This document shows, one piece after another, positions 1 through 64,000 of a stretch of 64,000 nucleotides of DNA (position 1 is its first letter; the number at the start of each line of letters is the position of its first letter). Location of the stretch: positions 1,178,001 through 1,242,000 of the forward strand of contig NZ_FNKY01000001.1 in NCBI RefSeq assembly GCF_900103165.1, written 5' to 3'. The position numbers were made by a program, and so were the translations under genes. This stretch comes from Nitrosospira multiformis (GTDB lineage: Bacteria; Pseudomonadota; Gammaproteobacteria; Burkholderiales; Nitrosomonadaceae). The notes under the pieces are model-generated. The model was given only the letters and a program-made list of their open reading frames with translations. It had not been told where the DNA came from and searched no databases.

Positions 1-843
1 CAAAAACCGGGCGGGCGTGTGGCGGCACTGCGGGTACCAGCCGGGGGGGAATTGTCGCGCAAGGAGATAGACGACTACACCAGTTTTGTGGCGATATATG
101 GTGCGAAAGGGCTTGCCTACATTAAAGTTAATGCGCTGGAGAAAGGCCTTGAAGGCCTGCAATCACCGATACTGAAATTTCTGCCGGAGACGGTGATAAA
201 AGTCATCCTGGAGCGTACGGGTGCAAAAGATGGCGATCTCATATTCTTTGGCGCGGACAAGGCCCATGTGGTGAATGAGGCACTGGGTGCGTTGCGGGCC
301 AAGGCCGGGCACGACCGGGGGCTTGCGGAAGCCGGATGGAAACCCTTGTGGGTAATCGATTTCCCCATGTTCGAGCATGATGACGAAGAAAATCGCTGGA
401 AAGCCCTGCACCACCCCTTTACTTCGCCCGCCGATGGTCACGAAGACTTGCTGGAAACCGATCCTGGAAAAGCGTTATCCAAGGCATATGACATGGTGCT
501 GAATGGATCGGAGATTGGTGGCGGCTCGGTGCGTATTCATCGCCAGGAAGTGCAGTCGAAGGTATTTCGTGCCTTGAATATTGGAGCCGAAGAGGCGCAT
601 GAAAAATTCGGTTTTCTGCTGGAAGCATTGCAATATGGCGCACCGCCCCACGGTGGTATCGCATTCGGTCTTGACCGTGTCGTTACCATGATGACGGGTG
701 AAGAGTCGATCCGTGATGTGATAGCCTTTCCCAAGACGCAGCGCGCCCAATGTCTGCTGACCCACGCACCCAGCGGGGTGGGTGAGAAGCAGTTGCGGGA
801 ACTGCATATCAAGTTGCGGCACGTGGAAGCGCTAAAAAGTTAG
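1..843 (+). CDS. aspS: Aspartyl-tRNA synthetase, C-terminal part (cut by window edge)
   Basis: The reading frame is open from base 1, so this is the last 280 residues of a longer protein that begins outside the window. Aspartyl-tRNA synthetase charges tRNA-Asp in the cytoplasm. The fragment starts near [13 protein letters not shown], in the bacterial-type insertion (GAD) domain, and continues into the class II catalytic core. [20 protein letters not shown] and the motif 3 stretch GIAFGLDRV, which holds the ATP-binding arginine, are all present. It ends with a normal C-terminus. nudB follows 87 bases downstream on the same strand, a common neighbour in proteobacteria. The family call is secure; only the N-terminal tRNA-binding domain is unseen. 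Confidence 0.97.
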
Positions 844-930
844 GAGCTAAGGGTAAAGGTTAAACTGTAGCATCCGGACAGTAGGAACTATCCGCAGGAG
901 TATGCTTGAATCTCTGCTTCCGGGGTGAAA

Positions 931-1380
931 ATGTATAAAATCCCGATTTCCGTTCTGGTAGTGATCCATACGCCCGATATGCAGATACTGCTGCTGGAGC
1001 GGGCCGATCATCCGGGGTATTGGCAGTCGGTGACGGGTAGCCGGAATCCGGGTGAGACACTTGTGCAAACGGCGGTGCGGGAAGTGGCTGAAGAGACGGG
1101 ACTGGATGCAACCTGCTACCCGTTAGCCGATTGCAACATTCAGAATGAATATGAAATTTATGAGGAATGGCGCTGGCGTTACGCACCGGAAGTGACGCGC
1201 AACACCGAGCATGTTTTCGCCTTGTTACTACCCGAACCCATTCCCGTCTCGGTGGCTGCACGAGAGCATTTGAATTTTGTATGGCTACCCTGGCGAGAGG
1301 CGGCGGAGAAGGTTTTTTCTTCCAGTAATGCGGAGGCGATACGAAAGCTGGCCGCGGATAGATGCGGCGGGAAAGGTTAG
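931..1380 (+). CDS. nudB: Dihydroneopterin triphosphate diphosphatase (NudB)
   Basis: A Nudix hydrolase of 149 residues that removes pyrophosphate from dihydroneopterin triphosphate in folate synthesis. The Nudix box is intact: GETLVQTAVREVAEETG fits G-x5-E-x7-REUxEExGU. NudB-specific landmarks are also present, namely YKIPISVLVV at the start, WQSVTGS before the box and RYAPEVTRNTEH after it. I chose the ATG at 931 over the GTG at 925 because GGGGTGA (922-928) lies at the right distance to be its ribosome site and the GTG would fall inside it. The gene sits between aspS and nadA on the same strand. Confidence 0.9.
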   Translation: MYKIPISVLVVIHTPDMQILLLERADHPGYWQSVTGSRNPGETLVQTAVREVAEETGLDATCYPLADCNIQNEYEIYEEWRWRYAPEVTRNTEHVFALLLPEPIPVSVAAREHLNFVWLPWREAAEKVFSSSNAEAIRKLAADRCGGKG

Positions 1381-1486
1381 GAAGGGAAAGAGAGGGAAAC
1401 AGGAATCCGGTAGAACCGATAGCCGATATGCCGGTCTTATAGGGTTCGATGTATTTCCGATGGGTAAAGAAAAAATGGGAGTAGCC

Positions 1487-2584
1487 ATGCAAGCAGAAGC
1501 CATTGCTTTTGAACGTTATGACACCTTGCAGGACGATGATTGCGAGCAACGCATCATTGAGGCCAAAGCCGCGCTGGGAAAGCGGTCGGTCATACTTGCG
1601 CACCATTATCAGCGGGCGGATGTATACAAGCATGCCGATCTCACCGGTGATTCCCTGAAGCTTTCACGCCTCGCCGCCGCAACGGATGCGGACTACCTGG
1701 TGTTCTGCGGTGTGCATTTCATGGCTGAGGTAGCCGATATTCTGTCCAAGCCGGAGCAGATCGCCATCCTTCCCGACCTGGCCGCCGGTTGTTCAATGGC
1801 TGATATGGCTAACCTTTCCAAGGTGGAAAGAGCGTGGCGCGAATTGATGGAAGTGCTTGAGCCTGATGAGACAATCACGCCTGTGACATATATCAATTCC
1901 GCCGCCGACCTGAAGGCCTTCTGTGGCGAGCATGGCGGTATCGTTTGCACCTCCAGCAACGCTGTCAAGATTTTGCAGTGGTCTTTTTCCCGGCGCGAGA
2001 AGGTGCTGTTTTTTCCGGACCAGCATTTGGGACGTTGGAGCGGTCACAAGCTGGGGATTCCGCTTGACGAAATGCTGGTATGGGATTTTGACGAGCCGAT
2101 GGGGGGACTAACTCCGGAACAAATCAGGAAAGCCAAGATCCTGTTATGGAAGGGACATTGCTCGGTACACCAGATGTTCCAGCCGCAGCACATACTACGC
2201 TTTCGCAACCAGTACCCCGATGGAAAAGTCATCTCACATCCGGAATGCAGTTTTGAGGTATGCAAGAATTCTGATTTCGTCGGCTCCACCGAGTACATTA
2301 TTAATACCATCCGCGATGCGGAAAAGGGAACTCGTTGGCTGGTTGGTACGGAGCTGAATCTGGTTGGCCGCATCGCCGAGGAATTCAAGCCAGAAGGAAA
2401 AATAGTGCAGTTCATGGCGCCGACGATATGCATGTGCTCCACCATGGCTCGCATCGATCCACAGCATCTGGCCTGGACGCTGGAAAATCTTGTGGCAGGA
2501 AAAGTGGTAAATCAGATCAAAGTACCGATGGCCGAAGCGGCACTTGCGAAGCTTGCATTGGAACGGATGCTGGAGGCTTCATAG
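1487..2584 (+). CDS. nadA: Quinolinate synthase (NadA)
   Basis: Condenses iminoaspartate with dihydroxyacetone phosphate to give quinolinate for NAD synthesis; it is a [4Fe-4S] enzyme. The three expected cluster cysteines are seen in VCTSSNAVKILQW, SHPECSFEV and PTICMCSTM. Other family landmarks are HHYQRADVYKHADLTGDSL and CGVHFMAEVA near the N-terminus. The open frame reaches back to 1277 inside nudB. I place the start at the ATG at 1487, which has GGAG five bases upstream and gives 365 residues, close to the usual length. ATGs at 1460 and 1475 are possible but have weaker ribosome sites. No nadB or nadC is in the window. Confidence 0.93.
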   Translation: MQAEAIAFERYDTLQDDDCEQRIIEAKAALGKRSVILAHHYQRADVYKHADLTGDSLKLSRLAAATDADYLVFCGVHFMAEVADILSKPEQIAILPDLAAGCSMADMANLSKVERAWRELMEVLEPDETITPVTYINSAADLKAFCGEHGGIVCTSSNAVKILQWSFSRREKVLFFPDQHLGRWSGHKLGIPLDEMLVWDFDEPMGGLTPEQIRKAKILLWKGHCSVHQMFQPQHILRFRNQYPDGKVISHPECSFEVCKNSDFVGSTEYIINTIRDAEKGTRWLVGTELNLVGRIAEEFKPEGKIVQFMAPTICMCSTMARIDPQHLAWTLENLVAGKVVNQIKVPMAEAALAKLALERMLEAS

Positions 2585-2649
2585 AGAAATGGACTCGGAT
2601 AGTCTATCGGGCGGTTCTCCAAGGCTACGCGAGTGCGGGCGGTCAGTTT

Positions 2650-2672
2650 GCGGCCATTTCGCCGCCGTTTTT
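2650..2672 (+). terminator. Weak intrinsic terminator candidate after nadA
   Basis: A 5-bp stem GCGGC/GCCGC with loop CATTTC is followed two bases later by five T residues, 65 bases after the nadA stop. The stem is short, so this is a candidate only. Confidence 0.3.
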
Positions 2673-2863
2673 ATCACTGCGCGGCGCTCATGGACCCAAC
2701 TATGGATTTCTCGCAACCTGCCTCGCCATTATTTCGCGTCCTGATGGATGATCTGGGATGAGAAAGCGTCATTTTTCACTGGTTGACGGGAAACAAGTGT
2801 TTCCGCGCGACACCGATACTAAATCCCCGGACAATCTTCCGAGCTAAGCCTGTCGTTCATCAC

Positions 2864-3616
2864 ATGCCCGATAAGCTGCATATCGCCACCTATAATATTC
2901 ATAAAGGTTTTTCGCATTTCAAGCGGCACATGACGGTGCACCAACTGCGCGAGAATTTGCGGACTCTCGATGCCGATATCATTTTCCTGCAGGAAGTGGT
3001 CGGTCAGCATACAGGGCATGCGGCCCGTTTCGAGAACTGGCCGTGCGGTCCGCAGCATGAGTTTCTGGCCGATTCGGTCTGGTCAGATTTTGCCTATGGA
3101 AAAAATGCGGTATACGATGAAGGGCATCACGGCAATGCGATTCTAAGCCGTTACCCGATCATGAGTTGGGATAACATGGACGTTTCCGCGCATCGTTTCG
3201 AGAGCCGTGGTTTGCTTCATTGCGAAATGGGTATTCCCGGCTGGCCGGAGAATCTGCATTGCATATGTGTGCACCTGGGGCTGTTCAAGCGCGGGCAATC
3301 AAAACAATTGCAGGCATTGGAGCAGCATATTGAGGAGGTGGTGCCCCAGCAGGCGCCGCTAATCATCGCCGGAGACTTCAATGATTGGCGTGAAATGGCG
3401 AGCCGGATCCTGGTTAAACAGCTGCACCTGAGCGAAGCTTTCGAGATGATGGGAGGGAGAGCGGCGCGCAGCTTCCCCTCCGTTTTGCCTTTGTTTCGTC
3501 TCGATCGTATTTATGTGCGCGGTTTTCACGTAGAGCACGCGCAGGTGCATCGAGGCCGTCCTTGGTCCAAAATCTCCGATCACGCAATTCTATCGGCACG
3601 GATGATTCGTAGATGA
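2864..3616 (+). CDS. Endonuclease/exonuclease/phosphatase family protein, YbhP-like
   Basis: A 250-residue phosphoesterase of the DNase I-like fold. The fold's metal and catalytic motifs are visible: TYNIHKGF, FLQEV, GHHGNAILSRYP, AGDFNDWR and SDHAILSA. Residues such as ENWP, EFLADSVWSDFAYGKNAVY and LFRLDRIYV closely match what I recall of E. coli YbhP, which sits beside a cardiolipin synthase gene. No such synthase is here. The substrate is unknown. The frame extends to a TTG at 2783, but the ATG at 2864 gives the family's N-terminus. The stop overlaps the next start by four bases (ATGA), so it is translationally linked to sua5. Confidence 0.85.
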   Translation: MPDKLHIATYNIHKGFSHFKRHMTVHQLRENLRTLDADIIFLQEVVGQHTGHAARFENWPCGPQHEFLADSVWSDFAYGKNAVYDEGHHGNAILSRYPIMSWDNMDVSAHRFESRGLLHCEMGIPGWPENLHCICVHLGLFKRGQSKQLQALEQHIEEVVPQQAPLIIAGDFNDWREMASRILVKQLHLSEAFEMMGGRAARSFPSVLPLFRLDRIYVRGFHVEHAQVHRGRPWSKISDHAILSARMIRR

Positions 3617-4671
3617 CACCGAACGATCATGATCAGATTGTTGCTGCCGCCGCTCTGCTAAGGGCCGGCGGGATAGTGGCTTTCCCGACGGAAACGGTCT
3701 ACGGACTTGGCGCGGATGTTTCTAATCTTTCCGCAGTACGACGGGTATTTGAAATCAAAAAAAGGCCTGCCGATCATCCGCTAATCGTTCATTTTGCCGA
3801 TTCATCCCGATTGCACCACTGGGCGCGCGAGATACCGGAACAGGCCTGGCAACTGGCTGAGTACTTTTGGCCGGGACCCCTGACATTGATATTGCCGCGC
3901 AGTCACCATGTGCCTGAAAATGTAACAGGGGGCCAGGACACCGTTGGACTCCGGGTGCCGGATCATCCTGTTGCGCTTGCCTTGTTGAATGCATTGGGAC
4001 CGGAAGGAGCCCTTGCCGCGCCTTCAGCCAATCGTTTTGGGCGGTTGAGTCCCACCACGGCAACCCATGTGCGCGAGGAGCTGGGTGACGCTGTCGATAT
4101 GGTTCTTGATGGCGGGGCGTGCAAGGTTGGCCTGGAAAGTACAATTGTCGGCTTTAACAATCAAACCGCCCTCGTATTGCGGCCGGGAGGCATTTCCCTG
4201 GAAGCGCTGGAGGAAGTGTTGGGTAGCAAGGTTGTCGCGACCGGAAGGAAGAAGCAAGCCGTGCGCGTGCCGGGCTCCCTCGCCTCCCACTATGCCCCGG
4301 ATACGCCGCTGGAGCTTTGGCCCACGGAGTCCTTATGGCAGCGCGCCATCGAATTGGAGACGGAAGGATTGCGCACGGCAATAATGACGTGGTCAGGTCA
4401 GAATCCTGAGCGGCCGGAAAGAAAAAATGGGACCCATTTTGCCATGCCCGCGGAACCCGAAGTTTACGGTAGCCGGTTGTATGCAACCTTGCGCCGATTA
4501 GATCATGAGCATTTTGATCGCTTATTGATCGAAGCGCCTCCTGATGCCCCTGCCTGGATGGCTATTGCGGATCGGTTGCAGCGTGCTGCGAGTTGCATCC
4601 CGGATTCTGAGGTTAAAACTGATGATTGCGCCCCATCACAAGAGGATAGGAATATAAATGAAATCGTATAG
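3613..4671 (+). CDS. sua5: Threonylcarbamoyl-AMP synthase, full-length Sua5 type
   Basis: Makes threonylcarbamoyl-AMP from threonine, bicarbonate and ATP, the first step of the t6A modification of ANN-decoding tRNAs. The YrdC-type domain fills about residues 8-200, with FPTETVYGLGADV, KKRPADHPL, PGPLTLILPR, VGLRVPDHP and APSANRFGRLSPT. After the linker KQAVRVPGSLASHYAPDTPL comes the separate Sua5 domain to residue 352. This marks the long Sua5/YwlC form rather than the short TsaC form. It overlaps the preceding gene by four bases and the following cbbY by fourteen, so the three genes probably form one transcript. Confidence 0.92.
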   Translation: MTPNDHDQIVAAAALLRAGGIVAFPTETVYGLGADVSNLSAVRRVFEIKKRPADHPLIVHFADSSRLHHWAREIPEQAWQLAEYFWPGPLTLILPRSHHVPENVTGGQDTVGLRVPDHPVALALLNALGPEGALAAPSANRFGRLSPTTATHVREELGDAVDMVLDGGACKVGLESTIVGFNNQTALVLRPGGISLEALEEVLGSKVVATGRKKQAVRVPGSLASHYAPDTPLELWPTESLWQRAIELETEGLRTAIMTWSGQNPERPERKNGTHFAMPAEPEVYGSRLYATLRRLDHEHFDRLLIEAPPDAPAWMAIADRLQRAASCIPDSEVKTDDCAPSQEDRNINEIV

Positions 4672-5458
4672 AGATAGAAATAACCCCCTTCGCGCGGTAC
4701 TGTTTGACGTTGATGGCACGCTGGCTGATACTGAGCGGGATGGCCATCGTCTCGCTTTCAATGCCGCATTTAAAGAACGGGGTCTTGACTGGGAATGGGA
4801 TGTGGCGCTTTATGGAGAGTTGTTGGCCATCACCGGCGGCAAAGAGCGTATTCGTCATTATTTGGAGAAATATGCGCCTGCCGAATTGAACAGGGCTGAA
4901 CTGGATAGCTGGATCGCCGGTTTGCACAAAGCTAAAACGAGACACTATGTGGCCTTGCTTGAACGCGGGGAGACACCATTGCGCCCGGGTGTTGCCCGCT
5001 TGATCCATCAGTTGCGTGAAGCCAAAATAAAAATTGCCATTGCCACCACTACTACGCCGGAAAACGTAACATCCTTGTTAAAATCCACCTTGGGAGAAGA
5101 TTCTCCCGGCTGGTTTGACGTCATCGGCGCGGGTGATATCGTTCCTGGGAAAAAACCTGAGCCGGATATCTACCACTGGGTACTGGAACGGCTGGGGCTG
5201 CCGGCAGAGCAATGCATCGCAGTGGAGGATTCTGAAAACGGACTGAGAGCATCACTTGCAGCAGGCCTGGATACCGTGGTTACGGTCAATGAATATACCC
5301 GCCTGCAGGATTTCACGGGCGCAGCGGTAGTGTTGTCGGATCTGGGCGAACCAACGCAGCCATTTACTGTATTCGAGGGAAATGTCGATAGTGGCGGATG
5401 GGTGGATACGGAGCTGCTGGCAAAGCTGAAAGCTCAGCGTGGGGTACTCGCGGAGTAA
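4658..5458 (+). CDS. cbbY: HAD-family sugar phosphatase, CbbY type
   Basis: A 266-residue haloacid dehalogenase-superfamily hydrolase. Motif I is LFDVDGTLADTE with both aspartates; the cap region carries WEWDVALYGELLAITGGKERI, a stretch typical of CbbY. Motif II lies in IAIATTTTPEN, and motifs III/IV in PGKKPEPDIY and AVEDSENGL. CbbY removes xylulose 1,5-bisphosphate, an inhibitory by-product of Rubisco, and its presence would fit an autotroph, but no cbb genes adjoin it here. The start overlaps the end of sua5 by fourteen bases, and AGGATAGGA lies just upstream as a ribosome site. Confidence 0.82.
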   Translation: MKSYRDRNNPLRAVLFDVDGTLADTERDGHRLAFNAAFKERGLDWEWDVALYGELLAITGGKERIRHYLEKYAPAELNRAELDSWIAGLHKAKTRHYVALLERGETPLRPGVARLIHQLREAKIKIAIATTTTPENVTSLLKSTLGEDSPGWFDVIGAGDIVPGKKPEPDIYHWVLERLGLPAEQCIAVEDSENGLRASLAAGLDTVVTVNEYTRLQDFTGAAVVLSDLGEPTQPFTVFEGNVDSGGWVDTELLAKLKAQRGVLAE

Positions 5459-5559
5459 TACGCTCAATCGATTCATCAGTTTCAAATTGCAATTGGAATC
5501 GTCATATGGAAAAGGTAGTATTGGCATGTTCTTACCCTAACAATCTCTGACAAGAAAAT

Positions 5560-6003
5560 ATGCTGCACCCTCGCGCCGCCATCTATTCCCGTCGAACTCT
5601 ATATTTCTTTGAAAGTGCCGGGCTGGTTGTTATCGCGCTTGCCACGATATATGCGGGTTATCAGGAAACCATGTTGATGATCAACAACGCCAGAGTCACC
5701 CTGGCGGATTTGTTGCTGATGTTTCTTTATCTGGAAATCCTGACCATGGTGGGGTTATATTTCGAGTCCGGTAAGCTACCGGTACGATTTCCCCTTTATA
5801 TTGCGATGGTGGCCATGGCGCGCTATGTGATCGTGGATATCAAGGAGATGGACAACATACGGTTGTTGGGCGTATCCGCATCGATAGTGCTTGTTGCGGT
5901 GGCGGTGCTGGTGATTCGTTACGGGCATGTGCGTTATCCCTACCTTGAGGATCTGGAGGACCTGGCGGATGCTACCTCCAAAAAAAACAATTTGCGCGAC
6001 TGA
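5560..6003 (+). CDS. PsiE-like phosphate-starvation membrane protein
   Basis: A 147-residue inner-membrane protein with four hydrophobic segments (about residues 19-37, 47-65, 74-90 and 99-118) and a charged C-terminal tail. Family features include FESAGLVVIALATIYAG, ADLLLMFLYLEIL and RYVIVDIKEMD, resembling E. coli PsiE, whose biochemical role is unknown. The gene is about 100 bases downstream of cbbY. A family 1 repeat begins 16 bases after its stop. No Pho box was seen upstream. Confidence 0.75.
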   Translation: MLHPRAAIYSRRTLYFFESAGLVVIALATIYAGYQETMLMINNARVTLADLLLMFLYLEILTMVGLYFESGKLPVRFPLYIAMVAMARYVIVDIKEMDNIRLLGVSASIVLVAVAVLVIRYGHVRYPYLEDLEDLADATSKKNNLRD

Positions 6004-6019
6004 TACCCGAAAGGCATTA

Positions 6020-6137
6020 AACCTGAATCTGGTAGTTAACCGCTCGTTTGCCAACCCGCAATATGATTCGTAAATTTTTTTTGTGTTACCTGATTCTCAT
6101 CTTCTGGGTGAGTCCATTCAACTACCGGATTTAGATT
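6020..6137. repeat. Family 1 inverted-end repeat, copy A (118 bp)
   Basis: The left end AACCTGAATCTGGTAGTT is the imperfect inverse of the right end AACTACCGGATTTAGATT. The interior keeps the family hairpin CTCATC-TTCT-GGGTGAG (one G-T pair). It fills the gap between the PsiE-like gene and purE, ending one base before the purE ATG, so the purE leader is made of repeat sequence. It is the shortest copy with both ends and lacks the nested inverted repeat of copies B and C. Confidence 0.75.
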
Positions 6138-6138
6138 A

Positions 6139-6630
6139 ATGAAACAATCCTTAGTTGGCGTGATCATGGGTAGCGATAGCGACTGGGAAGTGATGAAACA
6201 TGCGGTGGGCATATTAAAGGATCTTAATGTGCCTTACGAAGCCGAGGTGGTTTCCGCCCATCGCACACCGGACCGCATGTTCGAGTATGCTGAAACTGCG
6301 GTCGAGCGCGGGCTAAAATGCATTATCGCCGGCGCCGGTGGCGCGGCGCATCTTCCCGGTATGGTTGCCGCCAAAACTATTCTGCCGGTGTTGGGGGTGC
6401 CCATTCCATCCAAACAGCTTCTGGGAATGGACTCGCTTCTTTCCATCGTGCAAATGCCGCGAGGCATCCCCGTTGCCACTTTTGCCATTGGTGAGGCGGG
6501 AGCATTCAACGCGGGCCTGTTCGCGGCGGCACTGTTAGCGGTGGAAGACATCAGGCTTGCCACGCTTCTTGTGGAGTTTCGTAAAACTCAGGCCACGGCG
6601 GTTGCGGCCATGACATTGCCCAAGTTATGA
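6139..6630 (+). CDS. purE: N5-carboxyaminoimidazole ribonucleotide mutase (PurE)
   Basis: Rearranges N5-CAIR to CAIR in purine synthesis. The 163-residue protein shows the class I PurE signatures [56 protein letters not shown] and RGIPVAT. Its stop overlaps the purK start by four bases (ATGA). The ATG at 6139 lies one base after a family 1 repeat. No clear Shine-Dalgarno sequence is visible in the repeat end, so initiation may be weak or may depend on the repeat's structure. Confidence 0.95.
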
Positions 6631-7793
6631 GCATCATGCCGGGCGCGATGCTGGGGCTCCTGGGTGGCGGACAGCTCGGGCGCATGTTCATCATGGCGGC
6701 GCACAGCATGGGCTACCGTGTCACGGTACTTGATCCCGCCAAAGACAGCCCCTCAAGCAGTGTCGCTGACCGGCATTTGCGTGCCGATTACCTCGACGGG
6801 GATACCCTGTATAAGCTGGGATCTACTTGCGCGGGTATCACCACGGAATTCGAAAACGTGCCGGCCGAATCTATCAGGACCCTGGCTGAACATGGCGTGG
6901 TAAGTCCCGCCGCAAGCAGTATAGCCGTTGCCCAGAATCGTATTCTGGAAAAGAAATTTATTGTGGCCAATGGTTTTGAGGCCGTGCCGTATGCGGTAAT
7001 TCAGAATTCGCACAATTCGAACGGAGCATTGTTGCAAGCGCATCCGGAATTGTTTCCCGGACTTCTCAAAGTAAGCCGCTTCGGTTATGACGGCAAGGGT
7101 CAGATACGAGTCAATAATGTGACGGAGCTTGACGCCGCATTTACCAGTTTGGGCCACGAACCGTGCGTATTGGAACAATTGTTGCCGTTAGAGAGTGAAG
7201 TGTCGGTTATCGTGGCACGCGGATTCGATGGGGAGGTAACTACATTTCCCGTATCCGAAAATCAGCATCGCAATGGTATCCTGGACGTCAGTATCGTTCC
7301 TGCCAGAATATCATCGGAAATTATTCAGCGCGCGCGCGAGATTGCGGTCGACATCGCGGAGAAGCTTGATCATCGCGGCGTGCTGTGCGTGGAATTTTTT
7401 ATACTCGCCGATGGTCCCCATCGCAAATTGCTGGTCAATGAAATTGCGCCACGCCCCCATAATAGTGGCCACTACACCATTGATGCCTGTATCACCTCCC
7501 AATTCGAGCAACAGCTAAGAATACTTTGCGGTATACCGCTTGGGAGTACCGCCATGCACGGTGCGGCGGTGATGGTGAACCTGTTGGGCGATCTATGGCA
7601 ACGGGGAGAGCCGAAATGGGCAGAGGTGCTGCGGCATCCGTCTGTCAAGCTTCATTTATACGGCAAGCTAGCCGCCCGGCCCGGGCGAAAAATGGGCCAC
7701 TATACCGTGCTCGCTGATACCACTGATGCCGCATTGCAGCTTGCGCTGGAAATCAAGCAGGCACTGTCCAGTGTAGATCTCCAAAAATCATGA
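6627..7793 (+). CDS. purK: N5-carboxyaminoimidazole ribonucleotide synthase (PurK)
   Basis: Uses ATP and bicarbonate to carboxylate AIR, feeding PurE. The 388-residue ATP-grasp protein opens with [14 protein letters not shown], then shows [43 protein letters not shown] and the metal-binding [18 protein letters not shown]. Starts at 6627, 6636 or 6648 are all in frame. The first gives the four-base overlap with purE and is preferred. The stop overlaps purC by four bases. Confidence 0.95.
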
Positions 7794-8686
7794 CTGATCA
7801 AATCGCACTGTTTGAAACAAACATACAAAGCCTGGCTCTCCTGCATCGGGGCAAAGTACGCGACATTTATGCGGTGAATAACGACAAGCTATTGATTGTC
7901 CAGACCGATCGGCTGTCAGCGTTCGACGTTATTCTGCCAACCCCGGTACCAGGCAAGGGAAGGTTGCTGACCGCATTGTCCAGTTTCTGGTTTGAAAAAC
8001 TTGATCACATTATTCCCAATCACCTGACCGGTATCGCCCCCGAATCGGTGGTGACAGAAATGGAACGCGAACAAGTAGCCGGCCGTGCATTTGTAGTCAA
8101 GCGGCTGAAATCATTGCCGGTAGAAGCTATCGTACGCGGGTATGTCGTGGGTTCCGGATGGAAAGATTACCAGAGGACCGGCGCTATTTGCGGCATCGCG
8201 CTCTCAGCCGGTTTGCAGGAAGCCGCCAAACTGCCTGGCGGAGCGATTTTTACCCCATCCACTAAAGCCGTGGCGGGTGCGCATGACGAAAATATTTCTT
8301 TTTCCGAAGTGGAAACGCTATTGGGTGGAGACTTGGCGGCGCAAGTGCGCGATAAAGCCATCGCCCTTTACGTCGAAGCGGCGGATTATGCGATAACAAA
8401 AGGCATTATTATCGCGGATACCAAGTTCGAATTCGGTCTGGATGACGCGGATGGGCTTTACCTCATAGATGAGGCACTTACCCCCGATTCATCCCGTTTC
8501 TGGCCAGCCGATCAATACGCACCGGGAAAGAATCCGCCCAGCTATGACAAGCAGTTCGTGCGCGACTGGCTGGAAACTCAGGATTGGAACAAAAAAGCGC
8601 CTGCTCCCGCATTACCCCCGGATATTCTCGCCAAGACTGCGGAGAAATATCAGGAAGCCTTGCGGCGCTTGGTACCTAGCGGCTGA
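7790..8686 (+). CDS. purC: SAICAR synthetase (PurC)
   Basis: Joins CAIR and aspartate with ATP to form SAICAR, the step after PurE/PurK. The 298-residue length and motifs match the family: [51 protein letters not shown] and [13 protein letters not shown]. It is the last gene of the tightly overlapping purE-purK-purC operon. A transposase remnant with inverted repeats lies just downstream. Confidence 0.95.
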
Positions 8687-8737
8687 GCGCTGGACGTCAG
8701 GGTACGACTCGCTCAGGCAGTCCGATCGGCATCTGAA

Positions 8738-9017
8738 GGGTAGGGTGTCAATAAGCGAAGCACATTGCGCCGTATGTTTGTCTTCATATTCAAGCCTATC
8801 TTCATCGCCCCCTGCCCAATCCGCTGGATAAACACTCTTCTCAACCAATCGATGAAAAGTCGGATACGGCCACTCGCTTACCCATCTGACTAAACCATGT
8901 CTGATCGGATTGATATGGATATAGATATGTACCGCCTGAATGCCAGGCGTGAGATAGTCAGGCATGGCGATAGCAACTCATGTGGCGCAATGCGCTTCGC
9001 TTATTGACGCCCTACCC
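8738..9017. mobile_element. REP-type inverted repeat pair enclosing a RAYT fragment
   Basis: Two 34-bp arms face each other at 8738-8771 and 8984-9017. They begin GGGTAGGGYGTCAATAAG on the left and differ at 2 of 34 positions when inverted. Between them, on the minus strand, is the C-terminal piece of a REP-associated tyrosine transposase. Such proteins typically recognise flanking palindromic repeats, so the arms are likely its own substrate sites. Most of the transposase is gone, so the element is a relic. Confidence 0.7.
8772..8965 (-). pseudogene. REP-associated tyrosine transposase (RAYT), C-terminal remnant
   Basis: The minus strand encodes IYIHINPIRHGLVRWVSEW, then WPYPTFHRLVEKSVYPADWAGG, the characteristic C-terminal segment of RAYT/TnpA-REP proteins (Y1 transposase superfamily). 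The N-terminal part with the HUH motif is absent: an in-frame TGA lies five codons upstream of the first ATG, and the inverted repeat follows within 20 bases. The open frame continues past 8772 through the other repeat arm into the end of purC, which is an artefact. It cannot encode an active nuclease. Confidence 0.7.
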
Positions 9018-9138
9018 TGATATTGGTCAATTATCCAGGCGAAAAAACCAGATTGACGTACCGCCAAAGACCAGGATGCTGGACAAACGAACACCGTACT
9101 GATCATTTGCTACAAGTCCAGACAATTTATTTGTTTTA

Positions 9139-9936
9139 CTAAAAAAGCCCGATCAGCATCTTTGTCCCCAGCAAATAAAGCAGCACCACAAAAATTTTCT
9201 TGAGCGTGGCGGTCTGTACGATATGAGTCGTTTTTGCACCCAAGGGTGCAGTCAGCGTACTGGCCAGTACGATCCACCCCAATGCCGGTAAATAAACGTA
9301 TCCCAGGCTGTATTCCGGCAGCGGCTGGGATTGTGCCATGCCATTTGCAATGTAGCCGATGGCCCCCGCCATCGCGATGGGAAAGCCCACTGCCGCGGCG
9401 GTGCCGATGGCATGCTGCAACCTGACGTTGCAGTACGAAAGGAATGGCACCGTCAGCAACCCCCCGCCGATCGCAACAAAGCTGGAAACCGCGCCGATAA
9501 TGCTGCCGGCCCCGAACATTCCTGGCCTGCCGGGGAGCGTGCGGCCAGGCCTGGGAGTAATTCTTAACAGCATCTGGGTGGCAGCGTAATAAATGAATAC
9601 GACAAATATCACACTCAGGAACTGGCTGGAAAGCATGCTGACCAGCGTCGCCCCCGCCAGCGTGCCAACGATGATTCCCGGCGTTATATATCGTACGACT
9701 TGCCAGTTTACCGCGCCGTGAGCATGATGAGTACGCAGGCTGGAAACGGAAGTGAATATGATTGCCGCCATGGTAGTGCCGAGGGCAAGATGCAGGATGC
9801 GATCAGGAGGAAAATGCTGGGCGCTGAAAATGAAAGTGAGCACCGGCACCATGATTAGTCCGCCGCCGATACCCAGCAATCCGGCGAAGAAACCGACAAT
9901 CGTGCCTAACAGCAAATACGCCGGCCACCACTCCAC
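9139..9936 (-). CDS. TauE/SafE family sulfite or anion exporter
   Basis: A 265-residue polytopic inner-membrane protein with about seven or eight hydrophobic segments. The family's paired glycine-rich motifs are present, FFAGLLGIGGGLIMVPVL near residue 15 and the second-half equivalent VSSFVAIGGGLLTVPFL. PGIIVGTLAGA is typical too. Members move sulfite, sulfoacetate or other small organosulfur anions, but the substrate cannot be read from sequence. The gene is followed on the minus strand by the transposase relic. Confidence 0.85.
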   Translation of the reverse strand: MEWWPAYLLLGTIVGFFAGLLGIGGGLIMVPVLTFIFSAQHFPPDRILHLALGTTMAAIIFTSVSSLRTHHAHGAVNWQVVRYITPGIIVGTLAGATLVSMLSSQFLSVIFVVFIYYAATQMLLRITPRPGRTLPGRPGMFGAGSIIGAVSSFVAIGGGLLTVPFLSYCNVRLQHAIGTAAAVGFPIAMAGAIGYIANGMAQSQPLPEYSLGYVYLPALGWIVLASTLTAPLGAKTTHIVQTATLKKIFVVLLYLLGTKMLIGLF

Positions 9937-9978
9937 GTCAAATTTTGCTGTACGGTTTCAGTCGCTGAAAGCAGGTCA

Positions 9979-10434
9979 TTACAAAATTCCCATAATGAAT
10001 TTCCATTCTGCCGGATCTACCGGCGTGATGGACAGGCGGCTGCCTTTTTGCAGGATGCGCAGGCTGGCCAGCTCGGGGTAGCTGCGTAATTCCTTGATGC
10101 CAACCAGGCGGGTTTTTTTGACAAACTGCACATCCACATTGAACCAGCGTGGATTCTCCGGCATCGCTTTCGGATCAAAATATTTGCTGCCAGCATCGAA
10201 CTGGGTGGTGTCGGGATACGCGCGCTTGCAGACTTCGGCAATCCCCACGATTCCCGGTTGCTCGCAACTCGAATGATAGAAAAAAACCTGATCGCCAACG
10301 CGCATCTGGTCGCGCATGAAGTTGCGTGCCTGATAATTGCGCACCCCATACCATGCGACAGTTTGCTTGGGCATCGACGCAAGGTCGTCGATGCTTACAT
10401 CGGAAGGCTCCGATTTCATTAGCCAGTAACGCAT
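9979..10434 (-). CDS. EVE-domain protein
   Basis: A 151-residue single-domain protein of the EVE family, related to PUA domains and thought to read modified bases in nucleic acid. Family landmarks are YWLMKSEPSDVSIDDL, WYGVRNYQARNFMRDQM, GDQVFFYHSSCEQPGIVGIAEV, DPRW-like NPRWFNVDVQFV and a C-terminal RLSITPVDPAEWKFI. It lies between the TauE-like gene and katA, all on the minus strand. Its target in bacteria is not established. Confidence 0.88.
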   Translation of the reverse strand: MRYWLMKSEPSDVSIDDLASMPKQTVAWYGVRNYQARNFMRDQMRVGDQVFFYHSSCEQPGIVGIAEVCKRAYPDTTQFDAGSKYFDPKAMPENPRWFNVDVQFVKKTRLVGIKELRSYPELASLRILQKGSRLSITPVDPAEWKFIMGIL

Positions 10435-10601
10435 ATATTATTCACCTGTAGGTACACTATCGTCACTCATTCCAGTGCCACGCCCGGGATAGTATAACGG
10501 AACCGCCACAGCACGGCAGCGCGACTTCAATAGCTGAAGTCGGCCCCAATTATTTGGGAGTCCTGAGGTTTGGAATGCCGTCCGCCAGGGCTCTTCCCTT
10601 C

Positions 10602-12056
10602 CTAAGATACTTCATTAAGCGGGATTCCCAGTGCATCGGCCACTCCCTTGCCATAGGCCGGGTCGGCTTTCAGGCAGTTTCCTATATGGCGAATCTGGAT
10701 TTCCCGAGGCGCACCGCCGATCGACCGTGCGGTGTTCTCAAACAACACTTGTTGCTGTGCGGGGGGCATCAGGCGGAACAGATTACCGGGCTGGGAGTAG
10801 TAATCCTCGTCCACGCGATGATTCCAGTGGTCGGCAGCGCCTTCCAGGCTCAACGGTGGTTCGGAGAAATCCGGTTGCTGCTGCCACTCGCCGTAGCTGT
10901 TCGGTTCATAGCCAAGTGTGCCGCCATAATTACCGTCTACGCGCATCGCGCCATCGCGGTGGTAGCTGTGAAACGGGCAACGTGCCGCATTCACCGGTAT
11001 GAGGTGATGGTTGACGCCGAGACGGTAACGCTGGGCGTCGCCATATGAAAACAGCCGGCCTTGCAGCATCTTGTCGGGAGAGAAACCGATGCCTGGCACG
11101 ACGTTGGCTGGATTGAAGGCCGCTTGTTCCACCTCGGCAAAAAAGTTTTCTGGATTGCGGTTCAACTCCATCACGCCCACTTCAATCGGCGGGTAGTCCT
11201 TGTGCGGCCAGATCTTGGTCAAGTCAAAGGGGTGGTACGGACAGGTTGTTGCTTCTTTTTCCGGCATGATTTGAACAAACAGCGTCCATTTGGGGAAGTC
11301 GCTTTTTTCGATACTTTCGTACAGATCACGCTGGTGGCTTTCGCGATCTTTCCCGATGATGGCAGCGGCTTCCGCATCGGTAAGATTGCGTATTCCCTGC
11401 TGCGTCTTGAAGTGGAATTTGACCCAGTGGCGTTCGTTAGCGGCATTGATAAAGCTGAATGTGTGGCTGCCAAACCCGTGCATGTGCCGGTAGCTGGCGG
11501 GGATGCCGCGGTCGCTCATGACGATGGTGACCTGATGCAGCGCTTCCGGCAGGGATGTCCAGAAATCCCAGTTGTTGCGCGGGCTGCGCAGGTTGGTGCG
11601 CGGATCGCGCTTGACGGCATGATTCAAGTCCGGAAACTTAAGCGGATCACGCAGAAAAAATACCGGTGTGTTATTGCCTACCAGATCCCAGTTGCCTTCC
11701 TCGGTGTAGAACTTCAGCGCGAATCCGCGAATATCGCGCTCGGCATCGGCGGCGCCGCGCTCACCCGCTACCGTCGTGAAGCGGGCGAACAACTCGGTTT
11801 TCTTGCCTACCTGAGAAAAAATCTTTGCCCGTGTGTAGCGAGTAATATCGTGCGTCACGGTAAACGTGCCATAGGCGCCTGAACCCTTGGCGTGCATGCG
11901 CCGCTCAGGAATGACTTCGCGGTCAAAATGGGCGAGCTTTTCCAGGAACCATACGTCCTGGAGGAGTGCCGGACCGCGCAGCCCCGCGGTCATGACATTC
12001 TGATTATCAGCAACAGGCGCGCCTGCGTTGGTGGTCAATTTCTTGTCATTGCTCAT
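10602..12056 (-). CDS. katA: Monofunctional haem catalase (KatA type)
   Basis: Dismutates hydrogen peroxide. At 484 residues it is a small-subunit catalase without the C-terminal flavodoxin-like domain. Catalytic His55 lies in [15 protein letters not shown], Asn128 in [17 protein letters not shown], and the haem-ligating tyrosine in [14 protein letters not shown]. Bovine His74-Asn147 spacing is preserved (73 residues). AAGGAGAT lies just upstream of the ATG as a strong ribosome site. No OxyR-type site was recognised in the 240-base divergent gap before the CapA-like gene. Confidence 0.95.
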
Positions 12057-12295
12057 AGGTATCTCCTTGTATCCGGAATCGGGTTTATTTGAAGCGGCTA
12101 TCGTTCTTAATGATTAGTGTACTGGACAGATCCTCCGTAGTCACGGATTGACATCCGTACACGTGAGCATTGGATAGCCGCGCTACTCCCGGAGTACGGA
12201 ATTACGGACTAATGCCAGATCTGCCCGGATATCGAACTTGTTCTGGTTTATCGTCTAACATAAAGATCACAGTCATGCGATTGTTGATTATTGTC

Positions 12296-13609
12296 ATGAG
12301 AAAACCCAATGAAGCTCAAACAAACCCACAGCTGGAGCGTCGTGAGTTTCTTGTTTCGGCCCTCGCTACAGGATTCGCCATGATAGTTCGCCCGTTTGAG
12401 GCGCTGATGAGCACGACCCATGGCATGACCGTCGGCACCCATGAAGCAGGGGCCAGCGCGGAGGATCGCGAGCATGATGCTTCAGGGCAGGGTTCCGGTT
12501 CCATCATGCTGTTTCTATGCGGCGATGTCATGACAGGCAGGGGGATAGACCAGGTCTTGCCCCATCCCGGCAACCCTGTTCTTTACGAGCGGTACATGAA
12601 AAGTGCGACTGGTTACATGGAACTTGCCGAAGAAGTGAGTGGACCAATTCCGAAGCCAGTGGATTTTTCCTATATCTGGGGTGATGCCCTTGCCGAATTG
12701 GAGCGAAGGAAGCCCGACGTGCGCATCATTAATCTCGAAACTGCGATCACCCGCAGCGACGAGGTGGAGAACAAGGCAGTCAATTACCGGATGCATCCGG
12801 ACAATATTCCCTGTATTACCGCGGCAGGTATCGATTGCTGCGCGCTTGCCAACAATCATGTTCTGGATTGGGGATATGCCGGCCTTGTCGAGACGCTGAA
12901 AACCTTGAGAATGGCTGGTATCAAAGTGGCGGGGGCGGGTTTGAATATTCAACAGGCGCGGGCTTCCACGGTGTCGGCCGTGCGGGGAAAGGGAAGGGTG
13001 CTTGTATTCTCATTTGGTTCTGAAACCAGCGGCATACCCTGGAGCTGGGCCGCTTCGGCGGAGAAACCGGGGGTCAATTTGTTGCGCGACTTTTCTTCCA
13101 AAACGGTTCGAGGCATTCACGATAACATCAGATCCGTAAAGCTCCCTGGCGACATTGTGGTTGCTTCGATTCACTGGGGCAATAACTGGGGTTATGAGAT
13201 TCCGCGTGATCAACAGGAATTCGCTTGCCAATTAATTGATGAAGCCGCTGTGGATGTCGTTTACGGTCACTCATCGCATCATGTGAAACGGATCGAGACT
13301 TATAAGGGGAAATTGATACTCTACGGCTGCGGCGACTTTATGAATGACTATGAAGGGATTTCGGGGCATGAGGCATACCGGGGAGATTTGTCTCTGATGT
13401 ATTTTGCAAGGATGGAGTCCTCGACCGGCAATCTGATCAGCTTGCACATGACGCCCATGCAGATTAAGAAGTTCAGGTTAAATCGCGCATCTGCGAATGA
13501 TGCCATCTGGCTGAGGGATACCCTCAGTAGGGAAGGCAAAAGATCTGGGACTTCGGTGGAGCTTAACGCCGATAATTCTTTGATGCTGCAGTGGATATCG
13601 CTAAGTTAA
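12296..13609 (+). CDS. CapA-family metallophosphatase with Tat-like signal
   Basis: A 437-residue protein of the PGA_cap/CapA family, a calcineurin-like phosphoesterase fold. Motifs in order: FLCGDVMTGRGID, NLETAITRS, ALANNHVLDWG, SIHWGNNWGYE, VVYGHSSHHV and LYGCGDFMNDY. The N-terminus carries ERREFLVSALATGFAM, resembling a twin-arginine signal, so export is likely. CapA proteins act in poly-gamma-glutamate capsule assembly, but no capB or capC is nearby, so the substrate is open. The frame reaches a TTG at 12170 and an ATG at 12275. The ATG at 12296 best fits a signal peptide. A perfect -35-like TTGACA sits at 12148-12153. Confidence 0.8.
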   Translation: MRKPNEAQTNPQLERREFLVSALATGFAMIVRPFEALMSTTHGMTVGTHEAGASAEDREHDASGQGSGSIMLFLCGDVMTGRGIDQVLPHPGNPVLYERYMKSATGYMELAEEVSGPIPKPVDFSYIWGDALAELERRKPDVRIINLETAITRSDEVENKAVNYRMHPDNIPCITAAGIDCCALANNHVLDWGYAGLVETLKTLRMAGIKVAGAGLNIQQARASTVSAVRGKGRVLVFSFGSETSGIPWSWAASAEKPGVNLLRDFSSKTVRGIHDNIRSVKLPGDIVVASIHWGNNWGYEIPRDQQEFACQLIDEAAVDVVYGHSSHHVKRIETYKGKLILYGCGDFMNDYEGISGHEAYRGDLSLMYFARMESSTGNLISLHMTPMQIKKFRLNRASANDAIWLRDTLSREGKRSGTSVELNADNSLMLQWISLS

Positions 13610-13692
13610 CGCAGACTGAAGGGTTTTTTGAGTAAGTTTTACGTAATGTGAGGACGGACTTAAGGACATGCAGACGGCTAACATTATTTCTT

Positions 13693-13764
13693 CGTCATTC
13701 CCGCAAAAGCGGGAATCCACAGTTTTTATGGAGCTACTGGATTCCCGCTTTTGCGGGAATGACG
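13693..13764. repeat. Perfect 27-bp inverted palindrome pair upstream of GIY-YIG gene
   Basis: CGTCATTCCCGCAAAAGCGG (start of the left arm, 13693-13719) is exactly inverted at 13738-13764 with 18 bases between. Each arm is itself a small hairpin, ATTCCCGC/GCGGGAAT around AAAA or TTTT. This resembles the REP-like and dRS3-like palindromes scattered through many proteobacterial genomes. A third, single arm lies after the adjacent nuclease gene at 14164-14190. Confidence 0.85.
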
Positions 13765-13810
13765 ACTGGGTTTTCAATTCGATGAAAATTACAATCTGGA
13801 ACGTGTACTG

Positions 13811-14101
13811 ATGGAACGTAGTCCCGCCGTCTATATCCTTGCAAGCAAGCGTAACGGCACACTTTATATCGGTGTGACCAGTAACCTGGTGAAGCGGGTG
13901 TGGGAGCACAAGCAAAACCTCGGGGAAGGTTTTACCCGCAAATATGGTGTGCATACGCTGGTTTACTTCGAAATGCACGATGAAATGACCGAGGCGATCC
14001 GGCGCGAGAAACAACTCAAAAAATGGAACCGGTTGTGGAAGATTGAATTGATCGAGAAGACCAATCCTGATTGGAGGGATTTATGGCAGGGGATTGTTTA
14101 G
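13811..14101 (+). CDS. Small GIY-YIG nuclease-domain protein
   Basis: A 96-residue protein that is almost only a GIY-YIG domain. The paired motifs are AVYILASKRNG (residues 6-16) and LYIGVTSNLVKRVWEHK (18-34), with the catalytic arginine at 29, then YFEMHDEMTEAIRREKQLKKW with the metal-binding glutamate, and NPDW near the end. Free-standing members of this group (UPF0213-like) have no settled function. The gene stands alone between palindromic repeats (13693-13764 and 14164-14190), suggesting that it may travel with them. Confidence 0.88.
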   Translation: MERSPAVYILASKRNGTLYIGVTSNLVKRVWEHKQNLGEGFTRKYGVHTLVYFEMHDEMTEAIRREKQLKKWNRLWKIELIEKTNPDWRDLWQGIV

Positions 14102-14163
14102 CGCTGGACTGGGTTGTATGTTTAGTTATCCGTGGCTTATCAGTCGTTATACAGCTGGAGGAC

Positions 14164-14190
14164 TGGATTCCCGTTTTCGCGGGAATGACG
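14164..14190. repeat. Single palindrome arm downstream of GIY-YIG gene
   Basis: TGGATTCCCGTTTTCGCGGG (14164-14183) continues to 14190 and matches the right arm at 13738-13764 with two differences in 27. It lies 62 bases after the GIY-YIG stop, so the nuclease gene is bracketed by copies of one repeat. Confidence 0.75.
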
Positions 14191-14266
14191 ATGGGAGAGA
14201 GGGGCGGACGGATAATTAATGGAGATCGATACTCCATGGAGAGCTTTGTTTAAATTCATTGATGAA

Positions 14267-15751
14267 TCAAGGTTGCCCGGCTCCGGGTAACCTAAGAAAC
14301 TCGCGCCGTGTTTTCGGTCCATAGGTAAGAAAGTGCGGCTCAGGGCGCTCAAGGTAGGCAAGCCGCTCGCGCGCGATTCGGTCGCGCTGGGTATACCGTT
14401 TCACTTCCTCCGGGCTGATCGAATATACCCTCGCTGCGTTGAGTCCAAAGATTTTAGCGCGTAGCCGTGGCGTAATTTCAGGATAATTATACTTCGCGCG
14501 CATTTCGGCAGAGATCTGGAATGCGCGGAACGCCTGGATCTGGTCCTGCGGGGAGCCGTACCATATGGAGTCCGTGCCCCAAAGGACATTATTCTCGCCG
14601 CAGTACTTCAGAAGCTTGCCTAGCGCATGCGCCGCGGCCTCCGGGTCGCGCATCAGGTAACGCCAGGTACTGCCGAGCTCGGCGTAAACATTACTGTTGG
14701 GTGCGACGCCATTTTCGATGAGTGAGCGGATCAGGGTATCGATGCCATCATCCGCGCCCCTGCCCTCGAAGGCACGCTCGGGGACGCTGGTGACGAAACC
14801 CGAGTGATAGATCAGGAAAGCAACGTCGGGGAAGCGTTTGGCGATAACACCGATGTCGCTGCATTGGCTATGTTCATAGGATTGTTTGCCGAAGGGCAGC
14901 CCCTTGTGGATACAGATGACCTTAACGCCGAGTTTGCGTGCCTTTTCGATGAACTGGATGCCAATATCATCCGACAGGAAATAACCTTTGCCGCCCGGAC
15001 CGAACTGGGTATAAGTTTTCCACGCGGACACACCCCAGCGCTCTTTCAACTCATCCATTGCGTCGAGATCACCCGTTTGGTTGGGATTGACGCGTCCATG
15101 GAGCAGCAGACGATGCATGCCTTCCATCCGGTCGACGATCCTGCGTATCGCATCCGCAGTCTGGATGGTAAGCGGCTCGGCATCGGGTGCCGAGGGGACA
15201 AAAGAGAGTACCATCATGTCAGTATCGGAATCGAGGAATACGTCCTTGATGAATTCCTCGGGCCCGAGGCAGCGCAAGTAGCTGCGCGAGCCGGGCTCTG
15301 CTGCGAGCGCACAGCCTGCCTTGGGCATCTGGCTTAACGGGGTGTTGCCGGCGGGAAGTTTCCGCAGCCAGGCGCCATTCGGGTCCACGAAGTGGCCTTG
15401 CACATCGAAGATGAATTCTTCCTTGCCACCGCCGATAGCAGCTTGCGCGAGCGACGGCTCAAGCGCGGCTTCAGCCGGTAGATCGAAAAATCCGCCTAAT
15501 TTGCCAGCCGCGGCATTTGCCGCATTAAAAGCAAGAAGCGTGGAGGCCGCGCCGCACGCGGAAATGAGAAAATCTCTTCGTGAAACAGCTAAACACTTCG
15601 CATTGGAGGTCGCAGCTTCGTGAGCGAGGCGGTTTGCGGCGTTATTCGCGGGCGATAACGGCACCGGCTCGAATTCTCCGTTCGAGGTTGTGTCGAGTTT
15701 GATGGGGAGGCGGGTGCCATCGGGATCAATGCGGGAGTTGGATGGGTTCAT
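14267..15751 (-). CDS. Tat-exported amidohydrolase-2 family protein
   Basis: A 494-residue metal-dependent hydrolase of the amidohydrolase-related (ACMSD-like) group. After an unusually long charged N-terminus, SRRDFLISACGAASTLLAF (about residues 57-75) forms a twin-arginine signal, so the enzyme should be folded before export. The TIM-barrel metal motifs appear as FDVQGHFVDP, HGRVNP, ICIHKGLPFG, LIYHSGF and LWGTDSIWYGSP. The usual DxHxH pattern is replaced by DVQGH, so metal binding may differ. The C-terminal RRDRIARE-like stretch and KTRREFLRLPGAG are basic. The substrate is unknown. Confidence 0.78.
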   Translation of the reverse strand: MNPSNSRIDPDGTRLPIKLDTTSNGEFEPVPLSPANNAANRLAHEAATSNAKCLAVSRRDFLISACGAASTLLAFNAANAAAGKLGGFFDLPAEAALEPSLAQAAIGGGKEEFIFDVQGHFVDPNGAWLRKLPAGNTPLSQMPKAGCALAAEPGSRSYLRCLGPEEFIKDVFLDSDTDMMVLSFVPSAPDAEPLTIQTADAIRRIVDRMEGMHRLLLHGRVNPNQTGDLDAMDELKERWGVSAWKTYTQFGPGGKGYFLSDDIGIQFIEKARKLGVKVICIHKGLPFGKQSYEHSQCSDIGVIAKRFPDVAFLIYHSGFVTSVPERAFEGRGADDGIDTLIRSLIENGVAPNSNVYAELGSTWRYLMRDPEAAAHALGKLLKYCGENNVLWGTDSIWYGSPQDQIQAFRAFQISAEMRAKYNYPEITPRLRAKIFGLNAARVYSISPEEVKRYTQRDRIARERLAYLERPEPHFLTYGPKTRREFLRLPGAGQP

Positions 15752-15866
15752 ATAGGCAGATCCTTTTCTATATGGAACAGACAGGACGAAAATCTTTTCT
15801 TCACTTCACGAGCGGGTCATGCGTTTCATCGCATATGGCCGCATGCCTGGAGCAGCGAAACAGATT

Positions 15867-15905
15867 GAAGACAAAAAAAGCGGCATGGCCGCTTTTTTTG
15901 TCTTC
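15867..15905. terminator. Bidirectional intrinsic terminator
   Basis: A 39-base near-perfect palindrome: GAAGACAAAAAAAGCGGC, centre ATG, then its inverse ending in TTTTTTTGTCTTC. The G+C core AGCGGC/GCCGCT is flanked by seven A on one side and seven T on the other, so it can stop transcription from both sides. It lies just past the 3' end of 6S RNA (minus strand) and upstream of the amidohydrolase gene. Confidence 0.85.
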
Positions 15906-15912
15906 TGCAATA

Positions 15913-16092
15913 AAGTCCCCGCAGATGCCGTCAGACCATTTATCTTGAACCTTAAGGTCCAAGGTGGTCACTAGCCGGACGCATCAGGCGCTTCCAATAG
16001 GATGCGCACAACAGCGTCACTTTGGTTCGTAACCGATTCTTAAAAAAGTTGGTTCAAAGAATATAGGTCTAAACGAACACCGCAGGGAACAA
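15913..16092 (-). ncRNA. ssrS: 6S RNA
   Basis: The RNA mimics an open promoter and sequesters housekeeping RNA polymerase in slow growth. On the minus strand, GTTCCCTGCGGTGTTCG at the 5' end can pair with CGGCATCTGCGGGGAC at the 3' end to form the closing stem. The internal CTTTGAACC and the 3' block ACCTTGGACCTTAAGGTTCA match the conserved 6S arms. At about 180 bases it has the standard length. It lies 106 bases downstream of zapA, the usual place in proteobacteria, and a strong terminator follows. The ends are estimates to within a few bases. Confidence 0.85.
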
Positions 16093-16198
16093 CTTTTACC
16101 CGTTCTCACCCTCAGACAGAATAATCCGCTTACTACATTCCGCCTTGAGCGCAAGCTGGAAACCTAACCTGGCTGACCTGAAAGCTTCATAATACGGA

Positions 16199-16507
16199 TT
16201 AAAACAGCTTGTCTTGCTCCGGCATTACGGCATCAAGCGCCACCTGCATGTGAACGATTCTACGCTTAAATTCTTCCATGTCAAAGCCTCCTCTTTTTCT
16301 TGTCGTGAGCAATTCATGAGCGATGTTGAGCGCCGCCATGATGGCGACGCGCTCGGAACCCACCACCTTCCCGCTGTCCCTGATTTCACGCATTTTTTTA
16401 TCAAGATAAGCAACCGCTTGCAGCAATTCCTCGCGTTCCTCGTCAGGGCAGGTGACCCGGAATTCGCGTCCCATAATCGTGACGTCCATGGTAGCGGTGG
16501 TTCTCAT
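16199..16507 (-). CDS. zapA: Cell division protein ZapA
   Basis: A 102-residue FtsZ-binding protein that cross-links protofilaments at the division ring. VTIMGREFRVTCPDEEREELLQAVAYLDKKMREIRDSG is a typical ZapA N-terminal domain. SERVAIMAALNIAHELL follows, then a charged C-terminal helix. It starts inside the stop of the preceding small coiled-coil gene (ATGA overlap) and is followed by 6S RNA, the conserved zapA-ssrS order. Confidence 0.92.
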   Translation of the reverse strand: MRTTATMDVTIMGREFRVTCPDEEREELLQAVAYLDKKMREIRDSGKVVGSERVAIMAALNIAHELLTTRKRGGFDMEEFKRRIVHMQVALDAVMPEQDKLF

Positions 16508-16704
16508 TCTTCGCTTTCGGGAAGTTGCGTCAGAAGGGCGTCCAGACGGCCAGCTGCGGCGCTTATTTTTTCCGCCAGATGTTTATTTTCGCTAGCGGCG
16601 CTCGCCAATTGCTGGCGCAACTGAATATTTTCCGATCGCAGCTGCTGGCACAATCGCACGAATTGATTAATTTTCTCTTCCAGAGAGCTGAGTTCGGATT
16701 CCAT
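16504..16704 (-). CDS. Small coiled-coil protein, ZapB-like (TIGR02449 type)
   Basis: A 66-residue all-helical protein whose heptads run through LSSLEEKINQFVRLCQQLR, ENIQLRQQLASAASENKHL and AEKISAAAGRLDALL. It sits directly before zapA with a four-base overlap, a place usually held by a ZapB-like partner that bridges ZapA to chromosome organisation. The frame can be read from a TTG at 16740, but the ATG at 16704 starts at the coiled coil and is preferred. The role is inferred from position and shape. Confidence 0.75.
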   Translation of the reverse strand: MESELSSLEEKINQFVRLCQQLRSENIQLRQQLASAASENKHLAEKISAAAGRLDALLTQLPESEE

Positions 16705-16875
16705 CGGCTCACTATAGTTCGGAAATCCTTGTTGAGTCAACTGATAAGGGAGTTGTTCAAATGTTGTTTCCAGGTCTGCCGCGCCAATTTCATTTGCGGG
16801 TCCCGTATGACGAAAATACCTATCCGAATGATTCAGTCAGGCAGTCTGATTCTGGTAGAATTCCCGCCACGTTTA

Positions 16876-17120
16876 AGGTGCTTTGGCCGCTGTGCGGCCG
16901 AGTTAAACGGGAACCAGGTAAAGGGAACCTCTGAATAAGTCATTCAGAGGTTCCTTGATGCCTGGGCTGCCCCCGCAACGGTAAGCAAGTGCGGACGTAT
17001 CAACCAGGGACCTCTGAATAAGTTTTTCGTGTGTTTAGAGGCTCTCTGATGCCACTGTGAATTCTCCAGTTCATGGGAAGGCGATACGTCAAAACTTGCG
17101 AGCCCGGATACCGGCCTCAA
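16876..17120 (+). promoter_or_regulatory. Cobalamin (B12) riboswitch
   Basis: Conserved blocks appear in order: AAGGTGCTTTGG, GAGTTAAACGGGAACCAGG, GCCTGGGCTGCCCCCGCAAC, GGTAAGC, GATGCCACTGTG, GGGAAGGCG and GAGCCCGGATACCGGCC. This is the B12 box and receptor core, about 245 bases long. It precedes a BtuB-like receptor gene whose start is 313 bases after the riboswitch, so adenosylcobalamin should shut that gene off. Two peripheral arms are enlarged. One is a perfect 13-bp stem at 16924-16954; the other is at about 17005-17047. Both contain CCTCTGAATAAGT. Confidence 0.92.
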
Positions 17121-17432
17121 ACGCATACGGCATGGGGAACTATCGCGTGGGGCGGTATCCTGATCGATCCTTTTTCGTTCACGACATCTGCGCGGTAATT
17201 CTCCGTTTATTAAAACAGTGGACGGGGCGTCTGCTTAACACCGAGTTCGTGCATTTCATTTCAGATAAACGGCTGCTTTTTGTGGTTCGTATATACCCGG
17301 TTGGGTCTACGCATCGATAAACGCGAGCGTGCCAATACGCAAAGGCGCTCTTTGGCGACACCCGATATCGAAACATGCGTCCCGATCTGAAGTGAAGGGC
17401 ATATTAATACCAATACCCGTGAGGAGTAATGA

Positions 17433-19226
17433 ATGAAATCAGGCCGCATGTTAATCCTTGGGTTGATAGTGAATCAGGCTGGATTGGCACTGGCAAACGA
17501 CGTTCCTAAGACGATCCTGCCGGAACTGACTATTTATGGCGGGAATCGGATTCCCATGAATCAAGAACTGACCAATCTACGGATTAACACGGTGAAATTG
17601 AAGGTTGAGGATAACGACTGGAAGACGGTATTGCAGGAACAGGTACAAATCAATGAGCTCGGTCCAGGCGGTCCGGTGTCCCTATTTATGCGCGGCTCCA
17701 ACTCGAATCAAACATTGTTTATGATCGATGGCGTCAAGATGTATTCAGCAACCAACGGAGCGCCAAACTTTGCTGCCATTGCGCCAGGTTTATTATCATC
17801 TGTTGACGTTATTCAGGGGGGAACGTCAGCCGCGTTTGGGTCTAACGCGGTGGGAGGGGTGATCAGGGGAAATATCGACATACCGAAAGGAATCATGTTT
17901 TCAGGCGGGGGTGGGTCGAGATTCTCAGAGAGAGCTGCCGGTAGCTTCGGAGTACGGGGAGATTCCTATTATGCAGGGGTACGCATGGTGCAGGATATTA
18001 TCCGGCAGGGGTCCGCGACGAACAGCAATAATCCTTTCGCCTACAATCCGGATAACGATCCCCGAAAACGGATAGGGATGGTAGCCAAGGCAGGGGGCTG
18101 GATAACACCGGATTTCCAGGTGGAAGCCACCGCCCTGGGTTCCCAGGTCAAGACTTCATTTGACGCTTCGCCGACAACTGCCGATATGAACATACAATCG
18201 ATCGCCATGGCCAATCTCAGGGGCATCTATTCGCTTCCCCGTGATTTCAGCGTGATGGGTACGGTTGGCGCATCCACCGACAATTCAACAGTGCGAGGCG
18301 CTTTTCCCGCCGTATTCAATAGCCATTCCTTGCAGGCGTCGGGACAATTGGAAAAAAAACTCAATATTGGCCGTATCTTTACCGGAATTGATTACGAGAT
18401 TCAGGGTGTGAACGGCACAACGAATTTTACTTCCACAAGCCGGAGCAATATAGCGGGATTTGCGGGAACGCAACTGGATACCGGCCGGCATGTGGTGGAG
18501 GGCATGTTTCGCCACGATGATAATAGCCAGTTCGGAGACTACAACACCTATTCAGTTTCTCTGGCGCGGAAATTGGGCGATTCCTGGCGGGTGGGAGGGC
18601 TGACTTCGTCGTCGTTCAAGGCGCCGACATTCAATGATCTCTATTTTCCTACGATGTTCGGATTCGGCGGCAATCCTAATCTCAAGCCGGAACGCGGCAG
18701 GATGCACGAAGCATTTGTGTCATATAACGGGGCTGGTGCAAACTATCGGTTTGGCTATTTTATGAATACCATCAAAGATGCCATCGTGATTAACAACATA
18801 TTCTCGCAGGTGGAGAATATCTCCGAGGCCCGCATTGACGGATTTGAAGTGAGTGGAACTCAACCCATCGGCAAGAACTGGACGATACGGACAAATATGA
18901 CCTTCCAGGATCCGCGCAACCAGCAGCTCAATACGATTCTTCCACGCAGATCCAGGATGTTCGGCACCGTGGCGATGAGATACGCGACAGAAAATTTCAT
19001 GGTGGAGGGCATAGCGAGAGGCGAGGGTGCGAGGTATGACGACATTGAAAATCTGCACAAATTGCCGGCAATGGTCATCGTGGGCTTTAGTGCATCCTAC
19101 AAGCTTCAGCAAGGACCAACCCTGCGAGTCCAGATCGATAATCTTCTCGATAAAAAATACCAGCCGGCAATCGGGTTTAACGGAATTCCCCGAACGGTCT
19201 GGGGAAGTATCACATACACTTTCTGA
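17433..19226 (+). CDS. TonB-dependent outer-membrane receptor, probable cobalamin receptor (BtuB-like)
   Basis: A 597-residue outer-membrane receptor with a signal peptide ending near ALAND. The plug domain shows VSLFMRGSNSNQTLFMIDGVKM and SSVDVIQGGTSAAFGSNAVGGVI. The barrel ends with PRTVWGSITYTF, with the terminal phenylalanine required for assembly. SFKAPTFNDLYFPTMFGFGGNPNLKPERG is characteristic of the BtuB and siderophore receptor group. The size is close to E. coli BtuB. The upstream B12 riboswitch is the main reason to call cobalamin the substrate. GGAG lies just before the ATG. No btuCDF is in the window. Confidence 0.88.
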   Translation: MKSGRMLILGLIVNQAGLALANDVPKTILPELTIYGGNRIPMNQELTNLRINTVKLKVEDNDWKTVLQEQVQINELGPGGPVSLFMRGSNSNQTLFMIDGVKMYSATNGAPNFAAIAPGLLSSVDVIQGGTSAAFGSNAVGGVIRGNIDIPKGIMFSGGGGSRFSERAAGSFGVRGDSYYAGVRMVQDIIRQGSATNSNNPFAYNPDNDPRKRIGMVAKAGGWITPDFQVEATALGSQVKTSFDASPTTADMNIQSIAMANLRGIYSLPRDFSVMGTVGASTDNSTVRGAFPAVFNSHSLQASGQLEKKLNIGRIFTGIDYEIQGVNGTTNFTSTSRSNIAGFAGTQLDTGRHVVEGMFRHDDNSQFGDYNTYSVSLARKLGDSWRVGGLTSSSFKAPTFNDLYFPTMFGFGGNPNLKPERGRMHEAFVSYNGAGANYRFGYFMNTIKDAIVINNIFSQVENISEARIDGFEVSGTQPIGKNWTIRTNMTFQDPRNQQLNTILPRRSRMFGTVAMRYATENFMVEGIARGEGARYDDIENLHKLPAMVIVGFSASYKLQQGPTLRVQIDNLLDKKYQPAIGFNGIPRTVWGSITYTF

Positions 19227-19399
19227 CCGTCGTGGCTGTCATAGGTGATCAGGGGGCTCAATTGGAGTCGTGACTGACGGAAACAATGAGCCCCAAATCG
19301 CATCATCCGGCAACTCCACGCATTGCCTAGTCACGCTCACGCTGCTAAAGTCCGCTGGTTCCCGGTTTTATCTTTTCATTCACGCAAGATCCTTAAGCC

Positions 19400-21154
19400 A
19401 TGAACAGCCGCCAGTTGTACTTGCGCCTGATGAAATATATCGTGCCCTATTGGGAAGTGTTCGTATTCTCGCTGATGGGTATGATTGCGATGGCGGCTAC
19501 CGCGCCGATGATAGCCGCATTGACAGTGCCGCTGCTGGACGGCGCTTTTGTCAATAAGGACACGGAATCGATGCAGCTGGTTCTGCTGGCAATCATCGTG
19601 TTGTTTGCGGCGCGCGGTGTGGCAGGCTATATCAGCACCTATGCGATCAACTGGGTAAGCAGCAAACTGGTGGTGGATTTGCGGGCGGAAATGTTCGATA
19701 AGTTATTGATCCTGCCTGATTGTTATTATTCCAGCCAGCCCGGTGGCAGTCTCGTTGCCAGACTCACGTCCGATATCGCCCGGCTCACTTGTACCGTCAT
19801 CGGCGTAATAACCGTAATGGTGCGCGACACGTTGACTGTTATCGGGTTATTGGCGTGGATGCTCTATCTTAACTGGAAACTTTCGATACTGGCTTTATTG
19901 ATGGTATCCGTGATCCTGCTGATCATGCGGTCCGTCGGCGAGCGGCTGCAAAGTGTGGAGAGGAAAGCGCGGCAAACAGCGGATAGCATCATTCAGGTAT
20001 TAAAGGAGTCCATTGAAAACCATAGGGTGGTCAGGCTTTACGGAGGCCGGCGATACGAAACACATCGCATGGGAGAGGAAGCAAACCGGGTGCGCGACTT
20101 TACCATGAGGCAGATCGCCATTTCGGCTTTAAGCGTTCCGCTGGTGCAATTTGCAACCTCCGTTGCGCTGGTGATCATATTATATCTTGCGACGCAGCAA
20201 GCCTTCGCCAATGAAACCACGGTGGGCGGTTTAGTATCCATCGTCGTGGCCATGCTGATGCTGAGTGCGCCGCTGAAGCGTATCGCCGGTGTAAAAGAGT
20301 TCCGGCAGCAGGAGTTTGCCGCTGCCGAGAGCATATTCTCGTTACTGGATCAGGCGGCTGAACCGGATACAGGAACGGATACAGGAACAATTATCATCGA
20401 CCGTGCGCTTGGGGAACTGCGATTCGAACAGGTCAGTTTTTGCCGTGGCTCCGTAAGTTCCGGAATAAGCTCGGGTGCGGGCGAAGTACTGGATATCACG
20501 CTGACCATACAACCGGGGGAGACATTGGCGCTGGTGGGTCTCTCCGAGTGCGACAAGGGCACCCTCGTGAATATGGTGCCACGTTTCATTCGTCCCACGG
20601 CGGGGAGAGTTCTGCTTGATGGCCATGATCTGGCAAGCCTCACGCTAGCCAGTCTACGCGCCAATATCGCGCTGGTTTCCGAAGGCGCAACACTATTCAA
20701 CGATACGGTGGCGGCCAACATCGCTTATGGCGCCATGGGACGTGAAACGGAATCCAGGATCACTGCCGCGGCACAGGCTGCTCACGCAATGGAATTCATT
20801 CGGGAAATGCCGCAGGGATTGCAAACCTTAGTAGGGGAGCGAGGCGTAAAACTTTCCAGCGGACAACGGCTGCGTGTCGCCATTGCCCGGGCATTGCTGA
20901 GAGATTCGCCTATCCTGATCATGGACGAGACGCTTCAGATGCCGGACTTCGAAACCAGTCATCATGTGCAGGCGGCGTTGGAAGCCCTGATGCACGGACG
21001 CACCACGCTCGTCATAGCGCATCGTTTATTCACCGTGGAGAGAGCGGATCGTATTGTAGTGCTGCAAAAAGGACGCATCGCCGAAATCGGCGGTCACCGG
21101 GAATTACTTACCAAAGAAGGTGCTTATGCCAGGCTTGCTCGAACTTTTGTTTGA
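19400..21154 (+). CDS. msbA: MsbA-type ABC protein with degenerate ATPase motifs
   Basis: A 584-residue fused membrane-ATPase half transporter. Six hydrophobic segments fill residues 20-310, and the nucleotide domain 340-584. Overall similarity is to MsbA, the lipid A flippase (NIALVSEGATLFNDTVAANIAYG). Several catalytic positions have changed. Walker A reads GLSECDKGT (380-388), where GxxGxGK(S/T) is expected. The Q-loop glutamine is Glu428, the signature is LSSGQ (485-489) and the D-loop is QMPD. Walker B ILIMDE (505-510) and His541 remain. No frameshift explains this. It may be slow, inactive or a divergent paralogue. A family 1 repeat begins on its stop codon. Confidence 0.8.
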   Translation: MNSRQLYLRLMKYIVPYWEVFVFSLMGMIAMAATAPMIAALTVPLLDGAFVNKDTESMQLVLLAIIVLFAARGVAGYISTYAINWVSSKLVVDLRAEMFDKLLILPDCYYSSQPGGSLVARLTSDIARLTCTVIGVITVMVRDTLTVIGLLAWMLYLNWKLSILALLMVSVILLIMRSVGERLQSVERKARQTADSIIQVLKESIENHRVVRLYGGRRYETHRMGEEANRVRDFTMRQIAISALSVPLVQFATSVALVIILYLATQQAFANETTVGGLVSIVVAMLMLSAPLKRIAGVKEFRQQEFAAAESIFSLLDQAAEPDTGTDTGTIIIDRALGELRFEQVSFCRGSVSSGISSGAGEVLDITLTIQPGETLALVGLSECDKGTLVNMVPRFIRPTAGRVLLDGHDLASLTLASLRANIALVSEGATLFNDTVAANIAYGAMGRETESRITAAAQAAHAMEFIREMPQGLQTLVGERGVKLSSGQRLRVAIARALLRDSPILIMDETLQMPDFETSHHVQAALEALMHGRTTLVIAHRLFTVERADRIVVLQKGRIAEIGGHRELLTKEGAYARLARTFV

Positions 21155-21534
21155 ACCTAAATCCGGTAGTTGACCGCTCATTTAATAGATCAGTGTTTTG
21201 ATTAATAACAATATTTCTTATTATTTGACTCTCACCTTCCGGGTGAGGCTGCTACGGGGTGAATTGCACAGTTTTTGCGGCACATAGCTGCGTTGCAACT
21301 TCTTGGAATGGGGCGCCCCGGAGCGTGGCACGAGGGGCCCCGCGAAGCGGGGATCGGGCAGCGCAGGGGATGCCGCGACCGCGTTCCGAGGCACCCGCAT
21401 CCCGCTGCGGGGTCACACCTTCCTGCGGAAGGCACTGCTCCGCCCTACGCGGTCGCACCATTCCGCGTCGTTGCGCCTTGCCCTGCACCCCAAAAACCGC
21501 ACACCTCACCCCGTCCAACTACCGGATTTAGGTT
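21154..21534. repeat. Family 1 inverted-end repeat, copy B (381 bp, longest)
   Basis: AACCTAAATCCGGTAGTTG at 21154-21172 is the exact inverse of 21516-21534. Inside, moving inward, are the hairpin CTCACC-TTCC-GGGTGAG and a second inverted repeat that begins TGCACAGTTTTTGCGG and is mirrored near CCCCAAAAACCGCACA. A G+C-rich core of about 140 bases that copy C lacks lies in the centre. The left end begins on the last base of the msbA stop, and the right end lies 12 bases past the end of the convergent CapD-like gene. No protein of its own is evident. Confidence 0.85.
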
Positions 21535-21545
21535 GAACCCGTTAT

Positions 21546-23498
21546 TTACTGATTGCCTAGCTCGATTCCCTGTTTGTACTCCGGCACCCATCTTGTTAAC
21601 CCCTGTTTGACTTCCTCATCGCTGAGTACCGGGTGTTCATTCAGCCATGCTACGAGATCTGTCAGCCATTGTGCGTCTACCTGGCGAGCCTGGGCGATGC
21701 GCAGTTTGGAATGCGGTGTAGGCAAAGTGTTTTCATCGTCGGCCAATAACTCTTCGTAGAGCTTTTCCCCAGGGCGTAATCCATTGTAGACAATCTTGAT
21801 ATCTCCCTCGGTGAGGCCTGATAGACGAATCATATCCTTTGCCAGGTCTGCAATCTTGATGGGCTCGCCCATATCCAGCACGAAAATTTCTCCACCACCT
21901 TCTTTCCCTCCCATTAAGCCGGCTTGCAGCACCAGCTGCGCGGCTTCAGGTATGGACATGAAGTAGCGTGTAACCTCGGAATGGGTGACGGTTATCGGCC
22001 CCCCTTTTGCAATCTGTTCGCGGAATTTTGGAATCACACTGCCTGTGCTACCCAGCACGTTACCAAAACGTACCATGACAAAACATGTTTTCTGGACCGC
22101 ATCACCCGGATCTTCCCCCGCCGACAGGCAAACGGATTGCTGCAATGCCTGGCAAATCATCTCGGCCAGCCGCTTGCTGGCACCCATGACGTTCGTGGGA
22201 TTGACGGCTTTATCGGTCGAGATCAGTACGAATTTTTCCACTCCATGCTGGATTGCCGTCCGCGCCAGGACATAAGTTCCCCATACATTGTTCAGGACGG
22301 CTTGCCAGGCATTCTCCTGCTCCATCAGCGGGACATGCTTGTAAGCAGCCGCATGAAAAACAACGGCGGGCTGGAACTGCGTAAACACCTGAGATAGCCG
22401 GGCCGGGTCCTTGATATCACCTATCATGAATACCATCGGCATTTCCGGAAAACTGATTCTGAGCTCCTGTTCGATGTTATAGAGCACGAATTCATTCAAT
22501 TCAAACAATACCAGACGGCACGGCTCAAACTTGGCAATCTGCCGGCATAACTCCGATCCGATTGAACCGCCGGCTCCAGTAACCAGTATCGTTTTTCCCG
22601 CCAGCAAGTCATGCAGCCTGTCGTTATCCAGCACCACCGGATCTCGTCCCAGCAAATCATCCAGCTCAACATTTCGGATTTGCGATACGGTGATTTTGCC
22701 GCTGATCAGATCGTCATAAGAAGGTACGATTAAGGCCTTGACTCCAGCGGTTGAACACATTTCCAGCGCATGCCGGCGATCGCGGTGAAGGCGATCGGAA
22801 TGACGGCGGTCAAGTTGAGAGCGGCGAATCTTCCGGCGATCGATCGCGGTGGGCGTCATTGCAATAATGGCGTGGGCCACACCCAGTTTTTCCGCTACGG
22901 CAGGCAGCTCGTTGATGCGACCCAGTACCTTGAAACCATGCAGCATCATTCCGCGTTTTGCGGGATCGTCATCCAGCAATCCTGCTACTCGCCATTGCAC
23001 GCTGCGGGCGAGCTCTTTTACCAGACCGATTGCACCGTCGCCCGCCCCCAACACCAGGACAAGATTACCCTCGATTTTTTTTAATCCATAGAGTCGATGC
23101 TCCTTCCATAAGCGGTAAGCCAGGCGGCTGCCTCCCATGATAAGCAGAAGCAGAATAGGAGCCAGCAGCAGCACGGTACGTGGTGTGCCGGCCAGTATCT
23201 GTAGCATGAATAACACCAGCGGCACTGCCGCCGCCGATGTCAACACCGCAAGCAGAATACGTCGCAAGTCCGGCAAGCTTGCGTAGTGCCAAAGTCCGCG
23301 ATATAGGCCAAACCATAGGAATGTCGCCGCATGAATCGGGATGACCCAAGGCAGGATTTCCCAAAAAGATTTCAAGTATGAAGAGGGTATTTCGAAATTG
23401 AAACGGAACGAATAAGCGAGTCCCCACGCTACGACCGTTGCGGCGATATCATGAACGAAAGCGATTGCTGTGCGTATGTTGGGCTTGGGTAAAGGCAT
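21546..23498 (-). CDS. CapD/FlaA1-type nucleotide-sugar 4,6-dehydratase
   Basis: A 650-residue membrane-anchored UDP-sugar dehydratase/epimerase (WbpM/CapD group) acting in surface polysaccharide synthesis. Four hydrophobic segments lie in the first 130 residues, followed by a CoA-binding-like Rossmann fold (LVLGAGDGAIGLV). The catalytic domain has ILVTGAGGSIGSELCRQ, FHAAAYKHVPLME, STDKAVNPTNVMGASKR and GLRPGEKLYEELL. An odd Arg/Asp/His-rich stretch, DRRKIRRSQLDRRHSDRLHR, lies between the folds near residue 240. The ATG at 23498 is preferred over 23543 because it begins four bases after the upstream gene's stop. Confidence 0.88.
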   Translation of the reverse strand: MPLPKPNIRTAIAFVHDIAATVVAWGLAYSFRFNFEIPSSYLKSFWEILPWVIPIHAATFLWFGLYRGLWHYASLPDLRRILLAVLTSAAAVPLVLFMLQILAGTPRTVLLLAPILLLLIMGGSRLAYRLWKEHRLYGLKKIEGNLVLVLGAGDGAIGLVKELARSVQWRVAGLLDDDPAKRGMMLHGFKVLGRINELPAVAEKLGVAHAIIAMTPTAIDRRKIRRSQLDRRHSDRLHRDRRHALEMCSTAGVKALIVPSYDDLISGKITVSQIRNVELDDLLGRDPVVLDNDRLHDLLAGKTILVTGAGGSIGSELCRQIAKFEPCRLVLFELNEFVLYNIEQELRISFPEMPMVFMIGDIKDPARLSQVFTQFQPAVVFHAAAYKHVPLMEQENAWQAVLNNVWGTYVLARTAIQHGVEKFVLISTDKAVNPTNVMGASKRLAEMICQALQQSVCLSAGEDPGDAVQKTCFVMVRFGNVLGSTGSVIPKFREQIAKGGPITVTHSEVTRYFMSIPEAAQLVLQAGLMGGKEGGGEIFVLDMGEPIKIADLAKDMIRLSGLTEGDIKIVYNGLRPGEKLYEELLADDENTLPTPHSKLRIAQARQVDAQWLTDLVAWLNEHPVLSDEEVKQGLTRWVPEYKQGIELGNQ

Positions 23499-23502
23499 TC
23501 TG

Positions 23503-24492
23503 TCAGTCGCCGGGAGAGGGCTCCAAATACCGTTCGGACACAATCATCATACTCAAATAAATTCCGCCCCAAATCACGCCGACGCCAAGCTGAACGGTAA
23601 TATCCTGGTGCATGGCCCACATTGCGCTGACACCCGAGCCCAGCATCAGAATATAACCCAGCAGTGCCGTATTGCGATGACCAAGACCGCTACGCACCAT
23701 ACGCTGGTAATAATGAGCGCGATGTGCCTGCCAGAATCGTTCGCCGCTCAGGCAACGTCTTACGAGCGTAACAGAAGCATCGGCAATAAATGGAGAAAAA
23801 ACCAGTACCGGTAGCCACAGTGGCCACGAGTTATTCACCCAGCCTATCACACCCAGTGATGCGGCTAGAAATCCCAGTGGAATCGCGCCGGCGTCTCCCA
23901 TGAAAATACGTGCGGGATAAAAATTAAATATCAAAAAAGCGGCAGCGGTTGCGGCAACACAGAAGTTTATCACGGCAAATGATTCGTCTCCGGCAAGCCA
24001 GGCGGTCAGGCCGTAGCACGTGAAACCAATTAGCGTCATACCACCCGCCAATCCATCCGAGCCGTCCATGAAATTATAAAGATTGATCATCCAGATGACC
24101 AAAATGGTGATTATTGTAACGATCATCCACCCGTGCGCTTCGAGTAGCAGTGCGACCGAGAACCAGACGGCCACCGCGCCATGCATCAGCAACCGCCCCA
24201 GTACAGGCAGACCAAAAATATCGTCGGCAAAAGATACCAGCACCAGAAGGGCGATGCCTAGCGATACGGAAATTGGCAGGGTCGCAGGGATAGACCCCCA
24301 CGAAGCCGCTACACCCAACATCATACCGAGCCCACCGGTGCGGCGAACGGCCCGGGTATGGAGGGAGCGGGGGTTAGGATGATCCAGGACATTAAGGACG
24401 CTGCTCTTTATCAACCACCCAATCAGGATAAGCGTTACCGTAAACGCTATTAACGGGGGGGTGACAAGCGAGAAAGAAAGGCCGTCAATCAT
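23503..24492 (-). CDS. Undecaprenyl-phosphate sugar-1-phosphate transferase (WecA/WbpL family)
   Basis: A 329-residue polytopic membrane enzyme of glycosyltransferase family 4, which loads the first sugar phosphate on undecaprenyl phosphate to begin O-antigen or exopolysaccharide synthesis. Family motifs: LDHPNPRSLHTRAVRRTGGLG, SFADDIFGLPVLGR, NLYNFMDGSDGLAGG, ARIFMGDAGAIPLGF and the C-terminal loop HRAHYYQRMV. About ten hydrophobic segments are seen. It lies four bases upstream of the CapD-like gene, like the WbpL/WbpM pair of pseudomonads, so the two likely act in one pathway. Confidence 0.88.
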   Translation of the reverse strand: MIDGLSFSLVTPPLIAFTVTLILIGWLIKSSVLNVLDHPNPRSLHTRAVRRTGGLGMMLGVAASWGSIPATLPISVSLGIALLVLVSFADDIFGLPVLGRLLMHGAVAVWFSVALLLEAHGWMIVTIITILVIWMINLYNFMDGSDGLAGGMTLIGFTCYGLTAWLAGDESFAVINFCVAATAAAFLIFNFYPARIFMGDAGAIPLGFLAASLGVIGWVNNSWPLWLPVLVFSPFIADASVTLVRRCLSGERFWQAHRAHYYQRMVRSGLGHRNTALLGYILMLGSGVSAMWAMHQDITVQLGVGVIWGGIYLSMMIVSERYLEPSPGD

Positions 24493-24834
24493 ACGGGATT
24501 ATAACCACCCAAAATATTCCGCGCCGATTTCCGCAAGGTTAATGTTAACAACATGCGTTTACTCGCAAGCTGGATGCTATACGCAGCAAGAAGCGGATTG
24601 GTTGTCGTATATAAATAGAGCCGCGGATCTATCCTCATTAATTCGATTATCCACCAGGCCTGATATCACCCGGCTTTTTTTGATCAAGAAATCTGGTATT
24701 GTTGTCTCGCGGCCTGCAAGAGTCTGCGAGGTCTTCGAACATTTCGTGTTGATATCCTTTAGTTGATCCTATTGCGAACAGGTATCTTTCGAGTTATTCG
24801 CCCGAAAATTGTATTTCATAAACAGAATCAACCG
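24493..24834. other. Intergenic region without recognised gene
   Basis: About 340 bases between the divergent WecA-like gene and the symporter. It must hold promoters for both, but I could not single one out. No RNA gene, repeat family or strong hairpin was recognised. Confidence 0.4.
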
Positions 24835-26091
24835 TTGAAGAAAATATCGCTTAACACGCAGATTCTATTCGGTGTGCTGGCTGGCATCTTGCTGGGTATG
24901 GGGTTTTCCGGGCTTGGACAAGAATCAGCCGTCGCGCAAAACGGGCTCTATGTCGCTAGGTTGATCGGCACATTGTTTATTGATTTGTTGAAAATGGTGC
25001 TGATTCCGCTGGTATTCACCTCTATCGCGGTTGGGGTTGCCAACTTGCGTGCGCACCGGCAGATGCACAAGGTATGGAAAGCCACACTGGGTTTCTTTAT
25101 ATTTTCCATGGCGCTTGCGGTGATACTGGGATTGACCGCTGCCAATCTTTTTCGCCCTGGCGAGGGACTTCAGCTTGCGATGTTTCAGGATGCCATGCGG
25201 GGTTTTGAGGCCAAGCAGATGTCTCTACCCGAGTTCTTTGCCCATTTTCTGCATTCACTGTTTCAGAATCCCATAACGGCATTAGCTCAGGGTGATGTGC
25301 TCGCGGTAGTGGTTTTCGCACTTTTGCTGGGGATAGCTCTGGTAGTGGGTGGCGAGCGCTACGCCAATATTATTGTTTTGTTGCAGGAATTTCTGGAATT
25401 GATACTGATGCTGGTGGACTGGATCATGCGGCTGGCACCATTAGGCATCATGGCGCTGTTGCTACAACTGGTCGCCACCCAGGATACTGCCCTGCTTGCG
25501 ACGCTGATAAAATTTATCGTGGTGGTGGTGGGCACTACGCTATTGCATGGTGTGGTGGTGCTGCCACTGATACTTTATCTGGTGACCGGCATGGCGCCGC
25601 TCAAATTCTGGCGCGGTGCGCGCGAGGCGCTGGTAACGGCTTTTGCCACCAGTTCCAGTTCGGCCACTTTGCCTGTCACCTTGCGCTGTGTGGAACAGCA
25701 TCTGCATGTCAAACGCGATATCGCGGGTTTCGTCGTACCGCTCGGCGCCACACTTAACATGGATGGGACCGCGTTATACGAGGCCGCCGCGGCGCTGTTT
25801 GTCGCCAATCTGGTGGGTATAGAACTCAATCTCATGCAGCAGATGATCGTGTTTTTCATGGCCATGATCGGTGCAATGGGTGCGCCTGGCATTCCCAGTG
25901 CCGGCATGGTAACCATGGTGCTGGTGTTGCAATCGGTTGGCCTGCCCGCGGAGGCTATCGCTATTCTCCTTCCCATTGATCGCTTACTGGATGCATTCCG
26001 CACGGCGGTTAACGTTGAAGGAGATATGGTAGGCAGTCTGGTGGTACAAGAGTGGGTCAAGAGTACGCATCATGATGAGAGTGTCGTTTAG
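24835..26091 (+). CDS. Dicarboxylate/amino acid:cation symporter (DAACS family)
   Basis: A 418-residue inner-membrane carrier that takes up C4-dicarboxylates or glutamate/aspartate with protons or sodium. Two hallmark motifs are clear: the serine-rich hairpin VTAFATSSSSATLPVTL and the substrate/cation site LNMDGTALYEAAAALFVAN, followed by MGAPGIPSAGMV. The open frame reaches a TTG at 24763. The TTG at 24835 gives the usual KKISLNTQILFGVLAG N-terminus and is preferred, though neither has a clear ribosome site. For an obligate autotroph this would be a rare organic-acid uptake route. The exact substrate is undetermined. Confidence 0.85.
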   Translation: MKKISLNTQILFGVLAGILLGMGFSGLGQESAVAQNGLYVARLIGTLFIDLLKMVLIPLVFTSIAVGVANLRAHRQMHKVWKATLGFFIFSMALAVILGLTAANLFRPGEGLQLAMFQDAMRGFEAKQMSLPEFFAHFLHSLFQNPITALAQGDVLAVVVFALLLGIALVVGGERYANIIVLLQEFLELILMLVDWIMRLAPLGIMALLLQLVATQDTALLATLIKFIVVVVGTTLLHGVVVLPLILYLVTGMAPLKFWRGAREALVTAFATSSSSATLPVTLRCVEQHLHVKRDIAGFVVPLGATLNMDGTALYEAAAALFVANLVGIELNLMQQMIVFFMAMIGAMGAPGIPSAGMVTMVLVLQSVGLPAEAIAILLPIDRLLDAFRTAVNVEGDMVGSLVVQEWVKSTHHDESVV

Positions 26092-26330
26092 CCATAACGC
26101 CCACGGACAATGGATTGCCGCCATTGATTCACGCGGATAAGAAAATCAGTTGAACATAGGGTCTCATCAACTTTGAGATTACTCACCCGCGGGTGTTTTA
26201 CATTGCATCGTAATGAAATGAAAGCGCTTCTGCTATCCGCACGTGAGTGCCGGCCAGGGCATCCGCTGATGGCTCATTCGGCAAGAGTCTATTTCTGGAT
26301 GGCTGTTTTCGCCGAAATGTGCAAAGTGGT

Positions 26331-26367
26331 GTGACATGTTGTCGCGCGGCAATATGTCACATTCCCA
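26331..26367. promoter_or_regulatory. Palindromic operator-like site upstream of RIO kinase
   Basis: GTGACAT (26331-26337) is inverted as ATGTCAC (26354-26360), with TTGTCGCGCGGC between them and CATTC after. The pieces TGTCGCGYGGC and AATNTGTCRCATTC recur together at 29859-29892 before the sialidase-fold gene, suggesting one regulator. The gap of about 450 bases between the symporter and RIO kinase holds nothing else I recognise. Confidence 0.35.
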
Positions 26368-26539
26368 AGCTGATCTTCCCTCCTTACAATTTAACTTGAA
26401 TCGTAGTGCGAGAACTCGCGGTGGATCATGACGCCCAACTGAAAAATGAGTGAAAGGCGAGCGATCAACTGCCGGGTTTGGATTTAATTTGATTTGACAA
26501 GGAGACGAGCGGCTTGCGGCAAGTATTGCACGCTCGGAA

Positions 26540-27397
26540 ATGCTCATGAAAATTCCGAAAAGAATTGAACCGCTCGTCGAGGAGGGCCTCGTCGATGAAG
26601 TCATCTGCCAGCTCATGAGCGGCAAGGAAGCCATGGTCTACGTGGTTCGCTGCGGAGAAGCAATTTGTTGCGCCAAGGTATACAAAGAAGCTAACGCGCG
26701 CAGCTTCCGCCAGAGTGTCGATTATACCGAAGGCCGTAGAGTGAAGAACAGCCGCCGCACCCGCGCCATGGAGAAGGGCACCCGTTACGGGCGCAAGGCG
26801 CAGGAAGATGCCTGGCGAAGCGTGGAAGTGGATTCCTTGTGCCGTCTTGCCGCCGCTGGCGTACGTGTGCCGCGGCCCTATAATTTCTTCGAAGGCGTGC
26901 TGCTGATGGAACTGGTGACCGGCGCCAATGGCGAGGCCGCCCCCCGGCTCAATGATCTGGCGCTCACGGCGGAACAGGCGTGCGCGCACCACCTCACCCT
27001 TATCAGGCAGGTGGTGCGCATGCTTTGCGCCGGCATCGTTCACGGCGATTTGTCTGAATACAATGTGCTTGCCGGCCGCGACGGGCTTGTCATCATCGAC
27101 CTGCCTCAGGCCATTGACGCGGCGGCCAACAACAACGCCCGCGGTATACTGGTACGCGACATGGATAACTTGGCCGCCTACTTTGGCCGCTTTGCTCCCG
27201 AATTGCTCACGACTGACTATGGCAGGGAAATATGGTCGCTCTACCAGAGCGGCAAGCTGCATCCGGATATTACCCTGACCGGACGCATTGAGTACCACAA
27301 TAAGCCCGTTAATATCGCCGGCGTCATGCGGGTGGTTAACACTGTACTTAAGAAAGAAGCGGCCTGGCAACGGTATAAACTCGAAATGAGGGGATAG
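26540..27397 (+). CDS. RIO-family serine protein kinase
   Basis: A 285-residue atypical kinase of the bacterial RIO group. The nucleotide-binding region is LMSGKEAMVYVVRCG with lysine in CAKVYKE. The catalytic loop is GIVHGDLSEYNVL and the metal loop VIIDLPQAID, both standard for RIO kinases. The basic segment GRRVKNSRRTRAMEKGTRYGRK near residue 70 may bind nucleic acid or ribosomal targets. Substrates in bacteria are unknown. Starts at 26540 and 26546 are equally possible. A family 2 hairpin lies right after the gene and could serve as its terminator. Confidence 0.85.
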   Translation: MLMKIPKRIEPLVEEGLVDEVICQLMSGKEAMVYVVRCGEAICCAKVYKEANARSFRQSVDYTEGRRVKNSRRTRAMEKGTRYGRKAQEDAWRSVEVDSLCRLAAAGVRVPRPYNFFEGVLLMELVTGANGEAAPRLNDLALTAEQACAHHLTLIRQVVRMLCAGIVHGDLSEYNVLAGRDGLVIIDLPQAIDAAANNNARGILVRDMDNLAAYFGRFAPELLTTDYGREIWSLYQSGKLHPDITLTGRIEYHNKPVNIAGVMRVVNTVLKKEAAWQRYKLEMRG

Positions 27398-27404
27398 GGT
27401 GCAA

Positions 27405-27516
27405 GCATTCTTGGTATGTAATCCCTCCCGCCCCTTCGGGTTGCTGCACAAAAAACGCGGCATTCGCATTTTTTGTGCAGCAACGCGGGTGCGAAATAAG
27501 TGTTAACAGGCCCTAG
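27405..27516. repeat. Family 2 repeat, short copy with 20-bp hairpin
   Basis: GTTGCTGCACAAAAAACGCG (27440-27459) is inverted at 27465-27484 with one mismatch around the loop GCATT. To its right, AAATAAGTGTTAACAGGCCC followed by TAG matches the outer end of the long family 2 element at 47536-47568, and CCCCTTCGGGTTGC on the left matches that element's interior. The left outer end is missing, so this is a truncated or solo-end copy. It starts within ten bases of the RIO kinase stop. Confidence 0.75.
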
Positions 27517-27689
27517 TTACCATGCCGAATGTTCCGGCTTGCAAGGCGGAAATTAATCCCTTGGCGCATTATGGTCATTTTTAACAATAATGGTTTTCCT
27601 TAGAATAAAACCAGGGTTTCCCCAATGTACCCATGACGCTGGGTGAGTTAGGATGAAACTACTCTATTCCGACTTGCTTCACTGCTGTC

Positions 27690-28112
27690 ATGAAAACAAA
27701 GCTAACCAATATTCTTGCCTTATCGATTGCGGCTCTGCTGGCCTTGCTAAGCCCTATCGCGATGGCGGCCGAACCTCTTGACACACCCGAGATCCGTACA
27801 GCGGCCCAGAATGCCACCACCCAAAGCGATCATGAGAGGCTGGCAAGATATTATGAAGATGCGGCAGCGCAGATGCAGGCAAAGGTAGCGGAAAAAAAGG
27901 AGCTGCTGGAGCACTATGAGGATAAAAGCTACATTTATGGCCGGCGGGCGCAAGATCTTCAATCGCATACGCACGCGTTAATTCGCAATTACGAAAAGAC
28001 AGTCAAGGCAACCCTGCAGGCCGCTGCTATGCATCGGCAGATAGCTTCCATGCTCCACACCAATCATGTTGCGTATGACTCTCAAACGTCTGATGGTGTG
28101 GGTGGGTTCTAG
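27690..28112 (+). CDS. Small exported helical protein of unknown function
   Basis: A 140-residue protein with a clear Sec signal peptide (KTKLTNILALSIAALLALLS, cleavage after AMAAE). The mature part is rich in Ala, Gln and charged residues and predicted helical: YYEDAAAQMQAKVAEKKELL and HALIRNYEKTVKATLQAA. It ends in SDGVGGF. No cysteine, metal motif or known domain was recognised. It stands alone between the RIO kinase and the convergent porin gene. I do not recognise the family. Confidence 0.7.
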   Translation: MKTKLTNILALSIAALLALLSPIAMAAEPLDTPEIRTAAQNATTQSDHERLARYYEDAAAQMQAKVAEKKELLEHYEDKSYIYGRRAQDLQSHTHALIRNYEKTVKATLQAAAMHRQIASMLHTNHVAYDSQTSDGVGGF

Positions 28113-28168
28113 CGTTCCTGACATCCGGGCGATGTTTGCCAAACTGTTGCCGCTTTTGTTGATCTGAA

Positions 28169-29491
28169 TCAGAAAGGGATCGTCGCATCCAGCGAAAACA
28201 GGAACTGATCCTTCCTGCCGTCAAACGGCCGAAACGCCACCTCAATGCCATCCGCCCTGTCATAGCGGATATTTGGCCGGATATTCAGTTTCTCCATTGG
28301 CTTCCAGTTCATTTTCAGCCGCCTCGCCGGCTTCCAGTTCATGCCCAGGGTAACTGCGTAATAGTCTGCAGGCGCACTGATAAAAGGGATGTTGCCGGCA
28401 TAGCTAACGCCCTTATTATTGGTCGCGGATAGTATCCGATAGGGCGAAAAGACACGCCAGCCATCTCTATCGTTGAACCGCTCAGCACGAATGCCGATGG
28501 AAAGGTCATGGAAAAGGTCATATGTTAAGTGCGTATTAACGCTATACCATTCGGCATTCTTGATGCCTTCCGGCAGATTAATACTCCCCGCCCAGCCATG
28601 AGTGTGGTGCACGACCATGTGGGTTCTGGGCGTGATCCGATGCTGCAGAACAACGCTATACATAATCCAGGGGTCATTGGTCGCTGACTGGCCATAGGTT
28701 CCGCCGACGGTAGCCGAGGTTCTTTTATCGTCACTGCTCCACAAGATGGCACCTAATCCGCCCCAGTTATCCAGCTGCTTATCAAAGCCGCCATCCCAGC
28801 CTCCGGTTGCGCTGCCCGTGGTAGCACCGCCTAGCACTGACCAATTATCATTCACGGTATAGTTACCCAGCAAGCCGGTATGGGTGAACGGTTCCCCGCT
28901 ATTCAGGATATAGGCACGTGTATAGAAGAAATTGTCAGGCGCCGGAACGGTCTCGTAACCAAGTGGCGTATAAAAATGACCCACCTTGATATTGAGGCCA
29001 TTACCGATTGGCATATACGTCTCCAGATAGGCTTGCGGTAGTGCGATGCCGTAAGTGCGGGTGGATTTGCAGCACAAATTAAGATCCCAGTTCCCCCGAT
29101 CGGAAGGCTCGCCTGTATTTTCATCGAAGGCGGAAATGCCGAAAGCCTGGGCGTAGATGGCGTCCGTCCCAAAAAGAAAATCAAAACGGCCTCCAATATC
29201 CCATTCCTTACCTTGGGATACCACTGGGCGCTGTAAAAATATATTGAACTGGTTTAACTGAAACCGATTGGCCCGGTCCGCGAAAGTAACGGTGCCATTG
29301 AAACCATCCGAAGGATTATTCGCATTATAGGTCGCACCGCCATTGATCCAGCCACCCACTTCCAAACCGCTTTCCTTGAACAAGTTTGTCAAGCTATTGG
29401 CGTGTGAATCACTCAAGTTCAAAAGAGCCAGGAATACGAAACTTACCCGCGCGAATACCGCCGCATTCATACTTTTCGAACTACGGATCAT
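28169..29491 (-). CDS. Outer-membrane beta-barrel porin (BBP2/OmpL-like)
   Basis: A 440-residue protein with a signal peptide ending near SHANS, followed by alternating beta-strand sequence and a terminal phenylalanine (LFSLDATIPF). The stretches GWINGGATYNANNPSDGFNG, FNIFLQRPV and KVGHFYTPLGYETVPAPDNFFYTR are typical of the putative beta-barrel porin-2 family. A 30-bp tandem duplication near the 3' end gives MNWKPARRLKMNWKPMEKL. Substrate is unknown. The gene is convergent with the small exported protein and divergent from the sialidase-fold gene. Confidence 0.8.
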   Translation of the reverse strand: MIRSSKSMNAAVFARVSFVFLALLNLSDSHANSLTNLFKESGLEVGGWINGGATYNANNPSDGFNGTVTFADRANRFQLNQFNIFLQRPVVSQGKEWDIGGRFDFLFGTDAIYAQAFGISAFDENTGEPSDRGNWDLNLCCKSTRTYGIALPQAYLETYMPIGNGLNIKVGHFYTPLGYETVPAPDNFFYTRAYILNSGEPFTHTGLLGNYTVNDNWSVLGGATTGSATGGWDGGFDKQLDNWGGLGAILWSSDDKRTSATVGGTYGQSATNDPWIMYSVVLQHRITPRTHMVVHHTHGWAGSINLPEGIKNAEWYSVNTHLTYDLFHDLSIGIRAERFNDRDGWRVFSPYRILSATNNKGVSYAGNIPFISAPADYYAVTLGMNWKPARRLKMNWKPMEKLNIRPNIRYDRADGIEVAFRPFDGRKDQFLFSLDATIPF

Positions 29492-29492
29492 T

Positions 29493-29869
29493 ATGTAATT
29501 CTCCTTTCAAGGGATAGCAATAGTTCGCAGAAAAGCTATCATCATTAAAATCATTCGTGCAGTTGCTTGGCACCCGGACGCGAACATGTCGTTACCCAAT
29601 TTGTGCTCGCTGTACCGGCGCTCGTAGCCAGTGGGCCATTTATTGCAGGGTGGCTCATTTCGAAAATGCGGCAAGAACGAATGATGCACGAGCATAACGC
29701 TAAAAAAAACGCCAATCTCAAAAGGGTTTTTAACAACGTGGAGAAGGAAGAAAATGTTGAACCCGCACTAAAAACAAGCCGACTCCGGATAGTTTTTTAT
29801 TGTTGTCTACTCACAATGACCAATAAGAATCAATTACCGCCAACTGGCTCAGGGTATATGTCGCGTGGC
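29493..29869. other. Divergent intergenic region without recognised gene
   Basis: About 380 bases between the porin start and the operator-like palindrome. Open frames of 60-112 codons occur on both strands but start at TTG or lack ribosome sites and match nothing I know. The region must contain the porin promoter. No RNA gene or repeat family was recognised. Confidence 0.4.
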
Positions 29870-29892
29870 GAATGCGACAATTTGTCGCATTC
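29870..29892. promoter_or_regulatory. Perfect 23-bp palindromic operator
   Basis: GAATGCGACA-ATT-TGTCGCATTC is an exact 10-bp inverted repeat around three bases, 57 bases upstream of the sialidase-fold gene start. The core GCGACAATTTGTCGC looks like boxes described for RegA/PrrA/RegR-type redox response regulators, but this is from memory and the regulator is not identified. Part of the motif recurs at 26339-26367. Confidence 0.6.
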
Positions 29893-29948
29893 TCATACTT
29901 CCTGAAATGGATTATTCTCACAGCCCGGTATAGTGATGGGAGGAAGTT

Positions 29949-31211
29949 ATGCGGCGGCAACGGATTTATCATATTGGAGTCATGCTTTTGCTGAGCACTT
30001 CAGCCGCCGTGCACGCGAGTCACCCGGATCCGGCCTTGGAAGATCAGGCGTATGCGAAACCCCGGCCTCCCAAGACGACGCTGGGAGTGGGCGTAACATT
30101 GGATGAAAGCGGCCGGTTATGGTTGGCGAAAGTGGAGAATCAACGGCTGCTGGTTTCCCGGTCGGATGATGAGGGAAAAAGTTTTTCCAATCCTGTTGTC
30201 GTGACACCTGAGCCGGAAAATATATCGGCTGATGGAGAGAATCGTCCCAAGATCGCCATTGCACGCGATGGTACCGTGCTTCTGACCTGGATACAGTCGC
30301 TGCCACAGAAATATTCAGGCAATGTTCGTTTCGCACGTTCGGCAGATTCAGGCCGGACCTTTTCGAAACCCGCCACCCTGAATGATGACGATCGCATTAC
30401 CAGTCATCGTTTTGATTCGCTGGCCATCGATGGCGCTGGCAGGGTCGTGGTGGCATGGCTCGACGCACGTGATCGGGATGCGGCAAGGGAGCAAGGCGGG
30501 GAGTTTTCCGGAGTATCGGTTTATACCGCGCAATCCAATGATAACGGCGTTAATTTCAGCGCAAACCGAAAATTCCAAACGCATACCTGCGAGTGCTGCC
30601 GGATTGCACTCACCTGGACGCAGGAAGGCCCGGTAGTCTTTTGGCGAAACATTTTCGGTGTCAACACACGTGATTTCGCCATTGCAAATCTGGATAAAGG
30701 CGGAAAGCGGCGCGCCACGGATGATGAGTGGAAGATTGATGCCTGTCCCCATAATGGGGGCGGCATTGCGGCCGATCGCCAAGGCCAGTTGCATCTGGTC
30801 TGGTTTACCAATGGCGCAGCCCGTCAGGGACTATTTTACAAACGTCTCGGTGGCGATTGGGAGTCGCAGCCAATGCCTATCGGCGATCCCGCAGCTCAGG
30901 CAAATCATGCATCGGTAGCTGCGGAGGGTAAAACGGTTCTCCTCACCTGGCGTGAATTTGACGGTCGCTCTTATTCCGCACAAATGATGTATTCGAATGA
31001 TAGCGGTGTGTCCTGGAGTGCGCCTCAGCGTTTGATGGAATCCGCCGGAGCGACGGATTATCCCATCCCGTTGATTGACGGAAAAAAGGTGCTGTTAGTG
31101 TGGAATACAGCAGCGGAGGGCTTGCGTGTGCTGCCGTTTGACCGTCTCACCGCCGGGAAGTCTTCGGATAAATCTTCCGCGAAACGCGTTGCTGACAAAA
31201 CTGGCGGATGA
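29949..31211 (+). CDS. Exported sialidase-fold (BNR repeat) protein with Cys cluster
   Basis: A 420-residue protein with a signal peptide (cleavage near VHASH). Four Asp-box repeats mark the six-bladed beta-propeller: SRSDDEGKSFS (70-80), ARSADSGRTFS, AQSNDNGVNFS and MYSNDSGVSWS. Between blades lies HTCECCR (212-218), with a further cysteine in DACPHNGGG near 266, suggesting a metal site or disulfides rather than plain sialidase chemistry. No arginine triad of true sialidases was traced. The next gene in the same direction is a TonB receptor, 344 bases on, so a shared role in ligand or metal capture is plausible but unproven. GGGAGG precedes the ATG. Confidence 0.75.
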   Translation: MRRQRIYHIGVMLLLSTSAAVHASHPDPALEDQAYAKPRPPKTTLGVGVTLDESGRLWLAKVENQRLLVSRSDDEGKSFSNPVVVTPEPENISADGENRPKIAIARDGTVLLTWIQSLPQKYSGNVRFARSADSGRTFSKPATLNDDDRITSHRFDSLAIDGAGRVVVAWLDARDRDAAREQGGEFSGVSVYTAQSNDNGVNFSANRKFQTHTCECCRIALTWTQEGPVVFWRNIFGVNTRDFAIANLDKGGKRRATDDEWKIDACPHNGGGIAADRQGQLHLVWFTNGAARQGLFYKRLGGDWESQPMPIGDPAAQANHASVAAEGKTVLLTWREFDGRSYSAQMMYSNDSGVSWSAPQRLMESAGATDYPIPLIDGKKVLLVWNTAAEGLRVLPFDRLTAGKSSDKSSAKRVADKTGG

Positions 31212-31300
31212 TCATAAGACGCATCGCAAGGGCGATAGACGTCATAGCCCGGTAGGCAGCCAATTTTGCGATAGCCCCTGAGGGAATGAGCAGTGATTTA

Positions 31301-31326
31301 CCGGAGCCTGCTTTGTCAGGCTCCGG
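31301..31326. terminator. Hairpin downstream of sialidase-fold gene
   Basis: CCGGAGCCTG-CTTTGT-CAGGCTCCGG is a perfect 10-bp stem with a six-base loop, 90 bases after the stop. There is no T tract, so it is a weak terminator or an RNA-stability element. The rest of the 344-base gap before the TonB receptor shows only GCCCCG-TTG-TCGGGG as further structure. Confidence 0.45.
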
Positions 31327-31555
31327 CGATGGTAAGCGATCATTCGTGTCATCGCCTCTATCAAAATATCTTGTCCCGCAAGGCCGCCGGTGCCTTTCTG
31401 CGGGCAAATCTGAGGATACAGCCTGATCCAATGCCATAAATTGCCCCGTTGTCGGGGAAAAACTGAAAAGTTGATAAAGTAATATTTGAAATGCTTAATA
31501 GAAACAGCGGCCATAAGCTGGTTGTTATAAGAAAACAGGCGAGGAAAAAATCAAT

Positions 31556-34243
31556 ATGAAACCTATCTTTATCGCCTTGGCGAGTGTGCTTCACGTCTCT
31601 TCCGCCTGGGCCGAAGATTCGGAGCAACAAAAAAATACGCTGTCGCAAAATACCGTAAGGGGTTCCCGTGAAAGCAGACCGTCCGCTGAAATATTTCAGT
31701 CGACTGGCGGCATCAATGGGCTAATCGCGCAGCCGAATAAAACGACCCCGCCAGCGCAAAACTTGAGCCAGGTCGCGCAGAGTGCGGTTCCACTTCCTGG
31801 TTCTGTCGAAAAAGAAATGGCAAGTGAAGCATCTGACAAGGACGAAGGGAAGAATAAGGATAAGGATAAGGATAAGGATAAAGCCGCCGAAAAAGGCACG
31901 GATAAGCCGGCGCCGGACAACCAGAAGGAAACGGTCTTCAAGGAGATGGTTGTCACCGGCGAGATTGAAAAAGACTCGCATTACACCTCCCCTTCTACTC
32001 GCGTCACACGGGCACAGATCGAACGTCAGAATGCGCAAACCACGGAGGAGGTGCTTAAGTATCAGCCCAGTTTACAAATACGCCAGCGCTATGTCGGTGA
32101 TCCCAATGGCGTGTTGGGGATTCGTGGTGCGGATATGTTCTCGACCGCACGTAATATGGTTTTTGCCGATGGCTTGCCGTTGCATAACTTTCTACAAGCA
32201 ACGTTTAATGGAGCACCGCGTTGGTCTATGGTTGGCCCCAATGAGATTGACGCAGTGGATATTGTCTACGGTCCCTTCTCGGCAGAATATAGCGGTAATT
32301 CCATTGGCGGCGTGGTAAATATAAAAACGCGTATGCCGAAAAAGCAAGAGTTCTATGTTGAGAGCAGTCTCTTTGTGCAGCCATATAATAATTATGGGCC
32401 GGATAAAGGAACATTCGTGGGCGACCGTCAATTTGCCTCCTACGGCAACCGAATTAAAGATGTTCTAACGGTGTGGTTTTCTTACAATCGTTTGGAAGCT
32501 CAAAGTCACCCTATGAGTTACTTCATTGACAATACGGGCTTGCATACCGCCCCGGGCGGGACAGCAGTTACCGGCGGCATCCGCACTCCTGATACACGTG
32601 GTGTCCCCAGTATTATTTATGGAGACACAGGACCAGAAAAAGTGAATACCAGTTTATATAAAGTCAAGCTGGGCTACGATCTCACACCGGCACTCCAGGC
32701 CATTTTTACGGGTGCTTTCGAGGAACGCACACGTAATGGTAATAACCCTGCCAACTATGTAACTAGCAGTGCAACTGGACAGCCGTTCTGGGGAGGCCCT
32801 GCACCAGCCTGTTTTTCTGTTCCCACCTGTGCCACGCCTGGTAATGCTTCGCTCGGAGGGGACAGATTCGACGTGGTGCAAAGAGGTTTTGGCGGCAATA
32901 AGGATGACCGCCAGACGTTAAATATGGGCTTGACTCTTCGTGGCGCACTTAATCCAAACTGGAATATCGACACAACGGTTAGTAGTTTCGATGTGCTTAA
33001 AGATACTCGCGCTACGGCGTTTTTCAATAAAAACGATCCTGCCAATACCGGCGCAGGCCAGCTTCAGGATTTTAAGACATTCAATTGGCGTAATGCCGAC
33101 CTTAAGCTGAGCACTCCAGCGCTATTCGGCAATCCAAAATGGTCATTAGTAACCGGCTACCACTGGGATCAGTACAATTTGAACTTCAAGCAATATAGTC
33201 TAACAGATTTCGATACGCTTCAGCGAGGTGCGCTGCAGGCTAATAGAAACAATTCTGGCCGTACTTCGACTCAGGCCTTCTTCGGACAGTCCGCTATTCG
33301 CTTTTTGCCTGACTGGGACATTACCGCAGGAGCCCGTTGGGAATGGTGGTCGGCCTCGAATGGAGTCGCCTCAAGTACCATCGGTACGGGTTCCTCTGCA
33401 GTCACTGTAAGTACACCGAGGCCAGATCGTGACCTGTTTGCAGTTTCACCCAAGGTTTCTGTGGGCTACGAGCCGGGAAACTGGAAATACCGGTACTCGT
33501 TTGGCCGTGCTCATCGATTCCCGGTAATTGCTGAACTATTTCAGTCTCTCAGTTCGCCAACTAGTATTACTGAAGCCAATGCGGATCTTAAAGCCGAGAA
33601 TGGCACTCATCACAACTTTATGATCGAGTACGGTCTACCAAGGGGCTATATGCGCATGAATGTGTTTCGTGATGATATTAAGGACGCCATCCAACAGGTA
33701 CTCCGGGCATCGGGCCCCATTACATCAAGTTCATTTCAGAATATCCCCAAAACTAGTACTACCGGGATTGAGCTCATCTTTAACCAACGCCGCATCATGG
33801 ATTCAAAATTTGATTTCATGTTCAATGGGACTTGGATGAATGCAAAGGTAGACAATGGGGGAGGGATTATCAAATTCACAAATTCACTTGGACAGAATGC
33901 TGATTACAGTATGGATGGGTTACAACGCATCCGCTTACCTCATTGGCGGGTAAATGCTTTCGTTACCTATAACGCTACCGAAAACTGGGATACATCGGCC
34001 GCGGTTCGTTACACCAGTGATTCGTTTAATGATCCTGATAACAAGGATTTTGTCAACAATGTATTTGGTGCTCAGAGCGATTTCACCTTTGTGGATTTAA
34101 AAACAAATTACCGGCATAAATTCGCATCCGGCATTAAAAGCCGTTTTTCGTTTGGTATTACCAACGTGAATAATATGCAAGCGTATGTTTTTCATCCTTA
34201 CCCCCAACGCACCTATCTTGTTGAGGCTGCGTTTAGCTATTAA
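31556..34243 (+). CDS. TonB-dependent outer-membrane receptor with long Lys/Asp N-terminal extension
   Basis: An 895-residue receptor. A signal peptide (to about residue 20, SSAWAED) is followed by an extension of about 120 residues holding the repeat KDKDKDKDK (about 100-110), encoded by GATAAG hexamers. The plug domain follows: MVVTGEIEKDSHYTSPSTRVTR, VLGIRGADMFSTARNMVFADGLPLHN and EIDAVDIVYGPFSAEYSGNSIGGVV. The barrel includes SFGRAHRFPVIAELFQSLS and ends YLVEAAFSY rather than in phenylalanine, still an aromatic terminus. There is no riboswitch upstream. Substrate is unknown; the neighbouring Cys-bearing propeller hints at a metal complex. Confidence 0.85.
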   Translation: MKPIFIALASVLHVSSAWAEDSEQQKNTLSQNTVRGSRESRPSAEIFQSTGGINGLIAQPNKTTPPAQNLSQVAQSAVPLPGSVEKEMASEASDKDEGKNKDKDKDKDKAAEKGTDKPAPDNQKETVFKEMVVTGEIEKDSHYTSPSTRVTRAQIERQNAQTTEEVLKYQPSLQIRQRYVGDPNGVLGIRGADMFSTARNMVFADGLPLHNFLQATFNGAPRWSMVGPNEIDAVDIVYGPFSAEYSGNSIGGVVNIKTRMPKKQEFYVESSLFVQPYNNYGPDKGTFVGDRQFASYGNRIKDVLTVWFSYNRLEAQSHPMSYFIDNTGLHTAPGGTAVTGGIRTPDTRGVPSIIYGDTGPEKVNTSLYKVKLGYDLTPALQAIFTGAFEERTRNGNNPANYVTSSATGQPFWGGPAPACFSVPTCATPGNASLGGDRFDVVQRGFGGNKDDRQTLNMGLTLRGALNPNWNIDTTVSSFDVLKDTRATAFFNKNDPANTGAGQLQDFKTFNWRNADLKLSTPALFGNPKWSLVTGYHWDQYNLNFKQYSLTDFDTLQRGALQANRNNSGRTSTQAFFGQSAIRFLPDWDITAGARWEWWSASNGVASSTIGTGSSAVTVSTPRPDRDLFAVSPKVSVGYEPGNWKYRYSFGRAHRFPVIAELFQSLSSPTSITEANADLKAENGTHHNFMIEYGLPRGYMRMNVFRDDIKDAIQQVLRASGPITSSSFQNIPKTSTTGIELIFNQRRIMDSKFDFMFNGTWMNAKVDNGGGIIKFTNSLGQNADYSMDGLQRIRLPHWRVNAFVTYNATENWDTSAAVRYTSDSFNDPDNKDFVNNVFGAQSDFTFVDLKTNYRHKFASGIKSRFSFGITNVNNMQAYVFHPYPQRTYLVEAAFSY

Positions 34244-34325
34244 GTAAATCCTGTATGGTTCCTGGTGAACCGCCCTAGCGGCAAACCCGGGTCTTCATTC
34301 AGAGAGTCGAGATAAGCGGCGAAGA

Positions 34326-35156
34326 TTAGCCAAACAAATTAATCACTCCGTCAAGGCCGACATGATTGATTGCATAAGTAGCCTTTTCCTGCACGATGGG
34401 CTTGGCATGATAAGCGATACTGACGCCGGCTTCCTCCAGCATCCTAAGATCGTTGGCGCCATCACCGATGGCGATCACTTGCTCCCGCTTCAATCCCAGT
34501 TCCTCGCGCACGCGTTTGAGCACGTCGGCCTTTCCCTGCGCGCCAATAATTTCACCCAGTACCTTGCCAGTAAGTTTTCCGTTCACAATTTCAAGTGTAT
34601 TGGCGGCCGTATAATCGAATCCCAATTTTGTTTTTATTCTATCGGTAAAAAATGTGAATCCCCCGGAAATGACCATCGTTTTGAGGCCCGCCGACTTCAT
34701 CTGTTGCAGCATTTTTTCCGCGCCGGGACTTAATTGCACGCGCTCGTCGTAAACTCGTTGCAACGCATCCTGGTCCAGTCCTTGCAGCAATGCGGTGCGT
34801 TGTCTCAAGCTCTCGGCAAAGATGATTTCGCCCCGCATGGTTCTCAGGGTAATTTCGGATACTTGTGCCTTCACACCATGCATGTCAGCTACTTCGTCGA
34901 TGGATTCGATCGCAAGCAATGTGGAGTCCATATCCATCGCCACCAGGCCAAAGTCCCCGAGAGGCGCCGTTTGCTCAACGAAAGCGAAGTCCAAGTCGGC
35001 ACCGGCACAGTATTCGGCGATATGTTCCCGCCGGCTTGCATTCTTAAGCCGGAACGCTTCACCGGTGATGCGCTCGATCTGGTTAGCACCAGCAAGCTTT
35101 GCCAATTCTCTTAAATCATGGTTGGCTATCTCAGAGCCCTGAATAATGAGATTCAT
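34326..35156 (-). CDS. serB: Phosphoserine phosphatase (SerB)
   Basis: Last step of serine synthesis, hydrolysing phosphoserine. The HAD catalytic motif is VAMDMDSTLLAIESIDE, followed by the cap RTMRGEIIFAESLRQR, motif II MVISGGFTFF, and motifs III/IV QGKADVLKRV and AIGDGANDLRML. At 276 residues it has the N-terminal regulatory-like domain (first 65 residues) of the proteobacterial enzyme. The TonB receptor gene converges on it with an 82-base gap. Confidence 0.95.
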   Translation of the reverse strand: MNLIIQGSEIANHDLRELAKLAGANQIERITGEAFRLKNASRREHIAEYCAGADLDFAFVEQTAPLGDFGLVAMDMDSTLLAIESIDEVADMHGVKAQVSEITLRTMRGEIIFAESLRQRTALLQGLDQDALQRVYDERVQLSPGAEKMLQQMKSAGLKTMVISGGFTFFTDRIKTKLGFDYTAANTLEIVNGKLTGKVLGEIIGAQGKADVLKRVREELGLKREQVIAIGDGANDLRMLEEAGVSIAYHAKPIVQEKATYAINHVGLDGVINLFG

Positions 35157-35369
35157 AGAAGATATCAGTTATTATTAAAAAAGTTTTTTGTACGATGGAT
35201 TGTCTCAAACCCGTTGCTCAATAGAGGGCCTATCTTGTTATTGTCATAAGAAGATCTCATAAGCGGTATGGGTGTACGCGGATTACCCATGCAACAACCT
35301 TTCCCCGAAATGTGTGAGTGGTTTTGAATACTGATGTTTTTTTAACAGCCCGTATTTTGCCAGCAATTG

Positions 35370-35403
35370 CAGCTTACTTCCATACAAGGTTTCCAGTAAG
35401 CTG
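35370..35403. promoter_or_regulatory. Inverted repeat between serB and purT
   Basis: CAGCTTACT (35370-35378) is inverted as AGTAAGCTG (35395-35403) with 16 bases between. It lies in the 397-base divergent gap between serB and purT, about 150 bases before purT. It may be an operator, but it does not match a PurR box I know. Nothing else was recognised in this gap. Confidence 0.3.
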
Positions 35404-35553
35404 AAAATGCCACACGCCTCAATTGTTTAGCCCAATTGTTGACAATGCCCTTAAGATACCCCTATGCCATGAGATAGCTCCGCGCCATGAGAATGGCAAG
35501 TGGATATATCTATGTTCTACCCTTCATAACGAAAATGTTCAAACAGGTGAATC

Positions 35554-36771
35554 ATGACTAAACCGCTTATTATCGGGACCCCGCTGAGTCCCGCCGCCAC
35601 AAAGGTGATGTTGTTGGGCAGTGGTGAGCTCGGCAAGGAGGTCATTATCGCATTGCAACGCCTTGGCATAGAAACCATCGCCGTTGATCGCTATGCGAAT
35701 GCGCCCGGTCATCAGGTGGCGCACCGCGCGCATGTAGTCAATATGGCGGATGGCGCCGCATTGCGTAAACTGATAGAACAGGAGCAGCCGCAACTTATCG
35801 TACCCGAAATCGAGGCGATCGACACCGGCATGCTGGTAGAAATCGAACGGATGGGCATAGCACGTGTCATTCCGACAGCACGCGCCGCGCAACTCACCAT
35901 GCACCGTGAGGGAATCCGCCGTCTTGCGGTTGAAACGCTGGGCTTACCAGCGTCATCGTATGCCTTTGCCAGCAGCCTGAAAGAATTGCGTACAGCGATT
36001 GAAAATAGCATCGGCTATCCTTGCATAGTGAAACCGGTGATGTCTTCTTCCGGCAAGGGTCAATCGAAAATTGATCGTACGGGAGAAGTAGAGACCGCGT
36101 GGAACTATGCTGCCAGCGGCAGCAGAGTGGATCAGGGACGGGTAATTGTCGAGGGTTTCATCGATTTCGATTACGAAATAACACAGCTTACCGTACGTGC
36201 GATGAATGCGAATGGTGACGTGGAGACGCATTTTTGTGAGCCGATTGGTCATATTCAAATTCACGGCGATTACGTGGAAAGCTGGCAACCGCAGACAATG
36301 TCACTACTTGCGCTGCAACGTGCGCGTTACATTGCCGAGAAGATCACCGATAACCTCGGAGGCCTGGGTATTTTTGGCGTGGAACTATTTGTTAAGGGTG
36401 ACGATGTCTGGTTCAGCGAGGTCAGCCCGCGCCCGCATGATACCGGCATGGTAACGATGTGCAGTCAGTTTCAGAACGAATTCGAGCTTCATGCCCGCGC
36501 CATACTTGGTCTTCCAGTGAATACCGATTTGCGCGCGCCGGGTGCGAGTGCCGTGATTTACGGGCAGCTGGATCAGAAGGCTATCGCGTTTAGTGGCGTA
36601 GATGAAGCGTTGCGTATACCGCAAAGTGATTTGCGTCTATTCGGTAAGCCGGAATCGTTCGTCAATCGCCGCATGGGCGTGGCGCTCGCAAATGGTGTCG
36701 ATACGGTTGAGGCGAGGGCTCGCGCAAAACTTGCGGCCAGCCGCGTGATGGCGGTAAAAAATACCGCTTAA
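35554..36771 (+). CDS. purT: Formate-dependent GAR transformylase 2 (PurT)
   Basis: An ATP-grasp enzyme that formylates glycinamide ribonucleotide with free formate, an alternative to folate-dependent PurN. Motifs over its 405 residues: [85 protein letters not shown] and [12 protein letters not shown]. It is far from purEKC and has its own transcription unit. A short inverted repeat (GCGGTA/TACCGC) spans its stop codon. Confidence 0.95.
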
Positions 36772-36926
36772 AAACGGGCGGTTAAGGTAAAGTCCAGGCA
36801 TATTGTACCGTTATTGTAAGTAGTCTATCAGCGTACTGATGCCTATCACATAAAGCTGAGCTGCGAAATGAGAACTGCGCGATAATACATCGTGTATTTT
36901 AAGTATTGGAACCGGGAGATACGGAA

Positions 36927-37781
36927 GTGAAAGGATTTTCGATACAGATGGATAAGCCATACAGGCTGCCACAGGTTCGAGCGGGACAGATGTTATGCTG
37001 GATAGCCTTGGTGTTGCTGGGTTTAAACATGATGGGATGCAGTCTCCTTCTGAAATCTCAATCACCCGAGCTTCCGGCCGTCTCTCCAGAGTCCAATATG
37101 AAGGAACAGCAAGAAATTGAACGCATGCAGAAGCTGCTAGTGGAAAAGGAAGCGGAAAAAGAGGCGCAGCAGCAGGAAATCGAACGCCTGCAAAAGATAC
37201 TGGTGGAGAAAGAGGCGCAGATCCGCGTTCAACAAGCCCGGCAGCAGGATCAGGCCAAGACTTTACAGGAGACAAGCAGTCAGGCTGTCCACGCCCAGGT
37301 GAAGCTTCGGCGGTTGGCCACACGGCCCGCCGCCGCTTCGACAATTGCGGAGGCTGAAGTTGCCATGGAGAACTTGAAATCATCTCCATTTACAGAATCC
37401 GAGCAGGTGGTGCAAAGCCAGGCACAGCGTCTCTTGAGCGCTGCCGCCGCGTCCTACGCGGAAGACAATCATGTCGCGGCCATGGAGTACGCTGCGTACG
37501 CTCGCGGATTGATCGACATGATAAAGAATAATCGTGCTTTCAAGACGTCGGATTCGCGCCGTGTGACAACGCCGTTCGAGGTACCCATCCCGTTGCGTGC
37601 CGCGACCAACAGCAATCTGCGCCAGAACCCGGCGCTCAGCGCAGCGGTGTTGAGTGTAGCGAAGAAAGATTCCCTGATGACAGCGGAGGCATATCAAGGT
37701 GACTGGCTGCGAATTCAGACAGCCGATGGGCAGTCGGGATGGGTACTGAATACATTGGTGGAAGCACAAGTGGGCAAGTAG
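36927..37781 (+). CDS. Coiled-coil SH3b lipoprotein
   Basis: A 284-residue predicted lipoprotein. The membrane segment CWIALVLLGLNMMGC ends in a lipobox-like MMGC. A coiled coil with repeated QEIERMQKLLVEKE / QEIERLQKILVEKE heptads follows (about residues 58-110). A helical domain comes next, and the C-terminus is an SH3b domain (PLRAATNSNLRQNPALSAAV, DWLRIQTADGQSGWVLNTLV) that should bind peptidoglycan. The open frame reaches a TTG at 36906. The GTG at 36927 has GGGAG eight bases upstream and is preferred. Its role is unknown, probably in the cell envelope. Confidence 0.75.
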   Translation: MKGFSIQMDKPYRLPQVRAGQMLCWIALVLLGLNMMGCSLLLKSQSPELPAVSPESNMKEQQEIERMQKLLVEKEAEKEAQQQEIERLQKILVEKEAQIRVQQARQQDQAKTLQETSSQAVHAQVKLRRLATRPAAASTIAEAEVAMENLKSSPFTESEQVVQSQAQRLLSAAAASYAEDNHVAAMEYAAYARGLIDMIKNNRAFKTSDSRRVTTPFEVPIPLRAATNSNLRQNPALSAAVLSVAKKDSLMTAEAYQGDWLRIQTADGQSGWVLNTLVEAQVGK

Positions 37782-37920
37782 TATTGTTCACAACAACGAC
37801 GAATAATGCGGAATGGGAATAATCCAGTCGTGACTCTATGCGGTTTCCTGCGCAGGCGTCAAATCGAGAATAGTTCGCGGGTATATTCTTAAAACAAGCG
37901 ATATTTCTGATGCACCAGTA

Positions 37921-38075
37921 GTGTCCGCCGAACTCAAAGGAAATCGGCTGCAAAAGTTATCTGGCCGGTCCATATTTCGCCGCTTTTTTCAGCCAATGAA
38001 ACAACTATTGGCCTTCAGAATCGTCAAAATTTGTCCTCGCCCCGTTACTTTTTCGCTTCGATTCTTTAAGTACGA
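37921..38075. repeat. Family 3 intergenic repeat, copy A
   Basis: This sequence aligns end to end with 48098-48262. Shared blocks include AAAGGAAAT, GCCAATG-AAC, GGC-TTCA-AATC-TCAAA and ATTCTT-AA. A hairpin GCCAAT/ATTGGC lies in the middle. It fills most of the convergent gap between the SH3 lipoprotein gene and the diguanylate cyclase gene. TATTTCGCCGCTTTTTT (37973-37989) is identical at 49447-49463. Confidence 0.6.
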
Positions 38076-38082
38076 TAGACCG

Positions 38083-39732
38083 CTAGGAGACGCAGAAAGC
38101 TCGATTACGGCCGGCATGCTTTGCCCCATAGAGTGCGCTATCGGCGCGAGCGAATACCGCTGTGGGTGTCATATCGCCGGACTGGCACTGCACGACGCCG
38201 ATACTCACCGTTACTGCGATTACCGAGTCATTGGCGCTGTAACGCATGTTTTCCACCTGGGAGCGAACGCGCTCCGCCGTTTTCAGCGCCTGGTCCGTTG
38301 ACGTTTCCACCAGAATAATAATGAATTCATCGCCGCCATAGCGTGCCGCATAATCAATACTGCGGATCGACTGAATGAGTATTCGGGCTACCGCTGTCAG
38401 GATCTCATCGCCAGTAATGTGGCCATAAGTGTCGTTGAGCGTTTTAAAGTAATCGATATCCATCATCAACAACGTAAATTCTCGCTGGGTACGTTTGAAA
38501 CGCGCAAGTTCATCGCTGAGGATCGCGTCAAGTTTGCTGCGGTTGTACAAGCCGGTAAGACTATCGGTGATGGAGAGTGTTTCCAGCACCTGATTCTGCT
38601 GCTGCATGGCTTGATTGGCAGCCATAATCTCGGCGTGACTATGACGCAACCTGTCTGCCATCTGATTGAATACCTGTGTGAGATGTCCCAGCTCGTCATT
38701 GCGTGTTGCAGTCAGCCGCACCTCAAGATCGCCGCCGGCGATCCTGTCCGCCGCGCCAATCAGACGTTGCAGCGGCCCGACAATCGAACGGCCCATCTGA
38801 AAGGCCACTGCCGCCACTACAATGACCAGCGCACCTACAAGCGCCAGAAACATATCGCGCAGTTCTACCCAGGCGCTGTATACCTCGCCGCGATCACGTT
38901 CCGCCACGATGGTGACTGGCAGATTTTCGGATACGTCGGCGAGTCCGATAACCTCCCGATGCGTCATTCCCTGGAAGACCAGGGACTCGCCGGGTTGTGA
39001 CTGCAAGCGTCGCAGTACCGATGTATCCAGTTGCTTCAGCTTCTCCGCATCGATCTGACTGCTGACAAGAATTCTTCCGTCCCGATCCAGCAGGAGTACT
39101 TCGCCCGGCGGCGATTTCTTGGCACTTTTCAGATGAGGCTGTAGCGTACGCAGGTCAAGCACGGCAACCAATGCACCCATTATGAGATTGTCGTATGATA
39201 ATACTGGAACCGCGATGCTGAGTGTGGTGGTGGTGTATTGTTCGTCCCAATGAGGAGGTGTGATCACGAGACCCTCCGTAAGAGAGTTTGGCGACCACTC
39301 GTCTGGAAGCGTTACGGCGGCGGCCACTGCCGCACTACTGGCTACGACCTGCCCGTCGGCGTTCACTACGGTTAGTTCCCGGAACGTGTCGAGCTTTTCC
39401 TGGACTGAACGCAGATAGTGCGCCAGGGCTTGCGGATTCTTGGTGACCGTATTTGCCCGGATATTCGCTTGCGGCCGGGCAATCGCCGATAACCCGTCGA
39501 TGACCGCATTGGACGTGGACGATACGCGCACCTCGTGGGCACGTTTATCAATCCAGAGTTCTATTTCGCGACTGGCGTCACTTGTCAGCGTACGAAGTTC
39601 ACGAGTGACGTTACCGCTGATCTGCGCCTCATTCTGCCGAAACGACAGCAATCCCAGTCCCAACGATGGAATAAGCGTGGCTATGATGGCGAAAACCATT
39701 ATTTTGCTTCTTATACTTTTTAACCACACCAT
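38083..39732 (-). CDS. Membrane diguanylate cyclase (dCache-HAMP-GGDEF)
   Basis: A 549-residue sensor that should make cyclic di-GMP. After a first membrane helix (IMVFAIIATLIPSLGLGLLSF) comes a periplasmic Cache-type domain (about 40-290). A second helix (FLALVGALVIVVAAVAFQMG), a HAMP domain (IVGPLQRLIGAADRIAGGDLEVRL), a short coiled coil and a GGDEF domain follow. DSLTGLYNRSKLD, DIDYFKTLNDTYGH and the intact active site RYGGDEF (about 464-470) argue for activity. I saw no clear RxxD inhibitory site. The frame extends upstream to 39888; the ATGs at 39777 and 39732 are both possible, and the latter starts just before the helix. Confidence 0.88.
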   Translation of the reverse strand: MVWLKSIRSKIMVFAIIATLIPSLGLGLLSFRQNEAQISGNVTRELRTLTSDASREIELWIDKRAHEVRVSSTSNAVIDGLSAIARPQANIRANTVTKNPQALAHYLRSVQEKLDTFRELTVVNADGQVVASSAAVAAAVTLPDEWSPNSLTEGLVITPPHWDEQYTTTTLSIAVPVLSYDNLIMGALVAVLDLRTLQPHLKSAKKSPPGEVLLLDRDGRILVSSQIDAEKLKQLDTSVLRRLQSQPGESLVFQGMTHREVIGLADVSENLPVTIVAERDRGEVYSAWVELRDMFLALVGALVIVVAAVAFQMGRSIVGPLQRLIGAADRIAGGDLEVRLTATRNDELGHLTQVFNQMADRLRHSHAEIMAANQAMQQQNQVLETLSITDSLTGLYNRSKLDAILSDELARFKRTQREFTLLMMDIDYFKTLNDTYGHITGDEILTAVARILIQSIRSIDYAARYGGDEFIIILVETSTDQALKTAERVRSQVENMRYSANDSVIAVTVSIGVVQCQSGDMTPTAVFARADSALYGAKHAGRNRAFCVS

Positions 39733-39923
39733 GTGAATAAGTATATCTAAAAATTTCAAAATAGACGGGAACGTCATACCCGAACGCAGGATTATTTTTC
39801 CTGAAGGCAGCGATTCTACGCTTGAAAGTCCTACTGAAAAAATCCTATAGCGGTTCTCAATATGCGCCGGAATCGTACGGGAATGCAATACGGATTTTAA
39901 GCATATTTGATTTTACGGGACTT

Positions 39924-42900
39924 TCATTTACTTAACTCTGTGATCAAGTTCTTTATTCGTTTTACCCGTTCCACCACCCCCGTAATCTTTACCTTTATTT
40001 TCAAGCGATCGGGGCCTGAAAGTTCATATTCGCGGCTGCGTTGAATAAGTGCGATGATTTTAGCGACATCTACCGGTGGATCGGGGATAAATTGTACCTG
40101 GATATACTCAATGCCAGCTTCTACCCGGGTGATTCCCAATGGCTTGGCGGCGGCGCGCAGGCGATGGCAGTCCAGCAATGCTCTGACAGGATCCGGCAAA
40201 AGGCCGAAGCGATCGATCAATTCACTTTGCATGTCATCCAGCTGCTCATCGCTTGTGCAATTGGCCAGGCGTTTGTACAGTGTCAGGCGCTCATGCACGT
40301 CACTGCAATACTCCTCCGGCAACAAGGCGGGTACATGCAGGTTAATCTCGGTCGCGACTCCCAGGGGATGCTGGATATCGGGTTCTTTACCCTCTTTCAA
40401 TGATCGAACGGCGGCATCCAGCATGGTGGTATAGAGACTGAAGCCAATTTCCTGCATTTCGCCGCTTTGGGATTCACCCAGCACTTCCCCGGCACCCCGG
40501 ATTTCCAGGTCGTGCATGGCGAGGTAGAAGCCTGCTCCCAACTCTTCCATTGTTTGAATGGCTTCGAGACGCTTTCTGGCTTGTGTGCCCAGCGCCTCTT
40601 CCTCCGGTACTAGAAGGTAGGCATAGGCCTGATGATGTGAGCGCCCCACTCGCCCGCGCAACTGATGCAATTGGGCAAGGCCGAATCTGTCCGCGCGATT
40701 GATGATGATGGTGTTGGCCGTGGGGATGTCAATGCCGGTCTCGATGATGGTGGTGCAAAGCAACAGATTAAAACGCTGCTGATAGAAATCCTTCATCACG
40801 TGTTCCAACTCGCGTTCGCGCATTTGTCCATGGGCGATCTGTATGCGCGCTTCGGGCAATAACCGGACAAGCTTGTCATATATCAGCGGAATGGTGCCTA
40901 TTTCGTTGTGCAGAAAATATATTTGGCCGCCACGTTTTAGTTCTCGCAGGCACGCCTCGCGGATGACCCCCTCGGAAAGGCGGCTGACAAAAGTTTTGAT
41001 TGCAAGCCGCCGCTGCGGTGCGGTGGCAATCACGGAAAAGTCGCGCAGGCCCTCCAGCGACATCGCAAGCGTACGGGGAATGGGTGTCGCGGTAAGTGTC
41101 AGTACATCGACTTCAGCGCGTAGATTCTTCAGTTGCTCCTTTTGGCGCACGCCAAAGCGATGCTCCTCGTCAATGATGACCAGGCCCAGATTCTTGAATT
41201 TCACCCCTTTTTGAATCAGTTTATGGGTGCCAATGACAATTTCTATTTGCCCATTGGCCAGTCCATTCAATGCCTGGGTTTGCTCTTTGGCTGAACGGAA
41301 ACGTGACAGCTCCGCAATTTTTATTGGCCACTCCTCCGCAATCAGACTGAAGCGATCGGAGAAATTCTGGAAGTGTTGCTCGGCCAGTAACGTGGTAGGC
41401 ACCAGCACCGCAACCTGTTTGCCATCGGCAACAGCGACGAACGCGGCGCGCAACGCCACTTCGGTTTTACCAAAACCTACGTCGCCACAGATCAATCGGT
41501 CCATCGGCTTACCTGAAGTCAGATCCTCGATCACTGCCTCAATCGCAGCTGCCTGATCGGGTGTTTCCTCGAAGCCGAAGCCCTCGACAAAGGCTTCATA
41601 ATCATGTTGCCTGAAACCAAACGCATGGCCCAGACGAGCGGTCCGCTGAGCATACAGATTGAGCAGTTCCGCAGCGGTATCGCGCACCTGCTGCATCGCT
41701 TTGCGCTTGGCTTTGTCCCATTGGCCGCTGCCGAGTTTATGCAGCGGTGCGGCTTCGGGCGCCGCCCCGCTATATCGCCCGATAAGATGCAGTTGCGAGA
41801 CCGGTACGTAAAGTTTGTCTCCTCCCTCGTATTCCAGCGATAAAAACTCGGTTGCGCCTTCTCCCAGATCCATGCTTATCAGCCCAAGGTAACGGCCAAT
41901 GCCATGTTGTTCATGTACCACCGGATCACCGGATTTGATTTCGGAGAGATCGCGCAGCATTGCATCACCCACCGCTGTAGCTTTACGCGAATCACGTTCA
42001 CGGCGGCCGTGCAGATGTCTTGCGTAGAGTTCACTTTCGGTAATGAAGGCCATGCCCTCAGCGGATAGTATGAACCCGTTATGCAACGGCGCAACGCTGA
42101 GCATAAAGGATTGGGTGCTTGCCAGAAATTGTGCGTAACCATCGCAAATATCAGGGGATAGCCCATATTGCTTCAGGTGATCCAGGATCAACTCCCGTCT
42201 ACCAAGGCTTTCCGCCAGCAGCAATGTTCGCCCCGCCGGCGATTGGAAGCTGGCGGTGAATTCCGGAATGAACCTGGCAAGCCTCTCCGCGGGATTGTCA
42301 GCGCGGCGGTCGATTTGCAGGGGCGGCAGCAAACGGGTCAAATTCTGGGCATTGAGATCCGTGCCTTGAATTTCGGATGGGATTTCAACACGAGGATAAG
42401 GCTTTAGCGCGCCAAAAAAAGCATCCGTCGTGACAAACAATTCTCCCGGTGGTAGAAGCGGCCGGTCATGGTCGCCGCGTAGCAACTGATAGCGTGATTG
42501 CGTGTCATGCCAAAAGCTCTCGACTGCCGGGTAGATATCATGGTGGAGGCATAGCGGCATCGTTTGTGGCAAGTAGTCGAACAGCGTCGCAGTATGGGCA
42601 AAAAATAGCGGCAAGTAATACTCAATCCCCGCGGGTGCGACACCTTTGCTTACATCCTTGTAAATGCGGCTCCGTGACGGATCGCCTTCAAATTTTTCGC
42701 GGAAATTGCTTCGAAAACAAGCACGGCCCTCTTCGTCAAAAGGGAATTCACGCGCCGGCAATAACCGTATTTCGGTGACGGGATAGACGCTTCTTTGCGT
42801 ATCCACGTCGAACGTGCGGATGGTTTCGATTTCATCGTCCAGTAAATCAATGCGGTAAGGCAGCGGACTGCCCATCGGGAACAGATCAATCAGACCGCCA

Positions 42901-43385
42901 CGCAAGCTGTATTCTCCTGGCGATAGCACTTGAGTGACATGAGTGTAACCCGCCAGAGTCATCTGGCTGCGCAGCGCGCTTAGATTGAGCGTTTCTCCCC
43001 GCTTAAGAAAAAAAGTGTGCGCAGCAAGATATTCTCGCGGCGGCATGCGATATAGCGCGGTGGTGACGGGTACGATTAATATATCGCAGGCGCCGCTCAT
43101 GAGCTGATAAAGCGTGGAGAGCCGCTCGGAAATCAGGTCGTGGTGGGGTGAGAAGGTGTCGTATGGCAGTGTCTCCCAATCCGGCAGCAGATGAGTTTTC
43201 AGTTCGGGTGAAAAAAAAGGTATCTCTTCCAGTAATCTTTGCGCGGCAAGCGCGCTCGCCGTAATAATCGCTATCGGTTTTGCCTGCTGTGCCAGCTGTG
43301 CGAGCGCGAGCGCATCGCAAGAGCCGTCGAAATGGGGATAGCGAATTGTTGATCTGGGTGCGGGAATCGTCAGCTTGAGTGGCAT
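39924..43385 (-). CDS. mfd: Transcription-repair coupling factor (Mfd)
   Basis: A 1153-residue translocase that removes stalled RNA polymerase and recruits UvrA. The UvrB-like N-terminal region (LLPDWETLPYDTFSPH, LSPGEYSLRGGLIDLFPMG) is followed by the RNA polymerase-interacting domain near 480-540. The RecG-like motor shows LICGDVGFGKTEVALRAAF, LVPTTLLAEQH, VIIDEEHRFGVRQKE, LTLTATPIPRTL, THKLIQKG and GRVGRSHHQAYAYLL. The C-terminal D7 domain is present. Length and motif order are normal. It is preceded by a family 1 repeat 43 bases upstream. Confidence 0.97.
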   Translation of the reverse strand: MPLKLTIPAPRSTIRYPHFDGSCDALALAQLAQQAKPIAIITASALAAQRLLEEIPFFSPELKTHLLPDWETLPYDTFSPHHDLISERLSTLYQLMSGACDILIVPVTTALYRMPPREYLAAHTFFLKRGETLNLSALRSQMTLAGYTHVTQVLSPGEYSLRGGLIDLFPMGSPLPYRIDLLDDEIETIRTFDVDTQRSVYPVTEIRLLPAREFPFDEEGRACFRSNFREKFEGDPSRSRIYKDVSKGVAPAGIEYYLPLFFAHTATLFDYLPQTMPLCLHHDIYPAVESFWHDTQSRYQLLRGDHDRPLLPPGELFVTTDAFFGALKPYPRVEIPSEIQGTDLNAQNLTRLLPPLQIDRRADNPAERLARFIPEFTASFQSPAGRTLLLAESLGRRELILDHLKQYGLSPDICDGYAQFLASTQSFMLSVAPLHNGFILSAEGMAFITESELYARHLHGRRERDSRKATAVGDAMLRDLSEIKSGDPVVHEQHGIGRYLGLISMDLGEGATEFLSLEYEGGDKLYVPVSQLHLIGRYSGAAPEAAPLHKLGSGQWDKAKRKAMQQVRDTAAELLNLYAQRTARLGHAFGFRQHDYEAFVEGFGFEETPDQAAAIEAVIEDLTSGKPMDRLICGDVGFGKTEVALRAAFVAVADGKQVAVLVPTTLLAEQHFQNFSDRFSLIAEEWPIKIAELSRFRSAKEQTQALNGLANGQIEIVIGTHKLIQKGVKFKNLGLVIIDEEHRFGVRQKEQLKNLRAEVDVLTLTATPIPRTLAMSLEGLRDFSVIATAPQRRLAIKTFVSRLSEGVIREACLRELKRGGQIYFLHNEIGTIPLIYDKLVRLLPEARIQIAHGQMRERELEHVMKDFYQQRFNLLLCTTIIETGIDIPTANTIIINRADRFGLAQLHQLRGRVGRSHHQAYAYLLVPEEEALGTQARKRLEAIQTMEELGAGFYLAMHDLEIRGAGEVLGESQSGEMQEIGFSLYTTMLDAAVRSLKEGKEPDIQHPLGVATEINLHVPALLPEEYCSDVHERLTLYKRLANCTSDEQLDDMQSELIDRFGLLPDPVRALLDCHRLRAAAKPLGITRVEAGIEYIQVQFIPDPPVDVAKIIALIQRSREYELSGPDRLKIKVKITGVVERVKRIKNLITELSK

Positions 43386-43427
43386 CTGCGGATACTATTG
43401 TCTGTTATCGATGGGCAGCGAATGATA

Positions 43428-43667
43428 AACCTAAATCCGGCAGTTGATCGCTCATTTAATAGATCAGTGTTGTGATTAATAACAATATTTCGTATTATTT
43501 TACGCTTACCTTTTGGGTGAGTCCGCTACAGGGCAGATTGCACGGTTTTTACGGCGCATGGCAGCGTTGCAACTCCTTGGAATGGAATGACCATTCCGCG
43601 TCGTTGCGCCTCGCTCTGCACCCCAAAAACCGCACACTCCGCCCCGTCCAACTGCCGGATTTAGGAT
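43428..43667. repeat. Family 1 inverted-end repeat, copy C (240 bp)
   Basis: AACCTAAATCCGGCAGTTG (43428-43446) is inverted at 43649-43667 with only the outermost bases unpaired. It keeps the AT-rich block TAATAACAATATTTCGTATT, the TTACC-TTTT-GGGTGA hairpin and the nested inverted repeat (GCACGGTTTTTACGG versus CCCCAAAAACCGCACA). It lacks the G+C core found in copy B. Changed bases at the two ends compensate: GGCAGTTG pairs with CAACTGCC here, GGTAGTTG with CAACTACC in copy B. It lies upstream of mfd. Confidence 0.85.
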
Positions 43668-43853
43668 AAACGCCATCGCTCCCCATTGAAAAGAAGTTTA
43701 TGTGTCAGTGATCGGGCCGGCGTCCGGTATGGCTGGTTGACTGTTGCAGGAAAAGTGGCGCCGCTGTTCATCCGGTTCAACAGGCTGATCAAGGGACGAG
43801 AGGCAGATGGCAAAATGAGCACGTCAAGGTTCTTGCCTTTCAGGAACCGATAA

Positions 43854-45653
43854 TCAGGCGCCAGTGCTTAAAGCGGATGGAAACCAGTAATCCAGAATGA
43901 ATTGCAGGGTGGAGCCGCCGTTGAACTCATTCATTTCCAACCGATAAACCGCATCTATCGTTTCCGGAAGCGGAGTCGTGTGAAAGAACAGCATGGCGTC
44001 ATAGAGACGGCCTGATTTGTTCGATTCGCGCTCTCCGGGCCGTGTTTCCTGTTTCCTCAATTTTAACTTCAGATGCTTCTCTCCGACTATTCGCTGCGTT
44101 TCCACCCGGAAGCAGGCATTGAATGCGGGCTGGGTGAAGCCCTGCCCCCACACCTGTTCCGTAAGACGCCGTACCAGTTCCGGACTCAACTCGGACTCAT
44201 CCAGGCTCCCGTCGGTTTCGATAACCAGCGTGAGGTCGGCCGGGGTAAGCAATGTCTGCGCGATTTGCTCGAAAGCATCACGAAATTTTTCGAAATCGCT
44301 GGCGCGTACTGTCAGCCCCGCCGCCGCCGCGTGGCCCCCAAACTTGAGCAGCAGGCCTGGGTAACGCTTGGAAACCAGATCCAATGAGTCCCGCAGATGG
44401 AACCCTGTAATGGATCTCCCCGAGCCTTTTATTTCGCCGTCGCCGCCAGGTGCAAATGCAATAACGGGGCGATGGAATTTGTCCTTTATGCGCGATGCGA
44501 GTATGCCGATCACGCCCTGGTGCCAACCCGGATTGAACAGGCTCAAGCTATGGGTATTCAGAGTCTTGCCAGTGGCGTTTTGCGTCGCATTATGCATAGG
44601 CTGCGTGGAAAGCGCGGTCTCCAGCATAACCAGTGCGCTGTCCTGCATGTCCGATTCGATTTCCCGGCGTTGACGATTAAGCGCGTCGAGTTGCAAGGCA
44701 ATTTGCGAGGCGCGAGATTCGTCCTCGGTGATGAGGCACTCAATGCCCAGTGCCATATCGTCCAGCCGTCCCGCGGCATTCAATCTCGGCCCAAGCATGA
44801 AACCCAGTTCGTAGGTGGAGGTCCGCCGGAAATCCCGCCGCGCGACTTGCATCAGTGCGTTGATACCCGCGCAGCCATGTCCTCTGCGGATGCGTTGCAA
44901 GCCTTGCTGCACCAGGATACGATTGTTGTCATCAAGCTTCACTACATCGGCCACGGTGCCCAATGCAACCAGGTCAAGCAGGCTGGCCAGATTAGGTTCT
45001 TTTTGGGGAGGTGCAAATATTCCTCTAGCGCGCAGCACCGCCCGCAGCGCCAGCATCAGGTAAAATATCACGCCCACTCCGGCAAGATGCTTACTGGGAA
45101 AATCACAGCCGCGTTGATTGGGATTTACAATAACGGCGGCGTCTGGCAGTTCATCCCCAGGCAGATGATGGTCGGTCACAAATACTTGCATGCCGAGACG
45201 ATTGGCTTCCGCCACCCCTTCCACGCTGGCGATGCCATTATCCACCGTTATGAGGATGTCCGGACGATTCGTGGTAGCGGCGGCAAGCCGTACGATTTCC
45301 GGCGTGAGGCCATAACCATATTCGAAACGATTGGGAACAAGATAATCCACTATCGCGCCAAATTTTCTCAGTGCACGTATGCCAACAGCACAAGCGGTGG
45401 CGCCATCCGAGTCATAATCGGCAATAATCAGCAGGCGCTTCCGCGCAAGGATTGCGTCGGCCAGGCGCACCGCCATGGTGGAAACGTTCTTCAGACGCTC
45501 AAATGGAATCAGTCGCGACAATTCCATGTCGAGTTGATTCGGCTCTTCGATGCCACGCGCAGCGTAAACGCGAGCCAGTACTGGATGTAAGCCACTTCGG
45601 ACAAGCGTATCGAAGGTATGCGACGGATAATTGCGAATAATGATATTGGGCAT
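43854..45653 (-). CDS. recJ: Single-stranded-DNA 5'-exonuclease RecJ
   Basis: A 599-residue DHH-family nuclease acting in recombination and mismatch repair. Motif I is LLIIADYDSDGATACAVG, motif II ITVDNGIAS, motif III VTDHHLPGDELPDA with VNPNQRGCDFPSKHLAGVGV, and the DHHA1 portion ends with FGGHAAAAGLTV. The C-terminal OB fold follows. Length and motifs are normal. It stands alone between copy C of the family 1 repeat and the BON/DUF1207 gene. Confidence 0.95.
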   Translation of the reverse strand: MPNIIIRNYPSHTFDTLVRSGLHPVLARVYAARGIEEPNQLDMELSRLIPFERLKNVSTMAVRLADAILARKRLLIIADYDSDGATACAVGIRALRKFGAIVDYLVPNRFEYGYGLTPEIVRLAAATTNRPDILITVDNGIASVEGVAEANRLGMQVFVTDHHLPGDELPDAAVIVNPNQRGCDFPSKHLAGVGVIFYLMLALRAVLRARGIFAPPQKEPNLASLLDLVALGTVADVVKLDDNNRILVQQGLQRIRRGHGCAGINALMQVARRDFRRTSTYELGFMLGPRLNAAGRLDDMALGIECLITEDESRASQIALQLDALNRQRREIESDMQDSALVMLETALSTQPMHNATQNATGKTLNTHSLSLFNPGWHQGVIGILASRIKDKFHRPVIAFAPGGDGEIKGSGRSITGFHLRDSLDLVSKRYPGLLLKFGGHAAAAGLTVRASDFEKFRDAFEQIAQTLLTPADLTLVIETDGSLDESELSPELVRRLTEQVWGQGFTQPAFNACFRVETQRIVGEKHLKLKLRKQETRPGERESNKSGRLYDAMLFFHTTPLPETIDAVYRLEMNEFNGGSTLQFILDYWFPSALSTGA

Positions 45654-45773
45654 GCACTAGAGATTGAAACCTTTAATTTTCTAGTATAACGCCTGCCGCT
45701 TTATTCGCGTTCCTTTCCAATCCTCTGCGACGGGAAAGAACACTCGTCATCCATTCATCTATACAAATTGAAT

Positions 45774-47027
45774 TCAAAAATGGTAGTGCGCTCCGATACC
45801 GAGATATTCGACCCTTTCCCTATAAAACTGGCCGGTTGGAGAATTGCCGTGAAAATACTCCACGAGAAACTGGAGCTTGCGGCCGAATGCTTGAAAATTA
45901 TCGAATTGCACGCCGGCTCGGGCGGATACGTCGAGGTTCCAATTGTTTTGTTCCCAGTTTTTCATATCCACCGCCAGAATCGGTCGCATTGCCGCGAACT
46001 CAATACGCCAGGGGCTTCTGAACTCAACGCCATAGTGTATTAACCAGGGCTTGATTGTCGATGGCTGTTTGTGAAAAATACCGCCCCCACCACCGTATAC
46101 CCGCAATCCATACGGGAGTTCGTACGAAAGCTTGAGATCAGCCCCCTCGTAGCTGAGATTTATGCGCTCCACGGTGGTACGCAGCAGGAACTCATCGCCA
46201 AGATGCGAGCTTTGATGGAAGATACGGCCAAATGCGGAAAATTGACGTGCGCGAACACTTGCGTAAACCGATGCAATAAAATCTGTGTTGATGAGGTCGG
46301 ATGAGCGTGCATCCAGGTTGAAGTCACTGAAGACACCGGCCTGCAGACCTGTCTCCCATTGCACAATGGACTTCCCCAGATTGGCCCGATAAAACGGTAT
46401 CGTTTCACCAAAACTGACCGCTCCATTGTTGTTTCCGTCAATATTATCCCCGATATAATTGCGGTAGGCGGCTGAGAAGTGAGCCCATCGCGGATCAGCC
46501 AGTAATGGTTTAAACAGGTGCCCGGTGGGTAGAAAGCCCGTCGCAAAAACGGTTGTATTTGTTTCGGATGAACTTTCGGGAGCGCTCCGGATGCCTGGCG
46601 CTGCAGGATCGGCTATAACCTGCTGATGGGCGCTTTCCAGCTTTTTATCCGCTGCTTGCTCGGTTTGAACAGGGTTGGGCGCTATAACCTCTTTGCCGGT
46701 GCCTTCCAGCGCTATTACTCCGGTAACTCCGGGGATTTCCGATAACGTCTGCAAAATTCGTGTTCGGTCTTCTGGCGTTAAATCACCTACCGGCACCGTA
46801 ATAACGCCATTTCGTACCACCAGGGAGGAGAGATCGAGCTTGAAATCACGTTTGAGGGCCCCTGCGGCGTAACCCGCAATATAGGAATCATCGGGTATTG
46901 CGGCGCTGCCAACGGACGGGTGAAATAAAATGGCCGCAATGATTGGTAAGAACCATGAAGCATCCGTCATCTTTTTGCCGTACAGCCTGAATAACCAGGA
47001 GAGTGTGAGCATTTTTTTTCTTGGCAT
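45774..47027 (-). CDS. Exported BON-domain plus DUF1207 outer-membrane protein
   Basis: A 417-residue protein. A hydrophobic signal (WFLPIIAAILFHPSVGSA, about residues 25-43) is followed by a BON-like segment (LSSLVVRNGVITVPVGDL to IPGVTGVIALEG, about 65-110). A Pro/Ala/Glu-rich linker leads into a DUF1207 region, from FLPTGHLFKPLLADPRWAHF to the C-terminal RVEYLGIGAHYHF with its terminal phenylalanine. AGAGGTGA lies just upstream of the ATG. DUF1207 proteins are thought to be outer-membrane proteins of unknown role; a BON domain fused to one is unusual in my knowledge. Confidence 0.7.
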   Translation of the reverse strand: MPRKKMLTLSWLFRLYGKKMTDASWFLPIIAAILFHPSVGSAAIPDDSYIAGYAAGALKRDFKLDLSSLVVRNGVITVPVGDLTPEDRTRILQTLSEIPGVTGVIALEGTGKEVIAPNPVQTEQAADKKLESAHQQVIADPAAPGIRSAPESSSETNTTVFATGFLPTGHLFKPLLADPRWAHFSAAYRNYIGDNIDGNNNGAVSFGETIPFYRANLGKSIVQWETGLQAGVFSDFNLDARSSDLINTDFIASVYASVRARQFSAFGRIFHQSSHLGDEFLLRTTVERINLSYEGADLKLSYELPYGLRVYGGGGGIFHKQPSTIKPWLIHYGVEFRSPWRIEFAAMRPILAVDMKNWEQNNWNLDVSARAGVQFDNFQAFGRKLQFLVEYFHGNSPTGQFYRERVEYLGIGAHYHF

Positions 47028-47297
47028 TTTTCACCTCTTGTTAAATGATCTGAGAAACGGTTTTTTTTAGTTTGAATGAATTGGTAATCGAGAAAGTTTA
47101 ATGAAAAGATGGGATTGGGGTCGGTACGTTGCCACACAAAGCATTGTTATTATCGATGATTGAGATTGCCGTGCCTGGCCCTTTATTCGGGTCGACTGAT
47201 AATCTCATTTCGCTAAAGTCAATGATGTTCTTCGTTATTAATCGCAGGAATGCTTTTACTCTGTTCAGCAGGACACGCGACCAGGTGAAAGCTTTCT
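47028..47297. other. Intergenic region without recognised gene
   Basis: About 270 AT-rich bases upstream of the BON/DUF1207 gene and before the family 2 element. It presumably holds that gene's promoter. I see no gene, RNA or repeat. Confidence 0.35.
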
Positions 47298-47568
47298 CTA
47301 GGGCCTGTTAACACTTATTTTGCACCCGCGTTGCTACACAAAAAACACGGAGGCAAGGCGCGAAGCGCAGGCCATAGTAGGCCTATGGCCAAGCTTCGCA
47401 ACGCGGCATCCGCGTTTTTTGTGCGCAACCCGAAGGGACGGGACGGATTTCATCCAGCCCTTCGTTACTCGCCGCTTACGGAAGCCTGCTCCGCCGCGCG
47501 GCTCATGCCTCGTGCTGGATGAAATCCGTCGCCATCGCGGGTGCAAAATAAGTGTTAACAGGCCCTAG
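47298..47568. mobile_element. Family 2 element with perfect 33-bp terminal inverted repeats (271 bp)
   Basis: The outer 33 bases, beginning CTAGGGCCTGTTAACACTTA and ending in GCACCCGCG, are exactly inverted at 47536-47568. Further nested inverted repeats lie inside: a TTGCTACACAAAAAACACGG arm against CCGCGTTTTTTGTGCGCAA, a palindrome around GGCCATAGTAGGCCTATGGCC's core near 47375-47395, and GACGGATTTCATCCAGC (47442-47458) against 47514-47530. No transposase reading frame is present. The CTAG at each end could be a target duplication or part of the repeat. It looks like a MITE. Confidence 0.85.
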
Positions 47569-47663
47569 ATGAACAGCCATCTCAGCATGTTGCTGAGACA
47601 AGGGGAAACCTGCTTGCGAATTTCTGCTAAATTACAGAAACTGATGCCATCAATTTAATGTAA

Positions 47664-47709
47664 TCCCCTATCACTCTATCGCGAGTTTCTGTCTCTATTT
47701 GATAGGGGA
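47664..47709. promoter_or_regulatory. Inverted repeat in the SMR transporter leader
   Basis: TCCCCTATCA (47664-47673) is inverted as TGATAGGGGA (47700-47709), with 26 bases between, ending 54 bases before the transporter ATG. It could form a leader hairpin or an operator. It does not match the guanidine riboswitch consensus I would expect for an SMR gene. Confidence 0.4.
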
Positions 47710-47763
47710 GTGATATTGAATTTGTGGATTTTGGCCGGCGTCCATTTGTGAAGGAGCACAGCA

Positions 47764-48096
47764 ATGAAGCAGTGGCTTTTCCTCTCCATCGCAATCGTCA
47801 GCGAAGTGGTGGCGACCTCCGCCTTGAAGGCGAGCAATGGTTTCACACAATTGTGGCCCTCGCTTTTAGTGGTGGCAGGTTATGCTATTGCCTTTTTCTT
47901 TCTGTCGTTGACCTTGCGCACTATTCCGGTGGGAGTTGCCTACGCTATCTGGTCCGGCGCCGGTATCGTACTTATCGCGCTCATCGCCTGGCTGGTTTTT
48001 GGACAATCACTTGATATCCCGGCTATCATTGGACTGGCGCTTATCATTGCCGGGGTGGTCGTTTTGCAATTATTTTCCAAGTCGGCTGTACATTAG
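47764..48096 (+). CDS. Small multidrug resistance (SMR) family transporter, EmrE-like
   Basis: A 110-residue, four-helix inner-membrane exporter that works as a dimer and exchanges cationic drugs, quaternary amines or guanidinium for protons. The essential Glu14 lies in [41 protein letters not shown] is the family's third-helix signature. GAAGGAG precedes the ATG. It stands alone, between the family 2 and family 3 repeats, a setting that could suggest acquisition. The substrate cannot be told from sequence. Confidence 0.9.
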
Positions 48097-48097
48097 C

Positions 48098-48262
48098 TGC
48101 CGGATTTAAAGGAAATTGCCCTAAAAAAGATATTCCGGACCAAACCGCTTGCCTGGGCCAATGGAACTGCCACTGGCTTCAAAATCCTCAAAGTCCTTCC
48201 TCACCCGATTGCTCATTCGCCTGAATTCTTCAAATCCGGTTGGCTGCGAGGTGTACTAATGT
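48098..48262. repeat. Family 3 intergenic repeat, copy B
   Basis: CTGCCGGATTTAAAGG at the left is the imperfect inverse of CTTCAAATCCGGTTGGCTG at the right. The interior aligns with 37921-38075 at roughly two bases in three, including GCCAATGGAAC, GGCTTCAAAATC and GAATTCTTCAAAT. The ends share CCGGATTT with the family 1 ends. It begins right after the SMR gene stop. Confidence 0.65.
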
Positions 48263-48353
48263 CCAATTGTGCCTTTAGCCAGAATTGCTACGATGCAAAC
48301 ATACTCAACGCTGAGTTTCAGCGTAATAGCTCTGGCATCGGAATCTTCATATC

Positions 48354-49394
48354 ATGGACACAGCAAAATTTTTATTTCAGGCAGCGGCATTGCTGATCGT
48401 TTTATTTTCAGCGAGCGCTCACGCTATCCCAATATTGCAAGTCAATGGGGCGAGTGCTGCGAATGAAGATATTTATTCCGCGAAGTACAGTATGAGCCGC
48501 CCGGAAGCTGATAACGTATTATTTCCTGTGAATTCTTCCGTATGGAGTGAGAACGCTAATAAGAATAATCTGCTAGATAATTTTAGCGGGCTCAGTTTGC
48601 TTTATGGCCTCTACTCAGCCTTTGCAGCGCCGTTGCTGAGTTCGCCCGCTGCCGGTTTCACGATTTTCGATCTCCCCTTGGGCAAGATCGCCGCAAACGA
48701 TGAAGATATCGGATCAAGCGAGGATGAAAATACAATTATTGGTTTCTTTGCTACCCTGGGCCTCGGTTCGATGGACTGGGGGCCAGATGGAGGAAGCCCG
48801 GAGGCCGCTGGCCAGCAGGCTCAATCGGATCAGACCCACAACTCCTCCCCGGCGCCGCGTGGTCCGAGAGGCGATTGCCTGCAACGGCATCATGGGCAGT
48901 CGCAAAAGACCGGCTTACGGGACGATGGCCTTTGTCCCGGAGGGACTGGCCTAGGTGGCGCGGGTAGCAGAGGAGGTGGCCGTACCCTCTCCGCTGGGAG
49001 CAATGGTGGTTCTGGTGGCGGCGGCGCTGGCGGTGGCGGTTCTGGCGGTGGTGGTTCTGGTGGTGGTGGTTCTGGTGGTGGTTCTGGCGGTCCCGGTTCT
49101 GGCGGTCCCGGTTCTGGTGGACCTGGTTCTGGTGGACCTGGTTCTGGCGGCCCCGGTTCCGGTGGACCTGGTTCCGGTGGACCTGGTTCCGGTGGACCTG
49201 GTTCCGGTGGTCCTGGTAGTCCTGATCCCGTTGATCCTCCCAGTACTATTCCCGAGGAAGTGGGCACCGTTCCGGAACCAGCGACGCTAGCGCTTCTCGG
49301 TCTTGGCCTCGCGAGCATGTATGCCATGCGCAGTCGTAGGAAAATACCCGGGCGAGCCAATCATCTTGACGGGATTCATAGCGAAAGCGTCTAA
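48354..49394 (+). CDS. PEP-CTERM exported protein with Gly-rich repeat region
   Basis: A 346-residue protein with a signal peptide (cleavage near AHAIP). A Gly-rich tract (about residues 195-290) moves from GGGGSGGGGS repeats to GSGGPGSGGPGSGG repeats, and the exosortase sorting signal VPEPATLALLGLGLASMYAM is followed by RSRRK. An exosortase should cleave and anchor or release it. A 16-residue tail after the basic cluster is longer than usual. The middle part (about 145-195) is low in hydrophobics and matches nothing I know. No exosortase gene is in the window. Confidence 0.8.
   Translation: MDTAKFLFQAAALLIVLFSASAHAIPILQVNGASAANEDIYSAKYSMSRPEADNVLFPVNSSVWSENANKNNLLDNFSGLSLLYGLYSAFAAPLLSSPAAGFTIFDLPLGKIAANDEDIGSSEDENTIIGFFATLGLGSMDWGPDGGSPEAAGQQAQSDQTHNSSPAPRGPRGDCLQRHHGQSQKTGLRDDGLCPGGTGLGGAGSRGGGRTLSAGSNGGSGGGGAGGGGSGGGGSGGGGSGGGSGGPGSGGPGSGGPGSGGPGSGGPGSGGPGSGGPGSGGPGSGGPGSPDPVDPPSTIPEEVGTVPEPATLALLGLGLASMYAMRSRRKIPGRANHLDGIHSESV
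49010..49215 (+). repeat. Tandem repeats coding Gly/Ser/Pro-rich linker
   Basis: Repeats of 12-15 bases, GGTGGTGGTTCTGGT-like units followed by GGTCCTGGTTCTGGC-like units, encode the Gly-rich tract of the PEP-CTERM protein. Every unit is a multiple of three, so gain or loss of units would change protein length without a frameshift. Confidence 0.85.
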
Positions 49395-49515
49395 GGAACT
49401 TCAGGATAAGTCATTGCCGTTTGGGGAGGAGCATCGGACCAGCCTGTATTTCGCCGCTTTTTTGGCCGATAGAATTAATTGTTTCTCGCTTCGGTCTTCA
49501 AGTCCGGTAGGCGGC
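49395..49515. repeat. Family 3 intergenic repeat, shortened copy C
   Basis: TATTTCGCCGCTTTTTT (49447-49463) is identical to 37973-37989. TCGCTTCGGTCTTCAAGTCCGG at the right parallels the right end of copies A and B (given here in two parts: TCGCTTCGGTCTTC and AAGTCCGG). The middle is deleted and the left end degenerate. It fills the convergent gap between the PEP-CTERM gene and the MltD-like gene. Confidence 0.5.
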
Positions 49516-49526
49516 TGGCAGCAACG

Positions 49527-51008
49527 TCACATACTCTTTTTTGCGGGGAGGGCGCTTTTCTCTGACGAGCGAAGGGGTGTTCTGTCAAACGGGGTATGCT
49601 TGAGCACGAGTTTCTGGCCGATCAGGAGCCGTTCGGTACCGTCATTCCATGCCTTTATTTGTGCCACAGTAACACCGTAACGCTGGGCGATACCGAATAG
49701 CGCATCACCTTTTTTGACGGTATAGACGAAATCGCGTTCGAAGATTCTTGGTGCAACAGGTTTGTTGTTCATGATTGAAATATCCGCACCATCAGCGCGA
49801 CCGTTAAACGGTACCAGCAACGTCTGCCCCGGCATTATCCTGCTGTGTCCGTTTATGTCATTGATTTCTTTCAGCCGCTGTACACTAATGCCGTACCGCA
49901 CTGAGATTTTCTCGGCGGTTTCTCCTTTTTTTGCCTGGTAGGCTTGCCACGACACCAGGGGTTTGTCATGATTCCTCAGATTCTCAGTAAAAATGTCTAC
50001 TTTATCTACCGGCAGCAGCAGGATGCGCGATCCATCGACATTTATGACGGGGCGGTTGTGGGCGGGATTAAGCGCGTTAAACTCGTCCACGGAAATATCC
50101 GCAAGGTTTGCCGCAAGTTTTACATCCATATGGCGAGTTGCCGGGACTTCCTCGAAATAAGGCTGGTTAGGCACAGATTCAAGCTCGATACCAAAGATTG
50201 CCGGATTGGAGATGATATTTTTTATGGCGATCAATCGAGGCACATAGCTCTGGGTTTCGGGTGGCAATTTGATATTCCGGAAATCCATCGGCAACCCATT
50301 GTCGCGGTTTTTCATGAGTGAGCGCCCCACTGCGCCTTCGCCCCAGTTGTATGAAGCCAGCGCAAGTTCCCAATCGCCAAACATGCTATAGAGGTTCTGT
50401 AAATAATCCAGCGCGGCGCGCGTGGCTGCGACAATATCCCGCCTGTCATCATGCCACCAGTTCTGTTTTAAGCCGTAGTTCTTGCCAGTGGATGGAATAA
50501 ATTGCCAAATGCCGGAGGCATGGCTACGAGAATAAGCCTTGGGATTGAAAGCGCTTTCAATAATAGGCAGCAAAGCGATCTCGGCGGGCATGCGGCGGCG
50601 CTCCACCTCCTCAACAATATGAAACAGGTAGCGTTTACTGCGTTCAATAATGCGTTTTACGTATTTGGGGTTATTGACGTAGAAATCCTCCCCATTGCGC
50701 ACCTCATCGCTATCCATTTCAGCCATGGCGAAACCGCTGCGTATACGCTCCCATAAATCGCCTGGAGGCGCGGGTATTACGGCGGCGGAATCGTCTGATT
50801 CGTTCGTTTCTTCGGAGAGTACGTCAATTTTGCTTTCTGCGATGGGAGTATCTTCGAATTTTTCGTGTGCTTCCGCCGGGATAGATTGAGAAATTGGCCG
50901 TTCAGCGGGATTCGCCCCATATGCTGTAACATTTGCGGTTGCCAGCGCCAGGCTGACAACCAGGAACGCTATGGATTGTTGTATTTGCGGGCTTCCGGCT
51001 AGTGGCAT
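49527..51008 (-). CDS. mltD: Membrane-bound lytic murein transglycosylase D (MltD-like) with LysM domains
   Basis: Cleaves peptidoglycan glycan strands to leave anhydro ends. The 493-residue protein has a signal sequence (IAFLVVSLALATANVTAYG) and an SLT domain with catalytic glutamate in ALLPIIESAFNPKAYSRSHASG, then IWQFIPSTGKNYGL and ALASYNWGEGAVGRSL. Two LysM peptidoglycan-binding domains follow: KKGETAEKISVRYGISVQRLKEIN and VKKGDALFGIAQRYGVTVAQIKAWN. The open frame reaches 51125. The ATG at 51008 has AGGA upstream and begins the signal peptide; 51014 is a close alternative. Confidence 0.9.
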   Translation of the reverse strand: MPLAGSPQIQQSIAFLVVSLALATANVTAYGANPAERPISQSIPAEAHEKFEDTPIAESKIDVLSEETNESDDSAAVIPAPPGDLWERIRSGFAMAEMDSDEVRNGEDFYVNNPKYVKRIIERSKRYLFHIVEEVERRRMPAEIALLPIIESAFNPKAYSRSHASGIWQFIPSTGKNYGLKQNWWHDDRRDIVAATRAALDYLQNLYSMFGDWELALASYNWGEGAVGRSLMKNRDNGLPMDFRNIKLPPETQSYVPRLIAIKNIISNPAIFGIELESVPNQPYFEEVPATRHMDVKLAANLADISVDEFNALNPAHNRPVINVDGSRILLLPVDKVDIFTENLRNHDKPLVSWQAYQAKKGETAEKISVRYGISVQRLKEINDINGHSRIMPGQTLLVPFNGRADGADISIMNNKPVAPRIFERDFVYTVKKGDALFGIAQRYGVTVAQIKAWNDGTERLLIGQKLVLKHTPFDRTPLRSSEKSALPAKKSM

Positions 51009-51139
51009 GACCATCCTGTAAGATCTGTAACTTTGAATGTAGCGTAGGCTGATTTCAAAAATTGGCAGAGCTGAGGAGAGCTTCTCGATAACGCATAGGC
51101 AAAATAAACGCGGAATCTTCATCATTACTCCCTGGCAAT

Positions 51140-51559
51140 TTATCCGCGTGTTGTAGACTGACCCTCAAACTTACCCAGCTCTACTAACGGTAAAGGTTTC
51201 CATCCTGATTTGCGGTGTTCCACGATGATATTGGTGAAGATGCCGCCACGTACAAAAAATTTGGCGGTGAGACGCAGATATCTTGGTTTTAACGCGGCGG
51301 TCAGGTCATCGACAATACGGTTCGTAACAGCCTCATGGAATGCGTTCTCGTTACGATAAGACCAGATATAAAGCTTAAGGCTCTTAAGCTCGATGCATCT
51401 TTTGTCCGGAATGTAGTCGAGGATCAGGGTGGCGAAATCCGGTTGCCCGGTCTTTGGACAGAGGCAGGTAAACTCCGGAATTTCCATGTGAATATGGTAA
51501 TCTCGCGCCGGTGTGGGGTTGGGGAAGATTTCCAGTTCTTTTGTGGGACGACTGGGCAT
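51140..51559 (-). CDS. queF: NADPH-dependent preQ0 reductase (QueF, short type)
   Basis: Reduces 7-cyano-7-deazaguanine to 7-aminomethyl-7-deazaguanine for queuosine in tRNA. The active site [17 protein letters not shown] holds the nucleophilic cysteine and aspartate, and [20 protein letters not shown] is the nucleotide-binding QueF motif (E-S/L-K-S-x-K-L-Y). At 138 residues it is the single-domain YkvM-type enzyme. The frame reads back to a TTG at 51601, but the ATG at 51559 gives the family's start. It is divergent from smc. Confidence 0.9.
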
Positions 51560-51673
51560 TCTCTTATCTCGGTCAAATCGGTTAGAATGGTCTGCGCCCA
51601 AGTGAGACCTTTCAGGAACGACGTTAAGATTTTACGTTGGGCTGCACAATTATAACTGTTTGCGAACGATAAA

Positions 51674-54600
51674 TTGCGTCTCTCTCATATCAAACTCGCA
51701 GGTTTCAAGTCCTTTGTTGATCCCACAGAAATTCCTGTTCCCGGTGATCTGGTCGGGGTTGTGGGCCCCAATGGGTGCGGCAAATCCAATGTAATCGACG
51801 CGGTGCGCTGGGTTCTGGGCGAATCGCGGGCATCCGCGTTACGCGGCGAATCCATGCAGGACGTTATTTTCAACGGTTCCGCCAATCGTAAACCGGTGGG
51901 CCGCGCAAGCGTGGAGCTGATGTTTGACAATCATCTCGGTAAGGCGGCGGGGCAGTGGTCGAGCTATGCGGAGATTTGCATCAAGCGGGTGCTACAGCGG
52001 GATGGCGAATCGACTTACCACATCAATAATATTCATGTACGCCGCCGCGACATTGCCGATATCTTTCTCGGCACCGGCATAGGCGGCCGTGGTTACGCCA
52101 TAATCGAGCAGGGCATGATCTCTCGTATTATTGAGGCAAAGCCCGAGGAGTTGCGTATATTTCTTGAGGAGGCGGCAGGGATATCAAAATACCGCGAGCG
52201 TCGCCGCGAAACGGAGTCGCGTCTGGCAGATACGCGTGAAAACCTTTTGCGGATGAGCGATATTTGCCAGGAACTGCAAAAACAGTTGCTGCATCTGGAA
52301 GAGCAGGCCGGGATTGCCTGTCAGTTCAAAGATATGACAGCCCGGCTACACACGGCGCAGAACCTTTTGTGGCAAGCCCGCAAACAGGAAGCTGCCATGC
52401 AGCGTACCGCCGTGGAAAAAGAGTCCCAGTTTCTGCAAACAGCTCTCGAATTCGAAACCGCGAACCTGCGTGAAGCGGAAAAGCGCCTGGAAGCTAAGCG
52501 CGCTCAACATTATGCCATCGGTGACAGCCTGCATGAGGCTCAGGGCGAGCTTTACGCCGCCAACGCGGAAGTCGCGCGTATCGAACAGCAGATACGGCAC
52601 CTGCGCGAAAATCATCAGCGTATGGAACAACAAATCACCATGGTCAGGGGTCAGCTTGAACACCATGAAAAACAGGTGGAGGATGCGGGTGACAGCTTGA
52701 ATCACTGGCATGGAGAGCTTGAACGCGCGCACCTGGCTCGCGAGGCCGGTAAGCAAAAAGCCGAGACGGAAAATGAGAAACTGCCGCAGGCGGATTCCGC
52801 TTTTCGCTTGTGCCAGGGAAAACTGGCTGAAACTCAGCGCAACCTGCTCCTGGCTGAGCAGGCTGGGCAATTGGAAGAAAGCCATCGTGTTTATGCCGAA
52901 AAAACCTTTCAGCAGCTTGAAGCGCGCCGCACAAAATTAATGTCGGAGCGAGATACCCTGCTCCAGCCAAATGTTGAAGAGTTATCCCATTTGCACAGGG
53001 AGACGGAAGACACCGCAACCGGCTTGAAACAGAAACAAGAAGTGCTTGCGCAAACCGAGAGCCTGTTGCTGGCCGCGAATGAGGCCCAACGTGAATTGGC
53101 GCGGAAAGCGCAGGTGCTGGAGCAACAGATTACCCAGACGGAAGCCCGGTTCAATGCCTTGCAGCGCTTGCAGCATCGGCTCGAAGGCAGCCAGGGGTTA
53201 AATGCATGGCTTGTCAAGCATCAACTGGATGCGGCACCGCGTTTATGGCAAAGCCTCCAGATCGAGAAAGGGTGGGAAGATGCGCTTGAAGCGGTACTGC
53301 GGGAGCGTCTTAACAGTGCGCGGCTGGAACAATTGGAAGCGGCGCATGACTGGGTAGGTGATTCGCCTCCCGGAAAATGGGCGTTGTTTGAATGCGCAAG
53401 ATTGCCGGTACAGGGCGAGTACGCAAATGATATGGCGGAGGGCAGGGAAGGCTGGATGTCGTTACATCGCTACCTGACTTGCGACAACGCGGGAATAAAA
53501 CCTGTGCTGGATGAATGGTTGAGCGGGATATTTGTGATAGAAGGGGTGCGGGACGGTCTTTTGCAGCGAGCGAAACTTTCTCCTGGTGAAATGCTGGTTA
53601 CACGTGAAGGCCATATTTTTACGCGTCACAGCCTTACTTATTATGCGCCGGATTCACAATTGCATGGGGTGCTGGCGCGGCAACGGGAGATGGCCCAGAT
53701 TAAAATCGAAACGGACGCGCTGAGCGCCCGCCTCTCGGTCGAAGGCTCTGCCCTGGAGGCGGCGCAAGAAGATTGCCGCGAACTGGAATCCTCCGTATCG
53801 CGTTTACGTTATGACGCCGGACAACTCCAGCAAGAGCACCATAATGCGCAAATGCAAGCATTGAAGCTCACTCAGTTGGCTGAGCGCGCCAACCAGCGCC
53901 GGAGTCAGATCGATACAGAGTTGGCGGAAATCGGTCAACAGGCGGTCGCGGAAACCGCCCGGATGCAGGATGCCGAAACAAAACTGGCGGAATATCGAGT
54001 CCAGATTGGAGTTTTGCGGGAACAGGAGCAAAAGGAAAAGCTGGCGAGTGAAGCGGCAGAACAGTTTCTGCACGCTCAGCGTCAGCTCGCGCAGAATGCG
54101 GTGAAGGAGGTGCAGGAAGCTGCGTTTCATGAAAAAACCTGTCAGAATAAAATTGCCGAGGTGGAGAATTCCGTCCAACTCATCAACGAGAATGCCGTTG
54201 AACTCAGAGACAATCTGGAAAAATTGCTGAATGATCAAAGCGGTTTTGATGAAAGTCCGCTGAATGATCACCTTCAGGAATGGTTATCATTGCGAGAACA
54301 ACGGGAACGGAAGCTGGCGGCGGTTCGCAATGCCCTGGAAAGCGCGTCCGGTGATTTGCGCGGAATAGAGCAGGAGCGCATGACTTCCGAGCAAAAGTTG
54401 CACCCGTTGCGGGAATCCATTAACAACGCTCGCCTCAAGGAACAGGAAGCAAGGATTACCGAAAATCAGTTTAGCGCGCAGTTAAAAGAGGCGGGGGCGG
54501 ACGAGGAGGAATTGATACGGGTGCTCGGGAAAACGCGGCCTTCCTCCTTGCAGGCCGAGATTAACCGCCTCAATATCGAGATAACTGCCTTAGGCGCGGT

Positions 54601-55216
54601 TAATCTCGGCGCACTGGAGGAATTGCAATCTGCCCAGGCACGTAAAACCTATCTCGATTCGCAATCTCAGGATCTAAAAGAAGCAGTGGAGACTCTGGAA
54701 AATGCAATTCGACGGATTGACCGTGAAACCCGTGAACGTCTGCTGGAGACCGTCGACAAGGTGAATGGTCACCTGAATGAATTGTTCCCCACCATATTCG
54801 GCGGCGGACAGGCGAAGCTGATATTGAAGGGCGAGGAGATTCTTGACTCGGGTGTACAGATCTTTGCGCAGCCGCCGGGCAAGAAGAACAGCTCCATTCA
54901 TTTGCTGTCTGGCGGTGAAAAAGCCCTGACCGCGCTGGCGCTCGTGTTCTCACTGTTCCAGTTGAATCCGGCTCCATTCTGTTTGCTGGATGAGGTGGAT
55001 GCGCCGCTCGACGACAGTAATACTGAACGTTTCTGCAATCTCGTGAAGAGAATGTCGCGTCACACCCAGTTTGTGTTCATCAGCCACAATAAAATCACGA
55101 TGGAGATGGCGCAACAATTGATAGGTGTCACCATGCAGGAACAGGGCGTCTCGCGCGTGGTTGCGGTAGAGATCGAAGAAGCCGTCAGACTGAACGATGT
55201 AGCCATGGCGACCTGA
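51674..55216 (+). CDS. smc: Chromosome segregation protein SMC
   Basis: An 1180-residue ATPase of the bacterial condensin. The start is a TTG at 51674; this gives MRLSHIKLAGFKSFVDP, exactly the family N-terminus, and no upstream alternative fits. Walker A is GPNGCGKSN (31-39). Two long coiled coils surround a hinge (about 500-650). The signature is LLSGGEKALTALALV and Walker B FCLLDEVDAPLDDSN. scpA and scpB are not in the window. It heads the smc-zipA-ligA-galU run, with six bases to zipA. Confidence 0.96.
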   Translation: MRLSHIKLAGFKSFVDPTEIPVPGDLVGVVGPNGCGKSNVIDAVRWVLGESRASALRGESMQDVIFNGSANRKPVGRASVELMFDNHLGKAAGQWSSYAEICIKRVLQRDGESTYHINNIHVRRRDIADIFLGTGIGGRGYAIIEQGMISRIIEAKPEELRIFLEEAAGISKYRERRRETESRLADTRENLLRMSDICQELQKQLLHLEEQAGIACQFKDMTARLHTAQNLLWQARKQEAAMQRTAVEKESQFLQTALEFETANLREAEKRLEAKRAQHYAIGDSLHEAQGELYAANAEVARIEQQIRHLRENHQRMEQQITMVRGQLEHHEKQVEDAGDSLNHWHGELERAHLAREAGKQKAETENEKLPQADSAFRLCQGKLAETQRNLLLAEQAGQLEESHRVYAEKTFQQLEARRTKLMSERDTLLQPNVEELSHLHRETEDTATGLKQKQEVLAQTESLLLAANEAQRELARKAQVLEQQITQTEARFNALQRLQHRLEGSQGLNAWLVKHQLDAAPRLWQSLQIEKGWEDALEAVLRERLNSARLEQLEAAHDWVGDSPPGKWALFECARLPVQGEYANDMAEGREGWMSLHRYLTCDNAGIKPVLDEWLSGIFVIEGVRDGLLQRAKLSPGEMLVTREGHIFTRHSLTYYAPDSQLHGVLARQREMAQIKIETDALSARLSVEGSALEAAQEDCRELESSVSRLRYDAGQLQQEHHNAQMQALKLTQLAERANQRRSQIDTELAEIGQQAVAETARMQDAETKLAEYRVQIGVLREQEQKEKLASEAAEQFLHAQRQLAQNAVKEVQEAAFHEKTCQNKIAEVENSVQLINENAVELRDNLEKLLNDQSGFDESPLNDHLQEWLSLREQRERKLAAVRNALESASGDLRGIEQERMTSEQKLHPLRESINNARLKEQEARITENQFSAQLKEAGADEEELIRVLGKTRPSSLQAEINRLNIEITALGAVNLGALEELQSAQARKTYLDSQSQDLKEAVETLENAIRRIDRETRERLLETVDKVNGHLNELFPTIFGGGQAKLILKGEEILDSGVQIFAQPPGKKNSSIHLLSGGEKALTALALVFSLFQLNPAPFCLLDEVDAPLDDSNTERFCNLVKRMSRHTQFVFISHNKITMEMAQQLIGVTMQEQGVSRVVAVEIEEAVRLNDVAMAT

Positions 55217-55221
55217 CCGGC

Positions 55222-56490
55222 ATGACGGATATGAGCGAATTGCAGATCAGCCTGATTGCCATTGGTTTCGTGGTGGTGCTCGGTGTGGTTTTCTTTAACT
55301 GGATGCAGCAGCGGCGCTACCGCCGGGGCGCGGAAGAAGCCTTCGCACGCAAACATGAAGATATACTGTTAAAGACAAAGGCGGATGCCTCAGTCGCGGA
55401 CGATGAACGGGTCGAACCGCAACTCGGTAAGGAATTATTGCGGGAATTGCAGGGAGAGCCGGGCGGAGGACCTGAACCGGTGGAAATTACGGAGCCGGAT
55501 CTGAACGTTACCTCCGTAGCGGCCATACCAGATGGCTCTTCGGTTACGTCGGCTGGTTCGGCCACGTCAGCCGATTCGACCATATCAGCCGGTTTGATCG
55601 CATCAGCCAACTCAACCACCTCAATCAGTTCGGCCACCTCGCATGAACAGACGCCTGCCAGTCATGTTCATGTTGTGGATGCGGTCGATTATATCGCTAA
55701 CATCCGTGCCAAAACATTCATCGCAGATGCGGAACTGGCAGAGGTATTACAGCGGAAATTCGATTTCAGCAAACCGGTGCGATGGCTGGGGCAAAGAACT
55801 GTAGAGTCGTCTTGGGAAGAAATCACGATAGAGACCCTTGGTAAGGGTGGCTATATTAGCTTGAGGGGCTGCCTGCAACTTGCCGATCGTGCCGGTCCTG
55901 TGAGCGAAGTAAGCTTATCCGAGTTCCAGGACATGGTGCAAAACTTCGCGACGCGCGTGAATGCGGTTGCGGACTGTCCCAATGCTCGCCAGGCATACGC
56001 GCAGGCATTATCGCTGGACCAATTCTGCGCGGAAGTGGATGTCATGATAGGCATCAACATTATCAGCAGGGATAATAGTGTATTTACCGGTGCCAAGATC
56101 CAGGTTTTAGCGGAAGCATCGGGTTTCAAACTGGGGGCCAATGGTGTGTTCAGTTCCCGCGACGAAAACAACGCTTTATTGTTTTCCCTCAATAATCATG
56201 AATCCTCTCCATTTCTTCCCGATAGCATGCGAACGGTTACTACTCATGGCATTACTTTTCTGCTTGACGTGCCCCGTGTGGCAAACGGCGAAAATATTTT
56301 TGATGAGATGATGCATCTCGCCGGGATTTTCTCTGACACCCTGGGGGGTATTATGGTCGATGATAATCATATGCCCCTGAGTGATAGCGGTATTGGCAAA
56401 ATCAGACAACAGTTGAGTGCCATTCAATCCATGATGCTGGCACGCAGGATTCCGGCCGGCGGCGAGATTGCGTTGAGGCTGTTTGCGTGA
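55222..56490 (+). CDS. zipA: Cell division protein ZipA
   Basis: A 422-residue bitopic protein that tethers FtsZ to the membrane. An N-terminal helix (LQISLIAIGFVVVLGVVFF) is followed by a basic stretch QQRRYRRG and a variable linker. The linker includes a Ser/Thr/Ala-rich part with imperfect repeats (SATSADSTISAG, IASANSTTSISS, about residues 110-140). The C-terminal FtsZ-binding domain ends LARRIPAGGEIALRLFA. The smc-zipA-ligA order is common in betaproteobacteria. The stop (TGA) is directly followed by the ligA ATG. A second ATG at 55231 could also serve as start. Confidence 0.88.
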   Translation: MTDMSELQISLIAIGFVVVLGVVFFNWMQQRRYRRGAEEAFARKHEDILLKTKADASVADDERVEPQLGKELLRELQGEPGGGPEPVEITEPDLNVTSVAAIPDGSSVTSAGSATSADSTISAGLIASANSTTSISSATSHEQTPASHVHVVDAVDYIANIRAKTFIADAELAEVLQRKFDFSKPVRWLGQRTVESSWEEITIETLGKGGYISLRGCLQLADRAGPVSEVSLSEFQDMVQNFATRVNAVADCPNARQAYAQALSLDQFCAEVDVMIGINIISRDNSVFTGAKIQVLAEASGFKLGANGVFSSRDENNALLFSLNNHESSPFLPDSMRTVTTHGITFLLDVPRVANGENIFDEMMHLAGIFSDTLGGIMVDDNHMPLSDSGIGKIRQQLSAIQSMMLARRIPAGGEIALRLFA

Positions 56491-58578
<2,088 letters not shown>

Positions 58579-58590
58579 TCGAGTAAGCTT

Positions 58591-59475
58591 ATGCCAAAAA
58601 TAACCAAGGCCGTTTTCCCCGTAGCAGGTATGGGTACCCGTTTTCTGCCAGCCACCAAGGCCAGTCCCAAGGAAATGATGCCTATCGTGGATAAACCGCT
58701 GATTCAGTATGCGGTGGATGAAGCCATTGCGGCGGGCATTACAGAAATGATTTTCATCACGGGACGTAACAAGCGCGCAATCGAAGATCACTTCGATAAG
58801 GCTTACGAAATGGAAACGGAGCTGGAAGCACGGGGCAGGCATGAGACGCTGAAAATACTGCGAAGCATTCTGCCGAAAAATATTTCCTGCATCTATATCC
58901 GGCAGTCGGAAGCCCTGGGATTGGGCCATGCGGTATTGTGCGCGCGTCCTGCGGTGGGTAACGAGCCGTTCGCGGTGCTGCTGGCAGACGACTTGCTGGT
59001 TGGTGATGAGCCAATCATGCAGCAGATGACCGGGGTATATGAACAAAACGGCTGTTCGATACTGGCCGTGCAAAATGTCGAACCGGCAGACACGGTGAAT
59101 TACGGTATCGTGAGATGCGGGCCGGGAATGAATAGGCTTCATCCTATTACAGGTATGGTGGAAAAACCTGCACCTGAAAAAGCACCCTCGACCCTGGGCG
59201 TGGTGGGCCGTTATATTCTCACGCCGAAAATCTTTAATCATCTGGAACAAATCGAACCGGGTGCAGGTGGAGAAATTCAGTTGACTGACGGCATAGCGTC
59301 GCTGTTACAGGAAGAACGGGCGCTTGCTTACGAATTCTCCGGAATCCGTTATGACTGTGGAACCAAGATAGGTTATCTCAAGGCGACTATCGCGCTGGCG
59401 CTTACGCATCCCGGAGTAGGCAGGGAGTTTGCGCAATATCTGGATACGTACGGCCGTCGCAATCCCTCTGCATGA
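58591..59475 (+). CDS. galU: UTP-glucose-1-phosphate uridylyltransferase (GalU)
   Basis: Makes UDP-glucose for lipopolysaccharide and exopolysaccharide. The 294-residue sequence opens [23 protein letters not shown], then [17 protein letters not shown]-like [53 protein letters not shown] and [10 protein letters not shown], all GalU signatures. It lies 12 bases after ligA and 37 bases before the phosphoribosyltransferase gene, so one transcript is likely. Confidence 0.95.
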
Positions 59476-59512
59476 TTGCAGGCCTCCTGTCGTTTTGCCT
59501 GGTATCGTATTG

Positions 59513-60058
59513 ATGTTATCTTCCGAAGAAGCCACGAGAATACTCGGCGCAGCGGAGCAGATATATTCCGCTGCCGACGTATCACGGACCGTCCGGCGCA
59601 TGGCAGCGGATATCACTATGCAGCTGTCGGGAAAATATCCATTGGTGTTAAGTGTAATGGGGGGTGCGGTGGTATTTACTGGACAACTGTTGCCGCTCCT
59701 GGAATTTCCGCTTAATTTCGATTATCTGCACGTCAGCCGCTATGATAATGAAATCCGGGGTGGCAAAATCAGCTGGAAGGTGACTCCTCATGAAAATGTG
59801 CGAGATAGAGTGGTGCTGGTTCTGGATGACGTTCTCGATGAAGGAATTACGCTTGCGGCGATCCGCGACTGGATCATGAGTCATGATGCGGCAGCATTTT
59901 ACAGCGCGGTTTTTGCCGAGAAGGATCTCGACAAACCCAAGCCGATCAATGCGGATTTTGTGGGGGTCGTATTGCCAAATCGCTATGCATTTGGTTTTGG
60001 AATGGATATCCACGGCGCATGGAGAAATTTGCCGGCGATTTATGCATTGAAGGATTGA
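59513..60058 (+). CDS. Hypoxanthine-guanine phosphoribosyltransferase
   Basis: A 181-residue type I phosphoribosyltransferase that salvages hypoxanthine or guanine with PRPP. The PRPP loop is VVLVLDDVLDEGITLAAI, and the N-terminal side shows VLSVMGGAVVFTGQLL and YLHVSRYDNEIRGG. The C-terminal YAFGFGMDIHGAWRNLPAIYAL is typical. The frame reads back to 59429 inside galU; the ATG at 59513 begins the domain and is preferred. The next gene makes hypoxanthine from methylthioinosine, which fits a salvage pair. Its stop codon's last base starts a family 1 repeat. Confidence 0.85.
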   Translation: MLSSEEATRILGAAEQIYSAADVSRTVRRMAADITMQLSGKYPLVLSVMGGAVVFTGQLLPLLEFPLNFDYLHVSRYDNEIRGGKISWKVTPHENVRDRVVLVLDDVLDEGITLAAIRDWIMSHDAAAFYSAVFAEKDLDKPKPINADFVGVVLPNRYAFGFGMDIHGAWRNLPAIYALKD

Positions 60059-60191
60059 ACCTGAATCCGGTGATTAAACGCTCATTCTGGTAGATAGTAT
60101 TATGATTAATAGTAATATTTAATATTATTTGAACCCATATTCCGGGTTTGAAAGTTTGAGTTTTTCGCGGTTTCCTGATACCCGTATTTTC
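60058..60191. repeat. Family 1 repeat, copy D (right end degenerate)
   Basis: The left end AACCTGAATCCGGTGATTAA and the block TTATGATTAATAGTAATATT align with copies B and C. The internal hairpin has become AACCC-ATATTCC-GGGTT, keeping pairing while changing bases. The right end near TACCCGTATTTTC is poorly conserved. As in copy B, the left end starts on the last base of a stop codon. It ends about 20 bases before the next gene's start. Confidence 0.65.
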
Positions 60192-60213
60192 TTCACAATT
60201 GGCTTCTGAAAGT

Positions 60214-60960
60214 ATGCTTGCAATCATAGGTGGCACCGGTATGGCCCAACTCGCCTGCCTGGAAATATCGCATCGACAGATTATGAGAACCCCCTATGGC
60301 GAACCATCCGGTCCGTTGACTTTTGGAAAAATCAATGATCATGAGGTGGTATTCCTTGCGCGCCATGGCTATGGCCACACTATCCCGCCGCATGCAGTGA
60401 ATTACCGTGCCAATCTGTGGGCGTTACAATCATTGAACCTTTCCCGAGTGATATCTGTTGCGTCGGTGGGCGGGATTCACGCTGATTTCACGCCTGGTAC
60501 GGCCGCTATTCCGGACCAGATAATTGATTACACCCATAGCCGCAAGTATACTTATTATGACGGTACAGACAGGCCCGTTACCCATATTGATTTTACCGAG
60601 CCTTATTGCCCGATAACGCGGAGAAGCCTGCTGGAAGCGGCAAAACGGGCAAATGAAAAAGTTATCGACGGTGGTGTCTATGGCGCCACCCAGGGGCCAC
60701 GTCTGGAAACCGCCGCGGAAATCAACCGGTTGGAGCGGGACGGAGTTGACATGGTGGGTATGACCGGCATGCCGGAAGCGGCATTGGCAAAAGAACTAGG
60801 TCTCTGCTATGCGACTATCGCAGTCGTGGCAAATTATGCCGCAGGTCGTGCAACGAGTGCTCATGCCATCCGTCTGGAGGACGCTCATGCTGTTCTGGAA
60901 AAAGCGATGGTAGGTGTCAGAAATATTCTCGAATGGGTGGTAGAGCTCGATGTCGATTAA
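60214..60960 (+). CDS. S-methyl-5'-thioinosine phosphorylase
   Basis: A 248-residue member of the purine nucleoside phosphorylase/MTA phosphorylase family. [51 protein letters not shown] and [16 protein letters not shown] define the fold. The region that in MTA phosphorylases reads TDYD, holding the adenine-binding Asp, is VANYAAGR here. This favours a 6-oxopurine substrate, as in the Pseudomonas methylthioinosine enzyme. It would recycle the polyamine by-product to hypoxanthine and methylthioribose-1-phosphate. The ATG at 60214 is preferred over the TTG at 60199. It overlaps def by 11 bases. Confidence 0.82.
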
Positions 60961-61483
60961 ACCAGTATTGAGAATGGGTGATCCACGTTTGCTGGAAGTG
61001 GCCGGCAAAGTGAAGAAATTCGGCACACCCGAACTCAACGAACTCATTCAGGACATGCATGACACGATGGAAGCGCTGAATGGCGCGGGGCTTGCCGCAC
61101 CGCAGATTGGAATCAGCCTTCAAGTCGTGATATTCGGCGTGAAGCGCAATCCACGTTATCCCGATGCGGAAGAAGTGCCTTATACCGTGCTGATAAATCC
61201 CGAGGTGGCACCTCTCACGCAAGAAATGGAACAGGATTGGGAGGGCTGCCTGAGCGTACCCGGTATGCGTGGTATGGTGCCACGCTTTACCAGACTTCGC
61301 TACCGGGGCCTGGATCAATATGGCGGATCCATCGATCGCGAGGTTGACGGATTTCACGCCCGTGTTGTGCAACATGAATGCGATCACCTGCAGGGCATCC
61401 TCTACCCCATGCGAATCACGGACTTTCGTACATTCGGCTTTACCGACGTTTTGTTTCCGGATCAGGCACCCATGGACGAGTAG
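60950..61483 (+). CDS. def: Peptide deformylase (Def)
   Basis: Removes the N-formyl group from nascent proteins. The three metal motifs are intact: [21 protein letters not shown] and QHECDHLQG. At 177 residues it is standard length. It overlaps the methylthioinosine phosphorylase gene by 11 bases and is convergent with aroK 25 bases away. fmt, the usual partner, is not here, so this may be a second copy in the genome. Confidence 0.95.
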
Positions 61484-61507
61484 GGAAAAGATCTCCGCCA
61501 GAAATAG

Positions 61508-62116
61508 TCAGCCGTTCTGGCTAATTTGTTTTTTATCCATTATCAAATCAGAACAGGCCAGTTGCTGTGCTAACAATTGGGCCAGATGACGGGCGCTTCG
61601 TTTCCCGCTCTCGACAATGATATGTGCTGTCTCCCGGTAAAGCGGGTCACGCTGGGCATAAAGTTCGGCCAATTTCCGGCGAGGATCTGAAGTTTGAAGT
61701 AATGGCCGATTTTTGTCCTGCCGGGTGCGCCGCCACAAGTCATCCACTGTCGCCCTCAGATAAATTACCGTGCCGCCGCGCTTTAACATCTCACGGTTTT
61801 CGATATTCAGCACTGCGCCGCCCCCTGTGGCAAGCACGATATTTTCGCTTTTCAGCAGTTCCGCTAACATTTCGGTTTCACGCTTGCGGAAACCAGCTTC
61901 TCCTTCAATTTCAAATATTACCGGGATGCTGACCCCAGTGCGTTTCTGAATCTCCCGATCCGAGTCAAAAAAAGTTTTGTCCAGAAAGTGAGCCAGTAAC
62001 TTGCCGATGGTAGTTTTCCCCGCGCCCATCATACCCACCAGGAAAATATTGCCGCTTGCCTCATTTGCGTCATCCGCGGTTTTTTCTGACGCCAGTGTTG
62101 CATATGTGGAATTCAT
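61508..62116 (-). CDS. aroK: Shikimate kinase (AroK)
   Basis: Phosphorylates shikimate in the aromatic amino acid pathway. Walker A is GMMGAGKTT (28-36) in IFLVGMMGAGKTTIGKLLA. DKTFFDSDREIQKRTGVSI, FRKRETEMLAELL and ATGGGAVLNIENREML follow, with the lid RRTRQDKNRPLLQ. The frame continues upstream to 62230, but the ATG at 62116 gives 202 residues and a sensible short leader. No aroB adjoins it at this side; the next gene on the minus strand is a convergent-facing end of def. Confidence 0.92.
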   Translation of the reverse strand: MNSTYATLASEKTADDANEASGNIFLVGMMGAGKTTIGKLLAHFLDKTFFDSDREIQKRTGVSIPVIFEIEGEAGFRKRETEMLAELLKSENIVLATGGGAVLNIENREMLKRGGTVIYLRATVDDLWRRTRQDKNRPLLQTSDPRRKLAELYAQRDPLYRETAHIIVESGKRSARHLAQLLAQQLACSDLIMDKKQISQNG

Positions 62117-62344
62117 GCGCGTAATTGTAGCGGAAATACCCTGGATCGCGCATAGACAAAACGTGCTTGAGCTGGAGAGCCAAGTACTTTTTCTTGTAAT
62201 CAGCACTGGTATGAAGGGCCGCGGGCGCAATGACCCGATTATGATTTACACGAGAGAATCAAGACCAGATTCCGGTCTGTGGAACCGGCAATGCGGTGGA
62301 GAAAGAATGACGTGGAAGAAAAAGATTTAAAGAAACTCTCTTTG

Positions 62345-62629
62345 TTAGTCCGGCTGAATGGGCGGTGTCGCGCTGAACTCGTCTTTGTTCAATCTGCCAT
62401 CCCGGTCAATATCCAGACTCTTGAAAATCCTGGCGGGCATATTTTGCTCCTCCGCTTCTTTCGCGCTTATGTAGCCGTCCTTGTCCGTATCGTATAATTC
62501 CCAGGGCGGGCTCGTATTTTTTTCTTTGGGTCCCACAGACGTTTCCGCATGAGCCAGAGAAGAGATACCGACAATTAATATTGCCGATAATTGTACTGTT
62601 TTCTTTTGGAACGCCGGGAAGTGATTCAT
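62345..62629 (-). CDS. Exported EF-hand protein
   Basis: A 94-residue protein with a signal peptide (VQLSAILIVGISSLAHAE) and two EF-hand calcium loops, DTDKDGYISAKE and DIDRDGRLNKDE. Each loop has the D-x-D-x-D-G pattern and a final glutamate. It should bind calcium in the periplasm or outside the cell. It lies upstream of aroK and downstream of the 25-residue membrane peptide on the same strand. Confidence 0.82.
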   Translation of the reverse strand: MNHFPAFQKKTVQLSAILIVGISSLAHAETSVGPKEKNTSPPWELYDTDKDGYISAKEAEEQNMPARIFKSLDIDRDGRLNKDEFSATPPIQPD

Positions 62630-62674
62630 TGCATCTCCTGAATAATTACCGTAAGGGATATGGATAAGCAGCGC

Positions 62675-62752
62675 TCAATTCATCAAAAGGTAGATTATTA
62701 TTAAAACTGACGCAGGTACGCCTAAAATCCAGGCGAGAAAATATTTACCCAT
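62675..62752 (-). CDS. 25-residue membrane peptide
   Basis: A tiny frame reading MGKYFLAWILGVPASVLIII-YLLMN. Apart from the first residues it is one continuous hydrophobic helix with a Gly-Val-Pro kink, as expected for a small inner-membrane peptide. GGGAG lies seven bases before the ATG (minus strand), a strong ribosome site, which supports real translation. It sits between the EF-hand gene and the YqjD/YqjE-type cluster. Similar short membrane peptides exist in proteobacteria, but I cannot name a family. Confidence 0.65.
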   Translation of the reverse strand: MGKYFLAWILGVPASVLIIIYLLMN

Positions 62753-62839
62753 GATAGTTCTCCCGAAAAAGGCCTGAGACGATATATTTCAGGATATTAC
62801 ATTTCCATGGTGTGCTTAAACTGTACTACGCGGCTCGCA

Positions 62840-63205
62840 TCATGGAAGGCGTTCCCGCGAGCGCGGGTTGTGCGAGCGTAACAAATGTACCACTGAGGGC
62901 AGTACCTGCCGTATCATCAATGTTCTGGCCTTGTTGCCCAGTAGTCCTGCCGTAATGCCGGCGCCGCCTCTTGCCGCTTTGCGTAAGGAGCCGCGCGGCA
63001 TTATCGCCAGCACGGCCACCAGGCCCAAAGCAGCGGAATAGGGGTGGCGCGTTAAAAACTTGAACGTATGGCTGCGCGGGAATGCGTCCAAGGTATCGGC
63101 GGGAATATTCTCATCCGGATGGCTGAATGTGGACCGATAGACATCCCGGCTGGCATGCATCCGATCCAGCAGTATTTTTCTCTCGTCTTCGAGGGAAGCG
63201 CTCAT
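62840..63205 (-). CDS. Small protein of unknown function next to YqjE
   Basis: A 121-residue protein that starts inside the YqjE-like stop (overlap of four bases). The N-terminal half is charged (ERKILLDRMHASRDVYRSTF); the middle has one hydrophobic segment (YSAALGLVAVLAIMP), followed by RGSLRKAARGGAGITAGLLG. In E. coli the corresponding place after yqjD-yqjE is held by yqjK, a small basic protein, so this is likely its positional counterpart. I do not claim homology. Confidence 0.7.
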   Translation of the reverse strand: MSASLEDERKILLDRMHASRDVYRSTFSHPDENIPADTLDAFPRSHTFKFLTRHPYSAALGLVAVLAIMPRGSLRKAARGGAGITAGLLGNKARTLMIRQVLPSVVHLLRSHNPRSRERLP

Positions 63206-63570
63206 ACCACATCCTTCATCAGCTTGACATCCTGCCGTATTTCGTCACGCAGGGTATCAAAGGTGGAAGCAGGACGTGTCTTATCTTGACTGCCCATATA
63301 AGCCACGAAGGCGATCAAGGCATAACAGGCCATTACTCCCCATGCGGCGGCCGCTCGATAAGGTGTATCCCAGCAAGTAATTATGATGGCCAAGCCCAAA
63401 AAAATCAGGCTCAAGGCAGCGAAAAGCGTCACTATCACAAAGCTGATTATCCGTTTTTTCAAGCTCTGTCCTTGAATCTCAACGGATATTCTTATCAATT
63501 CAAGGTAATCGTCGACACGTTCCAGCGCAATGGCGGCTAGGCGCCTGGCTTTCCTGATGGTCTCAAACAT
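63202..63570 (-). CDS. YqjE-family (holin-superfamily III) membrane protein
   Basis: A 122-residue protein with an amphipathic N-terminal half (TIRKARRLAAIALERVDDYL) and two membrane helices (FVIVTLFAALSLIFLGLAIII and AAAAWGVMACYALIAFVAYMG), matching the YqjE/phage-holin superfamily III layout. It lies between the YqjD-like gene and a small unknown gene. The frame also opens at a GTG at 63603. The ATG at 63570 starts the family's FETIRK-like N-terminus and is preferred. The role is thought to be in envelope stress; it is not evidence for a prophage. Confidence 0.8.
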   Translation of the reverse strand: MFETIRKARRLAAIALERVDDYLELIRISVEIQGQSLKKRIISFVIVTLFAALSLIFLGLAIIITCWDTPYRAAAAWGVMACYALIAFVAYMGSQDKTRPASTFDTLRDEIRQDVKLMKDVV

Positions 63571-63612
63571 GGCGATTTTGTCTCGACTGACGTGCCGGGG
63601 CACCAGGAGAAA

Positions 63613-63969
63613 TTAGCGACGCGTAATCAACACGCCGAGCAGAAAGCCCGCGAATGCCGCATAACCGACCGATTGCATGGGATGCTCTTTCACGTAGTCC
63701 TTGGAATACTCAACGCCATGATCGAACTGCTCGCGGGCGTCATTCGCCATCTCGGTCGCCGCTTCCCTGGTGGAAGCAATTTTTTCCAGCAGCTTTTCCT
63801 TGGCTTCTTCCACTTCGGTTTCCGATAAACTGGAGAGACGGGAGATCAGATCGCTCAGATCGGCACGGAGATGGGCCAATTCCTCGCTGGCAACGACGCC
63901 CGCCCGCTTGCCAGCCGATCTGGCAGCGTCTCCCACCTTATATGCTGCCGTACCTGCCCGCTGTGCCAT
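63613..63969 (-). CDS. ElaB/YqjD/DUF883-family membrane-anchored protein
   Basis: A 118-residue protein. A long helical region (ELAHLRADLSDLISRLSSLS, then EVEEAKEKLLEKIASTREAA) leads to the family's C-terminus: SKDYVKEHPMQSVGYAAFAGFLLGVLITRR (given in two parts: SKDYVKEHPMQSVGYAAF and AGFLLGVLITRR), a tail-anchor helix with two arginines. Members bind ribosomes or DNA at the membrane in stationary phase. The ATG at 63969 has GAGGTG upstream. The frame stays open to the window edge, so an earlier start outside the window is possible. Confidence 0.85.
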   Translation of the reverse strand: MAQRAGTAAYKVGDAARSAGKRAGVVASEELAHLRADLSDLISRLSSLSETEVEEAKEKLLEKIASTREAATEMANDAREQFDHGVEYSKDYVKEHPMQSVGYAAFAGFLLGVLITRR

Positions 63970-64000
63970 ATGCTTCACCTCGGCTTGTGCTTCATCCGCT

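Follow-up and report, generated by a model that had tools for sequence, protein, structure and literature searches.

A 271-bp sequence with perfect 33-bp terminal inverted repeats, located at positions 47298-47568 of a 64,000-nucleotide stretch of the Nitrosospira multiformis genome (hereafter the window), raises the question of what moved an element that carries no transposase, and of why its interior is built from inverted repeats. Bacterial MITEs are usually viewed as short-lived, species-bound scraps. The element described here is very probably a MITE moved in trans by a transposase of the IS427 group, with a body that consists of an inverted hairpin dimer and is subject to palindrome correction at the DNA level.

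The first-pass annotation had placed this element exactly: CTAGGGCCTGTTAACACTTATTTTGCACCCGCG starts at 47298 and its perfect complement ends at 47568. The outer inverted repeat spans 37 nt with 97% identity, the 33 nt inward from CTAG being perfect. The interior contains repeats of 17 nt (100%) and 18 nt (89%), plus an apical 8-bp palindrome, with the hairpin arms at 47337-47354/47406-47423 and 47442-47458/47514-47530. The interior had previously been described as filled by three nested inverted repeats; the two inner hairpins are in fact neighbours inside the outer repeat, and neither is nested in the other. No ORF of at least 90 aa overlaps the element, in line with the earlier statement that no transposase lies inside. 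A length below 500 bp, terminal inverted repeats and the lack of a transposase ORF are all features of bacterial MITEs. Elsewhere in the window, a predicted protein (48354-49394) ends in a PEP-CTERM-like C-terminus and has an extended Gly/Ser/Pro repeat.

Table 1 Coordinates of MITE-related features in the window.
Feature	Position	Strand	Remarks
MITE proper, 265 bp between duplicated TA	47301..47565	+	boundaries from TA duplication in 29 copies and empty sites
TA target duplication, left copy (target YTAR)	47299..47300	.	TA duplication and empty sites
TA target duplication, right copy	47566..47567	.	TA duplication and empty sites
Left terminal inverted repeat, 33 bp including CTA	47298..47330	+	its GGGCCTGTTAACAC matches IS427-group IS5 ends
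Right terminal inverted repeat, perfect complement of left	47536..47568	-	
Hairpin 1 (hairpin 2 module, inverted)	47330..47429	-	R1 match 47329-47451 minus, 51.8 bits
Linker CCGAAGGG between hairpins 1 and 2	47430..47437	+	part of conserved string GCAACCCGAAGGG
Hairpin 2 (module)	47438..47535	+	R1 match 47425-47537 plus, 92.5 bits
Second copy of the MITE family, truncated/deleted (one end, shortened hairpin 1)	about 27429..27516	-	
Different MITE, 236 bp, 17-bp exact ends CCTAAATCCGGCAGTTG	43430..43665	.	hairpin module at 43544-43631

The host genome (3.52 Mb, 2 contigs) was found to contain 30 dispersed, two-ended copies and several fragments. A search with the 16-bp end, allowing up to 2 mismatches, gave 73 matches compared with 1 for the reversed control pattern; together with the presence of 29 copies at 94-98% identity, this demonstrates that the element is not a chance arrangement. 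These copies comprise 17 that are near-full (~265 bp) and 12 that are internally deleted (181-210 bp). Ten of the shortened copies are 181-182 bp in length and do not contain hairpin 1, a form that looks like the product of a deletion between two GCAYCCGCG repeats. Isolated exact CTAGGGCCTGTTAACAC ends also occur in the host genome (L052, L056 and L046), backed by unrelated sequence and with no partner end within about 2-3 kb. Among the long joined frames inspected, no gene was found to be interrupted by a copy. A frame of 60 or more codons ends in the border TAG at 6 of 29 MITE sites, compared with 36 of 661 control YTAR sites (one strand only), an excess that is suggestive.

Each of the 29 copies examined is bordered by a duplicated TA. 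Flanks are CTA/TAG in 18 cases, TTA/TAA in 5, CTA/TAA in 4, and CTA/TAT and TTA/TAG in one case each, with C or T preferred to the left of the duplicated TA and G or A to the right. This identifies YTAR as the target and TA as the duplication. The CTAG at both borders, previously put forward as the target duplication, is ruled out by the TA-only duplication across copies and by the empty sites described below; the C and G next to it reflect either a preference in the target or the base with which the element itself begins. We searched for empty sites by comparing the joined flanks of six copies with 22 congeners, and the junctions of five, all but L028, were aligned. At four loci (L016, L018, L019 and L027), at least one congener is uninterrupted and has YTAR just once. 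A weaker case is the window site: congener G021 is continuous there without an insert, at 75% identity, but conservation is poor and the alignment is gapped around the junction. Orthologous sites in congeners were therefore found empty, the opposite of the situation named beforehand as speaking against mobility, in which all orthologues carry the element at the same place.

Which enzyme might have moved these copies is suggested by their ends. An IS5-family insertion sequence (IS) on an Enterobacter plasmid (CP071789) carries an identical 19 bp, CTAGGGCCTGTTAACACTA, at both ends, and related 828-bp ISs with the same kind of ends are found on Polaromonas (NC_007949), Pseudomonas and Variovorax plasmids. 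Pfam assigns the first ORF of these ISs to DUF4096 (PF13340) and the second ORF of the Enterobacter IS to DDE_Tnp_1. A named relative, ISAba31, is 858 bp in length with a 248-aa transposase, ends GGGTGTGTTGACACTT / AAGTGTCAACAGACCC and a 2-bp duplication (PMC4776018); a 2-bp target duplication is found in most IS427-group ISs (PMC3281130). Closer to the host, IS427-type relatives at 81-90% identity occur in four congeners (G003, G005, G006 and G018), and their ends resemble those of the MITE: in the best preserved, 13-14 of 14 core nt match. The identity between the MITE and IS5/IS427-type ISs of other hosts extends over 14-19 nt and is confined to these outermost positions, which means that none of the ISs found gave rise to the MITE by simple internal deletion. 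A different element of ~113 bp, in a congener (L038 2590-2708, L039 2575-2693), has only the GGGCCTGTTAACAC ends in common with it.

The search for full ISs with the same ends, as proposed in the first-pass annotation, thus succeeded in other bacteria and in congeners, and failed in the host genome: no matching IS427-type IS or transposase was found there, PF13586 is absent, and the MITE does not encode a transposase of its own as an autonomous IS of this group would. The MITE is therefore probably stranded, its copies being immobile at present unless an IS re-enters. Movement in trans by an IS427-group enzyme is what we infer from the ends and the duplication; the proposal of a non-autonomous element driven in trans is well supported in addition by the multiple copies, the terminal inverted repeats, the missing ORF, the empty sites and the ISs of other bacteria and of congeners that share these ends. 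Against this, the host genome is without the presumed driver, and the ends could have served another transposase. TA is likewise the duplication made by the IS630 family, and three identical copies of an IS630-family IS are present in the host genome. That this or another TA-duplicating enzyme moved the element is nevertheless highly improbable, as the IS630 ends CTAGTGTAGTGAGTTAGAA / CTAGTGTCCTGAGTTAGAA differ from GGGCCTGTTAACAC. Two copies of a DDE_Tnp_1 IS in the host genome were likewise rejected as driver, having ends that differ from those of the MITE.

The MITE is part of a family that extends well outside the genus. Homologues at about 66-74% identity are present on Pseudomonas, Halomonas and Azotobacter replicons, and a patterned scan of genome contigs yielded at least 119 stretches. 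The matches listed include Pseudomonas, Halomonas, Thiodiazotropha, Colwellia, Variovorax and Polaromonas, as well as Acidobacteriaceae MAGs, for which contamination is possible. Because GCAACCCGVAGGG and the right end were part of the search pattern, their conservation derives partly from search selection, and the invariance of GCAACCCGAAGGG across the family is likewise partly imposed by the pattern. Most relatives measure about 269 bp, with a length of about 267-272 bp in ~80 of the 106 elements recovered among the matches listed. Longer forms of approximately 296 and 323 bp, in steps of ~27 bp, were seen in Thiodiazotropha and other MAGs (L075, L085, L087, L096, L107 and L146). In an even sample of 370 genomes across the Gammaproteobacteria, a covariance model of hairpin 2 detected the module in 120 (E-values of the model are rough). 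In the best-scoring genomes the ends vary from genome to genome and resemble IS5 ends, while the body is constant. No match to the family was found in E. coli genomes or in phages.

Although derived solely from hairpin 2, this model recognises hairpin 1 as well, on the opposite strand of the same element, with lower scores for hairpin 1 both in the window (51.8 versus 92.5 bits) and in L225 (87.9 versus 116.1 bits). The body of the element is an inverted pair, or dimer, of one hairpin module. Both hairpins match the same strand in L138, as if one had been flipped. The module also occurs in the second, 236-bp MITE of the window (40.1 bits, E 1.4e-7), the ends of which are unrelated to those of the 265-bp MITE, showing that the module is not tied to one end type. 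This second MITE is flanked by ORFs that we take to be mfd and recJ; fragments of its ends recur across the genus (query 896-938), and a truncated relative at window positions 21155-21315 runs into other sequence.

Covariation was analysed in 38 sequences less than 80% alike. Bases pair in 91% of cells, and double changes occur at 70 of 88 pairs. Compensatory double changes were counted in 793 cells, compared with 255 in shuffles and 139-231 when partners were slid. Such strong covariation, together with a very stable fold (z = -12.8 for the plus strand and -17.2 for the minus strand, relative to shuffles), would also be in keeping with a structured RNA, whereby the element is transcribed, its hairpins are kept for a role at the RNA level, for example as an RNase III site or as a stabiliser of mRNA at the ends of genes, and mobility comes second. 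A precedent exists in the Correia elements, MITEs that are cut by RNase III in mRNA (review PMC10969869). We consider this an unlikely account, given that no promoter-like site was found in or near the window element, that Rfam has no match for it, and that the mismatches have little of the expected bias. Overall, 128 mismatched cells are G-T and 80 are A-C; by part, the G-T/A-C counts are equal in hairpin 2 (34/36), near-equal in the terminal stem (35/23) and in excess of G-T only in hairpin 1 (59/21), where the excess stems partly from one column pair. RNA under selection is expected to tolerate G-U far more than A-C, an expectation that is uncalibrated for these data. As G-T is not far above A-C, the pattern points to the DNA level, perhaps not in hairpin 1, where the excess could reflect some RNA-level constraint. 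Arm changes are mostly from one Watson-Crick pair to another, and the arm pattern as a whole is best explained by palindrome correction at the DNA level rather than by a clear RNA function.

Variants within the host genome are consistent with such correction. Two multi-base alternatives are present, GTGCGCAAC or GTGTAGCAAC and GAAGCGCAGGCC or GAAGCTTGGCC, of which GTGTAGCAAC and GAAGCTTGGCC complement the opposite arm exactly. The imperfect forms (GTGCGCAAC and GAAGCGCAGGCC) are those found in congeners, suggesting that the perfect forms are probably derived, with the polarity resting on four relatives. Derived multi-base perfect forms are the signature to be expected of palindrome correction by template switching. 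This bears on the identity of the two ends, which had been attributed to recent movement or gene conversion. Because arm sequences differ a little from copy to copy and are probably mutually corrected, the perfection of the 33-bp ends does not by itself indicate very recent movement.

Correction leaves one feature unexplained. The unpaired internal-loop letters are near-invariant across the family, making some selection on sequence or shape likely. This opens the way to a further account, modelled on the recognition of REP hairpins by RAYTs and of attC sites by integrases, in which the module travels inside MITEs and is bound, folded as single-stranded DNA, by a putative conserved protein of the cell or of a mobile element. 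The near-invariant loop letters would fit, as would covariation of the Watson-Crick kind in which G-T is not strongly favoured overall, the near-constant element length, and the occurrence of the module in a MITE with unrelated ends. We nevertheless regard it as doubtful, since arm correction alone could explain the pairing. More broadly, the hairpin dimer might be an independent module, conserved class-wide, that some factor recognises in its folded form, as single-stranded DNA or as RNA, and that hitchhikes in MITEs with different ends and drivers. This is a tentative possibility; if true, the module would represent a new kind of structured mobile DNA, as opposed to a decayed insertion sequence.

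Under the preferred reading, an IS5-family transposase of the IS427 group would act in trans, cutting and re-joining the element at its GGGCCTGTTAACAC ends and inserting it into YTAR sites with duplication of TA, and the arms would be corrected at the DNA level through template switching or arm-to-arm conversion. The near-constant length and the conserved internal-loop motif suggest that the shape of the element may also be selected. Two questions become directly testable: what conserves the structure of a non-coding mobile element throughout a class, and whether the correction of palindromes is by itself able to produce covariation of the sort usually taken to indicate RNA structure. The second is of relevance to any covariation-based search for structured RNA.

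The mechanism is that of a MITE, and the class-wide, structure-conserving inverted dimer is a variant for which we found no description. Apart from ISAba31 and a Legionella primer, literature searches with the end and module sequences returned nothing but papers judged unrelated; none of the papers covered contains the module strings tried, and an earlier description, in ISfinder or in subscription papers, is possible. The IS427 group of IS5 (ISAba31 and the Enterobacter CP071789 and Polaromonas NC_007949 ISs) has in common with the element the terminal 14-19 nt, the 2-bp duplication and a CTAG-type target; these ISs differ in carrying a transposase with DUF4096 and DDE domains, and bear no likeness to the MITE body beyond the ends. 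REP/BIME/REPIN sequences with their RAYTs, characterised by a GTAG or CGTC tag on the REP, likewise form inverted hairpin pairs with conserved unpaired letters. REP units are 20-40 bp (PMC3733652), in contrast to the hairpin of ~100 nt, the exact terminal inverted repeats and the TA duplication seen here. Closest in general form are Correia/NEMIS, Chunjie and QMITE (PMC10969869), which are also short and palindromic with terminal inverted repeats and a short target duplication, and occur as dozens of mostly intergenic copies with deletion variants. These are generally described in one or a few species, whereas the present family occurs in a third of the gammaproteobacterial genomes sampled and is distinguished by a conserved inverted-dimer hairpin with covarying stems.
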